A stretch of 58,938 nucleotides of DNA from Candidatus Heimdallarchaeota archaeon (GTDB lineage: Archaea > Asgardarchaeota > Heimdallarchaeia > Heimdallarchaeales > Kariarchaeaceae): the NCBI GenBank assembly GCA_015523565.1, contig WAKA01000122.1, positions 1 through 58,938 of the forward strand, in the 5' to 3' direction. The notes under the pieces are model-generated. The model saw nothing but the letters and a program-made list of their open reading frames with translations, searched no databases and was not told where the DNA came from. Positions 1 to 58,938 of this stretch are shown here, piece by piece (position 1 is the first letter of the stretch; each line of letters begins with the position of its first letter). Position numbers and translations under genes: made by a program.

Positions 1-2
1 AA

Positions 3-1841
3 ATAAAACAGGAAAATACGTCAACAATTGATGCAATCAAAAATGAAAGCCAATCTGCGGATGAATTGTTTGAAAGAACAAATAATGACATCAATGAAAT
101 AGGCATAACATACAATGAACTTATAGAGAGCACAAAGGAGAAATTTAATGCCCTAACTAAAGAAATAATCAGGGATAATACTTTAATGGTCGAGAAAACA
201 CAGGAATCTGGCTTGTCATTTTTAAATATGGAGAAAAACGTCATTCAAGGTCAGTTGGAACAAATCAGGGAATATTTTGACAAGACAATCAGTGACAAGA
301 AAAACGAGATGCAATCTGTAATTGATGAGCAACTGAAAATCATTACAAATCAATTAATCAAAAATTTAGACGAGATGACTAGTTCATTCAAACAAAAGGT
401 GAATGAAACAGTTGATTTGCTCGAGAAAGATTACACCAAAAATTTTGAAGATGTGAAAAACAACATTACAGGAACAATTAACAAATCCATAGAAGAAATA
501 AGGGAAAAAGGAGAAAACCATGCCCAAATGATTGATAAGACAGGAGAAGAGATATCAAACAAAGTATCAGATATTCAAAATTCAATTATTGAAAAATTCC
601 AAGATAAAAAAACAGAAATGTCAAATGGTTTTGAGAGATTGATGCAGATAATTGAGGATATTAATTCAAATTTACATCAATTGAAAGATAGTTCAAATGA
701 TGAACTTCAAGAAATATTGCAGAATTTGCATATTGACGTAACCAATCTATCACAAGGTTTTCAGGATCAATGGAAACAGATTGAGGAACAATATAACCAA
801 ACTCTTGAAAATGCGATGAAGAGAATTGATGAGAGTATTCAATTCACAGAAAATGAAATTTCAACAGCAATTCACGATTTACTTAACTATACCAATGACT
901 TGAAAAATGAACTTGAAACAAGTGTGGAAAATATTAACCAAACATTTACCGTAAAATTGAAAGAGATTCGAGAAAGTTATCAAACGGCATTAGAAAATGT
1001 GGGAAATGATGTCATTCAATCTCAGAATGAGGGAATGGAAAATTTCAATACAAAAGTAATAAGCTTAAAGGAAGAATTGAATGACATTTTTAAGAGAAAT
1101 CAAGCACTTGAAGAACAGTTTATTGAAGAAACAACATCCCAAAGCATTGAAATGATGAATGAAATGTCCAATGCCCTCCATGCTTTTAGTTCACAGGTGG
1201 AAAGCCTTGGAATTAAAAGCTTGAACAATATCAAATCAACTATGGACGAAATGAAATCCACACAGATGGAAAAAACAAAAAGCCTCTTGGATGGTTTTGT
1301 TTCCAATTTTGTTCAGAATACCACAATGGTCACCAGTCAAATCGAAGCACTGGCTAATACACTAGATGGTTTTTCAAAGATTATAGATAGCACAGAAACC
1401 CCATCCATCAAAACGACAACAGTTGTTGGAAAGGAACCCATTGTGGAATACATGGCAGATATGCTTGGAAGAGTGAAAAGTAAGGCAACAATTCTTGTTC
1501 CAAATATTGAAATGGTGCCTGATGAAAAAATCCAGCAACTGCCAACAAGAGCACAAGTTACAGTTATCTCTTATATTGACGAGATTACACATAGGGACTG
1601 GATAGACAAAATGCATTCCTGCAATGCCAATGTTACCCTTCGTACCCTGTCACATGGGGGAAATCTTCCAGATTTCATTGGATGTGAAAGAGAGGGCGAA
1701 GAAATCTTGTTAGGGACAATTGATGAGGGATCCAATGATTATGTGGCAGTAGCCAGCTCATCTGAGTATTTTGTCAAAATACTTGGCAACATTGTGATTT
1801 CAGATTATTCAAGAGGTAAAAGCAAACAACTCCAGAAGTAA
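3..1841 (+). CDS. Long coiled-coil protein with C-terminal TrmB-regulatory/PLD-like domain (5' end truncated by window edge)
   Basis: Frame is open from base 3 (IKQENTSTIDAIKNESQSADELFERTNND...) with no clear start; heptad-rich coiled coil; C-terminal alpha/beta segment VEYMADMLGRVKSKATILVPNIEMVPDEKIQQLPTRAQVTVIS... Confidence 0.7.
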   Translation: MKQENTSTIDAIKNESQSADELFERTNNDINEIGITYNELIESTKEKFNALTKEIIRDNTLMVEKTQESGLSFLNMEKNVIQGQLEQIREYFDKTISDKKNEMQSVIDEQLKIITNQLIKNLDEMTSSFKQKVNETVDLLEKDYTKNFEDVKNNITGTINKSIEEIREKGENHAQMIDKTGEEISNKVSDIQNSIIEKFQDKKTEMSNGFERLMQIIEDINSNLHQLKDSSNDELQEILQNLHIDVTNLSQGFQDQWKQIEEQYNQTLENAMKRIDESIQFTENEISTAIHDLLNYTNDLKNELETSVENINQTFTVKLKEIRESYQTALENVGNDVIQSQNEGMENFNTKVISLKEELNDIFKRNQALEEQFIEETTSQSIEMMNEMSNALHAFSSQVESLGIKSLNNIKSTMDEMKSTQMEKTKSLLDGFVSNFVQNTTMVTSQIEALANTLDGFSKIIDSTETPSIKTTTVVGKEPIVEYMADMLGRVKSKATILVPNIEMVPDEKIQQLPTRAQVTVISYIDEITHRDWIDKMHSCNANVTLRTLSHGGNLPDFIGCEREGEEILLGTIDEGSNDYVAVASSSEYFVKILGNIVISDYSRGKSKQLQK

Positions 1842-1903
1842 TTTTAACAATTTCATCTGTCTCATCAATAAGAGGTAAATATGCATGTGCATGTCAAGTT
1901 TCA

Positions 1904-2773
1904 ATGGATGAATTTCGATTAATTGACGCCCACATGCATTGGCACGCACATGAACAGTTGGACCCTGCGGTATTGAATATGGTTAAAAGGGAATTCCCCT
2001 TTCTGTTTAAAGAAAACATTGACTCAGCAGATCCAACACCCATTATAGAGTTGATGAAAAAGGAAAATGTCGAAAAGGGATTTGTAATCAATTATGTGGC
2101 ACCAGAGGTAATGGGATTTACATTCAAAACAAATGAGTGGGTAATTGACTTCTGTGATAAAAGTGAAGGGATGCTAATCCCAGTAGGAGGAGTCGATACA
2201 AAGTCCCATGAAAATGCTGGAGAATTACTTAGACCATATCTTGAAACCAAATCAATTAAGTTGGTGAAAGTTCATGGACCACATCAACTAATTAAGCCGA
2301 ATGAATATCTTACAGGAAATAAAGGGCTTCAAAACCTTTATGAAACTTGTCAGGAATTAAAAATTCCAGTAATAATCCATACAGGCACAAGTATTTTCCC
2401 AAAAGCAAGATCCAGGTATGGACACCCCCTTTATGTTGAAGACATACTGATTGACTTCCCAGACCTTAAGATAATTATTGCCCATGGAGGAAGACCCTTT
2501 TGGACTATGGAGTTTGAATACCTGATGCAGAAATTCAAGAATATTCTTTTTGACATCTCAGGAGTACCACCAAAGTTGCTTCCCAATTATTTTCCCCGTT
2601 TTCACAGATATGCAGATAGAGTGATTTATGGATCTGATTTTCCGTCACCAGGTGTGAAAGGAATTAGAAAAAATGCAGAGTTACTTAACAGTATTTTCGA
2701 CAAGATGGGACTTAATCGTGAAGTCAAAAGCAAAATATTTTATGAAAATGCAAACAAATTGATTAAAACTTAA
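1904..2773 (+). CDS. Amidohydrolase 2 (PF04909-like) metal-dependent hydrolase
   Basis: IDAHMHWH, VIIHTGTS, IIAHGGRPFW and VIYGSDFPSPG motifs of the TIM-barrel amidohydrolase family. Confidence 0.85.
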   Translation: MDEFRLIDAHMHWHAHEQLDPAVLNMVKREFPFLFKENIDSADPTPIIELMKKENVEKGFVINYVAPEVMGFTFKTNEWVIDFCDKSEGMLIPVGGVDTKSHENAGELLRPYLETKSIKLVKVHGPHQLIKPNEYLTGNKGLQNLYETCQELKIPVIIHTGTSIFPKARSRYGHPLYVEDILIDFPDLKIIIAHGGRPFWTMEFEYLMQKFKNILFDISGVPPKLLPNYFPRFHRYADRVIYGSDFPSPGVKGIRKNAELLNSIFDKMGLNREVKSKIFYENANKLIKT

Positions 2774-2854
2774 GATTGTATCATAATTTTTGCGATATCC
2801 TTTGACGAGTTAACTCCTAAAATGTTTATAAGAACAAAATGAGTATCATGCTTG

Positions 2855-4048
2855 ATGCGTTTCAGATGGATAATATTGTTAGTGGTAATTGGAAGTTTAA
2901 GCATAAATCCTTCCAATGCATTTGTAATAGAAAGAAGTGACGTGAATCTTCCACAGATCAATATTACAAATGCAACCTATATTTCAGTAGTTTTGTCAAA
3001 TATCCCGACAGAAGTCGATGATGGCTCAGCAGTCAATATTTCAGTGGCATTTACAACTGACGACTTGAATGGTTCATTGGTGGACCTTGCTTTGGAAACA
3101 ACAGCAGGGACATTTGAAAATAATCAATCAATGATATCATTTCAATTTGCGGCTGAAAACAAGACAATTTTTGTTACTTGGTATGCACCAATACTGTATG
3201 AGCAAGATATTGATGCAACAATTTCAGCAAGGGCAGTACTTGATGAGTTGGAAGATACCGATTCAAAACAAGTCCATGTAAAAATGATTTTCTTTGATTT
3301 TGAAGCAACTTGGATAACTTTAGACAAATATTATCAAAATAAAACAGCACCAATCACTTTAAGGGTTACACAAGGTTCAAAACCAATTGAAGGGGCAATG
3401 GTTGGATTTGCCCTTGAGGTTGGTAAGTTTGTTGAAAGCAAGACAGATTCAGTTAACATAGAAACAAATTCAAGCGGATATGCTACTGCTTTCATTGATT
3501 TTAGTGGTCAAGAGTTTCTATTTGAAGAAACAAATATTGAGATTTCTGCTGTCGTTACAAAACTGAAATTCAATGAATTGCTAGTCAATACAACTATAAC
3601 CGTCATAAAGAGTGCATTAATCCCAATGGTAACCATTGATTTCTCTAAAGGAGAGGACAATGGACACCCATTTGCAATATTTGCAATCAACGCAACACTA
3701 AGCGGAAGACCTTGGATTAATGCTACATTCAAAATTGTAGCAACAGGGGGTACTTTTGAGAATGGTGAAAGCCAGATTTTTGTGAAAACAAATGCATCAG
3801 GGTTGGTAACAGTAAAATGGACTGCTGACGGAATTCCTCAAACAAAAGACGATATTGTGGTATTCTTTACTGTAGACCTTACATCAATTGAGTATGGTAC
3901 GATTGATCAAATGTCCTACAATTTGACCATTGCAGGAACAAATCCAGTCCAGAATCTACCAAGTTCACTAACGACTGGAAATTCGGCACCGTTATTCGTA
4001 TTGCCTTGGATATTAGTAGTGCCACAAATCAGGAGGAGGAAAAAATGA
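2855..4048 (+). CDS. Secreted Ig-like (Big-1/invasin-like) domain protein with C-terminal hydrophobic anchor
   Basis: Signal peptide MRFRWIILLVVIGSLSINPSNAF; repeated Ig-like signatures (GTFENGESQ...NASGLVTVKWTADG); C-terminal PLFVLPWILVVPQIRRRKK; stop overlaps the next ATG. Confidence 0.7.
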   Translation: MRFRWIILLVVIGSLSINPSNAFVIERSDVNLPQINITNATYISVVLSNIPTEVDDGSAVNISVAFTTDDLNGSLVDLALETTAGTFENNQSMISFQFAAENKTIFVTWYAPILYEQDIDATISARAVLDELEDTDSKQVHVKMIFFDFEATWITLDKYYQNKTAPITLRVTQGSKPIEGAMVGFALEVGKFVESKTDSVNIETNSSGYATAFIDFSGQEFLFEETNIEISAVVTKLKFNELLVNTTITVIKSALIPMVTIDFSKGEDNGHPFAIFAINATLSGRPWINATFKIVATGGTFENGESQIFVKTNASGLVTVKWTADGIPQTKDDIVVFFTVDLTSIEYGTIDQMSYNLTIAGTNPVQNLPSSLTTGNSAPLFVLPWILVVPQIRRRKK

Positions 4049-7000
4049 TGAAGTTAAGCAATAAAAAATCAGTATCACCAGCTTTTGCAGTGGTTCTTAT
4101 TGTAGCAGTCACAATTGCAGCAGGAGTAAGTGTTTATGTAATTGTGAATAATAATTTTTCAGATAAAACATCTGTAACAGTTACTACCAGTCCCATAATT
4201 TATGATCATAACAATGATGGGATGATTGATGCAATAAAAATTTCAATTAAAAACAATGGACCAGACATGAATGCCTCGTATGTAGCTTTCATTGATTCAG
4301 ATGGTACTTACCAATGGTTCATTGGAGAACAGGAAGAAACTGTTTTGATAAAAGATCAAGAAATTTCAATTCTCTTATTCACAAATTCAACTAGTGATCA
4401 ATTGAATCCAACTTCGACCGTAACAATTCTTTTTGGGGAATCTGTTTCAAACTATGGTCAGACTACAGTTGAGCTTCCTGACAATCCAACAGTGCCAGAT
4501 CCAGTTACGGTCACGGTAACAGCAGGTGGAAAATCTGTTTCAGGAACGCAAATATCCTTTACAACACCTGCAGGGGTACCTGCGAGCGTTCCACCAACCT
4601 CAACGGACAGTAACGGAAAAGCATCATTTTATCTATTGCCAAACAAATATATTGCCAAAACTTCTGATGGCAAGACATCGGAGACATTCGACTCCCTCTA
4701 TACAAAATCAGTCTCAATTTCAGGAACATCACAAACAGTCAGTGTGCTTGTTTTGGATACCAGCGGTTCACCACTTTCAGGAACAAGTGTATATACTACA
4801 GACACATCACAGAATGATTTGGGTGGATCTGCAATTACCAATTCAAGCGGTTATGCAGATTTCACTCTTTCAACAGGGAAATATCTGTTCAGAGCAAATT
4901 ATCTTGGTCAGAATTATTGGTCTTCACAACTTGACGTACCATCAAACACAAAAACATTGACAATCCAGATCAGCTCGGGAACTCTTAATGGAAGTGTCTA
5001 TTTTGGTGATGTAAAGGTTGAAAAGACACTTTACCTTAGGTTGTATACTGCAAACAATGTTTCCCTGAATTATCATTATTCAACTAATGCATCAGGATAT
5101 TTCTCTTTCACTCGCGGAGTAGTTGCAGGTCTGTATCGTTTGAGGTTGACATTTCAAGGCAAATACTATTGGAGTCAAGTACTGTCCACAAGTACCCCCA
5201 ATCTCAAAGCAAACTTTGGAGGGGGATACCTAACAGTCAATATTACTGTAGGAAATGAACCAATCAGAAATAGGGTTTTCACAAGACTTTACAATAGCAA
5301 TAACCAATCCATGTGGTTGTACTCTTACACCAATGCTACAGGAGGTGTCTCATATGGAGCAGTCCCCCGAGGAAATTATCGGATCAGACTCGATTGGTTG
5401 AGGATGTATACATATTCTACAGCATTTAAGCATACAGGCAAAGCGTTAACCGTCAATTACAATGGAGGACCCATGATTTACCAAATCCGTCTTAATGATT
5501 CAGCTATCAGAAACAGGGTACTTGTTAGGTTATTTACTGCAAGTGGTTTGTATACTTACCTGTATGCATACACAAACAGCACAGGATATGTGAACTTTGG
5601 GAATGTACTTGCAGCGAATTATAAATTTAGAATTGATTGGCTGAGAATGTACAACTTTACGTCAACTTTTTACCATGACGGGGTAAGTCCGAAGGTTGTA
5701 GACATTGAAGGATATTCATTGACAGTCAAGATAACAGTAGGAGGAGAACCAATCAGAGAAAGAGTTCTTATAAGACTTTTTACCTCCACAAAGCTGTATA
5801 CATATCTCTATGCATATACTAATGCAACAGGCTACGTAAATTTTGGAAGCATACTTGCAGGTCATTTCAGATTGAGGGTGGATTGGCTTAGGCAGTATGT
5901 ATATTCAAGTGTGTTCACTCACAACAATGCAAGCGCCAAAACCTTAAACTTTGCAGGAGGACAACTAGTTGTTAAAATCAACATTGCAGGAGAACCAATT
6001 CGGGATAGAGTATTGACAAGGCTCTTCTACAGTAGTGGATCAACCAATCTCTATTCCTATTATTATGCATATACAAATGCATCAGGGTATGTGAATTTTG
6101 GAGCAATTCTTAATGGAACTTACAAGCTTAGGATTGATTGGTTAAGGCAATATACCTTCACTAGTCAAATAGACCATCAAGATAACACTCCGAAAACAGT
6201 CAACATGAATGGAGGTAGACTTTTAGTACACCTAACAACAGAAGGATATGATTTGCCAAATAGAGCATTGACAAGACTTTTTGTCAATTCTACATCATTA
6301 TATACCTATCTCTATGCATATACAAATGCCACTGGTTGGGTGGACTACGGCACAATACTTGAAGGAACATATAAATTAAGAATTGATTGGCTTAGACTGT
6401 ATACATTTACAGGTGCATTTACACATGCGAATTCAACACCAAAAGCACTTGATTTACATGGAGGAAAGCTAGTTGTTAAAGTTAACATTGGTGGTGAGCC
6501 TGTTACAAGAAGAACATTAGTAAGACTGTTCACTAACAATTTGCTATATACCTATAAATATGCATATACAAACTCCACAGGATATGCAGATTTTGGACCT
6601 ATCCTTGCAGGAAACTTTACTCTTAGATATGACACATTGAGACAGTATGTGTATTCTACATATTTCTTCCATAACAATAGCATGGTGCAAAGTGTAAACC
6701 ATGCAGGTACAGTAAGACTCACCATCCATGTGCTAGACGGAGCAAATTCAAACGCACCGTTGGCTCAAAACCAATTAATCAGGTTATTTTTGGATACAGG
6801 TACCTATACCTACCTCTATGCATATACGAACAGTTCAGGATATGTAACCTTTACATCAATCCTTAACAATACCTATAAAATCAGATGGGACAATCCAAAT
6901 CCAGACATCTATTCATCAATTTTCAATGTCAACGATACAACAAGTGCCACAATAGAAATTGTGCTAAGTTCCTCTGGTGGATTGATCAATACATCTTTGC

Positions 7001-7056
7001 CTTTTGCAAATGTCGCCACAAATGATACTGTTTGGCGAAAAGAAGATGAATTGTGA
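4045..7056 (+). CDS. Giant type-IV-pilin-like surface protein with tandem ~83-aa beta-sandwich-like repeats
   Basis: AGGAGG RBS then ATG; N-terminal KLSNKKSVSPAFAVVLIVAVTIAAGVSVYVIV typical of archaeal class III (pilin) signal; repeats of RLF..(Y)TYLYAYTNxTGYVxFGxILxGxYKLRIDWLR. Confidence 0.85.
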   Translation: MMKLSNKKSVSPAFAVVLIVAVTIAAGVSVYVIVNNNFSDKTSVTVTTSPIIYDHNNDGMIDAIKISIKNNGPDMNASYVAFIDSDGTYQWFIGEQEETVLIKDQEISILLFTNSTSDQLNPTSTVTILFGESVSNYGQTTVELPDNPTVPDPVTVTVTAGGKSVSGTQISFTTPAGVPASVPPTSTDSNGKASFYLLPNKYIAKTSDGKTSETFDSLYTKSVSISGTSQTVSVLVLDTSGSPLSGTSVYTTDTSQNDLGGSAITNSSGYADFTLSTGKYLFRANYLGQNYWSSQLDVPSNTKTLTIQISSGTLNGSVYFGDVKVEKTLYLRLYTANNVSLNYHYSTNASGYFSFTRGVVAGLYRLRLTFQGKYYWSQVLSTSTPNLKANFGGGYLTVNITVGNEPIRNRVFTRLYNSNNQSMWLYSYTNATGGVSYGAVPRGNYRIRLDWLRMYTYSTAFKHTGKALTVNYNGGPMIYQIRLNDSAIRNRVLVRLFTASGLYTYLYAYTNSTGYVNFGNVLAANYKFRIDWLRMYNFTSTFYHDGVSPKVVDIEGYSLTVKITVGGEPIRERVLIRLFTSTKLYTYLYAYTNATGYVNFGSILAGHFRLRVDWLRQYVYSSVFTHNNASAKTLNFAGGQLVVKINIAGEPIRDRVLTRLFYSSGSTNLYSYYYAYTNASGYVNFGAILNGTYKLRIDWLRQYTFTSQIDHQDNTPKTVNMNGGRLLVHLTTEGYDLPNRALTRLFVNSTSLYTYLYAYTNATGWVDYGTILEGTYKLRIDWLRLYTFTGAFTHANSTPKALDLHGGKLVVKVNIGGEPVTRRTLVRLFTNNLLYTYKYAYTNSTGYADFGPILAGNFTLRYDTLRQYVYSTYFFHNNSMVQSVNHAGTVRLTIHVLDGANSNAPLAQNQLIRLFLDTGTYTYLYAYTNSSGYVTFTSILNNTYKIRWDNPNPDIYSSIFNVNDTTSATIEIVLSSSGGLINTSLPFANVATNDTVWRKEDEL
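4985..6965 (+). repeat. About eight diverged tandem units (~246-255 bp, ~83 aa) inside the pilin-like CDS
   Basis: Recurrent tatgcatatacaaa(c/t)...aca/tcaggatatgtgaattttgga block at roughly 5.56, 5.81, 6.06, 6.31, 6.56 and 6.82 kb, plus two more diverged units upstream. Confidence 0.85.
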
Positions 7057-7065
7057 GGTGGTTTT

Positions 7066-9009
7066 GTGAAGTACCAAACAATTATCCTCCTGTTATTTAT
7101 CCCATTTGCATCGTTTCTACCCACTTATGCAAATTATGCGGATTTGGATGGATCTGCGATAATAGCGCCAAACACAGTGCAATCAGGCAAGGAAGTCATC
7201 ATTGATATCTATGTGGCAAATAGTACAAACAGTCCAATACAAGGCGCTACCGTTTCAATAATGGCATCAAATGGAACATTTCTTTCAGTCGTTAATGGTG
7301 ACCCGCCTACATTTTTGGATAATTTGACAGTTGAAGCAGTAAGTAATGCTTCAGGTTATGTCAGAGTATTATGGAAAGCACCAATTACAAATTTCCTGTT
7401 TCCAACCATAGACATACAGTTCGTTGCAGATGTTTTCTATCAATCAGAAGGAATTTCAATTACACTAATACATAATCTCGTAGTATCAGAACCAGATGTG
7501 AGCATGATACAGAACATTGCCACAAATATGACTTCTGAAATTCAGGCAGGAAGTACCTTATCCATAAAAACAGAAATCAAGGACACCCAAAACCAACCTG
7601 CAACGGGTGTACAAGTAACAATGCAAACAGGTGTCGGCAATTTCTCAGAAACACAGCAATCACAAGTGCAGAAAATCACCAATGAGAACGGGATTGTGAT
7701 TGCCTCTTGGCAAGCGCCAAATCTTACAATTGACAATCCAATAGTCAATGATACTTTGGACATCTTTGTTGAAGCGGCACCAAATGTCAATAATTCCATT
7801 TCAGTTCCTTTTGCAGTTCTCCTTACCGCCAACGGAACAATCACTTTGAACATATTTTCACCAGAAAAAGTCAATGAAAGCCAGATTGTATCATTGGCAT
7901 TCAATGTCAATTATGGAAATACATCGGCTAGTGGAGCAGAAATTCAGATATCCGCAGAAAGGGGACTGTTCAACAATGATCAGGGAAGCTTTTCCCTTTC
8001 TGATAAAATTCTTGTTGCAAATGAAACTGGGTTTGCCCAGACACAATGGCAAGCACCAATATTAGATGGCAACAATGCGGAAATTAGTGTCTTCTCAGTC
8101 ATTGTTCAATATGGTGAAAAATCAATATTTGACCAATTTGAAATTTCAGTCAGTCCCATATTGTCAAAAGCAAGTATCCAATGGCTTTCTGAAACAGAGG
8201 GATGGATACAGAACAAGACAATTCCAGTAAAACTCAAGGTGCTTGATCCGTCAACTGCTCTCCCCATAGAAAATGCGACGGTTCAATTGTCATCTGAAAT
8301 TGGAATTTGGAACGAGACACATACATCTACAGTGGAATTGCTCACTAGTACTGATGGGATTGCAATTGCCCATTTAGACCTTTCAGATGTCAGTTTTGAG
8401 TTTGAGTTCAATGAAGTGCAAATACTTGCCACAGTGGCTGGCAAGAAATTGACTACAATTACATCAAACATAACATTGAATGTCCAAAGAGTCATCACAT
8501 ATCCTGAAGGAACATCCACAATATCCAAGTCAACAATTTCACAAGGAGAAAATGTCACTGTTTCTGTAAGCGTTACACAAAATGGTCTGAAGGCACAAGG
8601 AATTACTGTTGAATTGATTGCAACGGCAGGAAGCTTTCCGCAATCCCAATCAGGCATAAAAACAACATATAGAATAAAAACAGACGCCAATGGAGAAGTA
8701 AAAGCAATATGGGCAGCATCCGACCTACCAGCATCATCAAATGACAATTTGACCATATATATAACAGTCAATTTGATATATGAAGGAAAATCAATTGAGG
8801 TAAATATCCACAAAATTGATGTCTTAATTCCTAAAAAGACTACAGAAGCAAATCAAAAAGAGACTGCAACAAACCCATTTGAATCAGCTGATCTATCAGA
8901 TCCTGGAAACAAGCAGACACAATTGCTTGGAAGTACAGTACTGATAGGTGTTATTTTAGGAGCTTCTGTTGGCGTAATAGTCATAATGAGAAAAGTCAAG
9001 AAAGCATAA
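7066..9009 (+). CDS. Secreted multi-Ig (Big-1-like) protein with C-terminal TM anchor
   Basis: Signal peptide MKYQTIILLLFIPFASFLPTYA; about five Ig-like repeats (GAxVxxxAxxGxF...NxxGxAxxxWxAP); C-terminal TM LLGSTVLIGVILGASVGVIVIMRKVKKA. Confidence 0.75.
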   Translation: MKYQTIILLLFIPFASFLPTYANYADLDGSAIIAPNTVQSGKEVIIDIYVANSTNSPIQGATVSIMASNGTFLSVVNGDPPTFLDNLTVEAVSNASGYVRVLWKAPITNFLFPTIDIQFVADVFYQSEGISITLIHNLVVSEPDVSMIQNIATNMTSEIQAGSTLSIKTEIKDTQNQPATGVQVTMQTGVGNFSETQQSQVQKITNENGIVIASWQAPNLTIDNPIVNDTLDIFVEAAPNVNNSISVPFAVLLTANGTITLNIFSPEKVNESQIVSLAFNVNYGNTSASGAEIQISAERGLFNNDQGSFSLSDKILVANETGFAQTQWQAPILDGNNAEISVFSVIVQYGEKSIFDQFEISVSPILSKASIQWLSETEGWIQNKTIPVKLKVLDPSTALPIENATVQLSSEIGIWNETHTSTVELLTSTDGIAIAHLDLSDVSFEFEFNEVQILATVAGKKLTTITSNITLNVQRVITYPEGTSTISKSTISQGENVTVSVSVTQNGLKAQGITVELIATAGSFPQSQSGIKTTYRIKTDANGEVKAIWAASDLPASSNDNLTIYITVNLIYEGKSIEVNIHKIDVLIPKKTTEANQKETATNPFESADLSDPGNKQTQLLGSTVLIGVILGASVGVIVIMRKVKKA

Positions 9010-9125
9010 GACCGATACAAAAATCCCCCATACATTTAACATTTTTATGACAAAAAACCATTCTTGCAAGAAAACATCGATAAGCCTTTAATGGGATTGT
9101 TTCCCCCTAGCATTGGAGATAATCT

Positions 9126-9317
9126 GTGAAGCTACATCAAAGGCTATTCTTTTATACAATGATTATTATGGGGATTACATTTCTTATCATAGGGTATGCC
9201 CTTGATGAGTCAAAGATCCTTGAAACAGTAGATAACAGTCGCCTTGAAAGACTTGGCGCCTGGAGAGATTTTTTGACCACATGGCTATGGGGAATGAACC
9301 CCCCCAATAATCCATAG
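9126..9317 (+). CDS. Small single-TM protein, translationally linked to the NapH-like protein
   Basis: GGAGAT SD then GTG start; N-terminal TM FFYTMIIMGITFLIIGYAL; stop directly upstream of the next gene's start region. Confidence 0.6.
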   Translation: MKLHQRLFFYTMIIMGITFLIIGYALDESKILETVDNSRLERLGAWRDFLTTWLWGMNPPNNP

Positions 9318-9326
9318 GTGAGGCAT

Positions 9327-10271
9327 ATGTCAACAGCAAACAATCCAGAAACGAATTTCTTTGCCAATTGGCTCAATACTTTATCACATAAAAGAATCAG
9401 GATGTTAAGATTGTTAACGCAAATAACATTCTTTTTAGTCCTCAATGGAGCTTTTCTCAAGCTGAAAAGAATGCCATTGCCCCTTCCTGTCCATATACCG
9501 CCTGGGAGCCCATATGCAATTGCTTGGGGTGGGTTTAGTGCCATACAGTTCATATTGTCCAGTGGACAATTCCCGTTTTTTGCGTTAGGGATATTCTTCA
9601 TCACAGGAGCGATAAGCGGAAGGCTTTTCTGCGGATGGGTTTGCCCAGTTGGATTTTGGCAGGATATTCTTGATTTTATAGGCTCCATCAGCAGGATTCC
9701 TAAATTTCAGGTAACGAGAAAAACGGATGAAGGCTTTAAGGAAATCCCCATGACATTGGCAGTTGCCGCTTTTGTGTGGAGCTCGTGGATGGGGATATCT
9801 AGACTTAAAGGAGAACTGGTTGCAGACAATGCCTTTTCAAGAATGATATTTGATGCGGTGGATCCAGCGGGAACATTATTTGTCACATGGTTTTACGCCA
9901 TTTTCTGGAAAATAGTCCCTGGAAAAGACAGCTTTTTCTCAGATGTGGGTTCGGATCTTAATTTCGTGATTTTCAATTCCATAGTACTTGTTGCAGTATT
10001 GATTATGTCTCTCAAAGTCCCAAGATTTTATTGCCGATATATTTGTCCAACTGGAGCGCTTCTAGGATATTGCAGTCAAGCAAGCCTCTTGACTATCAAA
10101 AGAAATCCTTTGAATTGTGAGGAAGGTTGCCGGGAATGTGAAAGAGCTTGTCCAATGAAAGTTCCATTAACTGAGTTTGGACTTGAAGGCATTTCAGACC
10201 AAGCATGCATTCAATGTGGGGACTGTATAGATAAATGTCCAGAAGCCCTTTCATTTGGAATAAGAATTTGA
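9327..10271 (+). CDS. NapH/NosR-like polyferredoxin membrane protein
   Basis: Multiple TMs; FCGWVCPVGFWQDI, YCRYICPTGALLGY, CEEGCRECERACPMKVP, CIQCGDCIDKCPEAL. Confidence 0.85.
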   Translation: MSTANNPETNFFANWLNTLSHKRIRMLRLLTQITFFLVLNGAFLKLKRMPLPLPVHIPPGSPYAIAWGGFSAIQFILSSGQFPFFALGIFFITGAISGRLFCGWVCPVGFWQDILDFIGSISRIPKFQVTRKTDEGFKEIPMTLAVAAFVWSSWMGISRLKGELVADNAFSRMIFDAVDPAGTLFVTWFYAIFWKIVPGKDSFFSDVGSDLNFVIFNSIVLVAVLIMSLKVPRFYCRYICPTGALLGYCSQASLLTIKRNPLNCEEGCRECERACPMKVPLTEFGLEGISDQACIQCGDCIDKCPEALSFGIRI

Positions 10272-10368
10272 AATTGAAATTTTCCGAGTGTAAAGTTGGA
10301 TGAAATTGTGCAACCAATAGGTAGCGTTTAAAATAGGTTCGTTCATTTCAAGTTAGGAGCAGAAAAAC

Positions 10369-10755
10369 ATGTCATCTCAAACATTGAACCTAAGAGAAGA
10401 CCTGAAAACAATCATGGCAGAATACAAAAAATTGAATCCAAGACTCAGAAGGTTAGACGTTGCAATATTAGGGTTGACAGGATTATTCATCGTTAATTTT
10501 CTGATTGTCACCATCGCAAAAGAAGTGGATGCATTCACTATTTTGGCAACTCCCGCAAACATGGCCCTTATGGCATTTCCATTAGCCATGGCAGGATTAC
10601 TTATGTTTGTGAGAATTGATGTCACAAGAACCTTCAAAAAAGGAGTGAAACAGGAAGACAAGGACGCCATCATGAAGAAAAGCCTTCTTGATCTGCAGAT
10701 AGGTGCAGGAATCATTGCATTATTGCTTCTTGTAGCAGTTTTTTTCCCTTATTAG
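10369..10755 (+). CDS. Two-TM membrane protein of unknown function
   Basis: 128-aa ORF with two hydrophobic segments, following the ferredoxin membrane gene in the same orientation. Confidence 0.6.
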   Translation: MSSQTLNLREDLKTIMAEYKKLNPRLRRLDVAILGLTGLFIVNFLIVTIAKEVDAFTILATPANMALMAFPLAMAGLLMFVRIDVTRTFKKGVKQEDKDAIMKKSLLDLQIGAGIIALLLLVAVFFPY

Positions 10756-10839
10756 AATTCAATCAGCATTTGCGACAAAACAAAATAATCTAAAAAATTG
10801 AACAATAAAAATATGATACAATAATTCTATTAAGATAAA

Positions 10840-11157
10840 TTAGAGTTTTCTGAAAATTTCGTATCTCTTTGCTCTTGGACGGTTCAAAACAGCAACTTTT
10901 CCGCATGTAGGACAAGTGATCCTTAAATCAATCTTTTTACTTGTTTTCGAAGCCATTTTTGTTTGGGTAACTGGTTTCTTGGAGTACCTACCCAAGTTAC
11001 CATGACCCCTTCTTCTATGCTTTTGTCGTCTGTGGCTCCAGTTGAGACCACCAGATCTCCTACCACCTTTTTCTTGTTTTACTTTTCCTTCAACATGGGT
11101 CTGGCATTTTCTGCAATATACTTTAATTTTATCTGGAATTCTAGCCATATTCATCAC
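10840..11157 (-). CDS. rpl44e: Large subunit ribosomal protein eL42 (L44e)
   Basis: Zn-ribbon VYCRKCQTHVEGKV...; GRYSKKPVTQTKMASKTSKKIDLRITCPTCGKVAVLNRPRAKRYEI signature of L44e. Confidence 0.95.
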   Translation of the reverse strand: MMNMARIPDKIKVYCRKCQTHVEGKVKQEKGGRRSGGLNWSHRRQKHRRRGHGNLGRYSKKPVTQTKMASKTSKKIDLRITCPTCGKVAVLNRPRAKRYEIFRKL

Positions 11158-11288
11158 TTGTTACGTACAAGGTTCCTTCCGATTCCAGTTAATTAAAATT
11201 ATCGATAACAAACTCCCAATATTCTTCTTGATTGAATTTTTTGTCAATGATGTGTCAATTTTCATTCTACATACATTTTTATCATTGA

Positions 11289-12212
11289 TTGAGTAAGTAT
11301 TTTTGCATGAAACCAAAATTTCCTTTTGACATGACAAAAAACGAAACACCCAAAATCAATAAAAAGAAAATGGAAAAAGCCTACAAGGTTTCTTCTAAAT
11401 TAGTCAGAGATAGGCTTATCCAAGAAGACGAAATGAATGCAGAACGTTTGAAAAAAATTTCAGAGAGTGACATTATTGTCATCAAAGGCACATACGACCA
11501 TATCCATCTAGTTTTACAAAGCTCAGGGATTCCCTTCACTGAAATCACGGAAGACCAATTGTTAAATGTAGAATTAAATCCAAAACAAACAATTTTTGTC
11601 AATTGCGCCTCAAACAATAAACCAGAAGTTGCAAGAAAGCTGTCTACATTTGTCAGAGATGGGGGATTGTTGATCACAACAGATTGGGCATTAAAATATA
11701 TTTTAGAAGTGGGATTTCCAGGATATGTAAAATATAACATGAGAGCAACAGCAGATGAAGTGGTCAGAATTGAGGTACTTGATCGTGAAAATCCCATCAT
11801 GAAAGGTTTTTTAGATGAGGAAAAGGATGCAGAACCCATGTGGTGGCTTGAAGGAAGCTCCTATCCAATTGAAATAATTAACAAGGAAAAAGTGAAGGTC
11901 TTAGTTCGTTCAAAGGAACTAGGTGAAAAATATGGGGCAGATCCAGTTATCATTCATTTTGAATATGGAAATGGAAATGTCTACCACATGATAAGCCATT
12001 TTTATCTGCAAAGAACCGAAACAAGAAGTGAAAAACAAAAGAGCAGTGCAAAAGAATATGCAATGAAAAAGAATGCATCTTTAGAAACAATCAGTGAGTT
12101 TGAGGAATTGGAAGATTTAGATTATGGCACTGTTCAAAGCGCCACCACATCCTCAGAATTCATTAACCGGATGATTATTGAACAGCAAAAGAAATATGAA
12201 AAAGAAAAATGA
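11289..12212 (+). CDS. Conserved protein with glutamine-amidotransferase-like/ThuA-like fold
   Basis: KQTIFVNCASNNKPEVARKLSTFVRDGGLLITTDWALKYI...GYGNVYHMISHFY-type layout; recognised by pattern only. Confidence 0.5.
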   Translation: MSKYFCMKPKFPFDMTKNETPKINKKKMEKAYKVSSKLVRDRLIQEDEMNAERLKKISESDIIVIKGTYDHIHLVLQSSGIPFTEITEDQLLNVELNPKQTIFVNCASNNKPEVARKLSTFVRDGGLLITTDWALKYILEVGFPGYVKYNMRATADEVVRIEVLDRENPIMKGFLDEEKDAEPMWWLEGSSYPIEIINKEKVKVLVRSKELGEKYGADPVIIHFEYGNGNVYHMISHFYLQRTETRSEKQKSSAKEYAMKKNASLETISEFEELEDLDYGTVQSATTSSEFINRMIIEQQKKYEKEK

Positions 12213-12337
12213 AATAATTGGAAAGATGATTTTCGAACAGCATATCTCATTTTCGGACAAAAAATTAATAAAGGATAAAGTGCTATGTTAACATGACTAC
12301 CACACCATGGCTACAATAGCAAGCGGAGGTGAAAGCC

Positions 12338-12697
12338 ATGCTGGCAAGAACATTGGAGGAACTCTTCAAGCCATTCAAAACCCTTGCTGATTTTGATTGG
12401 GAGGAGCCATGGACTGACCAACCATTCAGCAATGTCTATTATGACCATGACTCCAATACTTGGACTGTCGAGGTAGAACTCCCTGGAATGACCAAGGATG
12501 ATGTGACCATCAAGGTTGTTGACGGCAACTTGGTCATCAATGCCAAAAATGAGGAGCTTGGTAAAGAATTCAATGCCCAATACTACCTCGGCAGGGAAAT
12601 CGACCAAGATTCCATGGAGGCGAAAATGGAGAATGGATTGTTAATCATCACAGCAAAGATCCACTCTCCAGAAGAGAAAATAATTAAGATTAATTGA
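12338..12697 (+). CDS. Hsp20/alpha-crystallin small heat shock protein
   Basis: GGAGGTGA SD then ATG; WTVEVELPGMTKDDVTIKVVDGNLVINAKNE...MENGLLIITAKI. Confidence 0.9.
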   Translation: MLARTLEELFKPFKTLADFDWEEPWTDQPFSNVYYDHDSNTWTVEVELPGMTKDDVTIKVVDGNLVINAKNEELGKEFNAQYYLGREIDQDSMEAKMENGLLIITAKIHSPEEKIIKIN

Positions 12698-12711
12698 AGG
12701 AGGGATGAAAA

Positions 12712-13074
12712 ATGGCCGAAACACAACTTGCAAAAAGGGAAACCCAAGAGATTACAACAACAGAAGAGAAAAAGGTTGATACCAGAACCCCACCCCTTAG
12801 GATTCCTCGCGTTACAGTAACCCGCAATGAAAAAACAGAAGTATATACAATTGTTGCGGAGATGCCAGGAATTGGAAAGGATGATGTTGAAATCAAGTTA
12901 AAGGACAATGAACTTACCATCAAAGGACTTAACGATCATAGGTTCTTCAAGAGAACTTTCACCTTCAGGTATCCCATCAGACCTGAGGATGTAGATGCAA
13001 ACATGGTTAATGGAATCCTTACATTGACTGTCAAGCCATATGAGGGTGAAAGTCATATCATTAAAGTGAAATAA
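12712..13074 (+). CDS. Hsp20/alpha-crystallin small heat shock protein (second tandem copy)
   Basis: VYTIVAEMPGIGKDDVEIKLKDNELTIKGL...MVNGILTLTVKPYEGESHIIKVK. Confidence 0.9.
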   Translation: MAETQLAKRETQEITTTEEKKVDTRTPPLRIPRVTVTRNEKTEVYTIVAEMPGIGKDDVEIKLKDNELTIKGLNDHRFFKRTFTFRYPIRPEDVDANMVNGILTLTVKPYEGESHIIKVK

Positions 13075-13187
13075 GCCTACAACTTTCTTCATTCATGATT
13101 GATTATCATTAAATTTTATCCTTGAATTTTATCAAGATTTTAATTTATCCAATAATTATTTTTATAGATAATCTCATTTGAAAAAAC

Positions 13188-14885
13188 ATGAGTGAAGAAA
13201 AAATTCCAATGCCTTGGTTAAAGACCTTGGAAGGTGTCAGGAAGACCCATCTTGAATACAGGTTGGTACCTCCATTCACATTTGTTAAAGAACGAGCCAC
13301 AAATGAACCAAATGATATTTCGATCATCCCTTACAAAGGGAAACCAATCAGCTATGCAGAATTGCTTGAAGACATTAAACGCATGCATGTGGCTCTTAAA
13401 GACCTAGGAGTTTCAAAGGGAGACAGAATTGCAATCATGCTTCCCAATATCCCACAATATATTATTGCCCATTATGCAATATTGTCTCTTGGAGGAATTG
13501 TTGTCCAAACGAACCCTCTTTATACAGAAAGAGAGCTTAACCATCAAATGAATGATTCAGGAGCCAAGATCATGATCACCTTTTCCCAACTCCAAGACAA
13601 GGCAAAGAAAGTGATGGAAACAACTCCCATTGAAAAAGTGATCATAACAAATCTTGGAGATTATATGAAATCAATAGTGGTATTCCTTGGGAAACTTTTG
13701 AAAAAACTTGACGATCCAAAGTTCAAGCCTTACCAGAATCATTATCTTTGGAAGGATTTGATGTCAAAAGCTGATCCGAATGATTTCAAGGAAGAAGAGG
13801 TTAACTTGGATGATGTTGCAATCCTTCAATATACTGGAGGAACAACAGGTCTTTCCAAAGGAGCCATGCTAACCCATAAGAATGTCTCTGTAAACGCACA
13901 ACAGTCAAGGGAGATTTTCAACACAGTGAAGGACAAGGAGGGGAGCCTTTTGACAGTTTTACCCATGTTTCATAGCTTTGGGCTGACGGCTTGCATGAAT
14001 ATGTCATTCCAATTGGGAGTGCCAGTCGTTTTAATGCCTAAATTCAATGCATCCGAAGCTTTGAAATTAATTGAGAAACACAAGATTACATTTTTCCCAG
14101 CAGTACCCGCCATGTTGGTGGCTCTTTTGAATGATCCAGTGATAAAGGACGTTGATCTTTCCTCATTAACTGCGGTCATTTCAGGAGGAGCACCATTGCC
14201 GATCGAGGTTGCAAAACAATTTAGCCAAGTAACAGATGCAGATTTGGTTGAAGGATATGGATTGTCAGAAACCTCACCTGTTGCATTTGCAAATCCAGTA
14301 GGATCTAAAAAGATCCGACCTAAAATCGGAAGCATTGGATTGCCTGCCCCTGACACATTGGCAAAAATCGTTGATACTGAAGATTATAATAAGACCTTAC
14401 CTATTGGCGAAGTAGGGGAAATTTGCCTAAAGGGACCACAAGTTATGAAAGGATATTGGAACAGACCTGAAGAGACAGAGAAAACCCTGATAGACGGGTG
14501 GTTGAGGACAGGAGACATTGCAAAAATCGATGAAGAGGGGTTTGCATATATTGTGGATAGGAAGAAGGACCTAATAATTGTTTCGGGCTATAATGTTGTT
14601 CCTCGAGAAGTAGAGGAAGTCCTTTATGAATTTCCAAAAATTAAAGAAGCAGCAGTCGCAGGATTAAGCCATCCAAAGAAAGGAGAAATGGTTGCTGCAT
14701 GGGTGGTGCTTAAGGAGGGAGAGACAGCTACAGAGGAAGAGATATTCAATTATTTAAAAGAAAATCTGGCACCATATAAGCTTCCCAAAAAGATATTTTT
14801 CAAAGATGACCTGCCAAAATCAATGATTGGCAAGGTATTAAGAAGGAAGCTTAAAGAAGAATATGAGAAATCCCTAGAAAAATGA
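13188..14885 (+). CDS. AMP-forming acyl-CoA synthetase (long-chain fatty acid-CoA ligase family)
   Basis: YTGGTTGLSKGAMLTHKN, GYGLSETSP, GWLRTGDIAKIDEEGFAYIVDRKKDLIIVSGYNV, K near C-terminus (SMIGKVLRRKL). Confidence 0.93.
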   Translation: MSEEKIPMPWLKTLEGVRKTHLEYRLVPPFTFVKERATNEPNDISIIPYKGKPISYAELLEDIKRMHVALKDLGVSKGDRIAIMLPNIPQYIIAHYAILSLGGIVVQTNPLYTERELNHQMNDSGAKIMITFSQLQDKAKKVMETTPIEKVIITNLGDYMKSIVVFLGKLLKKLDDPKFKPYQNHYLWKDLMSKADPNDFKEEEVNLDDVAILQYTGGTTGLSKGAMLTHKNVSVNAQQSREIFNTVKDKEGSLLTVLPMFHSFGLTACMNMSFQLGVPVVLMPKFNASEALKLIEKHKITFFPAVPAMLVALLNDPVIKDVDLSSLTAVISGGAPLPIEVAKQFSQVTDADLVEGYGLSETSPVAFANPVGSKKIRPKIGSIGLPAPDTLAKIVDTEDYNKTLPIGEVGEICLKGPQVMKGYWNRPEETEKTLIDGWLRTGDIAKIDEEGFAYIVDRKKDLIIVSGYNVVPREVEEVLYEFPKIKEAAVAGLSHPKKGEMVAAWVVLKEGETATEEEIFNYLKENLAPYKLPKKIFFKDDLPKSMIGKVLRRKLKEEYEKSLEK

Positions 14886-14938
14886 TATTATTGTTTAACA
14901 GAACTTAAATATATTAGTAATGATAGCTTATAGGAATA

Positions 14939-16366
14939 ATGAATTCCGGAATCATTTCGGATGCATGGCTTGATAAATTCCTCAAAGAGTTTGACAATAT
15001 AATACTCAAGGGTAAATTTAAAGAGGCAAAGCAACTGATTGATGAATTCAAGAACAAGGGAAAGGATAATGACAAACTTTATCACCTCTCTTTGCTATTG
15101 GAAAGTTATTGGCATATTAGAAAAGGGAATTATAAAAACGGTTTAAGCACATTGGATATGTTTCAAGAGGCACTGCCAGAAGAGGAAATCGCAGACAGAA
15201 TTACATTAAGGCTTTTTGCATTGTTTTGGGATTTCAGTGGACTGATTGCAATCAGGGGTAGCAATTGCAAAGATGCAAGAGAAAGTATTGAGAAAGGGAT
15301 ATCATTATTGGAAAGCAATGAGATCCAATGTCCTGAATTAGGAACGCTTTACAATGATTTTGCAAATCATTTTATATGTATAGGGAATTTGAACGAAGCA
15401 AAGAAATTTTTGCTAAAAGCCATTGAAGTTTATCAGAAATTTGGCGTGAAATTGAGAATGGGGCATGCATATGCCAATCTTAGCACGGTTCATCTCCAAT
15501 TGTACAATTTTGATAAGGCAGAAGAGTTTGCCTTGAAATCAGAGAAGCTATTCAAAGAAACCAAGGCTTTTCAAGACCTTTCTTATGCCTATAGGAACTT
15601 AGGGAAAATATATGCATATAGAAATAAGTCAAGAAACGCCCTTAAATATCATACAAAATCATTAAAATTAAGAAAAAGATTTGGAACTGCTGGTGAGAAA
15701 ATTGAAAGTCTCTATTATTTGCTGTATACAATATTGATTTTTGATTTAAAAGAGGAAAAGAAGAAAGAAGCATATTGGAAAGAGTTTCAAGAATTGGTAA
15801 AGAACAATGAAAATACCAAAAGCAAGGCACTACTTCATCTTTTGCAAGGGTTATTTTTAAAGAAATCAAATGAATTGCAAAAAATGTTTTCATCTGCAGA
15901 ATATTTCAAGAAAGTCCTTGAATTGCCTTATCAAAGTCTGGAATTTGTGTATACATCTTTAACAAATCTCATTGAATTGGATTTGCTGGAACTAAAAGCG
16001 ATGCCTTACAGAAAAGATATTCTTAAAGAGTTACAAGGGTATTTCCAGCAATTGGAAAAATTAAGTAAAGAAAAGGAAAACAAGGAGCTTAACTTGATAC
16101 AAGCCATTATGCAAAGTAGGTTTTTGATGATGCAGAAAAAATATAATGAAGCATTGAATATCCTTGAAAAGGCAAAACGGCAACTAAATACAGAAGATGG
16201 GGGATTAATAAGCAAAAGGCTTCAAGATGAGTTTGACAAGCTTTTTGACAAGATCCAAAACTGGGAGGAAGGTGTTTCCAAATCTCAAGAGATGCTTAAC
16301 AGGTTAGCAAATGAGGAACTGATTAACTACATTAGAATTGCAGCAAATGTGACTAAATCGATCTAA
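14939..16366 (+). CDS. TPR-repeat protein
   Basis: Repeated helix-turn-helix units such as GHAYANLSTVHLQLYNFDKAEEFALKSEKLFKE..AYRNLGKIYAYRNKSRNALKYHTKSLKLRK. Confidence 0.85.
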   Translation: MNSGIISDAWLDKFLKEFDNIILKGKFKEAKQLIDEFKNKGKDNDKLYHLSLLLESYWHIRKGNYKNGLSTLDMFQEALPEEEIADRITLRLFALFWDFSGLIAIRGSNCKDARESIEKGISLLESNEIQCPELGTLYNDFANHFICIGNLNEAKKFLLKAIEVYQKFGVKLRMGHAYANLSTVHLQLYNFDKAEEFALKSEKLFKETKAFQDLSYAYRNLGKIYAYRNKSRNALKYHTKSLKLRKRFGTAGEKIESLYYLLYTILIFDLKEEKKKEAYWKEFQELVKNNENTKSKALLHLLQGLFLKKSNELQKMFSSAEYFKKVLELPYQSLEFVYTSLTNLIELDLLELKAMPYRKDILKELQGYFQQLEKLSKEKENKELNLIQAIMQSRFLMMQKKYNEALNILEKAKRQLNTEDGGLISKRLQDEFDKLFDKIQNWEEGVSKSQEMLNRLANEELINYIRIAANVTKSI

Positions 16367-16418
16367 TTCAGTAGTCAGGAACTTCAATTCTTATTAAGGC
16401 AAAGAAAAGGAGTAATTG

Positions 16419-17255
16419 ATGAAACCTTATGATCGCCTTATTGGTTTATTGGGGATAAATGCATTATATTTTGTTTTAACTGATTCAGCATCACTAAGTG
16501 GAATTAAATTAGTCCCATTCAATTATTGGTTAGTGTTTATGCTTGCAATGGCATTTGCAATGGTAATTGGGGAGTTACAAAATAACGACAGTGGTAATTT
16601 AATATTTAGATTTGCAATTGTTCTTTCATTTTTTGCAGGGGTAATTATGGTATTCTTTCCTTCGGGAGTAACTCTTTCCATACCATTGTTATTTTTGCTT
16701 GTTATTGCACATCTATCGGGGATCGAGGGCTTCCTTTCAAAAAACAGAAAGGATAACAATTGGATACTTTACACATTGTTTTTGATTTCATTTTCACTAT
16801 TGACAGTATCTGGTCTGTTTGAGTTGCCAACGATATTGTTGCTGATATTTTTTATTGTAGGAGAAGTTTCATTCATAACTGGACTAGGATGGCTGATTTT
16901 CAAATACAGAAGTGAAAGAAATCTTTTGGTTTCCCTTGTGGCTGTCACCATTTTTTCAATAGTTATAGCTTCAGTTGCCACAAAATCTGACGTAATGTTT
17001 TTGGTGATTAATTTGGTTATTACAAGGGTTATTGGATCAATTTCCATGGAAGGGATCATTGGAGGAACTTTACTTTTCTTTCTTTTATTTACACAATTCA
17101 CACTCACATTTACTCTTTTCTTATGGAAAAAGAGATGGAATTTACTTGCATTGGGTTTAACAGGTCTTTCATTCACCTATCCGCCAACATTATTGCTTAG
17201 GAATTATCTGTTTCTTTTGATAACTGCCGAAAAACAGGAAGTTTTTGACCATTGA
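16419..17255 (+). CDS. Polytopic membrane protein, unknown function
   Basis: 279-aa ORF with multiple hydrophobic helices throughout. Confidence 0.65.
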   Translation: MKPYDRLIGLLGINALYFVLTDSASLSGIKLVPFNYWLVFMLAMAFAMVIGELQNNDSGNLIFRFAIVLSFFAGVIMVFFPSGVTLSIPLLFLLVIAHLSGIEGFLSKNRKDNNWILYTLFLISFSLLTVSGLFELPTILLLIFFIVGEVSFITGLGWLIFKYRSERNLLVSLVAVTIFSIVIASVATKSDVMFLVINLVITRVIGSISMEGIIGGTLLFFLLFTQFTLTFTLFLWKKRWNLLALGLTGLSFTYPPTLLLRNYLFLLITAEKQEVFDH

Positions 17256-17631
17256 CTTCTTCAAATTCCATGACGACGGAAGACCCAATTTCAGGGGGGT
17301 TTTCATCGATATACCTTGCGAGTATTGGTTTACCAAGATCATGCATGTCCACCATTACAAGAAAATATGGATTTTCAAATCCCTCAGGTGGAACTTCAAC
17401 AAAAGAAAAACTTTCAATTGTCCCACTTTTTCCCAAATCCACCCATGAGATTTCTGTTCCAAAACATTGTGGACACAAAATCCTTGGAGGAAAGTGAAGG
17501 GAACCACATTTTTCGCACTTAGTTGTTCTAAATGACTCTTCATTCAGCCCATCCCAAAATGGTTTAATTTTCTCTGCTTTTTCAATGAAATAGGGGAATT
17601 CTTTAAGTGTGCCCATACATTCACCTCTCAT
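17197..17631 (-). CDS. DUF35 OB-fold/Zn-ribbon acyl-CoA-associated protein (thiolase partner)
   Basis: TKCEKCGSLHFPPRILCPQCFG Zn ribbon + OB fold; overlaps the start region with the end of the thiolase gene; start may be internal (MGTLKEF). Confidence 0.88.
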   Translation of the reverse strand: MRGECMGTLKEFPYFIEKAEKIKPFWDGLNEESFRTTKCEKCGSLHFPPRILCPQCFGTEISWVDLGKSGTIESFSFVEVPPEGFENPYFLVMVDMHDLGKPILARYIDENPPEIGSSVVMEFEEVNGQKLPVFRQLSKETDNS

Positions 17632-18796
17632 TACTCAAGATATGAACAACATGGTGAGTTGCAAAACCTGCAAGATTATGGGTAAGTCCGATTCTTGCAT
17701 CATCAACCTGTCTTTTGCCAGCCTTCCCTCTAAGTTGGGTAGTGATTTCCACAATTTGTGCAATACCTGTTGCACCAATTGGATGACCTTTTGCTTTTAA
17801 TCCACCAGAGGTATTGACAGGAAGACTTCCGTCAAGTCTGGATTCCCCATCCTCGATAAATTTACCGCCATTACCCTTTTTAGTGAAACCAAGATCCTCA
17901 TATTCGATTATTTCCGCAATAGTGAAGCAATCATGTGTTTCTGCCACATCTATATCTTTTGGTTCAACATTTGCCATTTTGTAAGCATCTTTGGCGGCTC
18001 TTTTTAGGGCATGCCATTCAGTAATTGAAGGCATGTTGGATATGCCTAACGATGGTTCTATTGATTGACCAGCGCCTTTTATCCAAATTGGTTGATCAGT
18101 GTACTTTTTTGCCAAGTCTCCACGGGTCAAAACAACAGCTGCGCCACCATCAGTTATAGGAGAGCAATCAAAAAGATTTAAGGGATCCGCAACCATCCTT
18201 GCATTCATTGCCTTCTCTAAACTGATTTCCCCCATTGAGTGGAACTGGGCCTTTTCATTTTTTGCGGCGTTACTATGGTTTTTGACGGCAACCATGGAAA
18301 GTTGTTCTCTTGTGGTTCCATATTCTTTCATATGTTTCCTTGCGGCAAGCGCAAATCCAGAATAAGCGGTGATGCCATTTATGGATTCATATTCAACATC
18401 AGGAACAATACAAAGCCCCTTATTTGCTTGTCGTGGATTATGAGTCATTTTTTCAAGTCCAACAACGACAGCAGTGTCTATCATTCCAGATTTGATTGCA
18501 GCCCATGCATTTCTGATAGCTGTGGAACCAGAACTGCATGCCATTTCAATTCTAGATACAATTTTTGGAGTTACTCCAAGTTCCTGTGCAGCGAGGTTTC
18601 CAACATGTGCTTGATCAACAGTAAGTTCAGGCATTGAAGCAGAAACATAAAGTCCTTCCACATCCTCAGGATGGATTTCATCCATTGTGAGAAACGCTTC
18701 GGAAGCAGCTTCCGCCAATAATTCACGATAGGTGACATCATGTCTTTTTCCGAATTTGGTCACACCCGCACCAACAATTGCAATATCGGATGTCAT
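17621..18796 (-). CDS. Thiolase family (acetyl-CoA C-acetyltransferase/SCP2-type, archaeal)
   Basis: MACSSGSTAIRNAW nucleophile region, ETHDCFTIAEIIEYEDLG, GGLKAKGHPIGATG. Confidence 0.92.
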   Translation of the reverse strand: MTSDIAIVGAGVTKFGKRHDVTYRELLAEAASEAFLTMDEIHPEDVEGLYVSASMPELTVDQAHVGNLAAQELGVTPKIVSRIEMACSSGSTAIRNAWAAIKSGMIDTAVVVGLEKMTHNPRQANKGLCIVPDVEYESINGITAYSGFALAARKHMKEYGTTREQLSMVAVKNHSNAAKNEKAQFHSMGEISLEKAMNARMVADPLNLFDCSPITDGGAAVVLTRGDLAKKYTDQPIWIKGAGQSIEPSLGISNMPSITEWHALKRAAKDAYKMANVEPKDIDVAETHDCFTIAEIIEYEDLGFTKKGNGGKFIEDGESRLDGSLPVNTSGGLKAKGHPIGATGIAQIVEITTQLRGKAGKRQVDDARIGLTHNLAGFATHHVVHILSNER

Positions 18797-18853
18797 TATT
18801 GAATTTTTAATATCAAGAAATTAAAATGGTTGGTTTCAAAATTTAAATTTTGA

Positions 18854-21220
18854 TTAAGTAAATAAGATGCAATCGCCAATAGTAGCCAAAGCAGGACAAA
18901 GTTTATGCTTATATTTTCGATGGACTGTCAAGATAGGTTCAATATCGACAAACAATGCAATAAGATTTATTTCAGCCAATGGAGTCAAATCAAGGGTTTC
19001 GAACCGATTATCAGTTAAATCCAAACTTTCAAGATCTATACCATTTAAGGGAGTAAGGTCTAAATATTCAAGAAGATTGCCCTTTAGGGTCAAAAATCTT
19101 AGGTTTTTAAGATAATGAAGGGGGGAAAGGTCTATATATTTAAGAAAATTGTCATTAAGATATAGGTCTTCCAAATTCAGTAATTTGCTCAAAGGACTCA
19201 AATCAATTTTTGTCAGCAGATTTTCCTGCAAATGAATTGATTGCAGGGACATACAACCAGACAAGGGATTCAGGTCTATACTCGTCAATTCATTTTTACT
19301 CAAGTAAAGTGATGTAAGAGTATGATGGTTGGTCAATGGTGACAAATCAATTGATTTTAGTTTATTCCCATGCAATGAAAGTGTAGCAAGATTTTTACAG
19401 GAACTTAGACTGGAGATATCTACAAAATGAAGGTTATTGTCATCCAAATTAAGTTCCTTAAGCTCATGTGTTTCTTGTAAGGGTTCTAAATCAATGGAAC
19501 TAAGGAAATTATCATTCAAAAAGAGGAATTCAATGGACGTAAGGTAAGTAAGCGGCTTTAAATCTATTTCTGAAAGAAGATTGCTTGACAATGAAAGTAA
19601 TTTTAAATTTGGAAATTTCATCAAGGTTGTAAGATTGATTTTTGACAAAAGATTATTGCTAAGATAAAATTTTTCCAGATTTGTCAAATACATAGTGTCT
19701 GGAATTTCAATTGTTTCAATCTTGTTGTTGGAAAAGTCAAGAACTCTAAGAAATTCATGGTTGGTAAGGGGTTCCAAATCTACTTTTGTCAGTTCATTTT
19801 CAGAACAAATAAGTCGTTCAAGAATAATAATATCACGGAGGGGTTCCAAATCCAATTCACGCAAATAGTTTGAACGTACATTCAATTGTGTCAGGGAAGT
19901 GAATTGCAATGGTTCAAGATCAAGGGAGAAAAGCTCGTTTTCATAAAGGAAAAGTTCCTCCAAGTTTTCACATTCTTCCAATGGGGTAAGGTCTATTGTC
20001 GTTAATTTGTTTGAATGCAATGCAAGAACCTTTAAATTCAGTTTTTCTGCCAATGGGCTTAAATCAAGGCTGGAAAGTTCATTTTCAGATAAATAAAGTA
20101 TTTCAAGGTCTTCCGAATTGGATAATGGTCTTAAATCCAATTTCTTGAGTTGGTTTTTATGAAGATAAAGAGAATTAAGGTTTAATTCCTCCAATGGAGA
20201 AAGATCTATTGCCATAAGTTTATTTGAGTAGGCAGATATCTTTTTTAGGTTTTTACTATTCTTAAGAGGGCTCAAATCAAGAGTTTCTAGACTGTTTTTA
20301 TAAAGGTAGAGTTCTTCAAGACCGATACAATCACTTAATGGAGAAAGATCAATTTTTGTGATTTTCGTTTCATTAATTGCCAGCAAATTAAGATTGTGGG
20401 CGATTTTTAGAAATCCCAAGTCAACTTTGGTAAGTGGATTGCTTCCGAGCCATAATTTTCTCAAATTTGCACATTTTTTTAATGGAGAAAGATTGACTTT
20501 TTCGAGCTTGTTTTCTGAAATGTTCAGGGTCTCCAATGACGTCCAATTTGCAAGACTTGTAAAATCAATACGTGTAAGAAGATTATTCCCTAAGTTCAAA
20601 TATTTTAATTTTGTACAATCCTTCAAAGGAGTCAAATCTATCGTTAAAATTTGATTTGAATTCAATCCAAGAATTTCCAGTTCCTTGAGTGATTGAAGTG
20701 GTTTGAGATTGACGTTAAACAGGAAATTATGTGAAATAACAAAGATCTTCAAGTTCGGGAAATTCTTCAGTGTTTCAAAGTTAAAATGGGAGATTTCATT
20801 ATGATCAAGCCAAATTTCCTGAAGTGTATCAGAATTATATTTAATCGGGAAAGCAACATCAGTCAACTTATTCCGTGAAAGTACAAGTTTTTTCAGGTTT
20901 TTTAGTTTCTCTATGCCATTGAAATCTATGTAAGACAAACCATTCTTGTCAATCCAGACAACTTCAAGTGTCGGGGCATATGCAAGTTGTTCAAATGAAA
21001 GAGAAAAAAGGTGATTTCCACTAAGCTTTAAATATTTGAGGGAGGACATTTCTTTTAACGATTCAAAAGAAAGTGAAATGAGATTGAAATTTGAAAGATC
21101 CAAGGCCTCTGCATCTGGATCCACTTCAAAAGCAATGGATTTTCCTTCAAGTTCAGATCCAGTGAAAGTGACCATAAGCAAATCTTGATTGGAATAGCTA
21201 TAAAGATTCTGGATTGCCAA
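18854..21220 (-). CDS. Leucine-rich repeat protein (~30 LRRs), no signal peptide
   Basis: Consensus LxxLxLxxNxLxxIDLSPLxxxxN repeated ~30 times with mostly 24-residue period (a few 23). Confidence 0.92.
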   Translation of the reverse strand: MAIQNLYSYSNQDLLMVTFTGSELEGKSIAFEVDPDAEALDLSNFNLISLSFESLKEMSSLKYLKLSGNHLFSLSFEQLAYAPTLEVVWIDKNGLSYIDFNGIEKLKNLKKLVLSRNKLTDVAFPIKYNSDTLQEIWLDHNEISHFNFETLKNFPNLKIFVISHNFLFNVNLKPLQSLKELEILGLNSNQILTIDLTPLKDCTKLKYLNLGNNLLTRIDFTSLANWTSLETLNISENKLEKVNLSPLKKCANLRKLWLGSNPLTKVDLGFLKIAHNLNLLAINETKITKIDLSPLSDCIGLEELYLYKNSLETLDLSPLKNSKNLKKISAYSNKLMAIDLSPLEELNLNSLYLHKNQLKKLDLRPLSNSEDLEILYLSENELSSLDLSPLAEKLNLKVLALHSNKLTTIDLTPLEECENLEELFLYENELFSLDLEPLQFTSLTQLNVRSNYLRELDLEPLRDIIILERLICSENELTKVDLEPLTNHEFLRVLDFSNNKIETIEIPDTMYLTNLEKFYLSNNLLSKINLTTLMKFPNLKLLSLSSNLLSEIDLKPLTYLTSIEFLFLNDNFLSSIDLEPLQETHELKELNLDDNNLHFVDISSLSSCKNLATLSLHGNKLKSIDLSPLTNHHTLTSLYLSKNELTSIDLNPLSGCMSLQSIHLQENLLTKIDLSPLSKLLNLEDLYLNDNFLKYIDLSPLHYLKNLRFLTLKGNLLEYLDLTPLNGIDLESLDLTDNRFETLDLTPLAEINLIALFVDIEPILTVHRKYKHKLCPALATIGDCILFT
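18950..21110 (-). repeat. ~72-bp LRR-coding tandem repeat array
   Basis: Periodic IDLxPL-coding blocks every ~72 bp through the CDS. Confidence 0.85.
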
Positions 21221-21223
21221 ATT

Positions 21224-22147
21224 TTACTTGTAAACATCAAAATCCTCATGAAGTTTTTTTAGAAAAACAGGCGCGTGATATGTTGCCAACACTTGGATTA
21301 CAAGTGCAGGTATTGGTTTAAAACGTTCCATAAAATAAGTATAAGTGTCCAAATTGATTTCATCAGGCAATGAATATAAATCATGGAGCACCTCAGTAAT
21401 AAAAATATCGTATATCGGATAAGTGTAGATTCTAGCGCAGTATGTCATTAAAGCTCTAGCCATAAACTCTTTAATACCAGGCATATACCTGAGTTTTTTG
21501 AATCCTCTTTCAGGAACAGGATAATAAGTAAATATTTCAGCATCTTCAATTGCCTGTACAGAGTTATAAAAATGCGTTACATTCCCTTTTACACCAAATT
21601 TTCTCCAGTCATCAATGCTAATGGCAAGCAATGTTTCCCTCGAGGGAAATGAAAAACGTTTGGAATTCCAAGAAAGTCTATTTCCGTAAGTTTCCATGAA
21701 TTTTTTCATTAGAATATAGTTTTTGGGAACAGGGAAGTATTTTGAAAAAAGGATTTGCATGAATGCCTCATCAAAATTTGAATTGGCAAATAACCTGAAT
21801 CCAGGAACACTGAACAATGCTTTTTTGAAAACAGGGTCTTTTGCAGCAATTACTTTTAACGGTCTGAGATTTTCTTCCAATCCCAATTCAAATTTCAATC
21901 GTTCACGGATTTCCTTGATTTCCTTTTCATTCAACGCCTCTTCAGAGTGAACACGAACAGACATTTCAGTTGAAGGTCGAACTGGTTGGTAAACAATAGC
22001 ATTGCATACTTTACCAGTATAAAGATTAAAAACACGATCCCATTGGTCTGATCCCATTGGAGTATATACAAAGAGATATGGTTTGAAAATACCTATATCT
22101 ATTGGAATCGTTGTTTCCAAAGTGAATTCTTCTGTAAAGATTGCCAT
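21224..22147 (-). CDS. Divergent AlkA-like HhH-GPD DNA glycosylase
   Basis: LKVIAAKDPVFKKALFSVPGFRLFANSNFDEAFMQILFSKYFPV..FSFPSRETLLAISIDDWRKFGV..KLRYMPGIKEFMARALMTYCARIYTYPIYDIFITEVL matches AlkA-family layout, with Asp after the HhH-like segment. Confidence 0.6.
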   Translation of the reverse strand: MAIFTEEFTLETTIPIDIGIFKPYLFVYTPMGSDQWDRVFNLYTGKVCNAIVYQPVRPSTEMSVRVHSEEALNEKEIKEIRERLKFELGLEENLRPLKVIAAKDPVFKKALFSVPGFRLFANSNFDEAFMQILFSKYFPVPKNYILMKKFMETYGNRLSWNSKRFSFPSRETLLAISIDDWRKFGVKGNVTHFYNSVQAIEDAEIFTYYPVPERGFKKLRYMPGIKEFMARALMTYCARIYTYPIYDIFITEVLHDLYSLPDEINLDTYTYFMERFKPIPALVIQVLATYHAPVFLKKLHEDFDVYK

Positions 22148-22190
22148 GTATCCTGATTTAATAGTTTAGAGAAGGTAAATTTTAAGCTTG

Positions 22191-23117
22191 TTATTCTTTT
22201 TCTTCTTTGAGCAAGCCGTGGTTGATAAGCATCTTGAATTCTTCGAAACCCAATCGTTCTCCAGCCTCGTATTTCTTTTTCACAAGTGTTGCCTTTAGCA
22301 GGGTTTCTTCCTCTTGTTTCTTCTTCAGGTCTTGTTGTTCTTTTCTCTTTTCCTTGCTTGTCTTTTCGCCAAGCTCTTTCCTAATTGCATCAGCCTCTTT
22401 CGTGACTTTGTTGATTTCAGCCCTGATTTCACGGATCTTATCATACATTTCTTGGACGAGCCTATGTTGTTCATCAGCCAATTTCTTGTATTCATTGGAC
22501 TCGTTAAGCAGTTCAATCATTCGGTCATGATGTTTCTGGGATTGTTCGGCAAGCTTTGTCACTTTTTTGTGATGGGCTCGTGCATTGTTTCGATGCATTC
22601 TCAGCCTTTGTTGGATGGCACGCATTTCTCCTTTCAGCTCGGTAGCGCTAGCCATGGTTTCAAGTTTGGTATAAAGGTTTTCCAATTCCTTTATGTATTC
22701 TTTTTCCTCCTCTTTCGTAAGGTCAGGCTTTGTCTCCATCTCAAGTTCAATCTTGTTGATTTTATCCATGATTCGCTTTGTTTGATTGCGTCCTGCCTTG
22801 CTAAGGGAGATACCCTTTTCTTCCATTTGTTTTTCCAAGGCTTCAAGCTCAGCAAGCGCTTTTGCCGCATCTTCTTTACTCATATCACGTAAGGCCTTTT
22901 CAAGTTTCACTTCCTCATTGATTTTGTCTCGTTCCTCACGTTCTTTCTGAGCGGCCAAGAATGCCTCTTTTGCCTTAGTATTATATTCTGTTCTCTTTTC
23001 ACGGTATTCAGCTCGCTTAGCTTCGTATTCTCTTACTTCATTGATTAATGCCTTGCGCTTTTCTCTCAATTCATTGAGCAGTGTTCTTTCTTTTTTGATG
23101 TCCATTGTGGCTGACAA
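22191..23117 (-). CDS. Conserved archaeal coiled-coil protein
   Basis: Charged coiled coil throughout (LNELREKRKALINEVREYEAKRAEYREKR...), C-terminal short globular tail GERLGFEEFKMLINHGLL. Confidence 0.75.
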   Translation of the reverse strand: MSATMDIKKERTLLNELREKRKALINEVREYEAKRAEYREKRTEYNTKAKEAFLAAQKEREERDKINEEVKLEKALRDMSKEDAAKALAELEALEKQMEEKGISLSKAGRNQTKRIMDKINKIELEMETKPDLTKEEEKEYIKELENLYTKLETMASATELKGEMRAIQQRLRMHRNNARAHHKKVTKLAEQSQKHHDRMIELLNESNEYKKLADEQHRLVQEMYDKIREIRAEINKVTKEADAIRKELGEKTSKEKRKEQQDLKKKQEEETLLKATLVKKKYEAGERLGFEEFKMLINHGLLKEEKE

Positions 23118-23447
23118 AATTATTCACCCTTAAAAAGCCATGTACAGTTGGATTCAATTCGGCAATAGCATCTCTGGTTGAATTTAATAGAATGCCGAGT
23201 TGAAACCCACATACTATAATTGCGTATTAATTGGTTTAATATAAACAAGTCGATATAAAACAGATAGATGATTCAGATTTTCCTATCAGACTTTCAATTG
23301 TGCATTCGACACATCATTGGAGGTTATTTCCCACAAATATGTGTGGACAGACAATACAATCTAAGAGAAAATTGTTTCATCACTCAGCTTAAATCAATTC
23401 CCTTTAGCATAATTGATAAAAACTTCAAATAATATGACAATCCATAA

Positions 23448-24578
23448 ATGTCACGAAAATTAATTTTTAGCTCAGAATCTGTTACAGAAGGTCATCCAGA
23501 TAAAATTGCAGATCAAATATCTGACGCAGTGTTGGATGCAATGTTGAAAGACGATCCAGATTCTCGCGTTGCATGTGAAACATTTGTAACAACAGGGATG
23601 ATTCTTATTGGTGGCGAGATTTCTACGGATACTTATGTAAACCTTAACCATTTGGCCAGAGAAGTGGCAAAGGATATAGGATATGTGCATCCAGACATGG
23701 GATTTTATTATAAGGACATTACAGTCCTCAATGTCATACATGAACAGTCGGTAGATATTGCACAGGGAGTAGTAAAGCCAACTCCAGAAGAACAGGGAGC
23801 TGGTGACCAAGGCATTATGTTTGGTTACGCCATTGACCATACAGAAACCCTAATGCCAGTGCCTATCACATTAGCCCATGGTTTGACAAAAGGAATGGCT
23901 GAGTTAAGAAAATCAAAGAAAATTGAGTATTTGCGTCCAGACGGAAAATCTCAAGTTGCTATGAAATATGAAGACGGAAAACCAATAGAGGCAGTCAAAA
24001 TTGTAATTGCGGCACAACATGAAGAGGGGGTTTCACAGGAAAAGATTAAGGAAGATCTTACAGAATATCTTATCAAGCCCGTCCTTGGAGAGTATTATAG
24101 TGATAACACAGAAGTGATTGTAAATGGAACAGGCAAATTTGTCATTGGAGGCCCTCACGGGGATGCAGGACTGACTGGACGAAAAATTATTGTGGATACC
24201 TATGGAGGGGCAGGATATCATGGAGGAGGAGCATTTTCTGGAAAAGATCCCTCAAAGGTAGATAGATCGGGATCCTATGTTGCAAGATATATTGCCAAGA
24301 ATATTGTTGATGCAGGATATGCAAGTGAAGTGAATGTCCAAATTGCCTATTCAATAGGAGTTCCTGAGCCATTTTCATTCTATGTGGATACAAAGGGTAC
24401 AGGGACAATCCCTGATGAGGAAATTGAAAAGAAGGTATTGAAAGAGATAGACTTGAGACCAGGATTGATAATTGAAAGATTGAACCTGAAACGACCCATT
24501 TATAGATCAACGGCAACATATGGGCATTTTGGAAGAGAAGACTTGGACGTAAGTTGGGAAAAACGAGATCTCTTTTAA
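23448..24578 (+). CDS. metK: S-adenosylmethionine synthetase, bacterial/eukaryotic-type MetK
   Basis: FSSESVTEGHPDKIADQISDAVLDAML, GAGDQGIMFGYA, FVIGGPHGDAGLTGRKIIVDTYGG, GGGAFSGKDPSKVDRS. Confidence 0.95.
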   Translation: MSRKLIFSSESVTEGHPDKIADQISDAVLDAMLKDDPDSRVACETFVTTGMILIGGEISTDTYVNLNHLAREVAKDIGYVHPDMGFYYKDITVLNVIHEQSVDIAQGVVKPTPEEQGAGDQGIMFGYAIDHTETLMPVPITLAHGLTKGMAELRKSKKIEYLRPDGKSQVAMKYEDGKPIEAVKIVIAAQHEEGVSQEKIKEDLTEYLIKPVLGEYYSDNTEVIVNGTGKFVIGGPHGDAGLTGRKIIVDTYGGAGYHGGGAFSGKDPSKVDRSGSYVARYIAKNIVDAGYASEVNVQIAYSIGVPEPFSFYVDTKGTGTIPDEEIEKKVLKEIDLRPGLIIERLNLKRPIYRSTATYGHFGREDLDVSWEKRDLF

Positions 24579-25885
24579 GGAGAAATCCTGTTCAACATTC
24601 TTGGATAAAGTGTAGCCTCACGGATATGGTCAAGTCCAAGTATCCATTGAACAAAACGTTCCAATCCAAGACCAAAACCGCTGTGTGGAACAGAACCATA
24701 TTTCCTTAGGTCCATGTACCAATAATAATCATCAGGATTGAGAGGTGGATCCATACTTTTCATTCTTTCTAGCATACTTTCAATATCTGTTTCCCTTTCT
24801 CCAGATCCAATAATCTCCCCTAGACCCGGAAATATGAAATCCGCAGAATTTGTTACTTCGGGGTTTTTCTCGTTGATTTTATGATAGAACGGTTTCATTT
24901 TTGTTGGGAAATGACAGAGAATAATTGGAACACCAAAATGTTCAACTAGAGTTCGTTCAGGAGCATCGGAGATATCTTCACCATATTCTATTTCAATGCC
25001 TTTCTCCTTAAGAATTTCAAGTGCCTCTTTATAAGTCACTCTCGGAAAGGGTTTTGTTGGGATTTCCAAATTCCTTCCAAACAAATCAAGAAGTTCCTTG
25101 TCATTTTCCTTGACTTTCTTCAATACATAGATGATATAATCTTCAAGATAATCAAGAAGCCCTTCAAAATCCATGAATGCATATTCGCCTTCTACATGTG
25201 TATATTCTGTGAGATGTCTGCGAGTCCTGCTTTTCTCAGCACGATAAGAGGGTAAGATACAGAAAACATCCCTTAGAGAAAAGATTGCAGTTTCAAGATA
25301 AAGTTGGGAGGATTGAGTAAGATAGGCTTTCCTATTGAAATACTGAATTTCAAATAGTTCTGCACCACCCTCTGCTTGAGCCTCAACGATTGTAGGGGGG
25401 GTAACTTCAACAGCACCCCTTGAATTGAAAAATTCTCTGGAATATTGAAGAACCTTTGCACGCAATCGAAGAATGGAGGATGTTCTGGGGCCTCGAATTA
25501 CAATATGGCGTTTTGAAAGTTTTGTGTCAGCACCCGCATCGGGAGGGACAAGCTGATCAAATTCTTCAGCAGAAGGATGAAGAATTTCAATTGTCTTTAC
25601 AAGCAATTCAAATCCATATTTTGCTCGTTTATCTTCCTTTAGTTCTCCTTTGGCAAATAATGATGCACCCCTATAAAGACCCGCCACATCTGAGAAATCT
25701 GGTGACTCAAGAACATTTTTTTTGACGGTCAACTGCAAGGTTTTATAGGTACTTCCATCAAACATCTCTATGAAAATCAGTTTCCCCTGTTTTCGGATTT
25801 GCCATATCCAACCTGCAATGACTATTTCTTTGCCAACATGCTTATCTAAGTCAACAATTTTAACTAAATTGCTTGGAATTGCCAT
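24575..25885 (-). CDS. asnS: Asparaginyl-tRNA synthetase (class IIb; AspRS/AsnRS family)
   Basis: N-terminal OB fold; TPPTIVEAQAEGGAELFEIQYFNRKAYLTQSSQLYLETAIFSLRDVFCILPSYRAEKSRTRRHLTEYTHVEGE; SGFGLGLERFVQWILGLDHIREATLYPR. Confidence 0.88.
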   Translation of the reverse strand: MAIPSNLVKIVDLDKHVGKEIVIAGWIWQIRKQGKLIFIEMFDGSTYKTLQLTVKKNVLESPDFSDVAGLYRGASLFAKGELKEDKRAKYGFELLVKTIEILHPSAEEFDQLVPPDAGADTKLSKRHIVIRGPRTSSILRLRAKVLQYSREFFNSRGAVEVTPPTIVEAQAEGGAELFEIQYFNRKAYLTQSSQLYLETAIFSLRDVFCILPSYRAEKSRTRRHLTEYTHVEGEYAFMDFEGLLDYLEDYIIYVLKKVKENDKELLDLFGRNLEIPTKPFPRVTYKEALEILKEKGIEIEYGEDISDAPERTLVEHFGVPIILCHFPTKMKPFYHKINEKNPEVTNSADFIFPGLGEIIGSGERETDIESMLERMKSMDPPLNPDDYYWYMDLRKYGSVPHSGFGLGLERFVQWILGLDHIREATLYPRMLNRISP

Positions 25886-25971
25886 TTTTTGATCTAAGTT
25901 GCAGAGAATTCTAATACCTATTAAAGTGTCGGTATGAATTGCAATCGGTTTTAAATAATCTTTTACAGATT

Positions 25972-26259
25972 TTAAGAGGCAGGTTCAGAAACCTCTATTT
26001 TTTCCAATTCATCAACATCCCAGACTTCAGGAGGTGGTGTGACAATCAAGGTAAATCCTATCCAAGCAGTAATAGCCAAAACACCAATGGTCATTACAAG
26101 AACTGGAATTGCAAGTGCCCAATAAACTGTGGTTTGGGTAAATACCAGATTTGGATCTGTTGATGTCAACGGGATAACAACACCGAAATAGATTTCAGCC
26201 ACAATCAGTGCAATGCTTACAAGTGTAAGGATAAATCCGATAATTTTATCGTTGCTCAT
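25972..26259 (-). CDS. Small two-TM membrane protein
   Basis: 95-aa ORF with two long hydrophobic helices (IIGFILTLVSIALIVAEIYFGVVIPL; TVYWALAIPVLVMTIGVLAITAWIGFTLIV). Confidence 0.55.
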   Translation of the reverse strand: MSNDKIIGFILTLVSIALIVAEIYFGVVIPLTSTDPNLVFTQTTVYWALAIPVLVMTIGVLAITAWIGFTLIVTPPPEVWDVDELEKIEVSEPAS

Positions 26260-26342
26260 ATGACGAATGTCGAGAGTAAGAATAAATAGATTACTCTATT
26301 GAATGAAAAAATAGCATTATTCATTGAACAATTGTAGGATAC

Positions 26343-28232
26343 TTAGTTAGTGATTTCAGAAAGAGTAATTTGATTGTTGACCAACCGGTAGTATGCACCT
26401 TTTTGACGGATCAGTTCATCATGCGTTCCAACTTCCACAATTTTTCCCTTGTCAATAACAACAATCTGGTCAGCATCCCTGATTGTAGATAATCTATGGG
26501 CTATGACAAAAGCAGTTCTGCCCTTTAAAATGTGTTTCATTGATTGCTGGATTTTCATTTCAGTAAAAATATCGATATTTGAGGTTGCCTCATCAAGGAT
26601 AACTACAGTAGGGTCTGCAAGCAAAACTGCAGCAAAGATTATCAGTTGACGTTGACCGATTGAAAGACGACCTCCTCTCTCTTGTAAAGGAGTATCCAAC
26701 CCATTTTCCATTGTTTCAACAAACTCTTTCAATCCAACAAGATCTAGAACCCTCCACATTTCATCCTCACTTGCCAATGGATTTCCCAATTTCAGATTTT
26801 CACGGATACTGCCTGAAAACAAGAAGAAATCTTGGGGAACTGCAACAACCTGTTCACGTATTGATGGAAGTGAGAATTTTGTCACCTCGTAATCATCAAT
26901 CAAAAGATGACCCTTTTTTATTGGATAAAGTCTTGACAGAATATTGATGATTGTTGTCTTTCCTGCACCTGTATGACCTACAATCGCAATTTTTTTGCCC
27001 GCAGGGACATGAAGGTTAAAGTTTTCATAAATGGGATTGTTTTCCTCATATTCAAAGGTAATATCTTGAAAATGCACTTCACCCTTTGTTGGAGGGAGAT
27101 TGGGATGATCAAGGTTCCATGGCACTTTTGTTGGAGTTTCCAAAAGAGCTTTCACTCTTTCAGCACCAGTAAGGGCATCTTGCAGTTGCTCATAAAAATT
27201 TCCCAGTATAACAACAGGTCTGAAAAGGATTGAGTTATAGTTAATGTATGCAATTAAAGTGCCAATAGTAATTGCTCCAGCAATAACCTTGAGACCACCA
27301 ACAAAAAAGATAGTGGCAACAGCTATACTTGAGAAATACATCATCGAAGGGAAGAAAAATGCATTGATATCAACTGCCCGCTGTTGGGCAATCCTTCGAC
27401 CGTCATTGATGGATCTAAAAATTTCAATGTTCACATCTTCTCTACTCAATCCTTTCGTTACTTTAATACCCGCGATAGATTCAGCAAGTGAAGCCATTAG
27501 TATCGAATTTCTTCTTCTTGCCTCCTTTCTTCGAGGACGGGAATATTTCCTTGCACGCCTACCCAAAAAGAAAACTGGCATCATCAGGAAAATGGAGACA
27601 ATGGCAAGCTGAACATCCAGTTGAAAAACAATTAGTAGGACAGCAACCACCGTAATGAGATTGACAATATTTTGAACAACTGCGCCGCCAATGAATTCCC
27701 AAACGGCGGCAACATCAGACGTGACCCTGCTCATGATCCGTCCTACCTCATTCTTATCATGATAGGTCATATCCAGTTCCTGTAAGTGCACAAAAAGGTC
27801 GTATCGAAGTTGGTTTGTTGACTTTAGGCCAACAGCACCAATGATGGTCCTTTGACGATATGTTGTAAAGAAGACCATTGCTTGGGTAAACAAATAAGCC
27901 AATGAAAGTATGGCAACTTGGAACCATAGTTTCTCCATATTGGGGAACAATTTTTCCATGATGGCCACGAATGGCTCTGCAATATACCTATCCGCGAATT
28001 CAAACCCAAACACTGCGTCAATGACCTTTTTTTGAAATGTATCAACAGCCCTTAAAATCAGTAATGGACCCAATACTGTGAAAAAAGAATAGAAAACCAT
28101 GTAGACAATTGTTTCAAAAATTTCCTTTTTGTATGGCTTAGCATAGTCATACATGAATTTATAGAGTTCCCAGTCGGAATATCCAAAATCACCCTTTTGT
28201 GTCTCTTTCTCGGCATCTGTATGTATACTCAT
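26343..28232 (-). CDS. ABC exporter half-transporter (permease-ATPase), canonical catalytic Glu
   Basis: Six-TM domain; Walker A GHTGAGKTT; signature LSIGQRQL; Walker B VVILDEATSNID. Confidence 0.93.
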   Translation of the reverse strand: MSIHTDAEKETQKGDFGYSDWELYKFMYDYAKPYKKEIFETIVYMVFYSFFTVLGPLLILRAVDTFQKKVIDAVFGFEFADRYIAEPFVAIMEKLFPNMEKLWFQVAILSLAYLFTQAMVFFTTYRQRTIIGAVGLKSTNQLRYDLFVHLQELDMTYHDKNEVGRIMSRVTSDVAAVWEFIGGAVVQNIVNLITVVAVLLIVFQLDVQLAIVSIFLMMPVFFLGRRARKYSRPRRKEARRRNSILMASLAESIAGIKVTKGLSREDVNIEIFRSINDGRRIAQQRAVDINAFFFPSMMYFSSIAVATIFFVGGLKVIAGAITIGTLIAYINYNSILFRPVVILGNFYEQLQDALTGAERVKALLETPTKVPWNLDHPNLPPTKGEVHFQDITFEYEENNPIYENFNLHVPAGKKIAIVGHTGAGKTTIINILSRLYPIKKGHLLIDDYEVTKFSLPSIREQVVAVPQDFFLFSGSIRENLKLGNPLASEDEMWRVLDLVGLKEFVETMENGLDTPLQERGGRLSIGQRQLIIFAAVLLADPTVVILDEATSNIDIFTEMKIQQSMKHILKGRTAFVIAHRLSTIRDADQIVVIDKGKIVEVGTHDELIRQKGAYYRLVNNQITLSEITN

Positions 28233-30064
28233 TTAGACATCCCTCCTCTGCCCTTCTCTTCCTCCATTATTGAAATTGCACCTTGTAATGCCTTGAACTT
28301 TTTAATATCATATTCTTCCATAAGTACAAGATCCTCAACTTGTTGTTCAATTGCATCAATGAATTCGCGATAAAGCCCGGGTTGACTGATAAGATCCTCA
28401 TGCCGACCGTCTTGGACAACCTGCCCCTTTTCCAACATGACAATTCGATCAACATATTTTAAGCTGGACGGTCGTTGGGAAATTATGATCATGGTTTTTG
28501 TTCCAAGATGATCGTTAATGTTCTTTTGAAGAATTGCCTCAGTTTCTGGATCCACAGCAGAAACAGAATCATCAAAAATTAAAATGGGCGGATTAGCCAA
28601 AAGAACACGTGCAATAGCAATTCTTTGCCTTTGTCCACCAGAGAGGGTGACTCCGCGTTCACCAACAATTGTATCATAGCCGTCTGGGAATTCCATGATA
28701 AAATCATGTGCTTTAGCCAATTTAGCGGCCTTAACAATTTCATCAAAAGATGCATCCTTTTTGCCAAAAGCAATGTTGTCCCTTATGGATAGTGTGAAAA
28801 GGAAATTGTCTTGATGGACAATTCCAACCAAATCCCTTACTGACTTAAGGGAATATCTGCGTATATCACATCCCCCAATTTTTATGACTCCCTTTTCCGG
28901 ATCAAAAAATCGAGGGATTAAGTTGATCAGTGTTGACTTTCCAGATCCAGTTGGTCCAAGCAATGCTATGCGTTCCCCTTCATTAATTTTAAGGGAGATA
29001 TCCTTCAACACATAATTTTTGCTTTTTGGATACCTGAAATAAACATGGTCAAATTCAATTGAATAAGTTTCAGGACGGATATCAGGGGCATTGGGAATCT
29101 CTTTGAGATGTTTTTCTGCGTTAAGAACTTCCTCTAACCTTCGAGCCGCAGTGTTTGCCGTTTGAAGCTGAATAGCCAAATCCCCCATGAATCTTCCTGG
29201 AACCATTATTTGGAGTGACAAAAGCATGAATGCCACAAAACTTCCTGTATCTATAATCCCAAGACTTGTAAACGCCCCCCCAACAAAAAGAAGAATAACC
29301 AGGGAAAGCGAAAGAAGGAAAATCATTCCAGGTTGCAGAGTTGCCCTGACCTTAACAACTTCAAGCGATGCATCTAAAAAATCTTGATTGACCTTGTTAA
29401 ACCGCTCGATTTCATCAAATTCACGACCGAAAGATTTAACGGTTTTTATCCCTGCAAAATTTTCGGCAAGCGTTTCACTGACGCGACCAAACTCATATTG
29501 GGATTTGTAGAATTTTTCAGCATTTCTTTTTGTTGAATAGCCCAAAACAAAAAGGATGACGGGTACAATCATTAAGAAAACTAGGGCAAGTGTCAGTGAT
29601 GTGTTCAAAAGAGAGATGAGAGCGCCAATGAAGAGAGAGATTGTCAAAAGCATGATCCGATAGCCCCAACCAAGAATTTGTTGGAGGGAATACACTTCTT
29701 GAATTGATCGTGCCATTATTTGACCAATGCTTTCTTTGGAATAGTATTCCAAATCCAAACTTTGTAATTTAGTAAAAATATCTTGACGAATATCAAACTG
29801 GATTTTTTGGGAATATCTGTTGTTGACAAGCCTAAGCATCATTCCAGAAAGCCAATCAAGAGTGCCGAAAAATAGAATGGTGAAAAAACCGAGATATAAT
29901 AAATCAGGACGTTTAGTGGAAATATATTTTGCAATGCTTGAACGGATTGACAAGGGAATTTGAGTTTGCGCATAAGCAGAGATAAATATGAGCAGATTTA
30001 TGAGAATAAAACGGGATTTCTGTCTTTTGACATATGGGTAAATAAACTTGAAGAACCGAACCAA
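28229..30064 (-). CDS. ABC exporter half-transporter (permease-ATPase), partner with Glu to Asp Walker B
   Basis: Walker A GPTGSGKST; signature LSGGQRQR; Walker B ILIFDDSVSAVD; 4-bp overlap with the downstream ABC gene. Confidence 0.93.
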   Translation of the reverse strand: MVRFFKFIYPYVKRQKSRFILINLLIFISAYAQTQIPLSIRSSIAKYISTKRPDLLYLGFFTILFFGTLDWLSGMMLRLVNNRYSQKIQFDIRQDIFTKLQSLDLEYYSKESIGQIMARSIQEVYSLQQILGWGYRIMLLTISLFIGALISLLNTSLTLALVFLMIVPVILFVLGYSTKRNAEKFYKSQYEFGRVSETLAENFAGIKTVKSFGREFDEIERFNKVNQDFLDASLEVVKVRATLQPGMIFLLSLSLVILLFVGGAFTSLGIIDTGSFVAFMLLSLQIMVPGRFMGDLAIQLQTANTAARRLEEVLNAEKHLKEIPNAPDIRPETYSIEFDHVYFRYPKSKNYVLKDISLKINEGERIALLGPTGSGKSTLINLIPRFFDPEKGVIKIGGCDIRRYSLKSVRDLVGIVHQDNFLFTLSIRDNIAFGKKDASFDEIVKAAKLAKAHDFIMEFPDGYDTIVGERGVTLSGGQRQRIAIARVLLANPPILIFDDSVSAVDPETEAILQKNINDHLGTKTMIIISQRPSSLKYVDRIVMLEKGQVVQDGRHEDLISQPGLYREFIDAIEQQVEDLVLMEEYDIKKFKALQGAISIMEEEKGRGGMSK

Positions 30065-30147
30065 TTGAGCCTACCGAATGAAAATTCGAAGAAGTCTTAT
30101 AAATCCTGTATGCAATAGGCAAATTACATTTACAATTAAAAAGAAAT

Positions 30148-30705
30148 TTAATGGTCGTTACCCGAATGAATCTCTATCATTTCATTGACCAGCCAAGAAA
30201 ATACGTCATTGATTCCTTGACCATTCAATGCACTAGTTTCAAAGTATTCAAGCGGAGAATCTCCCAATGTTTCTTTCAATAGATAAGCAACACCTTCAAG
30301 ATTAGTTTCTGTAACTTTCCTTAAATCCACCAAGTCAATCTTGTTTGCTACCAGTGCCACAGGAATTGGATATTCGTGGGGAACCTTGTTTATGTCTTCG
30401 AGCCACCAGATCAAGGTCTGGATATTAATTTCTGTTGTTGAATCAATCACTAAAACAGCACCGCTAATTCCAGACATATATGATTGCCTGATATTTCGAA
30501 ATTCCACATCACCAGCCATGTCCCAAATAACTAATTCAGCCTGTATGTCACCTCTCTCAATGTTTTTCTTTGAAATTTCCACGCCTATTGTTTTCATGTA
30601 ATTGTTTTTGAAGCCTTCCTCCATGTAGACCTTTCTTATTGAGGTCTTACCCACCCCTTGGTCACCTAGTAGGCAAACTTTGAATGAAAAAGATTGTTGA
30701 AACAT
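30148..30705 (-). CDS. Ras/Rab-like small GTPase
   Basis: GDQGVGKTS (G1), TIGVE (switch I), WDMAGDVEFR (G3), NKID (G4), ETSALNGQGI (G5). Confidence 0.93.
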   Translation of the reverse strand: MFQQSFSFKVCLLGDQGVGKTSIRKVYMEEGFKNNYMKTIGVEISKKNIERGDIQAELVIWDMAGDVEFRNIRQSYMSGISGAVLVIDSTTEINIQTLIWWLEDINKVPHEYPIPVALVANKIDLVDLRKVTETNLEGVAYLLKETLGDSPLEYFETSALNGQGINDVFSWLVNEMIEIHSGNDH

Positions 30706-30750
30706 TTCTACAAGTTATTCATTTATAATGAAATAAAAAAAAATTCCTAT

Positions 30751-30767
30751 GAATTTTTGAAAAATTC
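30751..30767. promoter_or_regulatory. Inverted repeat GAATTTTT-G-AAAAATTC between two divergent GTPase genes
   Basis: Perfect 8-bp arms with 1-nt centre in the 30706-30825 divergent intergenic region. Confidence 0.4.
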
Positions 30768-30825
30768 GCGTTTTATTTTTTGTGTAGACTAAAGCTATTA
30801 AATATCAAAAGGTTTTGGAAGAAGT

Positions 30826-31593
30826 GTGGAGCTTTCTGAAGAAGATACTAAACTTCTATTTTCCTTGCTTAAACTTAACATGAAAAAAATTGTGTTGACT
30901 GGACCAACAGGTGCAGGAAAAACCACAATTTTTAAGCTGATTTTTCCCTATGATGAGAAAAATCTGGCAGAGGTTGATAGAAAAATAGAAAAAGAACAGA
31001 AAACCGAAATTTCCATTTCACAGGTAGCAAAAGACCAATTCAAGGATTCCACCACCACGGTGAGCTTTAATGTAACATCAGTAGTTGCATGTATTGATAG
31101 GGCAAATAGAATGCATTTGTTCCATTTAAGAGGTGATTTGGGGTTTTTGATTGAAAACGAATATGATTACATCCTTCCTATGCAAATTGTTGACTTAGCG
31201 GGTCAGGATCGATTTTCGTTTATGGTGGAAACAATGGTCAAAGGCGCTAGTGGAGCCATACTTGTGGCAGATGGGACAAACGTCAGTAGTATTAATAGAT
31301 TGCCAGAATTCAAGGAATATATCAGGGATGAGGAACTTAGAACAGGAAGAAAAATTGAGACCGTCGCGTTTGTCAACAAATCAGACATGCGAGAGCAAAA
31401 CCTGTATGTAGGATCAGAGATTGCAAGATCTGCACTTCCACAGGAAATTCCAGTTTTTGAAACAACAATTTATGATAAAGACACCCTTATTTTCCCGATT
31501 AGACAATTAATTGTCAAGACATTTGATGATCCATTGAATAACGAAAAATTGAAAGAATATTTACGCAAAATGAAACAAGTTAAAAGAAAATAA
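30826..31593 (+). CDS. Small-GTPase-superfamily protein (Rag/Arf-like, divergent, with insertion)
   Basis: GPTGAGKTT (G1), IVDLAGQDRF (G3), VNKSD (G4); long insertion between G1 and G3; likely GTG start. Confidence 0.8.
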   Translation: MELSEEDTKLLFSLLKLNMKKIVLTGPTGAGKTTIFKLIFPYDEKNLAEVDRKIEKEQKTEISISQVAKDQFKDSTTTVSFNVTSVVACIDRANRMHLFHLRGDLGFLIENEYDYILPMQIVDLAGQDRFSFMVETMVKGASGAILVADGTNVSSINRLPEFKEYIRDEELRTGRKIETVAFVNKSDMREQNLYVGSEIARSALPQEIPVFETTIYDKDTLIFPIRQLIVKTFDDPLNNEKLKEYLRKMKQVKRK

Positions 31594-32571
31594 TCACAAC
31601 TCTGTTTCAAAATGTATTGCTTGATCAAGGGTAAAAGAAACAGGATCATCCACATATTGCACAATGAATCCAGTTCTTGAATGAATGGTGCCTGGAAGTC
31701 GGATGAGACGTTTTGTATCAATAGTAACCTTATGATCAATACGGGGATACCTATATTTAATCAACATGCCAAGGAAAGCTTCATGGTTTTTGGGCACTAC
31801 ATCAATGAAACGTGAATAGGAACCTTGAGTAAGAGTGGTAACCATTCGTTTGTACGCGGTCTTTTTTATGTTAATCTCTGCAAATACTTTTTCAGGAGTA
31901 TTCAACACAAATTGCTTTCCAAGTAACCGAAAAATCCGTTCTTTCAACCTTTCAGCGCCTGAAGAGATGTCTTCAATCCTTTGTTCACCAAGTGGGTCAT
32001 GGATAAGTTGCATATAGCTCACAATCCCACTCCTTTGCTCTTGAGTCAGGGAATAAGCTTCCTTATCAAGCACCCAGCAATGATATCCACGACCCCCAGT
32101 GAAGACCCATACAATTTTTTTGAAACCAAAATCCTTTCTGAGGGTCTCATCAATTATTGCGGCGGCATCTTGCATCAAGGGCCAACATTCCTCACAGACT
32201 TTTTTTTGACCTTTGCAAGAACAAAACCTGACAGGATCATACTCATTGGCATCAAGATCAAAAACTAGTTCACGACCAATCCATTTTACATCGTGGATTG
32301 TAATGGGTTGATGACCCCCGAAAGTTCCCCTCAAAGGAAACTCATATTCCGCGCCGATGTATGCACCAGCAACTGGAAATGTGTAAAGGTATTCATGGAG
32401 GTGGGCAGGTTCACTAAAAGACCTGTTTCTAACAAAATGGCTTCCAAGAATATCAAAGCCAAATTCCCTATAAGCGAACCTTTCTGGATTGACAACTTTG
32501 AAAATATAATCAGGCTTAAATCGATCCTGATAGAATTTTTTCAACAATTTCCCTAAATTCTCGTGAGCCAT
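31594..32571 (-). CDS. priS: DNA primase small (catalytic) subunit
   Basis: RELVFDLDANEYD catalytic acidic motif, Zn motif CSCKGQKKVCEEC, FTGGRGYHCWVLD, RLPGTIHSRTGF. Confidence 0.95.
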   Translation of the reverse strand: MAHENLGKLLKKFYQDRFKPDYIFKVVNPERFAYREFGFDILGSHFVRNRSFSEPAHLHEYLYTFPVAGAYIGAEYEFPLRGTFGGHQPITIHDVKWIGRELVFDLDANEYDPVRFCSCKGQKKVCEECWPLMQDAAAIIDETLRKDFGFKKIVWVFTGGRGYHCWVLDKEAYSLTQEQRSGIVSYMQLIHDPLGEQRIEDISSGAERLKERIFRLLGKQFVLNTPEKVFAEINIKKTAYKRMVTTLTQGSYSRFIDVVPKNHEAFLGMLIKYRYPRIDHKVTIDTKRLIRLPGTIHSRTGFIVQYVDDPVSFTLDQAIHFETEL

Positions 32572-32586
32572 TTTGTTATTACGCCC

Positions 32587-33192
32587 TTATGTAAATTGAT
32601 TGAAAGAAATCAAGAAATAAATTCCAAGAATAACTAAAACTATTGCGTTAAGGATAAGGTAAAAACGTGTCAGATTGGTAGGGAGCGTTTCACGTTTGGC
32701 TCCAAAAAATTTTACAAATCCTGGAAAATGAATTAGGTAAGTCCCTTGAAGTTTTTGGCTGATTTCTTCACCAGTCAACCCTGTCGCAAACCACTCAACA
32801 GCATATACTATGTTTAATGGGTCTTTGGAATCGGGATTCCATGTTGGGAAATAGTCTAAGATTAAATGAGATGCCTTACCAATAAAGAAGAATGATAAAA
32901 TGGGTAAAAGAATGTTGGTCTCTGTGCGGTTACCTGAGAGAAGTACCAACCCCATCATAATTAGACCCGGAAATGCGGAGTGGGTAAACCAATCCCTATG
33001 GTTAAACGCGTGTTTCCACATTTGATCCAAATCAGGAAACTGTGCACCAAAAATGCTCATCAAAAATGCGATTAGAAGCCATGAAAGGTCTCTTGGATAA
33101 ACAAAAGTGTAGGATTCCAATACATACAGCAGAAGAATGGTTATGAAATAAGAGACCAAACCAGCGTTAACATGCCATTTTCTACTTGCCAT
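32587..33192 (-). CDS. Membrane-bound DUF457/YdjM-like putative metal-dependent hydrolase
   Basis: GAQFPDLDQMWKHAFNHRDWFTHSAFPGL with multiple TMs. Confidence 0.75.
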   Translation of the reverse strand: MASRKWHVNAGLVSYFITILLLYVLESYTFVYPRDLSWLLIAFLMSIFGAQFPDLDQMWKHAFNHRDWFTHSAFPGLIMMGLVLLSGNRTETNILLPILSFFFIGKASHLILDYFPTWNPDSKDPLNIVYAVEWFATGLTGEEISQKLQGTYLIHFPGFVKFFGAKRETLPTNLTRFYLILNAIVLVILGIYFLISFNQFT

Positions 33193-33268
33193 ATCTTGTG
33201 AATGTTGTTTCCAACATTATAAATAGTTTTCCTGAAAGTAAAGATGTTGTCCAGTTTAACCCTTTTTT

Positions 33269-35530
33269 TTGGATATTTTCAATCCCAAAAAAAATATAAC
33301 GTGTGGAACACTTCAAATAATTGTGTATAGGAAAACAAGTGTACTTATTTTGATTTTTCTATTTGTGGCTTCTGGTTTTTTTCCACCAAATGCGAGACCA
33401 CAGGTTCAAAATATTAGATTCCAGGAAATACAATCACTTAAGGTAGAAACAGTTAACTCTACAGATAGTGAAGTAATGAGTGGCATAATCGCCCATATCG
33501 AAAAGCAAAACCAGAAACTAGGATCATGGCAATTTCAAGTGGATGTCAATGACACCCGTGTATTCTATGGGCTTGTAGGTATGAGTGGATTAGGAATGCG
33601 ATTTTTGAGTGCTTTGGAAAAATATGGGAATATTTTGTCACAGGATGAAAAAGAAAAATTGTTGAGTTTTGCAAGAGAAATTGGAGATGAGTTATTATCT
33701 CAAGCAAGTATAAACAATGCCACCCATTTGATATGGACTGTTTCCAACAATGACAGTGTGGTGGATTATGGTTACGATTTTGGATTGGCGGGAATTGCGT
33801 CATTTTATGCAAAATTATTCAATCATACAAATGATGCAGGTGATAAAAATACAGCAATGAAAATTCTAGAAACCATCCAAAAAGGCGCCAACCATTCTGA
33901 CGGATATTATTGGAACTCTCAATTGTTCCCATTATTGAACGGAACGGAATGGTATCCAACTTTTGACTTCCAAGCATTGAATTTAACTCAAGCAACATTT
34001 TTGGGGGTCAATTTTGGAACAGCAGGAATTATACAAGCCGCGATGGACTATGCCATCTATACAGGAGACAAGTCAAACAGTATTGTCCAGAATTTGATTG
34101 ACAAAGGAATGAATTGGATCCTTCAAAAGAAAAAAACAAATTCTTCAGAAGTGTATTTCCCTGTAGCAAATGAAAGACAAGATGTCTTGTCTTCAAGCAG
34201 GGCATCAGGAATTGCAGGACTAATAGAAGTATTTAGTCAGTTGCAAAAACTAAATGCAACATATTCATTGCAAGATGAAATCAATGGAATGGTATCATGG
34301 CTGGTTGGAGAAAATGATGGAGAATCCAGAATTGGGGTGACATGGTTCAATCAAACTGGAGAGATTTTTGACCAGATAGAATATGGTCTTCGATACGGGT
34401 TAGCAGGCATTTTAAAGGTCATTGCAGCCACTGACATTTCAACAGACATCGTTATGACTGCACTTGATGATGAACTTTACAATTTCCAAGAGGTAGGAAG
34501 AGAAAAAGATGGAGCAGTACTTTATCCAGAAAGAATTTCCTTTAACTTTTTGGAACGAGAGGGATCAATTTCATATGAATTTGGTGCAGGAGGTCTTATT
34601 GAGGTACTCCCACAGTTTGAAGAGGGAAATTTCAGTTATTTGTTGGGGCTAACAGCAAAGATAAAAGCAGGAATTTACTCTTCGCTTGTTGAGAATAGCA
34701 CAGGATTTGCGTTCATAGACAAAGATTTTCAGAGGATCAATTTTAGCCCAATCAATGGGATACCAAGCGTATTGGAATACCTGCCAACAAATGTGGAAGG
34801 GGAAATAGCAGTAATACCTACAAAAATTTCATTTGACCAAATAGTTGAAGGGGAAAATCAAGAAAAAACAGTGATTATAAACAATTTTGGGGATGGCCTT
34901 ATGGAAGTCTCGTTTTCCACCAATACCAGCAACTTTGCAGCACCAAATGAGAAAGTTACATTGCAAGAATGGTCAAGGGCAATAGCCACAATTTCATTTT
35001 CACCTGTTTCAGAAGGGCAAATCAATGGAAAACTGACAATAGATTATAATGATAAGACCTACAAGAATCAAGGAAGCATTTCAATTCAATTGCATGGAAC
35101 TGGATTTGACATGCCGAAAATTGCCTTGACAAGTCCAAAAAATGGAACCACGGTAAATGGAACAACAACATTTAAGTTCGAGATTACAGACGAATCGGGA
35201 ATTAAAAGTGCAACATTTGCAATTGCAAATGACTCGTTATTTGAGAAAACATTGGTTTCGGGTTCTTTGAAAGAAGATGGAACGACCTATAGCATTACAG
35301 TGAACACACAGGCTTTGGACAATGGAGAATATTTCATGAGGATAACCGCAATAGACTTTCTAAATGTAAAGTCTGAATTGACAATAAAGTTTGTTGTCTC
35401 AAATCAACCAGGAGAAACCATTCCTGAAGAAACCCTTAACATTCTACTTTGGGGATTGGGAGGATTGACCGCAATTGCCGCAATCGGTGCTACATTTTTT
35501 ACGATAAAGTATGTTAGAGGAAATAAATGA
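33269..35530 (+). CDS. Secreted LanC-like alpha-toroid protein with ASH/Ig-like domains and C-terminal TM
   Basis: Signal peptide (TSVLILIFLFVASGFFPPNARP); repeated yGLaGI motifs (YGLVGMSGLG, YDFGLAGIASF, NFGTAGIIQA, SGIAGLIEV, YGLAGILKV, FGAGGLIEV); then ASH-like IVEGENQEKTVIINNFGDGLMEV and Ig-like SPKNGTTVNGTTTFKFEI; C-terminal TM. Start uncertain. Confidence 0.7.
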   Translation: MDIFNPKKNITCGTLQIIVYRKTSVLILIFLFVASGFFPPNARPQVQNIRFQEIQSLKVETVNSTDSEVMSGIIAHIEKQNQKLGSWQFQVDVNDTRVFYGLVGMSGLGMRFLSALEKYGNILSQDEKEKLLSFAREIGDELLSQASINNATHLIWTVSNNDSVVDYGYDFGLAGIASFYAKLFNHTNDAGDKNTAMKILETIQKGANHSDGYYWNSQLFPLLNGTEWYPTFDFQALNLTQATFLGVNFGTAGIIQAAMDYAIYTGDKSNSIVQNLIDKGMNWILQKKKTNSSEVYFPVANERQDVLSSSRASGIAGLIEVFSQLQKLNATYSLQDEINGMVSWLVGENDGESRIGVTWFNQTGEIFDQIEYGLRYGLAGILKVIAATDISTDIVMTALDDELYNFQEVGREKDGAVLYPERISFNFLEREGSISYEFGAGGLIEVLPQFEEGNFSYLLGLTAKIKAGIYSSLVENSTGFAFIDKDFQRINFSPINGIPSVLEYLPTNVEGEIAVIPTKISFDQIVEGENQEKTVIINNFGDGLMEVSFSTNTSNFAAPNEKVTLQEWSRAIATISFSPVSEGQINGKLTIDYNDKTYKNQGSISIQLHGTGFDMPKIALTSPKNGTTVNGTTTFKFEITDESGIKSATFAIANDSLFEKTLVSGSLKEDGTTYSITVNTQALDNGEYFMRITAIDFLNVKSELTIKFVVSNQPGETIPEETLNILLWGLGGLTAIAAIGATFFTIKYVRGNK

Positions 35531-35573
35531 GAAAATACCCTTATCAATCCAAAAAATATCTTCTCTATAAGAA

Positions 35574-36878
35574 ATGGGAACATTGCCTGCATGGTATCAA
35601 TTGAGACCTGTCACCGAAAGTCTACCCGTCGACATTAATGATGCATTTAGATTGATTGTCCAAAGAATTAACAATCTAACTCAATTGAAAATGCAATCAG
35701 GAGAGATATCGGGGATTTTTGAGGAAAGATTGATACAAGAAGAACAAGAAAAGGAGGAGCTAATAAGCCATATCCTATTGAGGATTGCAACAGTTCTTGA
35801 TTTAAGGCTTACGTCTTGGTTACTTGAATCAGAAGGGGACTATTTTATTTTTAGATTCCAACAAGAACCATGGGATAAGCAATGGGGCATATTGACCAAT
35901 CTTTTCGGAAATGACGGGATAATAGATGAACAAGAAATCAAAATGATGATAAACGACCCAGACATTGATTTGATTTTTGCAAAACGACGACAGAATTCAT
36001 CACCGATATTTGCAATTAAATATACACAAGCACCATTTCTCTTGAAAAAAAGAGTGGGAAGGTTGGTGCAGGGTTGGATCGTGTTAGACTTGAAAACAGC
36101 CATACCATTCATAAAAAAAGAATTTGAACGACAACTAAAGAACCAGATGGAACAATTGCAACAGAGGGTGAAAACAAGAGCTCAATTAAAGAAACAGGCC
36201 ATGCAATTCTATGAGTATGTGCAAAAGGACGTTTTTGAAAAAATCATGAAACCAAGAAGAGAAACAATTCTCATAGACAGCTCATTTCATTTAGAAGGAA
36301 AACTTGAGGAAAATATGGAAAAGTTTCCGCCTTGCATACAAGATTTATTGCAAAGGGTTGAAAACGAGGGGTATATTGGTCATTGGGAAAGATTTCAATT
36401 AGGAATTTTCTTGAAACAAATTGGAATGCCTGTAGAGGAACAACTTCAATTCTGGTACTCAAAAGCAGTGGACAATATAGGAATAAGTTTTGAAGAATTC
36501 AAGAAAAAAGCAGGATATATCATTCGACACATATATGGACTGGAAGGGGGAAAAATAGACTACAAAATGCCAGCTTGCAAAACAATACAGGATAGAATGT
36601 ACTGTTCATTTAAACATGCAAGTCTTGAAACAATTAAAAGAAGAATAGAATTCTTGATGAAGTTTACAGATATCGATGATTCCAAGCCTATTTCACAGCT
36701 TATTGTTGATAAGGCAAGGAAAGGAGATTATTCTTTGGCATGTGGTCTTACTTTGAATATTATAAGAAAACACAAAGGTTCAACAACAAGAATTCAACAT
36801 CCCCTTATTTATCTAAAACTTGCATTGGAATCTAATGATAAGGAAGAAAAAAAAGAAGAGACGAAACAGCAAATATAA
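35574..36878 (+). CDS. priL: DNA primase large subunit (Fe-S)
   Basis: Cysteine pattern FPPCIQDLL ... YKMPACKTIQDRMYCSFKH, with DYSLACGLTL region, and PriL-type C-terminal helical domain (RFQLGIFLKQIGMPVEEQLQFWY). Confidence 0.9.
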   Translation: MGTLPAWYQLRPVTESLPVDINDAFRLIVQRINNLTQLKMQSGEISGIFEERLIQEEQEKEELISHILLRIATVLDLRLTSWLLESEGDYFIFRFQQEPWDKQWGILTNLFGNDGIIDEQEIKMMINDPDIDLIFAKRRQNSSPIFAIKYTQAPFLLKKRVGRLVQGWIVLDLKTAIPFIKKEFERQLKNQMEQLQQRVKTRAQLKKQAMQFYEYVQKDVFEKIMKPRRETILIDSSFHLEGKLEENMEKFPPCIQDLLQRVENEGYIGHWERFQLGIFLKQIGMPVEEQLQFWYSKAVDNIGISFEEFKKKAGYIIRHIYGLEGGKIDYKMPACKTIQDRMYCSFKHASLETIKRRIEFLMKFTDIDDSKPISQLIVDKARKGDYSLACGLTLNIIRKHKGSTTRIQHPLIYLKLALESNDKEEKKEETKQQI

Positions 36879-36998
36879 ATCGAGTAGAAATGAAAAAACA
36901 GACGACCACAATACTATCAAATATTTTGAATATTAAGCTTCAGAAGTTCTTTCACACAAATATTTATTATTTTCAGAAGCATTAGACAAATAGAAGAG

Positions 36999-39014
36999 AT
37001 GATTATCATAAATCGCAAATCCATCAGTCCCATAATTGCAATAGGCTTATTGATTGCCTTGACCATTTCTGGAGGGGCTGCAATTGCAGTTATCCTTTCA
37101 CAGTCTCAATCAAAAACACCTACTCTTTCTGTCTTAGGACTTAATGGTTCAACTACAAGTCCAATTTTGGCCACTGCCTCTATTGTTCAAATAACAGAAT
37201 ATCCCGACCCCTTGGTTTCAAAAGACATTGTGGGAATTGAAGTGGAAGTAACAAATCTTGGTTCAAAGGACATTTACGTGATCGATATCGATGTCATTGT
37301 GGGTACCACGTTATTGGATTTATATGCAGAATGGAAAATTCAATCATCCACGGGAGCAATTAAGGTTAATGAAAATGGCGACCCATATACTGTAGGTGAC
37401 AAAATTGGAGGATATAAACAAAAACCAGGAACTATAAATTATTTTGTTGAATTAGACAGCAGTGATTATGATAACTCTTTTGCAAGGATTCCTGCAACAT
37501 CAAACTTATTTTTTGCAAAAGTAAAGGTTGGAAATAATCCAGTTCATGTGGATCAAAGCATACAAACACAATCTGTTGCTTTAAAAGACTTTTATTCACC
37601 TGTAGGCTATCGAGTTGCATTATTCCATCATGGAACTGAAACGTCAGATGCGCGAAAGAAATTGGAAAAGGTATTCACAGATACAAGATTTCAATCAATC
37701 ACCAATACAAAAAACATGAACATCAGTTTTGATCCCAACATTGATGAATACGATTTTAGTTCCCCAACCCATGGAATAAATGCAACAGCAGTGGCTGAGA
37801 CCTATGACTTAGTCTTAGTAGCCATGTGGGCAGTTCATAACAATATAGCCAACGAGCTAATGGAAATTTTCAATAAAGGAGTTGCACTAGTATTCTATGG
37901 AACCTTAAGTGGATTTGGCAATTATGCCCAAATTTCATCACAAATTAACCAAACAGCTACAGAAGAGATTACTGGATTACTGTTTGATGGTTGTTCAACG
38001 TGTGACAGCGTTAAAACGAAAAATACGAATGCAAACAACACCTATTGGTTCATTCCGAATGGTAAACCAGGGATAGTGGCAGATCTTCAACCATACAATG
38101 TATTTTTTGAGGACAACAAGAAAAAGGATAAACTAGGATATGACATAGCAACATTGACTAACAACACAAAAATTTCAACAAAAGTCTATGGATACCATAA
38201 ATACGAACTCCGAGACAAGAAAAACAGCAATGCACTGTTTCTTAATAAAACTTCACCATTATATGTAATCCGTGAGACTGCATCCAACAAAAAAGTGGCA
38301 ACGTTTGCCATGAATCACAAAAGCGTATTTAATAACAAGAAAATGAGCCATCGGTTTTTTGTGCCTAGAAATCTTATATTTGCGGCGTTAGGGGAGGACA
38401 GGAAGTTGATAAGACATACAAAAATTCAGATGAACACATTCACCTTAACCCAAAATCCGGGCAATACACAAGAATTCAGAATTAGTTGGACTGCAACTGT
38501 AACAGAAGGAGATATCAACCTAGTAGATGGAGGAATAAATTTCACCCTTTATATGCCAACAGACTATTCCATCTCATTCAGAAAAGGCAAAGAAAAAAAG
38601 GTTCAAGTTGACATAGAAACAAGTGGATCAACGAAATTATTTACTAAAACAATAAAAATTGATTTGCAGTCTAACAATGTAATCCATATTGATGTAGGAC
38701 ATAATGTAAGCAAAGGAAAAAGAGGATTGAAATACCTCTATAGAAATGACAATCTTTCATTAATTTTGCCTGTAAGAGGAAATAATCGTCTTAAATGGCT
38801 TCGATTGGCGTCAGGAGACGATCCAACCCAAGTAAAACAGTGGAAAATCGTAACAAACTGGACAAATGTGGACATGTCAAAAGACACATTAAGTGTCACT
38901 TATAACAAGGCAATCCAACCATTATTGGAAATAAAAGCCATGATTCAAAGACAGGCAATTGATATAAAAGGAACAAAGTTGCAAAAACAAATTGTCACGC
39001 GAATCAATCTATAA
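36999..39014 (+). CDS. Pilin-like N-terminus fused to large extracellular domain with a GATase-like segment
   Basis: INRKSISPIIAIGLLIALTISGGAAIAVIL class III signal/pilin N-helix; YRVALFHHGTETSDARKKLEKVF...YDLVLVAMWAVHNNIANELMEIFNKGVALVFYGTLSGFG. Confidence 0.75.
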   Translation: MIIINRKSISPIIAIGLLIALTISGGAAIAVILSQSQSKTPTLSVLGLNGSTTSPILATASIVQITEYPDPLVSKDIVGIEVEVTNLGSKDIYVIDIDVIVGTTLLDLYAEWKIQSSTGAIKVNENGDPYTVGDKIGGYKQKPGTINYFVELDSSDYDNSFARIPATSNLFFAKVKVGNNPVHVDQSIQTQSVALKDFYSPVGYRVALFHHGTETSDARKKLEKVFTDTRFQSITNTKNMNISFDPNIDEYDFSSPTHGINATAVAETYDLVLVAMWAVHNNIANELMEIFNKGVALVFYGTLSGFGNYAQISSQINQTATEEITGLLFDGCSTCDSVKTKNTNANNTYWFIPNGKPGIVADLQPYNVFFEDNKKKDKLGYDIATLTNNTKISTKVYGYHKYELRDKKNSNALFLNKTSPLYVIRETASNKKVATFAMNHKSVFNNKKMSHRFFVPRNLIFAALGEDRKLIRHTKIQMNTFTLTQNPGNTQEFRISWTATVTEGDINLVDGGINFTLYMPTDYSISFRKGKEKKVQVDIETSGSTKLFTKTIKIDLQSNNVIHIDVGHNVSKGKRGLKYLYRNDNLSLILPVRGNNRLKWLRLASGDDPTQVKQWKIVTNWTNVDMSKDTLSVTYNKAIQPLLEIKAMIQRQAIDIKGTKLQKQIVTRINL

Positions 39015-39052
39015 TCTTAATAAAAAGAAATTGAAGTAAGCATTGGTAAGAA

Positions 39053-39427
39053 ATGGCAGAAAAGAAGATGGTTGTTAATATTGGATCCCCTTCAGGGAAG
39101 ACCTACAAAATCATATTAGAAGATCAAGCAAGAGCCTCATTGTTTGGCTTGAAAATAGGTGATGAATTTGAAGGCTCTCTCATAGGATCCGATTATGAAG
39201 GATATAAATTCAAGATTACAGGTGGTTCTGATGAAAATGGAGTCCCTATGAGACCAGACCTCAATACTGACGGATATATGAGGCTTCTTGTGTCGGGAGG
39301 AGTTGGTTATAGACCAAAAAGAAAAGGAGAAAGACGTAGAAAAAGAATGAGAGGCAATATTATTCAAGAGGATATTTCTCAGCTCAATATAAAAATTATT
39401 GAAGAAGGAAAAAAACCATTGGAATAA
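39053..39427 (+). CDS. rps6e: Small subunit ribosomal protein eS6
   Basis: VNIGSPSGKTYKIILED...GDEFEGSLIGSDYEGYKFKITGGSDENGVPMRPDL...RRKRMRGNII. Confidence 0.95.
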   Translation: MAEKKMVVNIGSPSGKTYKIILEDQARASLFGLKIGDEFEGSLIGSDYEGYKFKITGGSDENGVPMRPDLNTDGYMRLLVSGGVGYRPKRKGERRRKRMRGNIIQEDISQLNIKIIEEGKKPLE

Positions 39428-39453
39428 TAAAGTAATTCAAGGAGGAAACCCCA

Positions 39454-40848
39454 ATGGCAAAAAGGAAAAAAAGAGCAAAGAAAACATCAGAAGAAACAAC
39501 AAAGGAAATCAAGAAGGAAATAACAAAAAAAGAGACTAAGAAGAAGAAAGAGGTTTCCTCCAAGAAAACAGAAGCAAAAGCTTCTGTGAATAAAGCAAAA
39601 AAAGCAAAAAAGAAAGAGGTCATTCATCCAGAAGTCAATATCGGAACTGCGGGACATGTCGACGAGGGAAAATCCACGCTTATCAGGTCACTGACAGGGA
39701 AGTTCCCAGATGATCACTCAGAGGAAATTAAAAGAGGGATCACCATTCGTCTTGGATATGCCGATTGTGACGTAAGAGCTTGTCCGAAGTGTCCAGAACC
39801 AGACAAGTGGACTGTCAAGGAAATTTGTCCGAATTGTGGATCAAAAACGGATTTTGTAAGAAGACTTTCGTTTGTTGATGCACCAGGGCATGAAATTCTG
39901 ATGCAGGTAATGCTGTCAGGCGCTGCAATAATGGACGGCGTGATTTTGGTAATTGGTGCGAACAAGACAGTGCCACAACCTCAAACAAGGGAACATTTGG
40001 CGGCAATAACTGCCTTAGGCATTAAAAATGTCATCGTTGTCCAAAACAAAATAGAATTGGTCTCCCCTGAAAAAGCAGAAGAGAATTACATGCAGATTAA
40101 GGAGTTCCTTAAAGGAACTATTGCAGAAAATGCACCAATAATCCCCATGAGTGCAATCCATGGGGTTAATCAAGATCTTCTTTTGTCTGCAATCCAAAAT
40201 TTCATCCCAACACCAAAGAAAAAAGAAAATGGTCCCTTAAGGATGTATGCAGCAAGATCTTTTGATATCAATCCTCCAGGAACTAAACCAAAGAACCTGA
40301 AAGGAGGAGTTTTTGGCGGCACTATCAAGAGTGGAAAGGTGAAAGTAGGGGATAAAGTTGTTGTATTGCCAGGTTTGAAAAAGAAGGAAGGAAAAGTTAC
40401 AAAAAGGATACCTGTAGAAACGGAAGTTTTGAGTATACGTGTTGGGGAATCACAGGACAGCAATATCGCAACACCAGGAGGACTGGTTGCAATTCAAACA
40501 GCACTAGATCCAAGCCTGACTAGATCTGACAACATGAGCGGAACAATCCTAACAAAGCCAGGAGAGGAATTACCTGTTGTTGATCAATTAAAAATCAACT
40601 ATACGTTATTCGACGTTGTGGTTGGATCAGATACAAATGAAGCAGTCCAACCAATTAGACAAAATGAGCCATTGTTGTTGACAATAGGAACTGCTCCGAT
40701 AACAGGGGTAGTCACCGCGTTGAAAGGCGGGGAAATGACTGTGAAACTTAAAAACGTCGTGGCATTGGACAATAGCATCAAAGTTGCGATAAGCAGGAAT
40801 ATTCAAAAAAGATGGAGACTCATTGGATATGGAGAAGTCTTGAGTTAA
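39454..40848 (+). CDS. eif2g: Translation initiation factor aIF2 subunit gamma with Lys-rich N-terminal extension
   Basis: NIGTAGHVDEGKSTLIRSLTG, Zn knuckle CPKCPEPDKWTVKEICPNCG, DAPGHEILMQVMLSGAAIMDG, NKIELV; synteny with eS6, PIN and Rpo7. Confidence 0.95.
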   Translation: MAKRKKRAKKTSEETTKEIKKEITKKETKKKKEVSSKKTEAKASVNKAKKAKKKEVIHPEVNIGTAGHVDEGKSTLIRSLTGKFPDDHSEEIKRGITIRLGYADCDVRACPKCPEPDKWTVKEICPNCGSKTDFVRRLSFVDAPGHEILMQVMLSGAAIMDGVILVIGANKTVPQPQTREHLAAITALGIKNVIVVQNKIELVSPEKAEENYMQIKEFLKGTIAENAPIIPMSAIHGVNQDLLLSAIQNFIPTPKKKENGPLRMYAARSFDINPPGTKPKNLKGGVFGGTIKSGKVKVGDKVVVLPGLKKKEGKVTKRIPVETEVLSIRVGESQDSNIATPGGLVAIQTALDPSLTRSDNMSGTILTKPGEELPVVDQLKINYTLFDVVVGSDTNEAVQPIRQNEPLLLTIGTAPITGVVTALKGGEMTVKLKNVVALDNSIKVAISRNIQKRWRLIGYGEVLS

Positions 40849-40849
40849 G

Positions 40850-41257
40850 ATGGATAAGGAAAAACACCTCAAAATATTCATCGATACAAATGTTTTATTG
40901 CATGCTCCAGAATGGAAAATTCGTTTTCTTTCAGAACTTGACAGGATAATCGAGAGAAAATACGCAATCTATATTCATGAGAAAGTGTTTGAGGAGTTGC
41001 TTGAAGCTCTCGATGATAAAGGGGCATTAGGAAAAAGAGCCAAGCTTGCAATTGAAATGACCCCACAATTTGAAAGTTACGAAGATGATGAAGATTACCC
41101 AGGAACAGATATAGCGCTATTGAATGCCGCAAAAAAAGAGGGAGGCGCTGTATTGACATTCGACAAGGGATTGAAAAAAAGGTGCAAAAAGGAAGGCATT
41201 CCAGTGGTTACTAATCAAGGTATGCGACAACTGATGGTTGACGGTTATATTGGCTAG
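40850..41257 (+). CDS. PIN-domain protein (archaeal, aIF2-gamma-linked)
   Basis: IFIDTNVLLHAPE...DIALLNAAKKEGGAVLTFDKGLKKRCKKEGIPVVT. Confidence 0.88.
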   Translation: MDKEKHLKIFIDTNVLLHAPEWKIRFLSELDRIIERKYAIYIHEKVFEELLEALDDKGALGKRAKLAIEMTPQFESYEDDEDYPGTDIALLNAAKKEGGAVLTFDKGLKKRCKKEGIPVVTNQGMRQLMVDGYIG

Positions 41258-41351
41258 TGGAATGTAACACAATAATTTTAATTGGCGCGTATTGTGGTAG
41301 CTTACGAGCAATTTCTCCGTCTCGGCAAAAAGTTTTGGAGCCTAATTGAAT

Positions 41352-41924
41352 ATGTACTACATCAGTCAAATTACCGATACATTACGTGTTCCCCCAAGCA
41401 GATTTGATGAGGACTTAAAATCCATCCTCCTTGAACTTGCGAGGGAGAGTCTAGAAGAAAGAATTTTTCCAGAAATTGGGTTCATTGTAGCAGTGCTTGA
41501 GGCAGAGGAAGTAGGGAAAGGGAGATTAATCCCTCAGGAAAGTGGTGCATTTTATCCATGCGTATTTAAAGTCCTCTGCTTCAAGCCTGAAAGGAACGAG
41601 ATAGTTCAAGGAAGGGTCATTGAAGTAGTGGATTTCGGGGTATTCATCCAAGTCAGTACTGTAGAATGCCTCTGCCACAAATCACAGATGGGTGACGACT
41701 ATTTCATCTATAAGGACTCTGAAAACGCATTGATTGGCAGGGATACTGGAAAAAGAGTGGGAATTGGCGACATCATCCGTGGAAGGGTTGCGGTAGTGGG
41801 AATGCAGAAAAATGCCATGAGGGTTGGAATCACAACAAGGCAACCTGGACTCGGTAAGATGGAATGGATTGAAGAATGGAAACATGAACTTCAAGAAAAA
41901 AGGGAAGAAGAAATTGAAGCATAA
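41352..41924 (+). CDS. rpo7: DNA-directed RNA polymerase subunit Rpo7 (RpoE')
   Basis: MYYISQITDTLRVPPSRF...CVFKVLCFKPERNEIVQGRVIEVVDFGVFIQV S1 domain. Confidence 0.94.
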   Translation: MYYISQITDTLRVPPSRFDEDLKSILLELARESLEERIFPEIGFIVAVLEAEEVGKGRLIPQESGAFYPCVFKVLCFKPERNEIVQGRVIEVVDFGVFIQVSTVECLCHKSQMGDDYFIYKDSENALIGRDTGKRVGIGDIIRGRVAVVGMQKNAMRVGITTRQPGLGKMEWIEEWKHELQEKREEEIEA

Positions 41925-42002
41925 TATGCCCTGATTTCATAAGTTTCTTGCTGTCAGTCAAGGCAAACTATCGATCTTATTAAGAATTGCAAAATTACGC
42001 AA

Positions 42003-43085
42003 TTGTTAATGACACTTCTTGGTGGGACTGTTGATGATCTCATCCCTCAAATGAGACAGGAGGAACTTACACTTGAACCCAAAAGCAAAGATGTGAAAAT
42101 TGGGAATATCGTTTTTTTCTTGACAGTCATCGTTTTTCTCATTAGGGGAAGCCAATCAATTTCAAGTAGGTTTTTCTTCTTTTTGGTCATACTAGGTTTT
42201 ATTGGAATTTTATTACTCAGAAAAAATAAAATCCAAGGTAAATACATAATTAGTGATAAAGGACTTATTGTGCCTTCAACATGGATAACACAGAAAATGA
42301 TACCATGGGATGAGATTGTAGAAGCATACATTGAAGAAGTCAAAGATCAAAACGGGGAAATATTACATGCCTTGCGTATCATTCTTGACACAGATTGGAT
42401 CAAGGTCAATACAACAGGAATGGAAGATTCAGCGTTACTTTTAACAGAAAATGAATATGAATTCGAAGAATTGAAAAAATTTCATGAGAAAATAATCTTT
42501 TTCAAGAATCAATTCGGGAAGGCATCTGACACATTGAATGAACGGTTAAGGAAACAAGTGTTCAGATCATGGGAAAATAGAAACAAAAGGGCAGTGATCC
42601 TTTGGCTTGACGTTGTCTCAGAAAGCGTAATTTACTTTTCACTTTTTTATCTTTTGATTTACGGGATTTTAGGTCAATATCCACCATTGAGCACATATTT
42701 GGGAATATTCCTGTTTTTTGCATTAGGATTGTTCATTTTTTATTGGTCTGCAATTAGACCATATTCCATAGTAGGAATTAGACCAAATGAATTAGGTGCT
42801 GTCAATTACGTTCCAGATGATGTTGTTACAAATATTAGATTTGTAGTGGTTACTAAGCCATATGCCCTTTATTTGATGGAAGCAGAATTCATCTATGACG
42901 AGAATAACGACAGACCCCTACAAGTGGCAGATTTTGTGCAAATCCATCCAGAAATTGTAAAACCAGGAGAACTGGCACATGGCATTGCCCAAATAACAGG
43001 AAACCACGTAAAGGCAAAAGGGGCAGTCATTAAATTTAAACTGGAAGGAAATGACACAATGTATTCTGTTCCAATATATTGGTAG
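42003..43085 (+). CDS. Membrane protein with two TM pairs, unknown function
   Basis: 360-aa ORF; TM pairs near residues 30-80 and 205-250. Confidence 0.65.
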   Translation: MLMTLLGGTVDDLIPQMRQEELTLEPKSKDVKIGNIVFFLTVIVFLIRGSQSISSRFFFFLVILGFIGILLLRKNKIQGKYIISDKGLIVPSTWITQKMIPWDEIVEAYIEEVKDQNGEILHALRIILDTDWIKVNTTGMEDSALLLTENEYEFEELKKFHEKIIFFKNQFGKASDTLNERLRKQVFRSWENRNKRAVILWLDVVSESVIYFSLFYLLIYGILGQYPPLSTYLGIFLFFALGLFIFYWSAIRPYSIVGIRPNELGAVNYVPDDVVTNIRFVVVTKPYALYLMEAEFIYDENNDRPLQVADFVQIHPEIVKPGELAHGIAQITGNHVKAKGAVIKFKLEGNDTMYSVPIYW

Positions 43086-43089
43086 GTGA

Positions 43090-44157
43090 TTGAAAATGGA
43101 AACAGTATTGCATATAGCTCATCAGCTTCCCGATATTCGAGTGGAAAAAATGATGCTTGCAGGCAAGGACATTGGGTTTGATGTTCAGGTAGTGGCACAA
43201 AAGTTCAGTTCATTTAGTTTTGAGGAACTTGAGTCCTGCACAGTTCATTTGTTTGATTCAGGAGCATTGGATCAATTTGGTTTCAAAAGAAATTCCATAA
43301 ATCAAATCAAAAAGATTATTGACAACGTCAATCCAGACATCATTCATGCCCATGATATTTATAATGCATATTTCACATCACAAGCAACACATCAGAGGTT
43401 TGTTTATGATGATCATGAGTTTTGGAGCCAAGCAATTGCCAATCAAGAGCCATCAGGGAAGTTTATCAAAAAAACAAGAAGAACAATAGGTTTATTCATT
43501 CGAAGAAAAAGAATTCCAACATGGGAAAAAAAGATTATTGCAAATAATGTAGTAATTACAGTGACAGATCAGATTGCAGAACACCATCGAAAAATTGGGA
43601 AGGAGGTTTTTGTCATCGAAAATTTCCCACATTCCAAAGAATTAATGGAACCAAAACAAAAGAAAAGAGAAGAAAAACAGTTAGTATATATTGGAAAAGA
43701 TCTTAGTTCATTTGGAACGAAATATAGGAACACAAAAGGATTTTTGGATATAATGCAAAAAAACCAAGACCTTGTTCTGAAAGTAATTGGAGACAGAAAT
43801 TTAAAAACCCATGGCAATATCATATCAATTGGATATATTCCACATATGAAAATCATTCCAGAAATATCAGATTCAAGCTTTGGAGTTTTGCCATGGAAAC
43901 CACATGAAAATCAAGCGTTTTTCAGCCCCAACAAGGTTTATCTTTATGCACATGCAGGACTTCATACTATTGTCCCCCGTACATTCACAAATCACCCACT
44001 TCTTTCATATTCATATTTCAACAGATTTGAAGATATACCAGATATTGTAAGAGCAAAACCAGAATATAGTTCAAATGAGATTATTAAGCATGCAAGAGCA
44101 GAAATAATTTTTGATAAAAGATATAATATCTTGAAAAAGGTCTATAACAGTTTGTAA
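43090..44157 (+). CDS. GT-B glycosyltransferase (GT4-like)
   Basis: NPDIIHAHDIYNAYFTS, VITVTDQIAEHHRKIG, VFVIENFPHS, LVYIGKDL... , SDSSFGVLPWKPH. Confidence 0.8.
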   Translation: MKMETVLHIAHQLPDIRVEKMMLAGKDIGFDVQVVAQKFSSFSFEELESCTVHLFDSGALDQFGFKRNSINQIKKIIDNVNPDIIHAHDIYNAYFTSQATHQRFVYDDHEFWSQAIANQEPSGKFIKKTRRTIGLFIRRKRIPTWEKKIIANNVVITVTDQIAEHHRKIGKEVFVIENFPHSKELMEPKQKKREEKQLVYIGKDLSSFGTKYRNTKGFLDIMQKNQDLVLKVIGDRNLKTHGNIISIGYIPHMKIIPEISDSSFGVLPWKPHENQAFFSPNKVYLYAHAGLHTIVPRTFTNHPLLSYSYFNRFEDIPDIVRAKPEYSSNEIIKHARAEIIFDKRYNILKKVYNSL

Positions 44158-44159
44158 AT

Positions 44160-45266
44160 TTATTCAGAGGGAAATATAATTTCATTGTTTTCCCAACGTC
44201 TGATGATTTCAGAGACTATTTCCCTCCCTGCTTTGCCATTACCGTATGGATGATTTGATGGAACTTCGAATTTTCCGTCTTTTATTTCTGAAAAAGCAGT
44301 GTAAATACATTCTTTTTCCAAACCACAAAGCCTGTTGGCACCTTGTGCAACACTTTCCACCCATTCTGTCGTGGTTCTTAAGGTGATGGCAGGAATTCCA
44401 AGAATAAACGCTTCCTTTTGGAGACCACCACTATCCGTAATTAAACCAACGGCATTAGTTAAGAGATTTGCAAAATTCAGGTAACCTTGAGGCTCAATTA
44501 GGTAGATATTGGAAGATTCCTTGAGTTCCTTGAACAATCCAAATGTTTGGAAGTTTTTTAATGTGCGTGGATGAATGGAAAATACAACAGGATAAGGAGC
44601 ATTCGAAAAAATTTCAATGATTGCTTTCAATTTTTTTGAATCGTCGACATTCTCCGCACGATGCATTGTGGCTAAAAAGTATTGTTTAGAAGGGAAAGGT
44701 AATTTTAGGGACAAACGTTTTGCTTTATTACTTGCATATAGAATTGAATCAACCATTGTATCTCCACAACGATAAATCCAATCCTTGGGAACACCTTCTG
44801 CCAATAAATTTTCTACACCATCATCTGTTGGGGTAATCAACAAAGAAGAAATTCGGTCTACAACGATTCTATTAATTTCTTCGGGCATTTTCCAATCATG
44901 AGAACGTAGCCCTGCTTCCAGATGTATCACAGGGAGATGGAGTTTTACCGCAGACAAGGCACCTGCAAGTGTGGAATTTGTGTCTCCTGGTACCAATACA
45001 AGATCAAATGCCCTTTCTTGAATAAATGTTTCAATTCCTTTCATCATTTCTCCAGTTTGATATGCATGTGATCCTGAACCGACTGCAAGATTAAAATCAG
45101 GATAAGGGATATCTAAGTCCTCAAATATTTTGTCAGACATGTTTTTGTCATAGTGTTGACCAGTATGCAAATGAGTAAAATCAACTTTTTTTTCAATCAT
45201 TTCCCTTATAACAGGTGAAAGCTTGATAAATTGTGGACGAGTTCCAGAAATGATTAAAACTTTCAT
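44160..45266 (-). CDS. wecB: UDP-N-acetylglucosamine 2-epimerase (non-hydrolysing)
   Basis: ISGTRPQFIKLSPVIREM, HTGQHYDKNMSD, GDTNSTLAGALSAVKLHLPVIHLEAGLRS, LITDSGGLQKEAFILGIPAITLRTTTEWVE. Confidence 0.95.
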   Translation of the reverse strand: MKVLIISGTRPQFIKLSPVIREMIEKKVDFTHLHTGQHYDKNMSDKIFEDLDIPYPDFNLAVGSGSHAYQTGEMMKGIETFIQERAFDLVLVPGDTNSTLAGALSAVKLHLPVIHLEAGLRSHDWKMPEEINRIVVDRISSLLITPTDDGVENLLAEGVPKDWIYRCGDTMVDSILYASNKAKRLSLKLPFPSKQYFLATMHRAENVDDSKKLKAIIEIFSNAPYPVVFSIHPRTLKNFQTFGLFKELKESSNIYLIEPQGYLNFANLLTNAVGLITDSGGLQKEAFILGIPAITLRTTTEWVESVAQGANRLCGLEKECIYTAFSEIKDGKFEVPSNHPYGNGKAGREIVSEIIRRWENNEIIFPSE

Positions 45267-45313
45267 TTTAGTTTTACGTCTTTCCTCCCTATTTTATTAT
45301 TATTGTACATATC

Positions 45314-45820
45314 TCAGCTAAGTTTAACTGAGATAATGTCTCTATCACGAAGCAATAACTCCAATATCCTCGCAGGAACTTTCTTGTCAGTAACTATTGT
45401 CATTGTACTTTTCACGGAAAGTTCAGGGTCTTTGGCAAGAAGGAAACGGATAACCAGATCCTCATCCGCAATCAGTTTTGTTGCTTTGGCGGCAATTCCA
45501 ATACTGGAGGAAAATGCTTCGATCTCCATGACTCCTTCAAATCTGTCCTTGTTCATCCTTGCCACATCAGATATGTCAGCTACAGGCTTGAGATGTTCAA
45601 AAACCCGTAATAGGTGGTCATTGTTTCTGATGACCCGAACTGTTTCCTCCACCACTTTTCGATCAACTTTTGTTGCTTTTGCAACTTTGGTTATGGAAAG
45701 GGCAACGGGACCAGCATATATGCCATCAGGTTTCACAGAGAACCCATATTCAAGCATTAATTCAGCCACTTTTAACCTAGACGGGGTATTTTCAAAAGTT
45801 TTTAGGATTTCTTCCCACAT
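45314..45820 (-). CDS. Predicted regulator with HTH and ACT-like domain (COG2150-like)
   Basis: MWEEILKTFENTPSRLKVAELMLEYGFSV...ITKVAKATKVDRKVVEETVRVI followed by ACT-like C-terminus. Confidence 0.65.
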   Translation of the reverse strand: MWEEILKTFENTPSRLKVAELMLEYGFSVKPDGIYAGPVALSITKVAKATKVDRKVVEETVRVIRNNDHLLRVFEHLKPVADISDVARMNKDRFEGVMEIEAFSSSIGIAAKATKLIADEDLVIRFLLAKDPELSVKSTMTIVTDKKVPARILELLLRDRDIISVKLS

Positions 45821-45926
45821 ATGACAATTTCACCATAATAAAATAAAGGTTTAAAGGTATTTTTTGGGGTGAATACAACAGTAAGAACCATTTTTTGGGA
45901 TTTTTTAAAAAAATAGGGGAGAGAAT

Positions 45927-46196
45927 TTATTCAATCAGCTTGACTTGGCGTTTACCAATGTTCTCCCCAGATACATAGACCAATCCCTGTGTTTCCATTT
46001 TCATTAAGATGCTGTTAAGCTCTCTTGTAGAAATTTCACGATATTTTCGTTTCAATGATTTCTTGAGTTCATCTTCAAACGCAATCCCATGTTGAGCTTT
46101 TAATAGAGCCATTATAGTCGCAATGATGTCGACGGAGGTATAAGTTTCACTCATTAATTGGTGTAGAGTCTTGCAGAATAAAAAATTTGGCGTCAC
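45927..46196 (-). CDS. Small winged-helix-like protein
   Basis: Alpha/beta wHTH-like pattern ISTRELNSILMKMETQGLVYVSGENIGKRQVKLIE; likely start at internal MSETYTS. Confidence 0.5.
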   Translation of the reverse strand: MTPNFLFCKTLHQLMSETYTSVDIIATIMALLKAQHGIAFEDELKKSLKRKYREISTRELNSILMKMETQGLVYVSGENIGKRQVKLIE

Positions 46197-46275
46197 TGAA
46201 CTGATTTAAATGTGTAATCTGGGCTTTATAATAAAGAATTGTTATAAAGGAATTTGACAATGATAACTTGTTAAG

Positions 46276-47772
46276 GTGCAGGATATGAGTGAGGAAACTT
46301 ACGTTGACGTTCTGAGGTATTCAAGTAGGAGAACCTTATTGGGATTGAATGTCATATTGTTGATAGCAGGGGCGGTTTTGGCTTCCTTCATTGCTTTTTC
46401 TCTGAGTAATTTGCTGGCTGACAATAATATAGGAGATAATATTCTTTCATTTTTTGTTTTGATGTTGTACTTTTTCATTTTCATCATGATAGTAATGTTT
46501 ATCGAATATTTTTTCTCCATTGGATTATTTTATTCACAGAAAACAAGAATTGCAGGATTTTTGGTTTTCATTGGCATTTCCTTTTCTTTTGGGTTTTCAC
46601 TTGCTTTGATCAAGTATACAGATAAAGTGAATGTTGAATTGGTCTCTACACTTTACTTTCTTTCAACTTTGGCGTCTCTAGGAAATGGTGTATTCTTCCT
46701 TTTGACTGCAAGTGGACCGAAAACGGAAACAGACATCAGAAGAAGGTTTGATGAAATAAAGGAAGAAATTGCTGAAAAGAAAATATCGGACATGAAAATT
46801 GATGAAGCCCTTCGAAGAGCCGAACGTTGGATTATTAATAAGCAAAGAGATGATGGTACGTGGGGAGAAAAAGAGCCTTTATTTGAAACCGCCTCAGTAG
46901 GTAGAATGTTTCTATTGACAAATCGTGGACCAGATTATTCTTGGATTAAAATTGTTGATGGAAATGAAGAAATGCGCACAGTTGAACAGATTTATTACTT
47001 GGTTTTGGAAGCACTTGAAACTGCCTCAATTCAAGAAACCTATCAAAGCCTCCTTCCTGTACTTTTTACGTTAACCGTCAATAATGAAATCATCAACTTT
47101 GATGACATAGCCATTCTTGAACAACGTGCAAAGCTTGCCAATTTCAGTGAGTGGGATTTTGTTAGCCAATTGGAAAAGAAAGAAGCAAAACTTACGAAAG
47201 AAATTCCACCACTAGTTGCATTGGGACCGATTTTCAAATATATGGAAGATTATGAAGGTGCACAAATCGTGGCAGACATTTTGGCAAATACATTCAACAT
47301 TATTATGAATAGGTCTGTCAAAAGATTTGCAAGCATAGAAGACGATACCGAAATCCCCATGCTCATTATTGGTGCATTGTATAATTCATTGGTTGAGTTA
47401 TTGGAAAGAGAACCTTACTCTAAGGCACCTGAAATGTATGGTAATCAACAAAACACATTAGACATGTTGGGAATTTCCCTTCCATCTCAAGGGGGAAAAA
47501 TCAAGGCAGAAGTTCGTTTAGGAAGAGTCAGAGAATACTTAAAGTCAAACCAAGAAATTGATGGATCTTGGGATGGAACCATAACTGCAACAGCGGAATG
47601 CCTTAGGGCAATAGCCCATGGAGACTCAATCGAAAGCAACGAGGTCAAATTTGCAACATATTTCCTTATTGCACAGCAGAAGCCAGACGGTTCATGGAAT
47701 AATGATATAGTGACAACCACACAAGTCATAAAGGCACTTTGGGCAGTCCAGTCAAGAATCATCATTCATTGA
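46276..47772 (+). CDS. Four-TM protein with prenyltransferase/terpene-cyclase-like (QW) alpha-toroid domain
   Basis: N-terminal TMs; QRDDGTWGEKE, NQEIDGSWDGTI and QQKPDGSWNNDI QW-type motifs. Confidence 0.7.
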   Translation: MQDMSEETYVDVLRYSSRRTLLGLNVILLIAGAVLASFIAFSLSNLLADNNIGDNILSFFVLMLYFFIFIMIVMFIEYFFSIGLFYSQKTRIAGFLVFIGISFSFGFSLALIKYTDKVNVELVSTLYFLSTLASLGNGVFFLLTASGPKTETDIRRRFDEIKEEIAEKKISDMKIDEALRRAERWIINKQRDDGTWGEKEPLFETASVGRMFLLTNRGPDYSWIKIVDGNEEMRTVEQIYYLVLEALETASIQETYQSLLPVLFTLTVNNEIINFDDIAILEQRAKLANFSEWDFVSQLEKKEAKLTKEIPPLVALGPIFKYMEDYEGAQIVADILANTFNIIMNRSVKRFASIEDDTEIPMLIIGALYNSLVELLEREPYSKAPEMYGNQQNTLDMLGISLPSQGGKIKAEVRLGRVREYLKSNQEIDGSWDGTITATAECLRAIAHGDSIESNEVKFATYFLIAQQKPDGSWNNDIVTTTQVIKALWAVQSRIIIH

Positions 47773-47773
47773 G

Positions 47774-48589
47774 GTGCAGCAATTGCAATTCTTCTGTGAG
47801 CTTTTATTTGCCTCTATCACATTTATTGCATTAACAGTGGGGGCAATTCAAGACATCCTTACAAGATATACAAGTAATAAGATTTGGATAATCCAAGGAG
47901 CCAGTGGTTTTATCCTGCTAATAATTTGTGGCATTATTGAGCCATACACACCGTTGGAACTTATCGGGATTGGGTTAAACATTGCTTTTGCTGTCTTTTT
48001 TGGGTTCTTGTTCCTATTGATTGGGGCTTGGGGGGCAGGTGATACAAAAGCATTGTTTGCCCTAGGCATTTCATCACCAATTGTGTTTTCATTCATCAAA
48101 ATGGAGATTCCCCCACAATTAAGCCTCGTACCTCTCTTCCTGATAATTGCAAATTTTGTTTACGCAATTGCAATACTGATATTTACAAACCTCATATGGA
48201 ATTTGCTTTCTCTAAGAAAATTTGGAAATTGGTTCAAGGAAACGAATGCATCTATTTTTATAAAATTGGTGACTGTTCTTACAGCAGTTCAAATACCTTT
48301 GGACAAGCTCAAAGTAGAATCGTTCTTGGATCCAATAGAAACTTTCAATGAAAAGTGGCATATTGAATTTTCCATTTTCAATGATTACAACCAAGATGAT
48401 GAAATACTTGAGCAACAGGAAAAAAAATTAAGAAAGGATATCAGGGAGAAAGCAGACGAAACAGGCAGGAAATATATTTGGGTAAGACCACAAATTCCAG
48501 GACTTGTGATTTTCTGGCTTTCATACATAATCTGGATATTTTTTGGTTCTGCAGGTGTAACCATCATCTCATGGGTTATTGGGATTTGA
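47774..48589 (+). CDS. A24 (GxGD) prepilin/preflagellin peptidase
   Basis: GAIQDILTRYTSNKIWII and GAWGAGDTKALFALGI (two catalytic Asp motifs) in a polytopic protein; GTG start 1 nt after upstream stop. Confidence 0.85.
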   Translation: MQQLQFFCELLFASITFIALTVGAIQDILTRYTSNKIWIIQGASGFILLIICGIIEPYTPLELIGIGLNIAFAVFFGFLFLLIGAWGAGDTKALFALGISSPIVFSFIKMEIPPQLSLVPLFLIIANFVYAIAILIFTNLIWNLLSLRKFGNWFKETNASIFIKLVTVLTAVQIPLDKLKVESFLDPIETFNEKWHIEFSIFNDYNQDDEILEQQEKKLRKDIREKADETGRKYIWVRPQIPGLVIFWLSYIIWIFFGSAGVTIISWVIGI

Positions 48590-48658
48590 CATATTTTATT
48601 TTCATTATTTAGAAATTAACCTAAAAATGTTTTAATACAAATCTTAGCTAACAAAAAC

Positions 48659-51133
48659 ATGCAGGACTTCAGTGTTTTGAGAACTGCAAATGTAATTTTT
48701 CTAAGCCTACTACTTGCATTTCCATTAGGTTTCCTTGCAGGTTTGAGAGGCGTGGATGATGTAAGACCCACTGTAACATACAATGGACTAATTGGAAAAG
48801 TGGAAGTATATCGGGATCAAAACAATATACCAGCAATACTTGCTGACAATGTTGAAGACATGTTATATGCGCAGGGGTATGAATTCGCAAGGGATAGGTT
48901 GTTCCAGTTGGAATTCTACAGGTCAATAATAAATGGTGAACTTTCAAGACTTTTTGGAAGGGCAACAATTGAGGCAGATATGTTTCTCAGAACAATTGGA
49001 TTGAAAAGGGCGGCAATTAGAGAGACTAAACAAGCTGATCAAAATTTAGTGAATCTAGTATCTGCTTATGTCCAAGGCATTAACGATTTCATAGATTCCC
49101 ATTTGAACAATTTACCATTGGAATTTCAACTCTTGGGGGTCAATCCAAAGCATTGGACAGTAGAGGATTCCTTTGGAGTTCATGGAATACTTTCATATAA
49201 TTTTGCATTTGGAGGGCTCTGGAATGAGATTGTGCGATATGAGGTTATCAAAAAGGTGGGAACAGAAAAATCATTGGAATTGCTTCCTGTACAGTTTGAA
49301 CCTGCAAAGGAATATATAAGGAATTATGATGAAAGCATTGATATTTTTGGTTCGGGTACATTGCAATTGGCACAGAAGGAAAATGAAGATACGATTTTGG
49401 GATACAACATTCCAGATTTTCTAAAGGATATACTAATGCCAAAACTACCAAAATTCGCATCAAACAATTGGGTGATCTCAGGTGCAAAAACAAAGTATGG
49501 CAAGCCAATTTTAGCAAATGATCCACACTTAGGCCTTTCTGTACCAGGACTTTGGTATTTTGTCACATTGATTGCCAGAAAGGATAACATTCATTTGCAA
49601 GGATATACCATCCCAGGATTGCCGTTTATTGGTCTTGGACATAATCAATATATGGCTTGGGGAGCCACCGCGGCAATAGCGGATTCTGTGGACACCTTTT
49701 ATCTCAAGACAAATGGAGAAAAATATCTAGTGAACAAGACGATTTGGAAGGATTTCAAATATGAAAAACACCAGATACCAGTGAATGGACAAAACCCAAT
49801 TGACTTTACTGTTAAACTAACAGATTTTGGACCGATGATAAATGTAACCATCAATGGAAAGGAAGGCCAACTTGCCTTAAAATGGACATTTTTGGAAGAT
49901 GACCCACGAAACCAGCCATTCAAGGGAATTTACTCATTTATTAGGGCAAAGTCTGTTGATGAGTTTCATGAAGCCCTGAAATATTTGACAGTGCCTGGGT
50001 TTAATTGGGTGTTTGCAGATACGGATGGAAATATTGGTTTACAGCTTAATGCGCAGGTACCAATAAGGACACAGGGATATGGTCTTTTACCTCAAAACGG
50101 ATCATCAGGCAAATCGTTTTGGAATGGATCAATTCCATATGAAATGCAGTACTATGTGAAAAACCCACCTCAAAACTTTCTTTATTCCGCAAACGAAAGA
50201 GTAGATAAAAGAAACCAATTTTATTATTCAGAAACATTTGCTTTGGGATATCGGGCACGAAGAATATCACAAGTGATCGAGAATGGAACAGATTTTTTTG
50301 GGGACAAAGACAATTGGGATCTGCATATGACACAAAAGCTTCAGGCAGACGTAAAAAATTTGGTGGCAGAAGATCTACTTGACCCAATAATTCAAGATCT
50401 TTCAAATCTTGACTTCAACGGATTTGAAAATGCAGGATATTTAAGAAGAGCAGTGAGGCTTCTTGAGAAATGGGATAAAAGAATGGGTGTTAATTCGGTT
50501 GAAGGACTGATATTTACAACATTTACGCTATTTTTTGTCAAAGCAACATTTGAAGATGAACTGGGATGGGAAATGACAAGAAAAATGCAATATCCAAGCA
50601 TAGGAGCAATTGCAAGATTTCTAAATCAAAAACAGAATCTTAACTGGTTTGACAATATCAATACTGCGAAAAATGAATCTGTAATTGACACCGCTGTTGA
50701 GGCTTTAAAACAGTCAATTTCATATCTTATCAATAGCTTTGGTTCCGAAATGGACTCATGGAAATGGGGAAGGGCCCATATAATGAGATTTGAACATCCC
50801 ATGTCCAGTGTCCTCCCATTTTTGGATATCGGGAATGAGGGAATGAATGGAACCTCTTTAACAATCAATGCACTTGAAGGCCCTTGGTTTAGAGCAGACG
50901 GTACAATCAGGTATAATTTTGCATATGGTCCATCAATGCATTTCACAGTTGTCGTTGAAAATAAATGGGGTAATATAGAAATCAATTATCCTCCGGGTGT
51001 GTCAGGAAATATTGGATCAAAGAACTACGACAACCTATACGAAATGTGGAGAGATTTCAAATACTTCTCCCCACCTTTCAATGAAGAGGACATACGCAAT
51101 AACTACAGTTTGGAGGTGGTATATACCAAATGA
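48659..51133 (+). CDS. Penicillin acylase (Ntn-hydrolase, peptidase S45-like)
   Basis: IPAILADNVEDMLYAQGYEFARDRLFQLEFYR; autoprocessing/nucleophile region FASNNWVISGAKTKYGKPILANDPHLGLSVPGLWY; GHNQYMAWGAT. Confidence 0.93.
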   Translation: MQDFSVLRTANVIFLSLLLAFPLGFLAGLRGVDDVRPTVTYNGLIGKVEVYRDQNNIPAILADNVEDMLYAQGYEFARDRLFQLEFYRSIINGELSRLFGRATIEADMFLRTIGLKRAAIRETKQADQNLVNLVSAYVQGINDFIDSHLNNLPLEFQLLGVNPKHWTVEDSFGVHGILSYNFAFGGLWNEIVRYEVIKKVGTEKSLELLPVQFEPAKEYIRNYDESIDIFGSGTLQLAQKENEDTILGYNIPDFLKDILMPKLPKFASNNWVISGAKTKYGKPILANDPHLGLSVPGLWYFVTLIARKDNIHLQGYTIPGLPFIGLGHNQYMAWGATAAIADSVDTFYLKTNGEKYLVNKTIWKDFKYEKHQIPVNGQNPIDFTVKLTDFGPMINVTINGKEGQLALKWTFLEDDPRNQPFKGIYSFIRAKSVDEFHEALKYLTVPGFNWVFADTDGNIGLQLNAQVPIRTQGYGLLPQNGSSGKSFWNGSIPYEMQYYVKNPPQNFLYSANERVDKRNQFYYSETFALGYRARRISQVIENGTDFFGDKDNWDLHMTQKLQADVKNLVAEDLLDPIIQDLSNLDFNGFENAGYLRRAVRLLEKWDKRMGVNSVEGLIFTTFTLFFVKATFEDELGWEMTRKMQYPSIGAIARFLNQKQNLNWFDNINTAKNESVIDTAVEALKQSISYLINSFGSEMDSWKWGRAHIMRFEHPMSSVLPFLDIGNEGMNGTSLTINALEGPWFRADGTIRYNFAYGPSMHFTVVVENKWGNIEINYPPGVSGNIGSKNYDNLYEMWRDFKYFSPPFNEEDIRNNYSLEVVYTK

Positions 51134-51552
51134 AAACAGGAACAAAGGTTTCAGTTACTTTACAGGGATTGGTACTTGCTGTGCTGGGAATTCTCGCAAC
51201 ACAAATGAAATTTCAGAATTTCATTGGGGTATTTTATTATCTGGGAATAGGTGTTGGAATTATAGGGACAATAATTAAAGCAAATGAAATGCAAGGAATA
51301 CAACGAACCATGACAAGCAACCCTATTGTTGCATTGGGATTAGCCCTTGGATTTTTTGGAGCAAACACATTAGCGCCATTTAAGATTACACGTATTCCAT
51401 TTGCATTCCATATTTTCATATTCTTCCTGATTGCCTTTTATTCGTTGATGGATCTTATCTTCTTAAAATTGAAAAGAAGAGAGATTATTACTCTTTATTT
51501 TTCATTATTGACAATTGACCTGCTTATAATTCTTGCAATAATAAATCACTGA
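51130..51552 (+). CDS. Four-TM small membrane protein
   Basis: 140-aa hydrophobic ORF overlapping the acylase stop by 4 bp. Confidence 0.65.
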   Translation: MKTGTKVSVTLQGLVLAVLGILATQMKFQNFIGVFYYLGIGVGIIGTIIKANEMQGIQRTMTSNPIVALGLALGFFGANTLAPFKITRIPFAFHIFIFFLIAFYSLMDLIFLKLKRREIITLYFSLLTIDLLIILAIINH

Positions 51553-51613
51553 ACCCTATTTTATGTTGTGAACAATTCCATAATTTTATCAATCTACTTT
51601 TTTCCATATTATC

Positions 51614-53089
51614 ATGGAATTTGTCCCCTCTGTTGATTTGTTTAAATTTCGAGGAATTGAAACAATGGGGACAACCACAGATAGACTTTATAAAATCAAT
51701 GTATCCCCAGAAGAAGTGCAAAAAATCCCGAATTTATTGATGAAGTTGGGAAACAAAGTGTATTTATCCTTGACAAACGGGAAATCAGACAGTTATAATA
51801 TCCAAGAACTAATTAACCGGCATCATGATATTATGGATCTTTGTAAAGTCAAACCAAGGTATATTGAATTAAAATATCCGTATGATACCTCCTTGTTAGA
51901 GAAAATTCCAGAAGGGACAACCCCTATAATTTGTTTTGAGGATCTGGAAGGAACCGCAAAGATTGACTTCCACATGATCATCAAATTGGCAAAAAAATAT
52001 CCTAATGCAGTCTTTAAGATTTTGGCATCCCCAGAAACAATTATTGAATTGAATCTCCTGATTAGATGGGGAAAGCAATTGACAGAAAATGAAATTAAGC
52101 ATGTCATTCTCTGCAATGGAAGGTTTGAATCATTAACCCCCTATTTATACGAAAAATTTGGAAACCTATTTTTGGAACTTAAGGAAACGCCATACCATGA
52201 TAAGAAATTAGATCCACGGATACATAGTACCCTTGAAAGGATTATTCAACAATTCCAAGAAGAAAACAGTTTTTCAAAGCATGAAATACCATTTGTACAA
52301 CAATTAGTTCAACAAACGGCACCCTTAACACCAAAAATAGCAATCCTTGGCAAAGAGAATCTTGCATTCATTGAAAAAGACATCTTTGATCTTCTCAACA
52401 AGTATTCGAGAAGAGTTACAGGTTCAGTCTATTTGCCTGTCAAATCAGTTGAAGAAACAAATATTTTCATTACAGGCATAGGAAAACAACTATTTAACGG
52501 GTTTTCATTTGTAGGGTTGGAAACAAAAAAAATTGAAGGAATAGATCAATATGACTTGTCCTCTGCAAGAACAGGTGTAACAAGTTTTTTGCTGAAAAGG
52601 GAAACAGAGCTAGTTAGTTTCGACACATATGAAATAATTATGCAAAGCATATTCAATGAAATTAAGGACATGGAAATTGTTAACATATATATTGAAGGTA
52701 TTCATCCAATGCTGTTCTCAATATTGCCGACCATTTATAATCAGGCAAACATGATAAAAATAAGAAACAGGACAAAGACAAAAATTGAAAAAGTAAAGAA
52801 CTACTTTTCAAAAGTTGAACCAGTTGCATCTAAGGAACAATTTAGTTATGACATAATAATTAATTTTGTCCCCTTTGGAACAAAAGGTCTTCCAAATATG
52901 TTGCCATTTCCAAAGAAATTGCTGGAAAATGCAAGGTTGGTGATAGACACAACTGTTTCACCAGTACAGACACCCATTGAAAAAGCAATAAAAAAATATA
53001 ATGCAGTATATTATAACGGTCTTGATATTTTGGCAAGGAAGGCATATGTTGAAGAACAACTAATCAACACAAACATTTTTTCGGAATAA
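51614..53089 (+). CDS. Degenerate AroD-AroE-like (type I dehydroquinase + shikimate-dehydrogenase-like) fusion
   Basis: N-half: PIICFEDLEGTAKIDFHMIIKLAKKYPNAVFKILASPETIIELNLLIRW and LCNGRFESLTPYLYEKFGNLFLE; C-half: SVYLPVKSVEETNIFITGIGKQLFNGFSFVGLETKK and IINFVPFGTKGLPNMLPFPKKLLENARLVIDTTVSPVQTPIEKAIKKYNAVYYNGLDILARKA. Confidence 0.6.
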   Translation: MEFVPSVDLFKFRGIETMGTTTDRLYKINVSPEEVQKIPNLLMKLGNKVYLSLTNGKSDSYNIQELINRHHDIMDLCKVKPRYIELKYPYDTSLLEKIPEGTTPIICFEDLEGTAKIDFHMIIKLAKKYPNAVFKILASPETIIELNLLIRWGKQLTENEIKHVILCNGRFESLTPYLYEKFGNLFLELKETPYHDKKLDPRIHSTLERIIQQFQEENSFSKHEIPFVQQLVQQTAPLTPKIAILGKENLAFIEKDIFDLLNKYSRRVTGSVYLPVKSVEETNIFITGIGKQLFNGFSFVGLETKKIEGIDQYDLSSARTGVTSFLLKRETELVSFDTYEIIMQSIFNEIKDMEIVNIYIEGIHPMLFSILPTIYNQANMIKIRNRTKTKIEKVKNYFSKVEPVASKEQFSYDIIINFVPFGTKGLPNMLPFPKKLLENARLVIDTTVSPVQTPIEKAIKKYNAVYYNGLDILARKAYVEEQLINTNIFSE

Positions 53090-53162
53090 AAAAGAATGTT
53101 TTTTCATTCTGTGAACCATTACAATGCAAAAGATAAAAAAAAATGCCTTTCTTTCTCAGTTC

Positions 53163-54521
53163 ATGAATGATGTTGATGTTGCAATAGTCGGTGGTGGTCC
53201 TTCGGGAGTAGTCGCTGCAATTACTATAGCAAAAGCAGGATACAAAGTTGCCATTCTAGATAAAAAACAAAGAAATAAGATCGGAAATAAAAGCTGTGGC
53301 GACGCCTTGGATAAAGTGGCCCCTGAAATCATGAAAAAGGAGTTGGGAATTGAATTTCCTCACGGAAAAGAACTTCCAACCCCCTTGGATCACCTGACTT
53401 TCGCATCACTTTCATTGAAAAATAAGCTTACTGCACATACACCCGCGTTTATAGTTCACAGACTTCATTATGGTCAAAGACTATTGAAAGAGGCAGAACA
53501 GGCAGGGGCAGAAATCATTGCAAATGCAAAAGTAAGGGATATAATTGTTGAAAACAATCAAATTGTCGGGCTGAAATACTACAATGAAAATGGAATAAAT
53601 GAGATTAGGGCAAAAATTGTCATTGATGCATCAGGATTTGTGGGTGTTGTCAGAAAGATGATTCCAGATCAGATGAAAAATGGGATTGTCTATGAAGTGC
53701 CACCAGAACATACCGTGGCAACATACCGTGAAATTATAAGATTGGAGAAACCCCATGATTTTCAGAAAGAAATAGTTCTTTTGTACCATGAAAAGATTCC
53801 AATTCCAGGATATGCATGGATATTCACAGATGGTGAATATCAACTTAATATTGGAGTTACATGGCCAAAGCACATCCCCTATCCACAAAACAAATCACTC
53901 AAGGACATTTACCATGAAATCCTTGATCCAATGATTGACCCCGCCAGCTACACCGTTAAGCATAAAGGTGGCGGACAGATACCAATAAGACCACCATTTG
54001 ATTCCTTAGTCTTTAATGGGGCTATGTTGGTTGGCGAAGCGGGATGTTTAGTTGACCCAACAACAGCAGAAGGTCATGGACCATCATTGCTATCGGGATA
54101 TAAAGCAGGCAAGGCTGCGATCAAAGCACTTGAAATTGGAGATTTTACTGTCAATGGATTATGGTCTTATAATAAGGACATCATGACATATCCAGGTTCG
54201 ACCCATGCAATGAGTTATCAGGCATTGCAATATCTTAAATCGGTTGGACCAAAAGGTATGGCTTTTTTCCTGAAAAGAAAGATTGTATCTGAAGAGGACT
54301 TGATTGAGATATTTAGGACACGTGAATTTGAATTCACATTGGCAAGAAAAATTAGAAAAGTCTTGCAGGCATTTCCAAGATTTGATTACATGCTTAAGCT
54401 GAAAAAAACAATTCAAAAGGTCGAGTATGCAGACCAACTATACAAATCGTATCCAGAAACACCAGATGGTCTTCAAAAATGGATGGATATAAGGAAAAAA
54501 ACATTGACAGACGATTACTAA
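53163..54521 (+). CDS. Geranylgeranyl reductase family FAD-dependent oxidoreductase
   Basis: DVAIVGGGPSGVVAAITIAKAGYKVAILDKK, KSCGDAL, GAMLVGEAGCLVDPTTAEGHGPSLLSGYKAGK. Confidence 0.9.
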   Translation: MNDVDVAIVGGGPSGVVAAITIAKAGYKVAILDKKQRNKIGNKSCGDALDKVAPEIMKKELGIEFPHGKELPTPLDHLTFASLSLKNKLTAHTPAFIVHRLHYGQRLLKEAEQAGAEIIANAKVRDIIVENNQIVGLKYYNENGINEIRAKIVIDASGFVGVVRKMIPDQMKNGIVYEVPPEHTVATYREIIRLEKPHDFQKEIVLLYHEKIPIPGYAWIFTDGEYQLNIGVTWPKHIPYPQNKSLKDIYHEILDPMIDPASYTVKHKGGGQIPIRPPFDSLVFNGAMLVGEAGCLVDPTTAEGHGPSLLSGYKAGKAAIKALEIGDFTVNGLWSYNKDIMTYPGSTHAMSYQALQYLKSVGPKGMAFFLKRKIVSEEDLIEIFRTREFEFTLARKIRKVLQAFPRFDYMLKLKKTIQKVEYADQLYKSYPETPDGLQKWMDIRKKTLTDDY

Positions 54522-54578
54522 GAGGGGGATATTTTATTTTCCCATATTATTATATGCCCCAATGAGTAATTCTAAATT

Positions 54579-55490
54579 ATGAAAAGAATGTTTGCACTTT
54601 CTCTATTGCTTGTTCTGGCAATAATTATCCCAACTCCATCAATAGCCCAAGAAAAAGTGCTGTCCATAAAAACACCAGAATATTATTTTATTGTGACAAA
54701 GAGTGGTGACGAATATCTAACATCATTAACAATCCTTAACAGAAGCCTTGAAATGAAAGGGAAAATATTTGAGCAGACATTGTCATATCTCGTAGAGGAA
54801 TTGGTCAATAGTGTACCAGATAATTTTGGTACAGGTGAGGGAGACATTTCCATAGATGTAAACTTCAAAACAACATCTTTAACAGGTAATTTGAATTCGT
54901 CTAATCCAAGTCACTCAAACGCGATTGAAATTGTGGAAAACCTTCTAAAGAGATATAATGGGAAATATTACGGCAACCCAAGTCTCTGGATTACAGATTA
55001 TAAAATGACCGTTTTGGAATCCTATCCAGAACAATTTCATTTCGAGGCAATTGTTCAGCGTTATGCAGACCTTTTGGCAGTTGTCTATGATTTCAAGGTC
55101 TATGTATTTGCTTGGAACAAAAACAACGTCACACAAGCAATTGGAAACAAATCAATGCCAGATCCACAAGATGCCGTATTTTCGGATTATGTCATGGAAA
55201 ATATCCCCTCAGGTGGAGGATATGTACAGATAACATTTCCAACTTTTTCATTGAGTTCAGACACAAAAGATACAGTTTTTGCGTTTGTAGTGGATAAATC
55301 TGGTGTATTTTTGGTAATTGATAAAAATGAAACATATGGCGGCATATTCAATGGTTCATTGCCTGAAACAGTTAAATCAACTATTACACAAGGTACTTCT
55401 GTCCAGAACGCAAATTTCCTTTCGGTATCAAGCATTTTTGCACTAATTCCACTGATATTGATTAGAAAAAGAACCAAACTCAATGGATGA
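54579..55490 (+). CDS. Secreted protein with signal peptide and C-terminal TM
   Basis: MKRMFALSLLLVLAIIIPTPSIAQ; C-terminal SIFALIPLILIRKRTK. Confidence 0.65.
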   Translation: MKRMFALSLLLVLAIIIPTPSIAQEKVLSIKTPEYYFIVTKSGDEYLTSLTILNRSLEMKGKIFEQTLSYLVEELVNSVPDNFGTGEGDISIDVNFKTTSLTGNLNSSNPSHSNAIEIVENLLKRYNGKYYGNPSLWITDYKMTVLESYPEQFHFEAIVQRYADLLAVVYDFKVYVFAWNKNNVTQAIGNKSMPDPQDAVFSDYVMENIPSGGGYVQITFPTFSLSSDTKDTVFAFVVDKSGVFLVIDKNETYGGIFNGSLPETVKSTITQGTSVQNANFLSVSSIFALIPLILIRKRTKLNG

Positions 55491-55493
55491 AGG

Positions 55494-56783
55494 TTATACA
55501 CAAGTAAACTTATAGCCATACCTGTCTGTTTCATCTTGCCGATAAATCTTCCTGAAAACCATTTTCATTGGCATATCTACTTCAAGATCTTCATATTCAA
55601 CATCCGTCAATTGGGAAATGACCTTTGGCCCTTCCTCAAATTCAACAAGACCAACACAATAATCCCCTTCCAAAGCCTGTTGTATGTCAAATTCAGGAGG
55701 AGCGGCACCTTTAAGAATCTTGGTGAATGTATACAGTTTACCATATCTTTTCAATGGTTTCCCAGAAACAGTTTGTGAACCACAATTCTTGCAGATCTGT
55801 CTGGGAGGGAAATGAATAAATCCACAATCCTTACACTTTGCGGTGTTTAACCTATATCTGGCACCCTTTTGGGAAAAATAAACAGGGGTCGATATAAAAG
55901 CCCCTTGTGGAATGCTTTCATTCCCAGCGTGTTCCTTCTGCATAAGGTACGTTGGCAACGAAATGTCCTTTCTCCTATCATTGATAATTACAATGGGTTT
56001 TTCAGAAGGTTGCAAAGACAGTGAAGCCCCTCCGTTTTCATCAATTGCATATATGGAGAGTTGCACATCTGAATTAAAATCCAGATGTAACCATGAAAAC
56101 AAAGAAACAAGTCCAGATGTGATGCCACTGAAACCGTTTGTCTTTTGCCCCTTAATTTCAAGGTTGGGAATCATGCGAGACGATTGTTTCAAACTGGAGA
56201 AGTTGATGAAATTGATCGAATTTGGCACGAGATGCTCTTTGACAGTAGATATAAGCATGCTTTCGTCTGCTGGGTCAAAACCTTGTGAGCCATATCGTGA
56301 AGTGGAATATGATGCACTTTCAAAAGTATCAAAAGAAGAAATTTCAACACCACCCTTTCCTACAAAACCCGTAACTGCCGCGGCTGAGCAATAGGCATCC
56401 ACCTTCTCATTTTTTCCACGTGGGCTGTCGACCACTAGGAAAGCGCATCCTTCGTTTCTAGATGCCTCCCAAATTGTCTGTAAAGATCCTACTTCACCAA
56501 TTGGAACATGAACCACATCTGAGGAGTTAATGCCTGTTGCATCAAGAAATACAGCAGAATTGAAATCTTTCCCAGTTGAAAGATACAATCGTTTGGGCAT
56601 TTCCCCAACGGTCTCCACCAGGTCAAGGAATGCATTAACTGCAAGGGTGGTTGCATCCTCGTCAATTCCAAATTTTCCAATGTATGAATATGTTGAAAGG
56701 GCAGGACTTGGATAGAATGCTCTTAAATCAGCAGATGATAACTTGAAACGTGGATAATGTATCGTAAGATGTGTCAAACCCAT
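55494..56783 (-). CDS. HMG-CoA-synthase-like thiolase-fold protein fused to DUF35 Zn-ribbon/OB domain
   Basis: N-terminal thiolase-fold pattern; C-terminal AKCKDCGFIHFPPRQICKNCGSQTVSGKPLKRYGKLYTFTKILKGAAPPEF... Confidence 0.75.
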   Translation of the reverse strand: MGLTHLTIHYPRFKLSSADLRAFYPSPALSTYSYIGKFGIDEDATTLAVNAFLDLVETVGEMPKRLYLSTGKDFNSAVFLDATGINSSDVVHVPIGEVGSLQTIWEASRNEGCAFLVVDSPRGKNEKVDAYCSAAAVTGFVGKGGVEISSFDTFESASYSTSRYGSQGFDPADESMLISTVKEHLVPNSINFINFSSLKQSSRMIPNLEIKGQKTNGFSGITSGLVSLFSWLHLDFNSDVQLSIYAIDENGGASLSLQPSEKPIVIINDRRKDISLPTYLMQKEHAGNESIPQGAFISTPVYFSQKGARYRLNTAKCKDCGFIHFPPRQICKNCGSQTVSGKPLKRYGKLYTFTKILKGAAPPEFDIQQALEGDYCVGLVEFEEGPKVISQLTDVEYEDLEVDMPMKMVFRKIYRQDETDRYGYKFTCV

Positions 56784-57943
56784 TACATTTCACCTCCAAG
56801 GATATGAACTGCACAGGTAGCACCAGACCCACCAACATTATGCGCTAAGCCAATTTTTGCGTCCGATATCTGCCTTTTTCCTGCCTCATTTCTTAATTGC
56901 TTCCACAACTCCACAATTTGTCCTGTTCCAGTTGCACCAAGAGGATGACCTTTTGCTTTTAATCCGCCAGACATATTTATTGGTATTGTACCGTTCCTTT
57001 CGGTTTCACCATCAAGTACCGCATTTGCCGCCTTTCCTTTTTCATAAAAGCCAATATCCTCAATTGCCAATATCTCTGCAATGGTAAAACAGTCATGAAC
57101 TTCTGCAATATCTATTTTTTCTGGTGTCAATCCACTTAATGAAAAAGCCTCTTTTGCCGCACGCCGTGTTGCTTCCAATGTAGTTATACTTTGGCGATCA
57201 TGAATGGCAAGATAATCAGAAGAGGCACCGGAACCTAAAATCCAAACAGGAGAATCTGTAATTTCCTTTGCCTTTTCTTCAGATGCAAGAAAAACAACTG
57301 AAGCTCCGTCAGATGTAGGACAGCAATCAAACAATCCAAGAGGGGGAGCCACCATTGGGGCATTCAAGACGCGATCTAAGGATACCGCTTTCCGAAATTG
57401 TGCAACAGGATTGTCCACAGCATTTCTATGATTCTTGACAGCACACATGGCAAGAGCTTCTCGAGGGGTGCCATATTCATGCATATGCCGTTTTGCCATT
57501 AATGCGTATATTCCTGCAAAAGTGGCTCCTGCAAGTCGTTCCCATTCTGTATCACCAGAAACACCTAACCAATATCTTTGATGGGCAGAGCTAAGATCAT
57601 TCATTATTTCAACACCACCAGCCAGTACAAGGTCCGCCCCATTCTTCACTGCTCGATATGCATCCCTGAATGCAAAACCGCTGGATGCACAGGCATTTTC
57701 AACACGTCTTGCTGAGACGGATGGCATACCACCCTGCTCAACCAATAATGCGGCAGGATTACCTAATTGTGCACCGCCAACCCCCAAATTCCCAATAAAG
57801 GCCTCTTTCACATCGCTTAACTTGAGTTCCTTGTCTACGTTTGATAGAGCTTCATGTAAAGCCTCAACAAATAATCCCTTGACCCCTTTGCCTGGAAATG
57901 AGCCAAACTTAGTCTGACCAGCGGTCACTACTGCAACTCTCAT
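56783..57943 (-). CDS. Thiolase family (acetyl-CoA C-acetyltransferase/SCP2-type), second copy
   Basis: VENACASSGFAFRDAY, EVHDCFTIAEILAIEDIGF, GGLKAKGHPLGATGTGQIVELWKQLR. Confidence 0.92.
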   Translation of the reverse strand: MRVAVVTAGQTKFGSFPGKGVKGLFVEALHEALSNVDKELKLSDVKEAFIGNLGVGGAQLGNPAALLVEQGGMPSVSARRVENACASSGFAFRDAYRAVKNGADLVLAGGVEIMNDLSSAHQRYWLGVSGDTEWERLAGATFAGIYALMAKRHMHEYGTPREALAMCAVKNHRNAVDNPVAQFRKAVSLDRVLNAPMVAPPLGLFDCCPTSDGASVVFLASEEKAKEITDSPVWILGSGASSDYLAIHDRQSITTLEATRRAAKEAFSLSGLTPEKIDIAEVHDCFTIAEILAIEDIGFYEKGKAANAVLDGETERNGTIPINMSGGLKAKGHPLGATGTGQIVELWKQLRNEAGKRQISDAKIGLAHNVGGSGATCAVHILGGEM

Positions 57944-58032
57944 ACGGCAGAATTAACTTAATTAATTTCAACTTTTTGGGTGTGTTCATTAATCAACCCA
58001 AACTTTTCAAAGAAGAATGAATACCATACAAT

Positions 58033-58746
58033 GTGGAAGATTTTCAACTGCTTTTGAATGATAGAACATCTGGGTCTATGGAACTCCTGAAAAAATTCAT
58101 TCAAATCATAAAGGCAAAAAATCCAAACCATGATGTATTAATCCAAATGGCGAACCAGTTTTCCAGCAAATTTCATGATATGGCAGTGATTCAAAATTCG
58201 ATTGAAAGACTCTTATCTGAAACCAATAAAACAGGAAATGTAAAGAAATCCGTTGAAACACTTGAAAAGACGATTGAGGAAATTGACAAGAAGCTTATCG
58301 AAAAATCAAAATCAGTGATAAGAAAACAGGACAAACTCTTAACCATCTCAAACAGCAATATGCTCAGAACCGTCTTGGTGGCAATCAAGCCAAAGTTGGT
58401 ATTTGTCTTGAAATCATTGCCAGGAGGAGAGGGAAGGGTATTGTTTAAGGAATTGAAAGGAAAAATAAATGCGATTCTCATTGAAGATGAACAGGGATAC
58501 GAGAAAATTTTGAAGAAAGAAATAGACAAGGTCATAATATCATGTGATGCCGTATTTCCAGAGGTAGGGTTTGTCAACAAGGTCGGAACGGCAAAAGTCT
58601 GTAAAATGGCGGCTGATAAAGACATCCCCATTGTGTTGCTTGCCAATTTCCTTAAGTTAATACATCAAAAACCAGACAAAATTGATTCTGAACTATTGGA
58701 ATGGGTTGAGTGGAACAGCAAAATCAGACTCGTCCTTGCAACTTAG
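58033..58746 (+). CDS. Short eIF2B alpha/beta/delta-family protein
   Basis: LLTISNSNMLRTVL, LPGGEGRVLFKELKG, VIISCDAVFPEVGFVNKVGTAKVCKMAADKDIPIVLL; GTG start. Confidence 0.75.
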   Translation: MEDFQLLLNDRTSGSMELLKKFIQIIKAKNPNHDVLIQMANQFSSKFHDMAVIQNSIERLLSETNKTGNVKKSVETLEKTIEEIDKKLIEKSKSVIRKQDKLLTISNSNMLRTVLVAIKPKLVFVLKSLPGGEGRVLFKELKGKINAILIEDEQGYEKILKKEIDKVIISCDAVFPEVGFVNKVGTAKVCKMAADKDIPIVLLANFLKLIHQKPDKIDSELLEWVEWNSKIRLVLAT

Positions 58747-58938
58747 CATATTTCATTAATTTAAAGTCAATCATGGTAGGTTTTGCTTTCTCCTTCATTT
58801 AACCAATGATTAGAAGGATGGATAAAATATCTCACTTAAAATTAATGACTAGGTACTTATTTCAATTAATATTGGGTTAGTATTTCATCAACGACAAATC
58901 AAATACGAAATGTTAATCAAAAGTATCCATAATATGTT

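Follow-up and report, generated by a model that had tools for sequence, protein, structure and literature searches.

An AroD–AroE-type fusion with altered catalytic residues, conserved across the Asgard archaeal family Kariarchaeaceae

Fungi are already known to have shikimate enzymes that turned into regulators. The repressors QutR/QA-1S, GaaX, and TanX carry dehydroquinase (DHQase)-like and shikimate dehydrogenase (SDH)-like domains, are described as catalytically inactive, and occur beside a working pathway enzyme; under a current working hypothesis, QutR is a catalytically inactive protein derived from AROM that still binds its inducer (PMC10512348). A bifunctional DHQ-SDH enzyme that makes shikimate is found in plants, and an SDH-like protein of the HI0607 type (SdhL) has been solved as a stand-alone protein. 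In working type I DHQases, Lys170 has a Schiff-base role and a dual role has been proposed for His143 (PMC4114755). Here we describe an archaeal protein with the two-domain architecture of the plant enzyme and altered active sites.

The protein is encoded in a stretch of 58,938 nucleotides (the window; contig C122) from a 3.57-Mb genome of the family Kariarchaeaceae (Heimdallarchaeia) estimated at 90% completeness. Its reading frame, hereafter pseudo-AroDE, begins with ATG, contains no internal stops, and specifies 491 amino acids (Table 1). An earlier note on this DNA had read it as a degenerate AroD–AroE fusion, with an N-terminal half resembling type I DHQase and a C-terminal half resembling SDH. 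Searched singly against NCBIfam, the window protein matched aroE (3.9e-10) and the bifunctional AroDE model (1.4e-8). Neither DHQase nor SDH was matched in Pfam, indicating that the protein is highly divergent. A profile built from the window protein and seven orthologues retrieved Arabidopsis DHQ-SDH (2gpt, 1.4e-29), the SDH-like protein HI0607 (3.6e-26), and stand-alone dehydroquinases and AroD structures (approximately 1e-12). In addition, seven of the eight altered family members matched DHquinase_I at a threshold of 0.1, the best at 6.1e-30.

Structural modeling agrees with these assignments. The AlphaFold model of the window protein (pLDDT 81.6, pTM 0.80) shows TIM-barrel beta/alpha order in the DHQase-like half, and its top Protein Data Bank matches are the DHQase-SDH portion of AROM and plant DHQ-SDH (2o7q, TM 0.70). 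Among single-domain structures, the closest in fold to the SDH-like half is HI0607 (1npy, TMt 0.82). The profile and DHquinase_I matches thus place the N-terminal half with the type I DHQase TIM barrels, the aroE and fold matches place the C-terminal half with the AroE fold, and both parts of the earlier reading are borne out. The window protein is a genuine AroD–AroE-type fusion, and in the model both domains fold as such; chance resemblance is ruled out by the profile and fold matches.

Table 1. Features of the window that bear on pseudo-AroDE and its genomic setting
Feature	Position	Strand	Basis
Toroid protein (membrane and squalene-hopene-cyclase-like), adjoining the A24 peptidase gene	46276..47772	+	SQHop_cyclase_C 1.3e-8; synteny
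A24 prepilin-peptidase-like gene, conserved upstream partner	47774..48589	+	Arc_PepC_II 1.4e-7 (above cut-off); Peptidase_A24 1.4e-5 (just below cut-off); synteny
Penicillin-acylase family gene, between peptidase and pseudo-AroDE	48659..51133	+	1.8e-179
Pseudo-AroDE gene	51614..53089	+	Resemblance to DHQ-SDH in profile, sequence, and fold; carried by 9/9 family genomes
DHQase-like half, approximately residues 1-197	51614..52204	+	Approximate boundary from alignment and low-confidence linker in model
Replacement of the His block, residues 108-117 (FEDLEGTAKI)	51935..51964	+	D110, G113, and K116 invariant in 8/8 full-length paralogs
Codon of the Schiff-base lysine, K135 (K170 of E. coli/Salmonella AroD)	52016..52018	+	Lys in 15/15 aligned copies, intact and altered
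SDH-like half, approximately residues 237-491	52322..53086	+	Alignment; HSxSP, NVTxPxK, GxxNT, NTD, and GxGGxA motifs lost
DPM2-like small membrane protein, 95 aa	25972..26259	-	Pfam DPM2 6.2e-5, below cut-off

We compared active-site residues across seven intact and eight altered full-length AroDE copies. As the earlier note had proposed, the Schiff-base lysine survives in the window protein, where alignment to fusions with intact motifs places it in the sequence FKILASP, and the histidine block is changed: SxHD reads CFED, with E109 standing in for H143. None of the eight altered copies retains His143, which is replaced by E, K, V, L, V, M, L, and N, and Glu86 is found in one aligned altered copy only. 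The SDH signatures had likewise been called altered, and they are: in the window protein NVTxPxK reads SFVG-LETK, GxxNT reads GVTSF, and NTD reads DTY. The catalytic Lys65–Asp102 pair is absent from all eight copies (K to E or Q; D to Y, N, Q, or I), all eight lack the second and third glycines of the NADP-binding GxGGxA loop, and HSxSP is gone (read from the AroDE alignment, as rows S14, S16, and M203 of the residue table sit one or two columns off).

In what they retain, the altered copies fall into two states. Five of the eight keep E46, R48, D50, R82, E116, K170, M205, and R213 while losing H143; the three copies from the window's genus have lost most pocket residues, including E46, R48, R82, and R213, and keep K170 and D144. 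Within the replaced block, the altered copies have newly fixed G113 and K116, and the invariant D, G, and K recur in an interrupted copy from another genome, G003 (LDFDGMSKI). The AlphaFold model places K135 in strand 6 and K116 in the loop that follows strand 5; in such barrels this loop belongs to the active-site face.

Loss of a single residue need not abolish activity: the K69A variant of M. tuberculosis SDH has a kcat reduced 68-fold, leaving approximately 1/68 (PMC2789096). In pseudo-AroDE, by alignment, several essential residues are lost together, namely those for dehydration (E86 and H143) and those for NADPH-dependent reduction (K65, D102, and the GxGG loop). By its residues, the window protein falls short of the catalytic requirements of both AroD and AroE. 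The earlier note had allowed that structural alignment might recover a normal enzyme. A normal divergent enzyme is ruled out: it is the catalytic residues that are lost, and an alignment consistent with the structures recovers none of them.

A search for canonical aroD and aroE elsewhere in the genome, which the earlier note had recommended, found them in a second AroDE fusion (484 aa, contig C44) with every checked catalytic residue present. Its operon neighbors resemble DHQS-II, a GHMP-type shikimate kinase, EPSP synthase, and chorismate synthase. Because this intact-motif enzyme sits in an aro operon of the same genome, pseudo-AroDE is not needed for the shikimate pathway, and the possibility that it is the sole pathway copy is ruled out. 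Canonical AroDE, whole or partial, occurs in six other genomes of the family, with a fragment in a seventh. In one 1.4-Mb genome (G007, RS678), AroC, DHQS-II, and canonical AroDE were not found, although these genes normally form one operon and the assembly is 80% complete; its pseudo-AroDE gene (L022:10187-11689) is intact, and the genome also encodes a chorismate-binding enzyme. The missing aro genes reflect either an assembly gap or pathway loss.

Pseudo-AroDE was found in all nine sampled Kariarchaeaceae genomes, scoring 500-711 bits against the profile. Nothing else in 228 genomes of the phylum scored above approximately 105 bits, and the sequences at that level were AroE-like proteins of other kinds or ordinary enzymes. 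When 84,980 species genomes were scanned with conserved blocks from a five-row alignment, only six relatives were returned within the limits of those patterns, all from this group, among them the named records Candidatus Heimdallarchaeota RS678 and Kariarchaeota FT_008. The single window protein found no relatives in a scan of genome contigs, and a limited literature search returned nothing joining Asgard archaea, Heimdallarchaeia, shikimate, and aromatic amino acids. The altered copies are monophyletic (support 100/98, or 100/100 without one long branch). To judge from the tree, they may stem either from this family's AroDE, by duplication, or from a separate AroDE fusion lineage (support 90/80); at that support, a recent duplication of the family's own AroDE is not established. 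The longest branch of the tree belongs to a stand-alone AroE-like protein of sister family f2 (G009; L033:42-1070) in which NVTxPxK reads SVEDDFK and NTD reads NTE, possibly another altered SDH.

The reading frame is open in eight of the nine genomes at pairwise identities of 22-53%. Identity between family members at second codon positions is 0.54-0.75, compared with approximately 0.29 by chance, while third positions are near chance. In the other genera, the altered copy matches or exceeds the intact AroDE of the same genomes in conservation (0.38-0.41 against 0.32-0.37); in comparisons within the window's genus, or of that genus with the rest, the altered copy is the faster evolving (0.22-0.37 versus 0.34-0.42 for the intact enzyme). 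By these measures, pseudo-AroDE is under purifying selection across the family. The exception to the open frame is G003 (L018:722-2188, minus strand), in which a TAA and a TGA, two codons apart, interrupt the frame where the SDH-like half begins; the gene may be decaying or split there, or the sequence may contain an error.

Across the family, the gene belongs to a recurrent one-strand order of toroid protein, A24 prepilin peptidase, AroDE-like protein, and DPM2-like protein. DPM2 is the regulatory subunit of dolichol-phosphate-mannose synthase. The DPM2-like gene is conserved across the family and directly follows pseudo-AroDE in seven of nine genomes; it lies elsewhere in G001 and in the window, where it is 25 kb away, and only these two genomes have the penicillin-acylase gene at the locus. 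The G007 locus is without the toroid and peptidase genes. The toroid–peptidase pair is present in several families of the order, and since in family f3 it occurs without an AroDE-like gene, pseudo-AroDE probably joined a pre-existing locus. Among its neighbors (peptidase, toroid, acylase, reductase, and membrane proteins), we found no known link to aromatic metabolism, no linked regulator gene, and no biosynthetic gene cluster. The conserved neighbors suggest a cell-envelope locus in which to seek a partner.

The earlier note had proposed a catalytically altered fusion with a new substrate or a regulatory role. That the protein is altered and still useful stands, given its homology, its fold, the loss of both catalytic sets, the intact AroDE, and conservation across the family; the choice between regulation and a new substrate is one we infer. 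We propose that pseudo-AroDE is a neofunctionalized pseudoenzyme and rate as its likeliest role, at a little under an even chance, that of a metabolite-binding regulator working like the fungal QutR/GaaX repressors. The barrel would still bind a carbonyl metabolite, perhaps by forming a reversible imine with K135, but would not turn it over. In genera that keep the pocket, the ligand would be similar to dehydroquinate or dehydroshikimate; in the window's genus it would be a different one. Ligand binding would alter how the SDH-like half engages a partner, and the protein would thereby report the level of the metabolite, as is thought for the fungal QutR/GaaX/TanX repressors. The five copies that keep the pocket and lysine and lose H143 point to such binding without turnover. 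Counting against a regulator, no DNA-binding domain is recognizable in pseudo-AroDE. Moreover, ligand binding may be gone or changed in the window's genus, to judge from the loss of most substrate-contacting residues there, and the conserved lysine could be structural. A wider claim is speculative and somewhat unlikely: that this archaeal family, derived from AroD–AroE and arisen independently of the fungal AROM-derived repressors, uses its relict Schiff-base lysine to sense a carbonyl metabolite or capture it covalently.

Pseudo-AroDE could instead be a new enzyme that retains Schiff-base chemistry at K135, uses K116 (with D110) in place of His143, and acts on another carbonyl substrate in an aldolase-like or dehydratase-like manner, with the SDH-like half serving structure or substrate handling. 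The invariance of K135 even where the rest of the pocket has changed fits this idea, as do the three residues invariant on the expected active-site face in all altered copies, K116 being newly fixed. However, a biosynthetic setting is missing around the gene, and the pocket of the window's genus differs so much from those of the others that one conserved new reaction fits poorly; we consider a new enzyme doubtful. Less probable again is a structural or complex-building protein whose fold is kept for contacts, in which neither pocket matters and K135 serves packing. Such a protein would account for the near-complete loss of pocket residues in the window's genus and for the envelope-related genes that adjoin the locus, but pure scaffolding does not predict five copies that keep the substrate residues of a DHQase and lose only its chemistry.

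For those five copies, the kept substrate residues and the strength of the DHquinase_I matches might be taken to indicate a weakened but working DHQase, a backup AroD in the genera with intact pockets. Loss of the catalytic histidine should slow the reaction by many orders of magnitude, though, and H143 is missing from all altered copies and E86 from nearly all, while most of the genomes hold a separate AroDE with both residues; we regard a backup AroD as very improbable. Least credible of all is that the gene is decaying into a pseudogene. The accelerated evolution in the window's genus and the two stops in G003 speak for such a relic; against it stand the frame open in nearly every genome, the strong codon-position constraint, and the newly fixed motifs.

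A family-wide, selected AroDE with an altered active site in an Asgard lineage would show that this two-domain enzyme can be put to new use more than once. The copies form a natural series from the intact enzyme, through proteins that keep the pocket without its chemistry, to proteins that have lost the pocket and kept the lysine, which allows the passage from enzyme to pseudoenzyme to be tested step by step. The series also carries a caution: in these genomes, AroD or AroE function should not be assigned from homology alone.

Among known relatives, the family's canonical AroDE (L024:10233-11684) shares architecture and genome with pseudo-AroDE, but the two are only approximately 14-21% identical, and the canonical protein has intact catalytic residues and sits in an aro operon. 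Plant DHQ-SDH (Arabidopsis, 2gpt/2o7q) has the same domain order and length and is, by TM-score, the best complete structural match; it possesses all catalytic residues, whereas pseudo-AroDE is without H143, K65, D102, and the NADP motif. The HI0607-type protein is the best single-domain match of the SDH-like half in both sequence and fold, but pseudo-AroDE is a fusion. The fungal repressors resemble pseudo-AroDE in pairing DHQase-like and SDH-like domains that stem from the shikimate pathway, described as inactive in the fungal proteins, and in occurring beside a working enzyme. Unlike it, they derive from AROM and have an extra shikimate-kinase-like domain, and each of their genes adjoins one for a Zn2Cys6 activator, whereas pseudo-AroDE comprises two domains without a kinase-like one and has no adjacent activator. 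By this comparison the likeness is at most convergent, and pseudo-AroDE is not a member of the fungal family; if the proposed role is correct, regulators would have arisen from these shikimate enzymes a second time.
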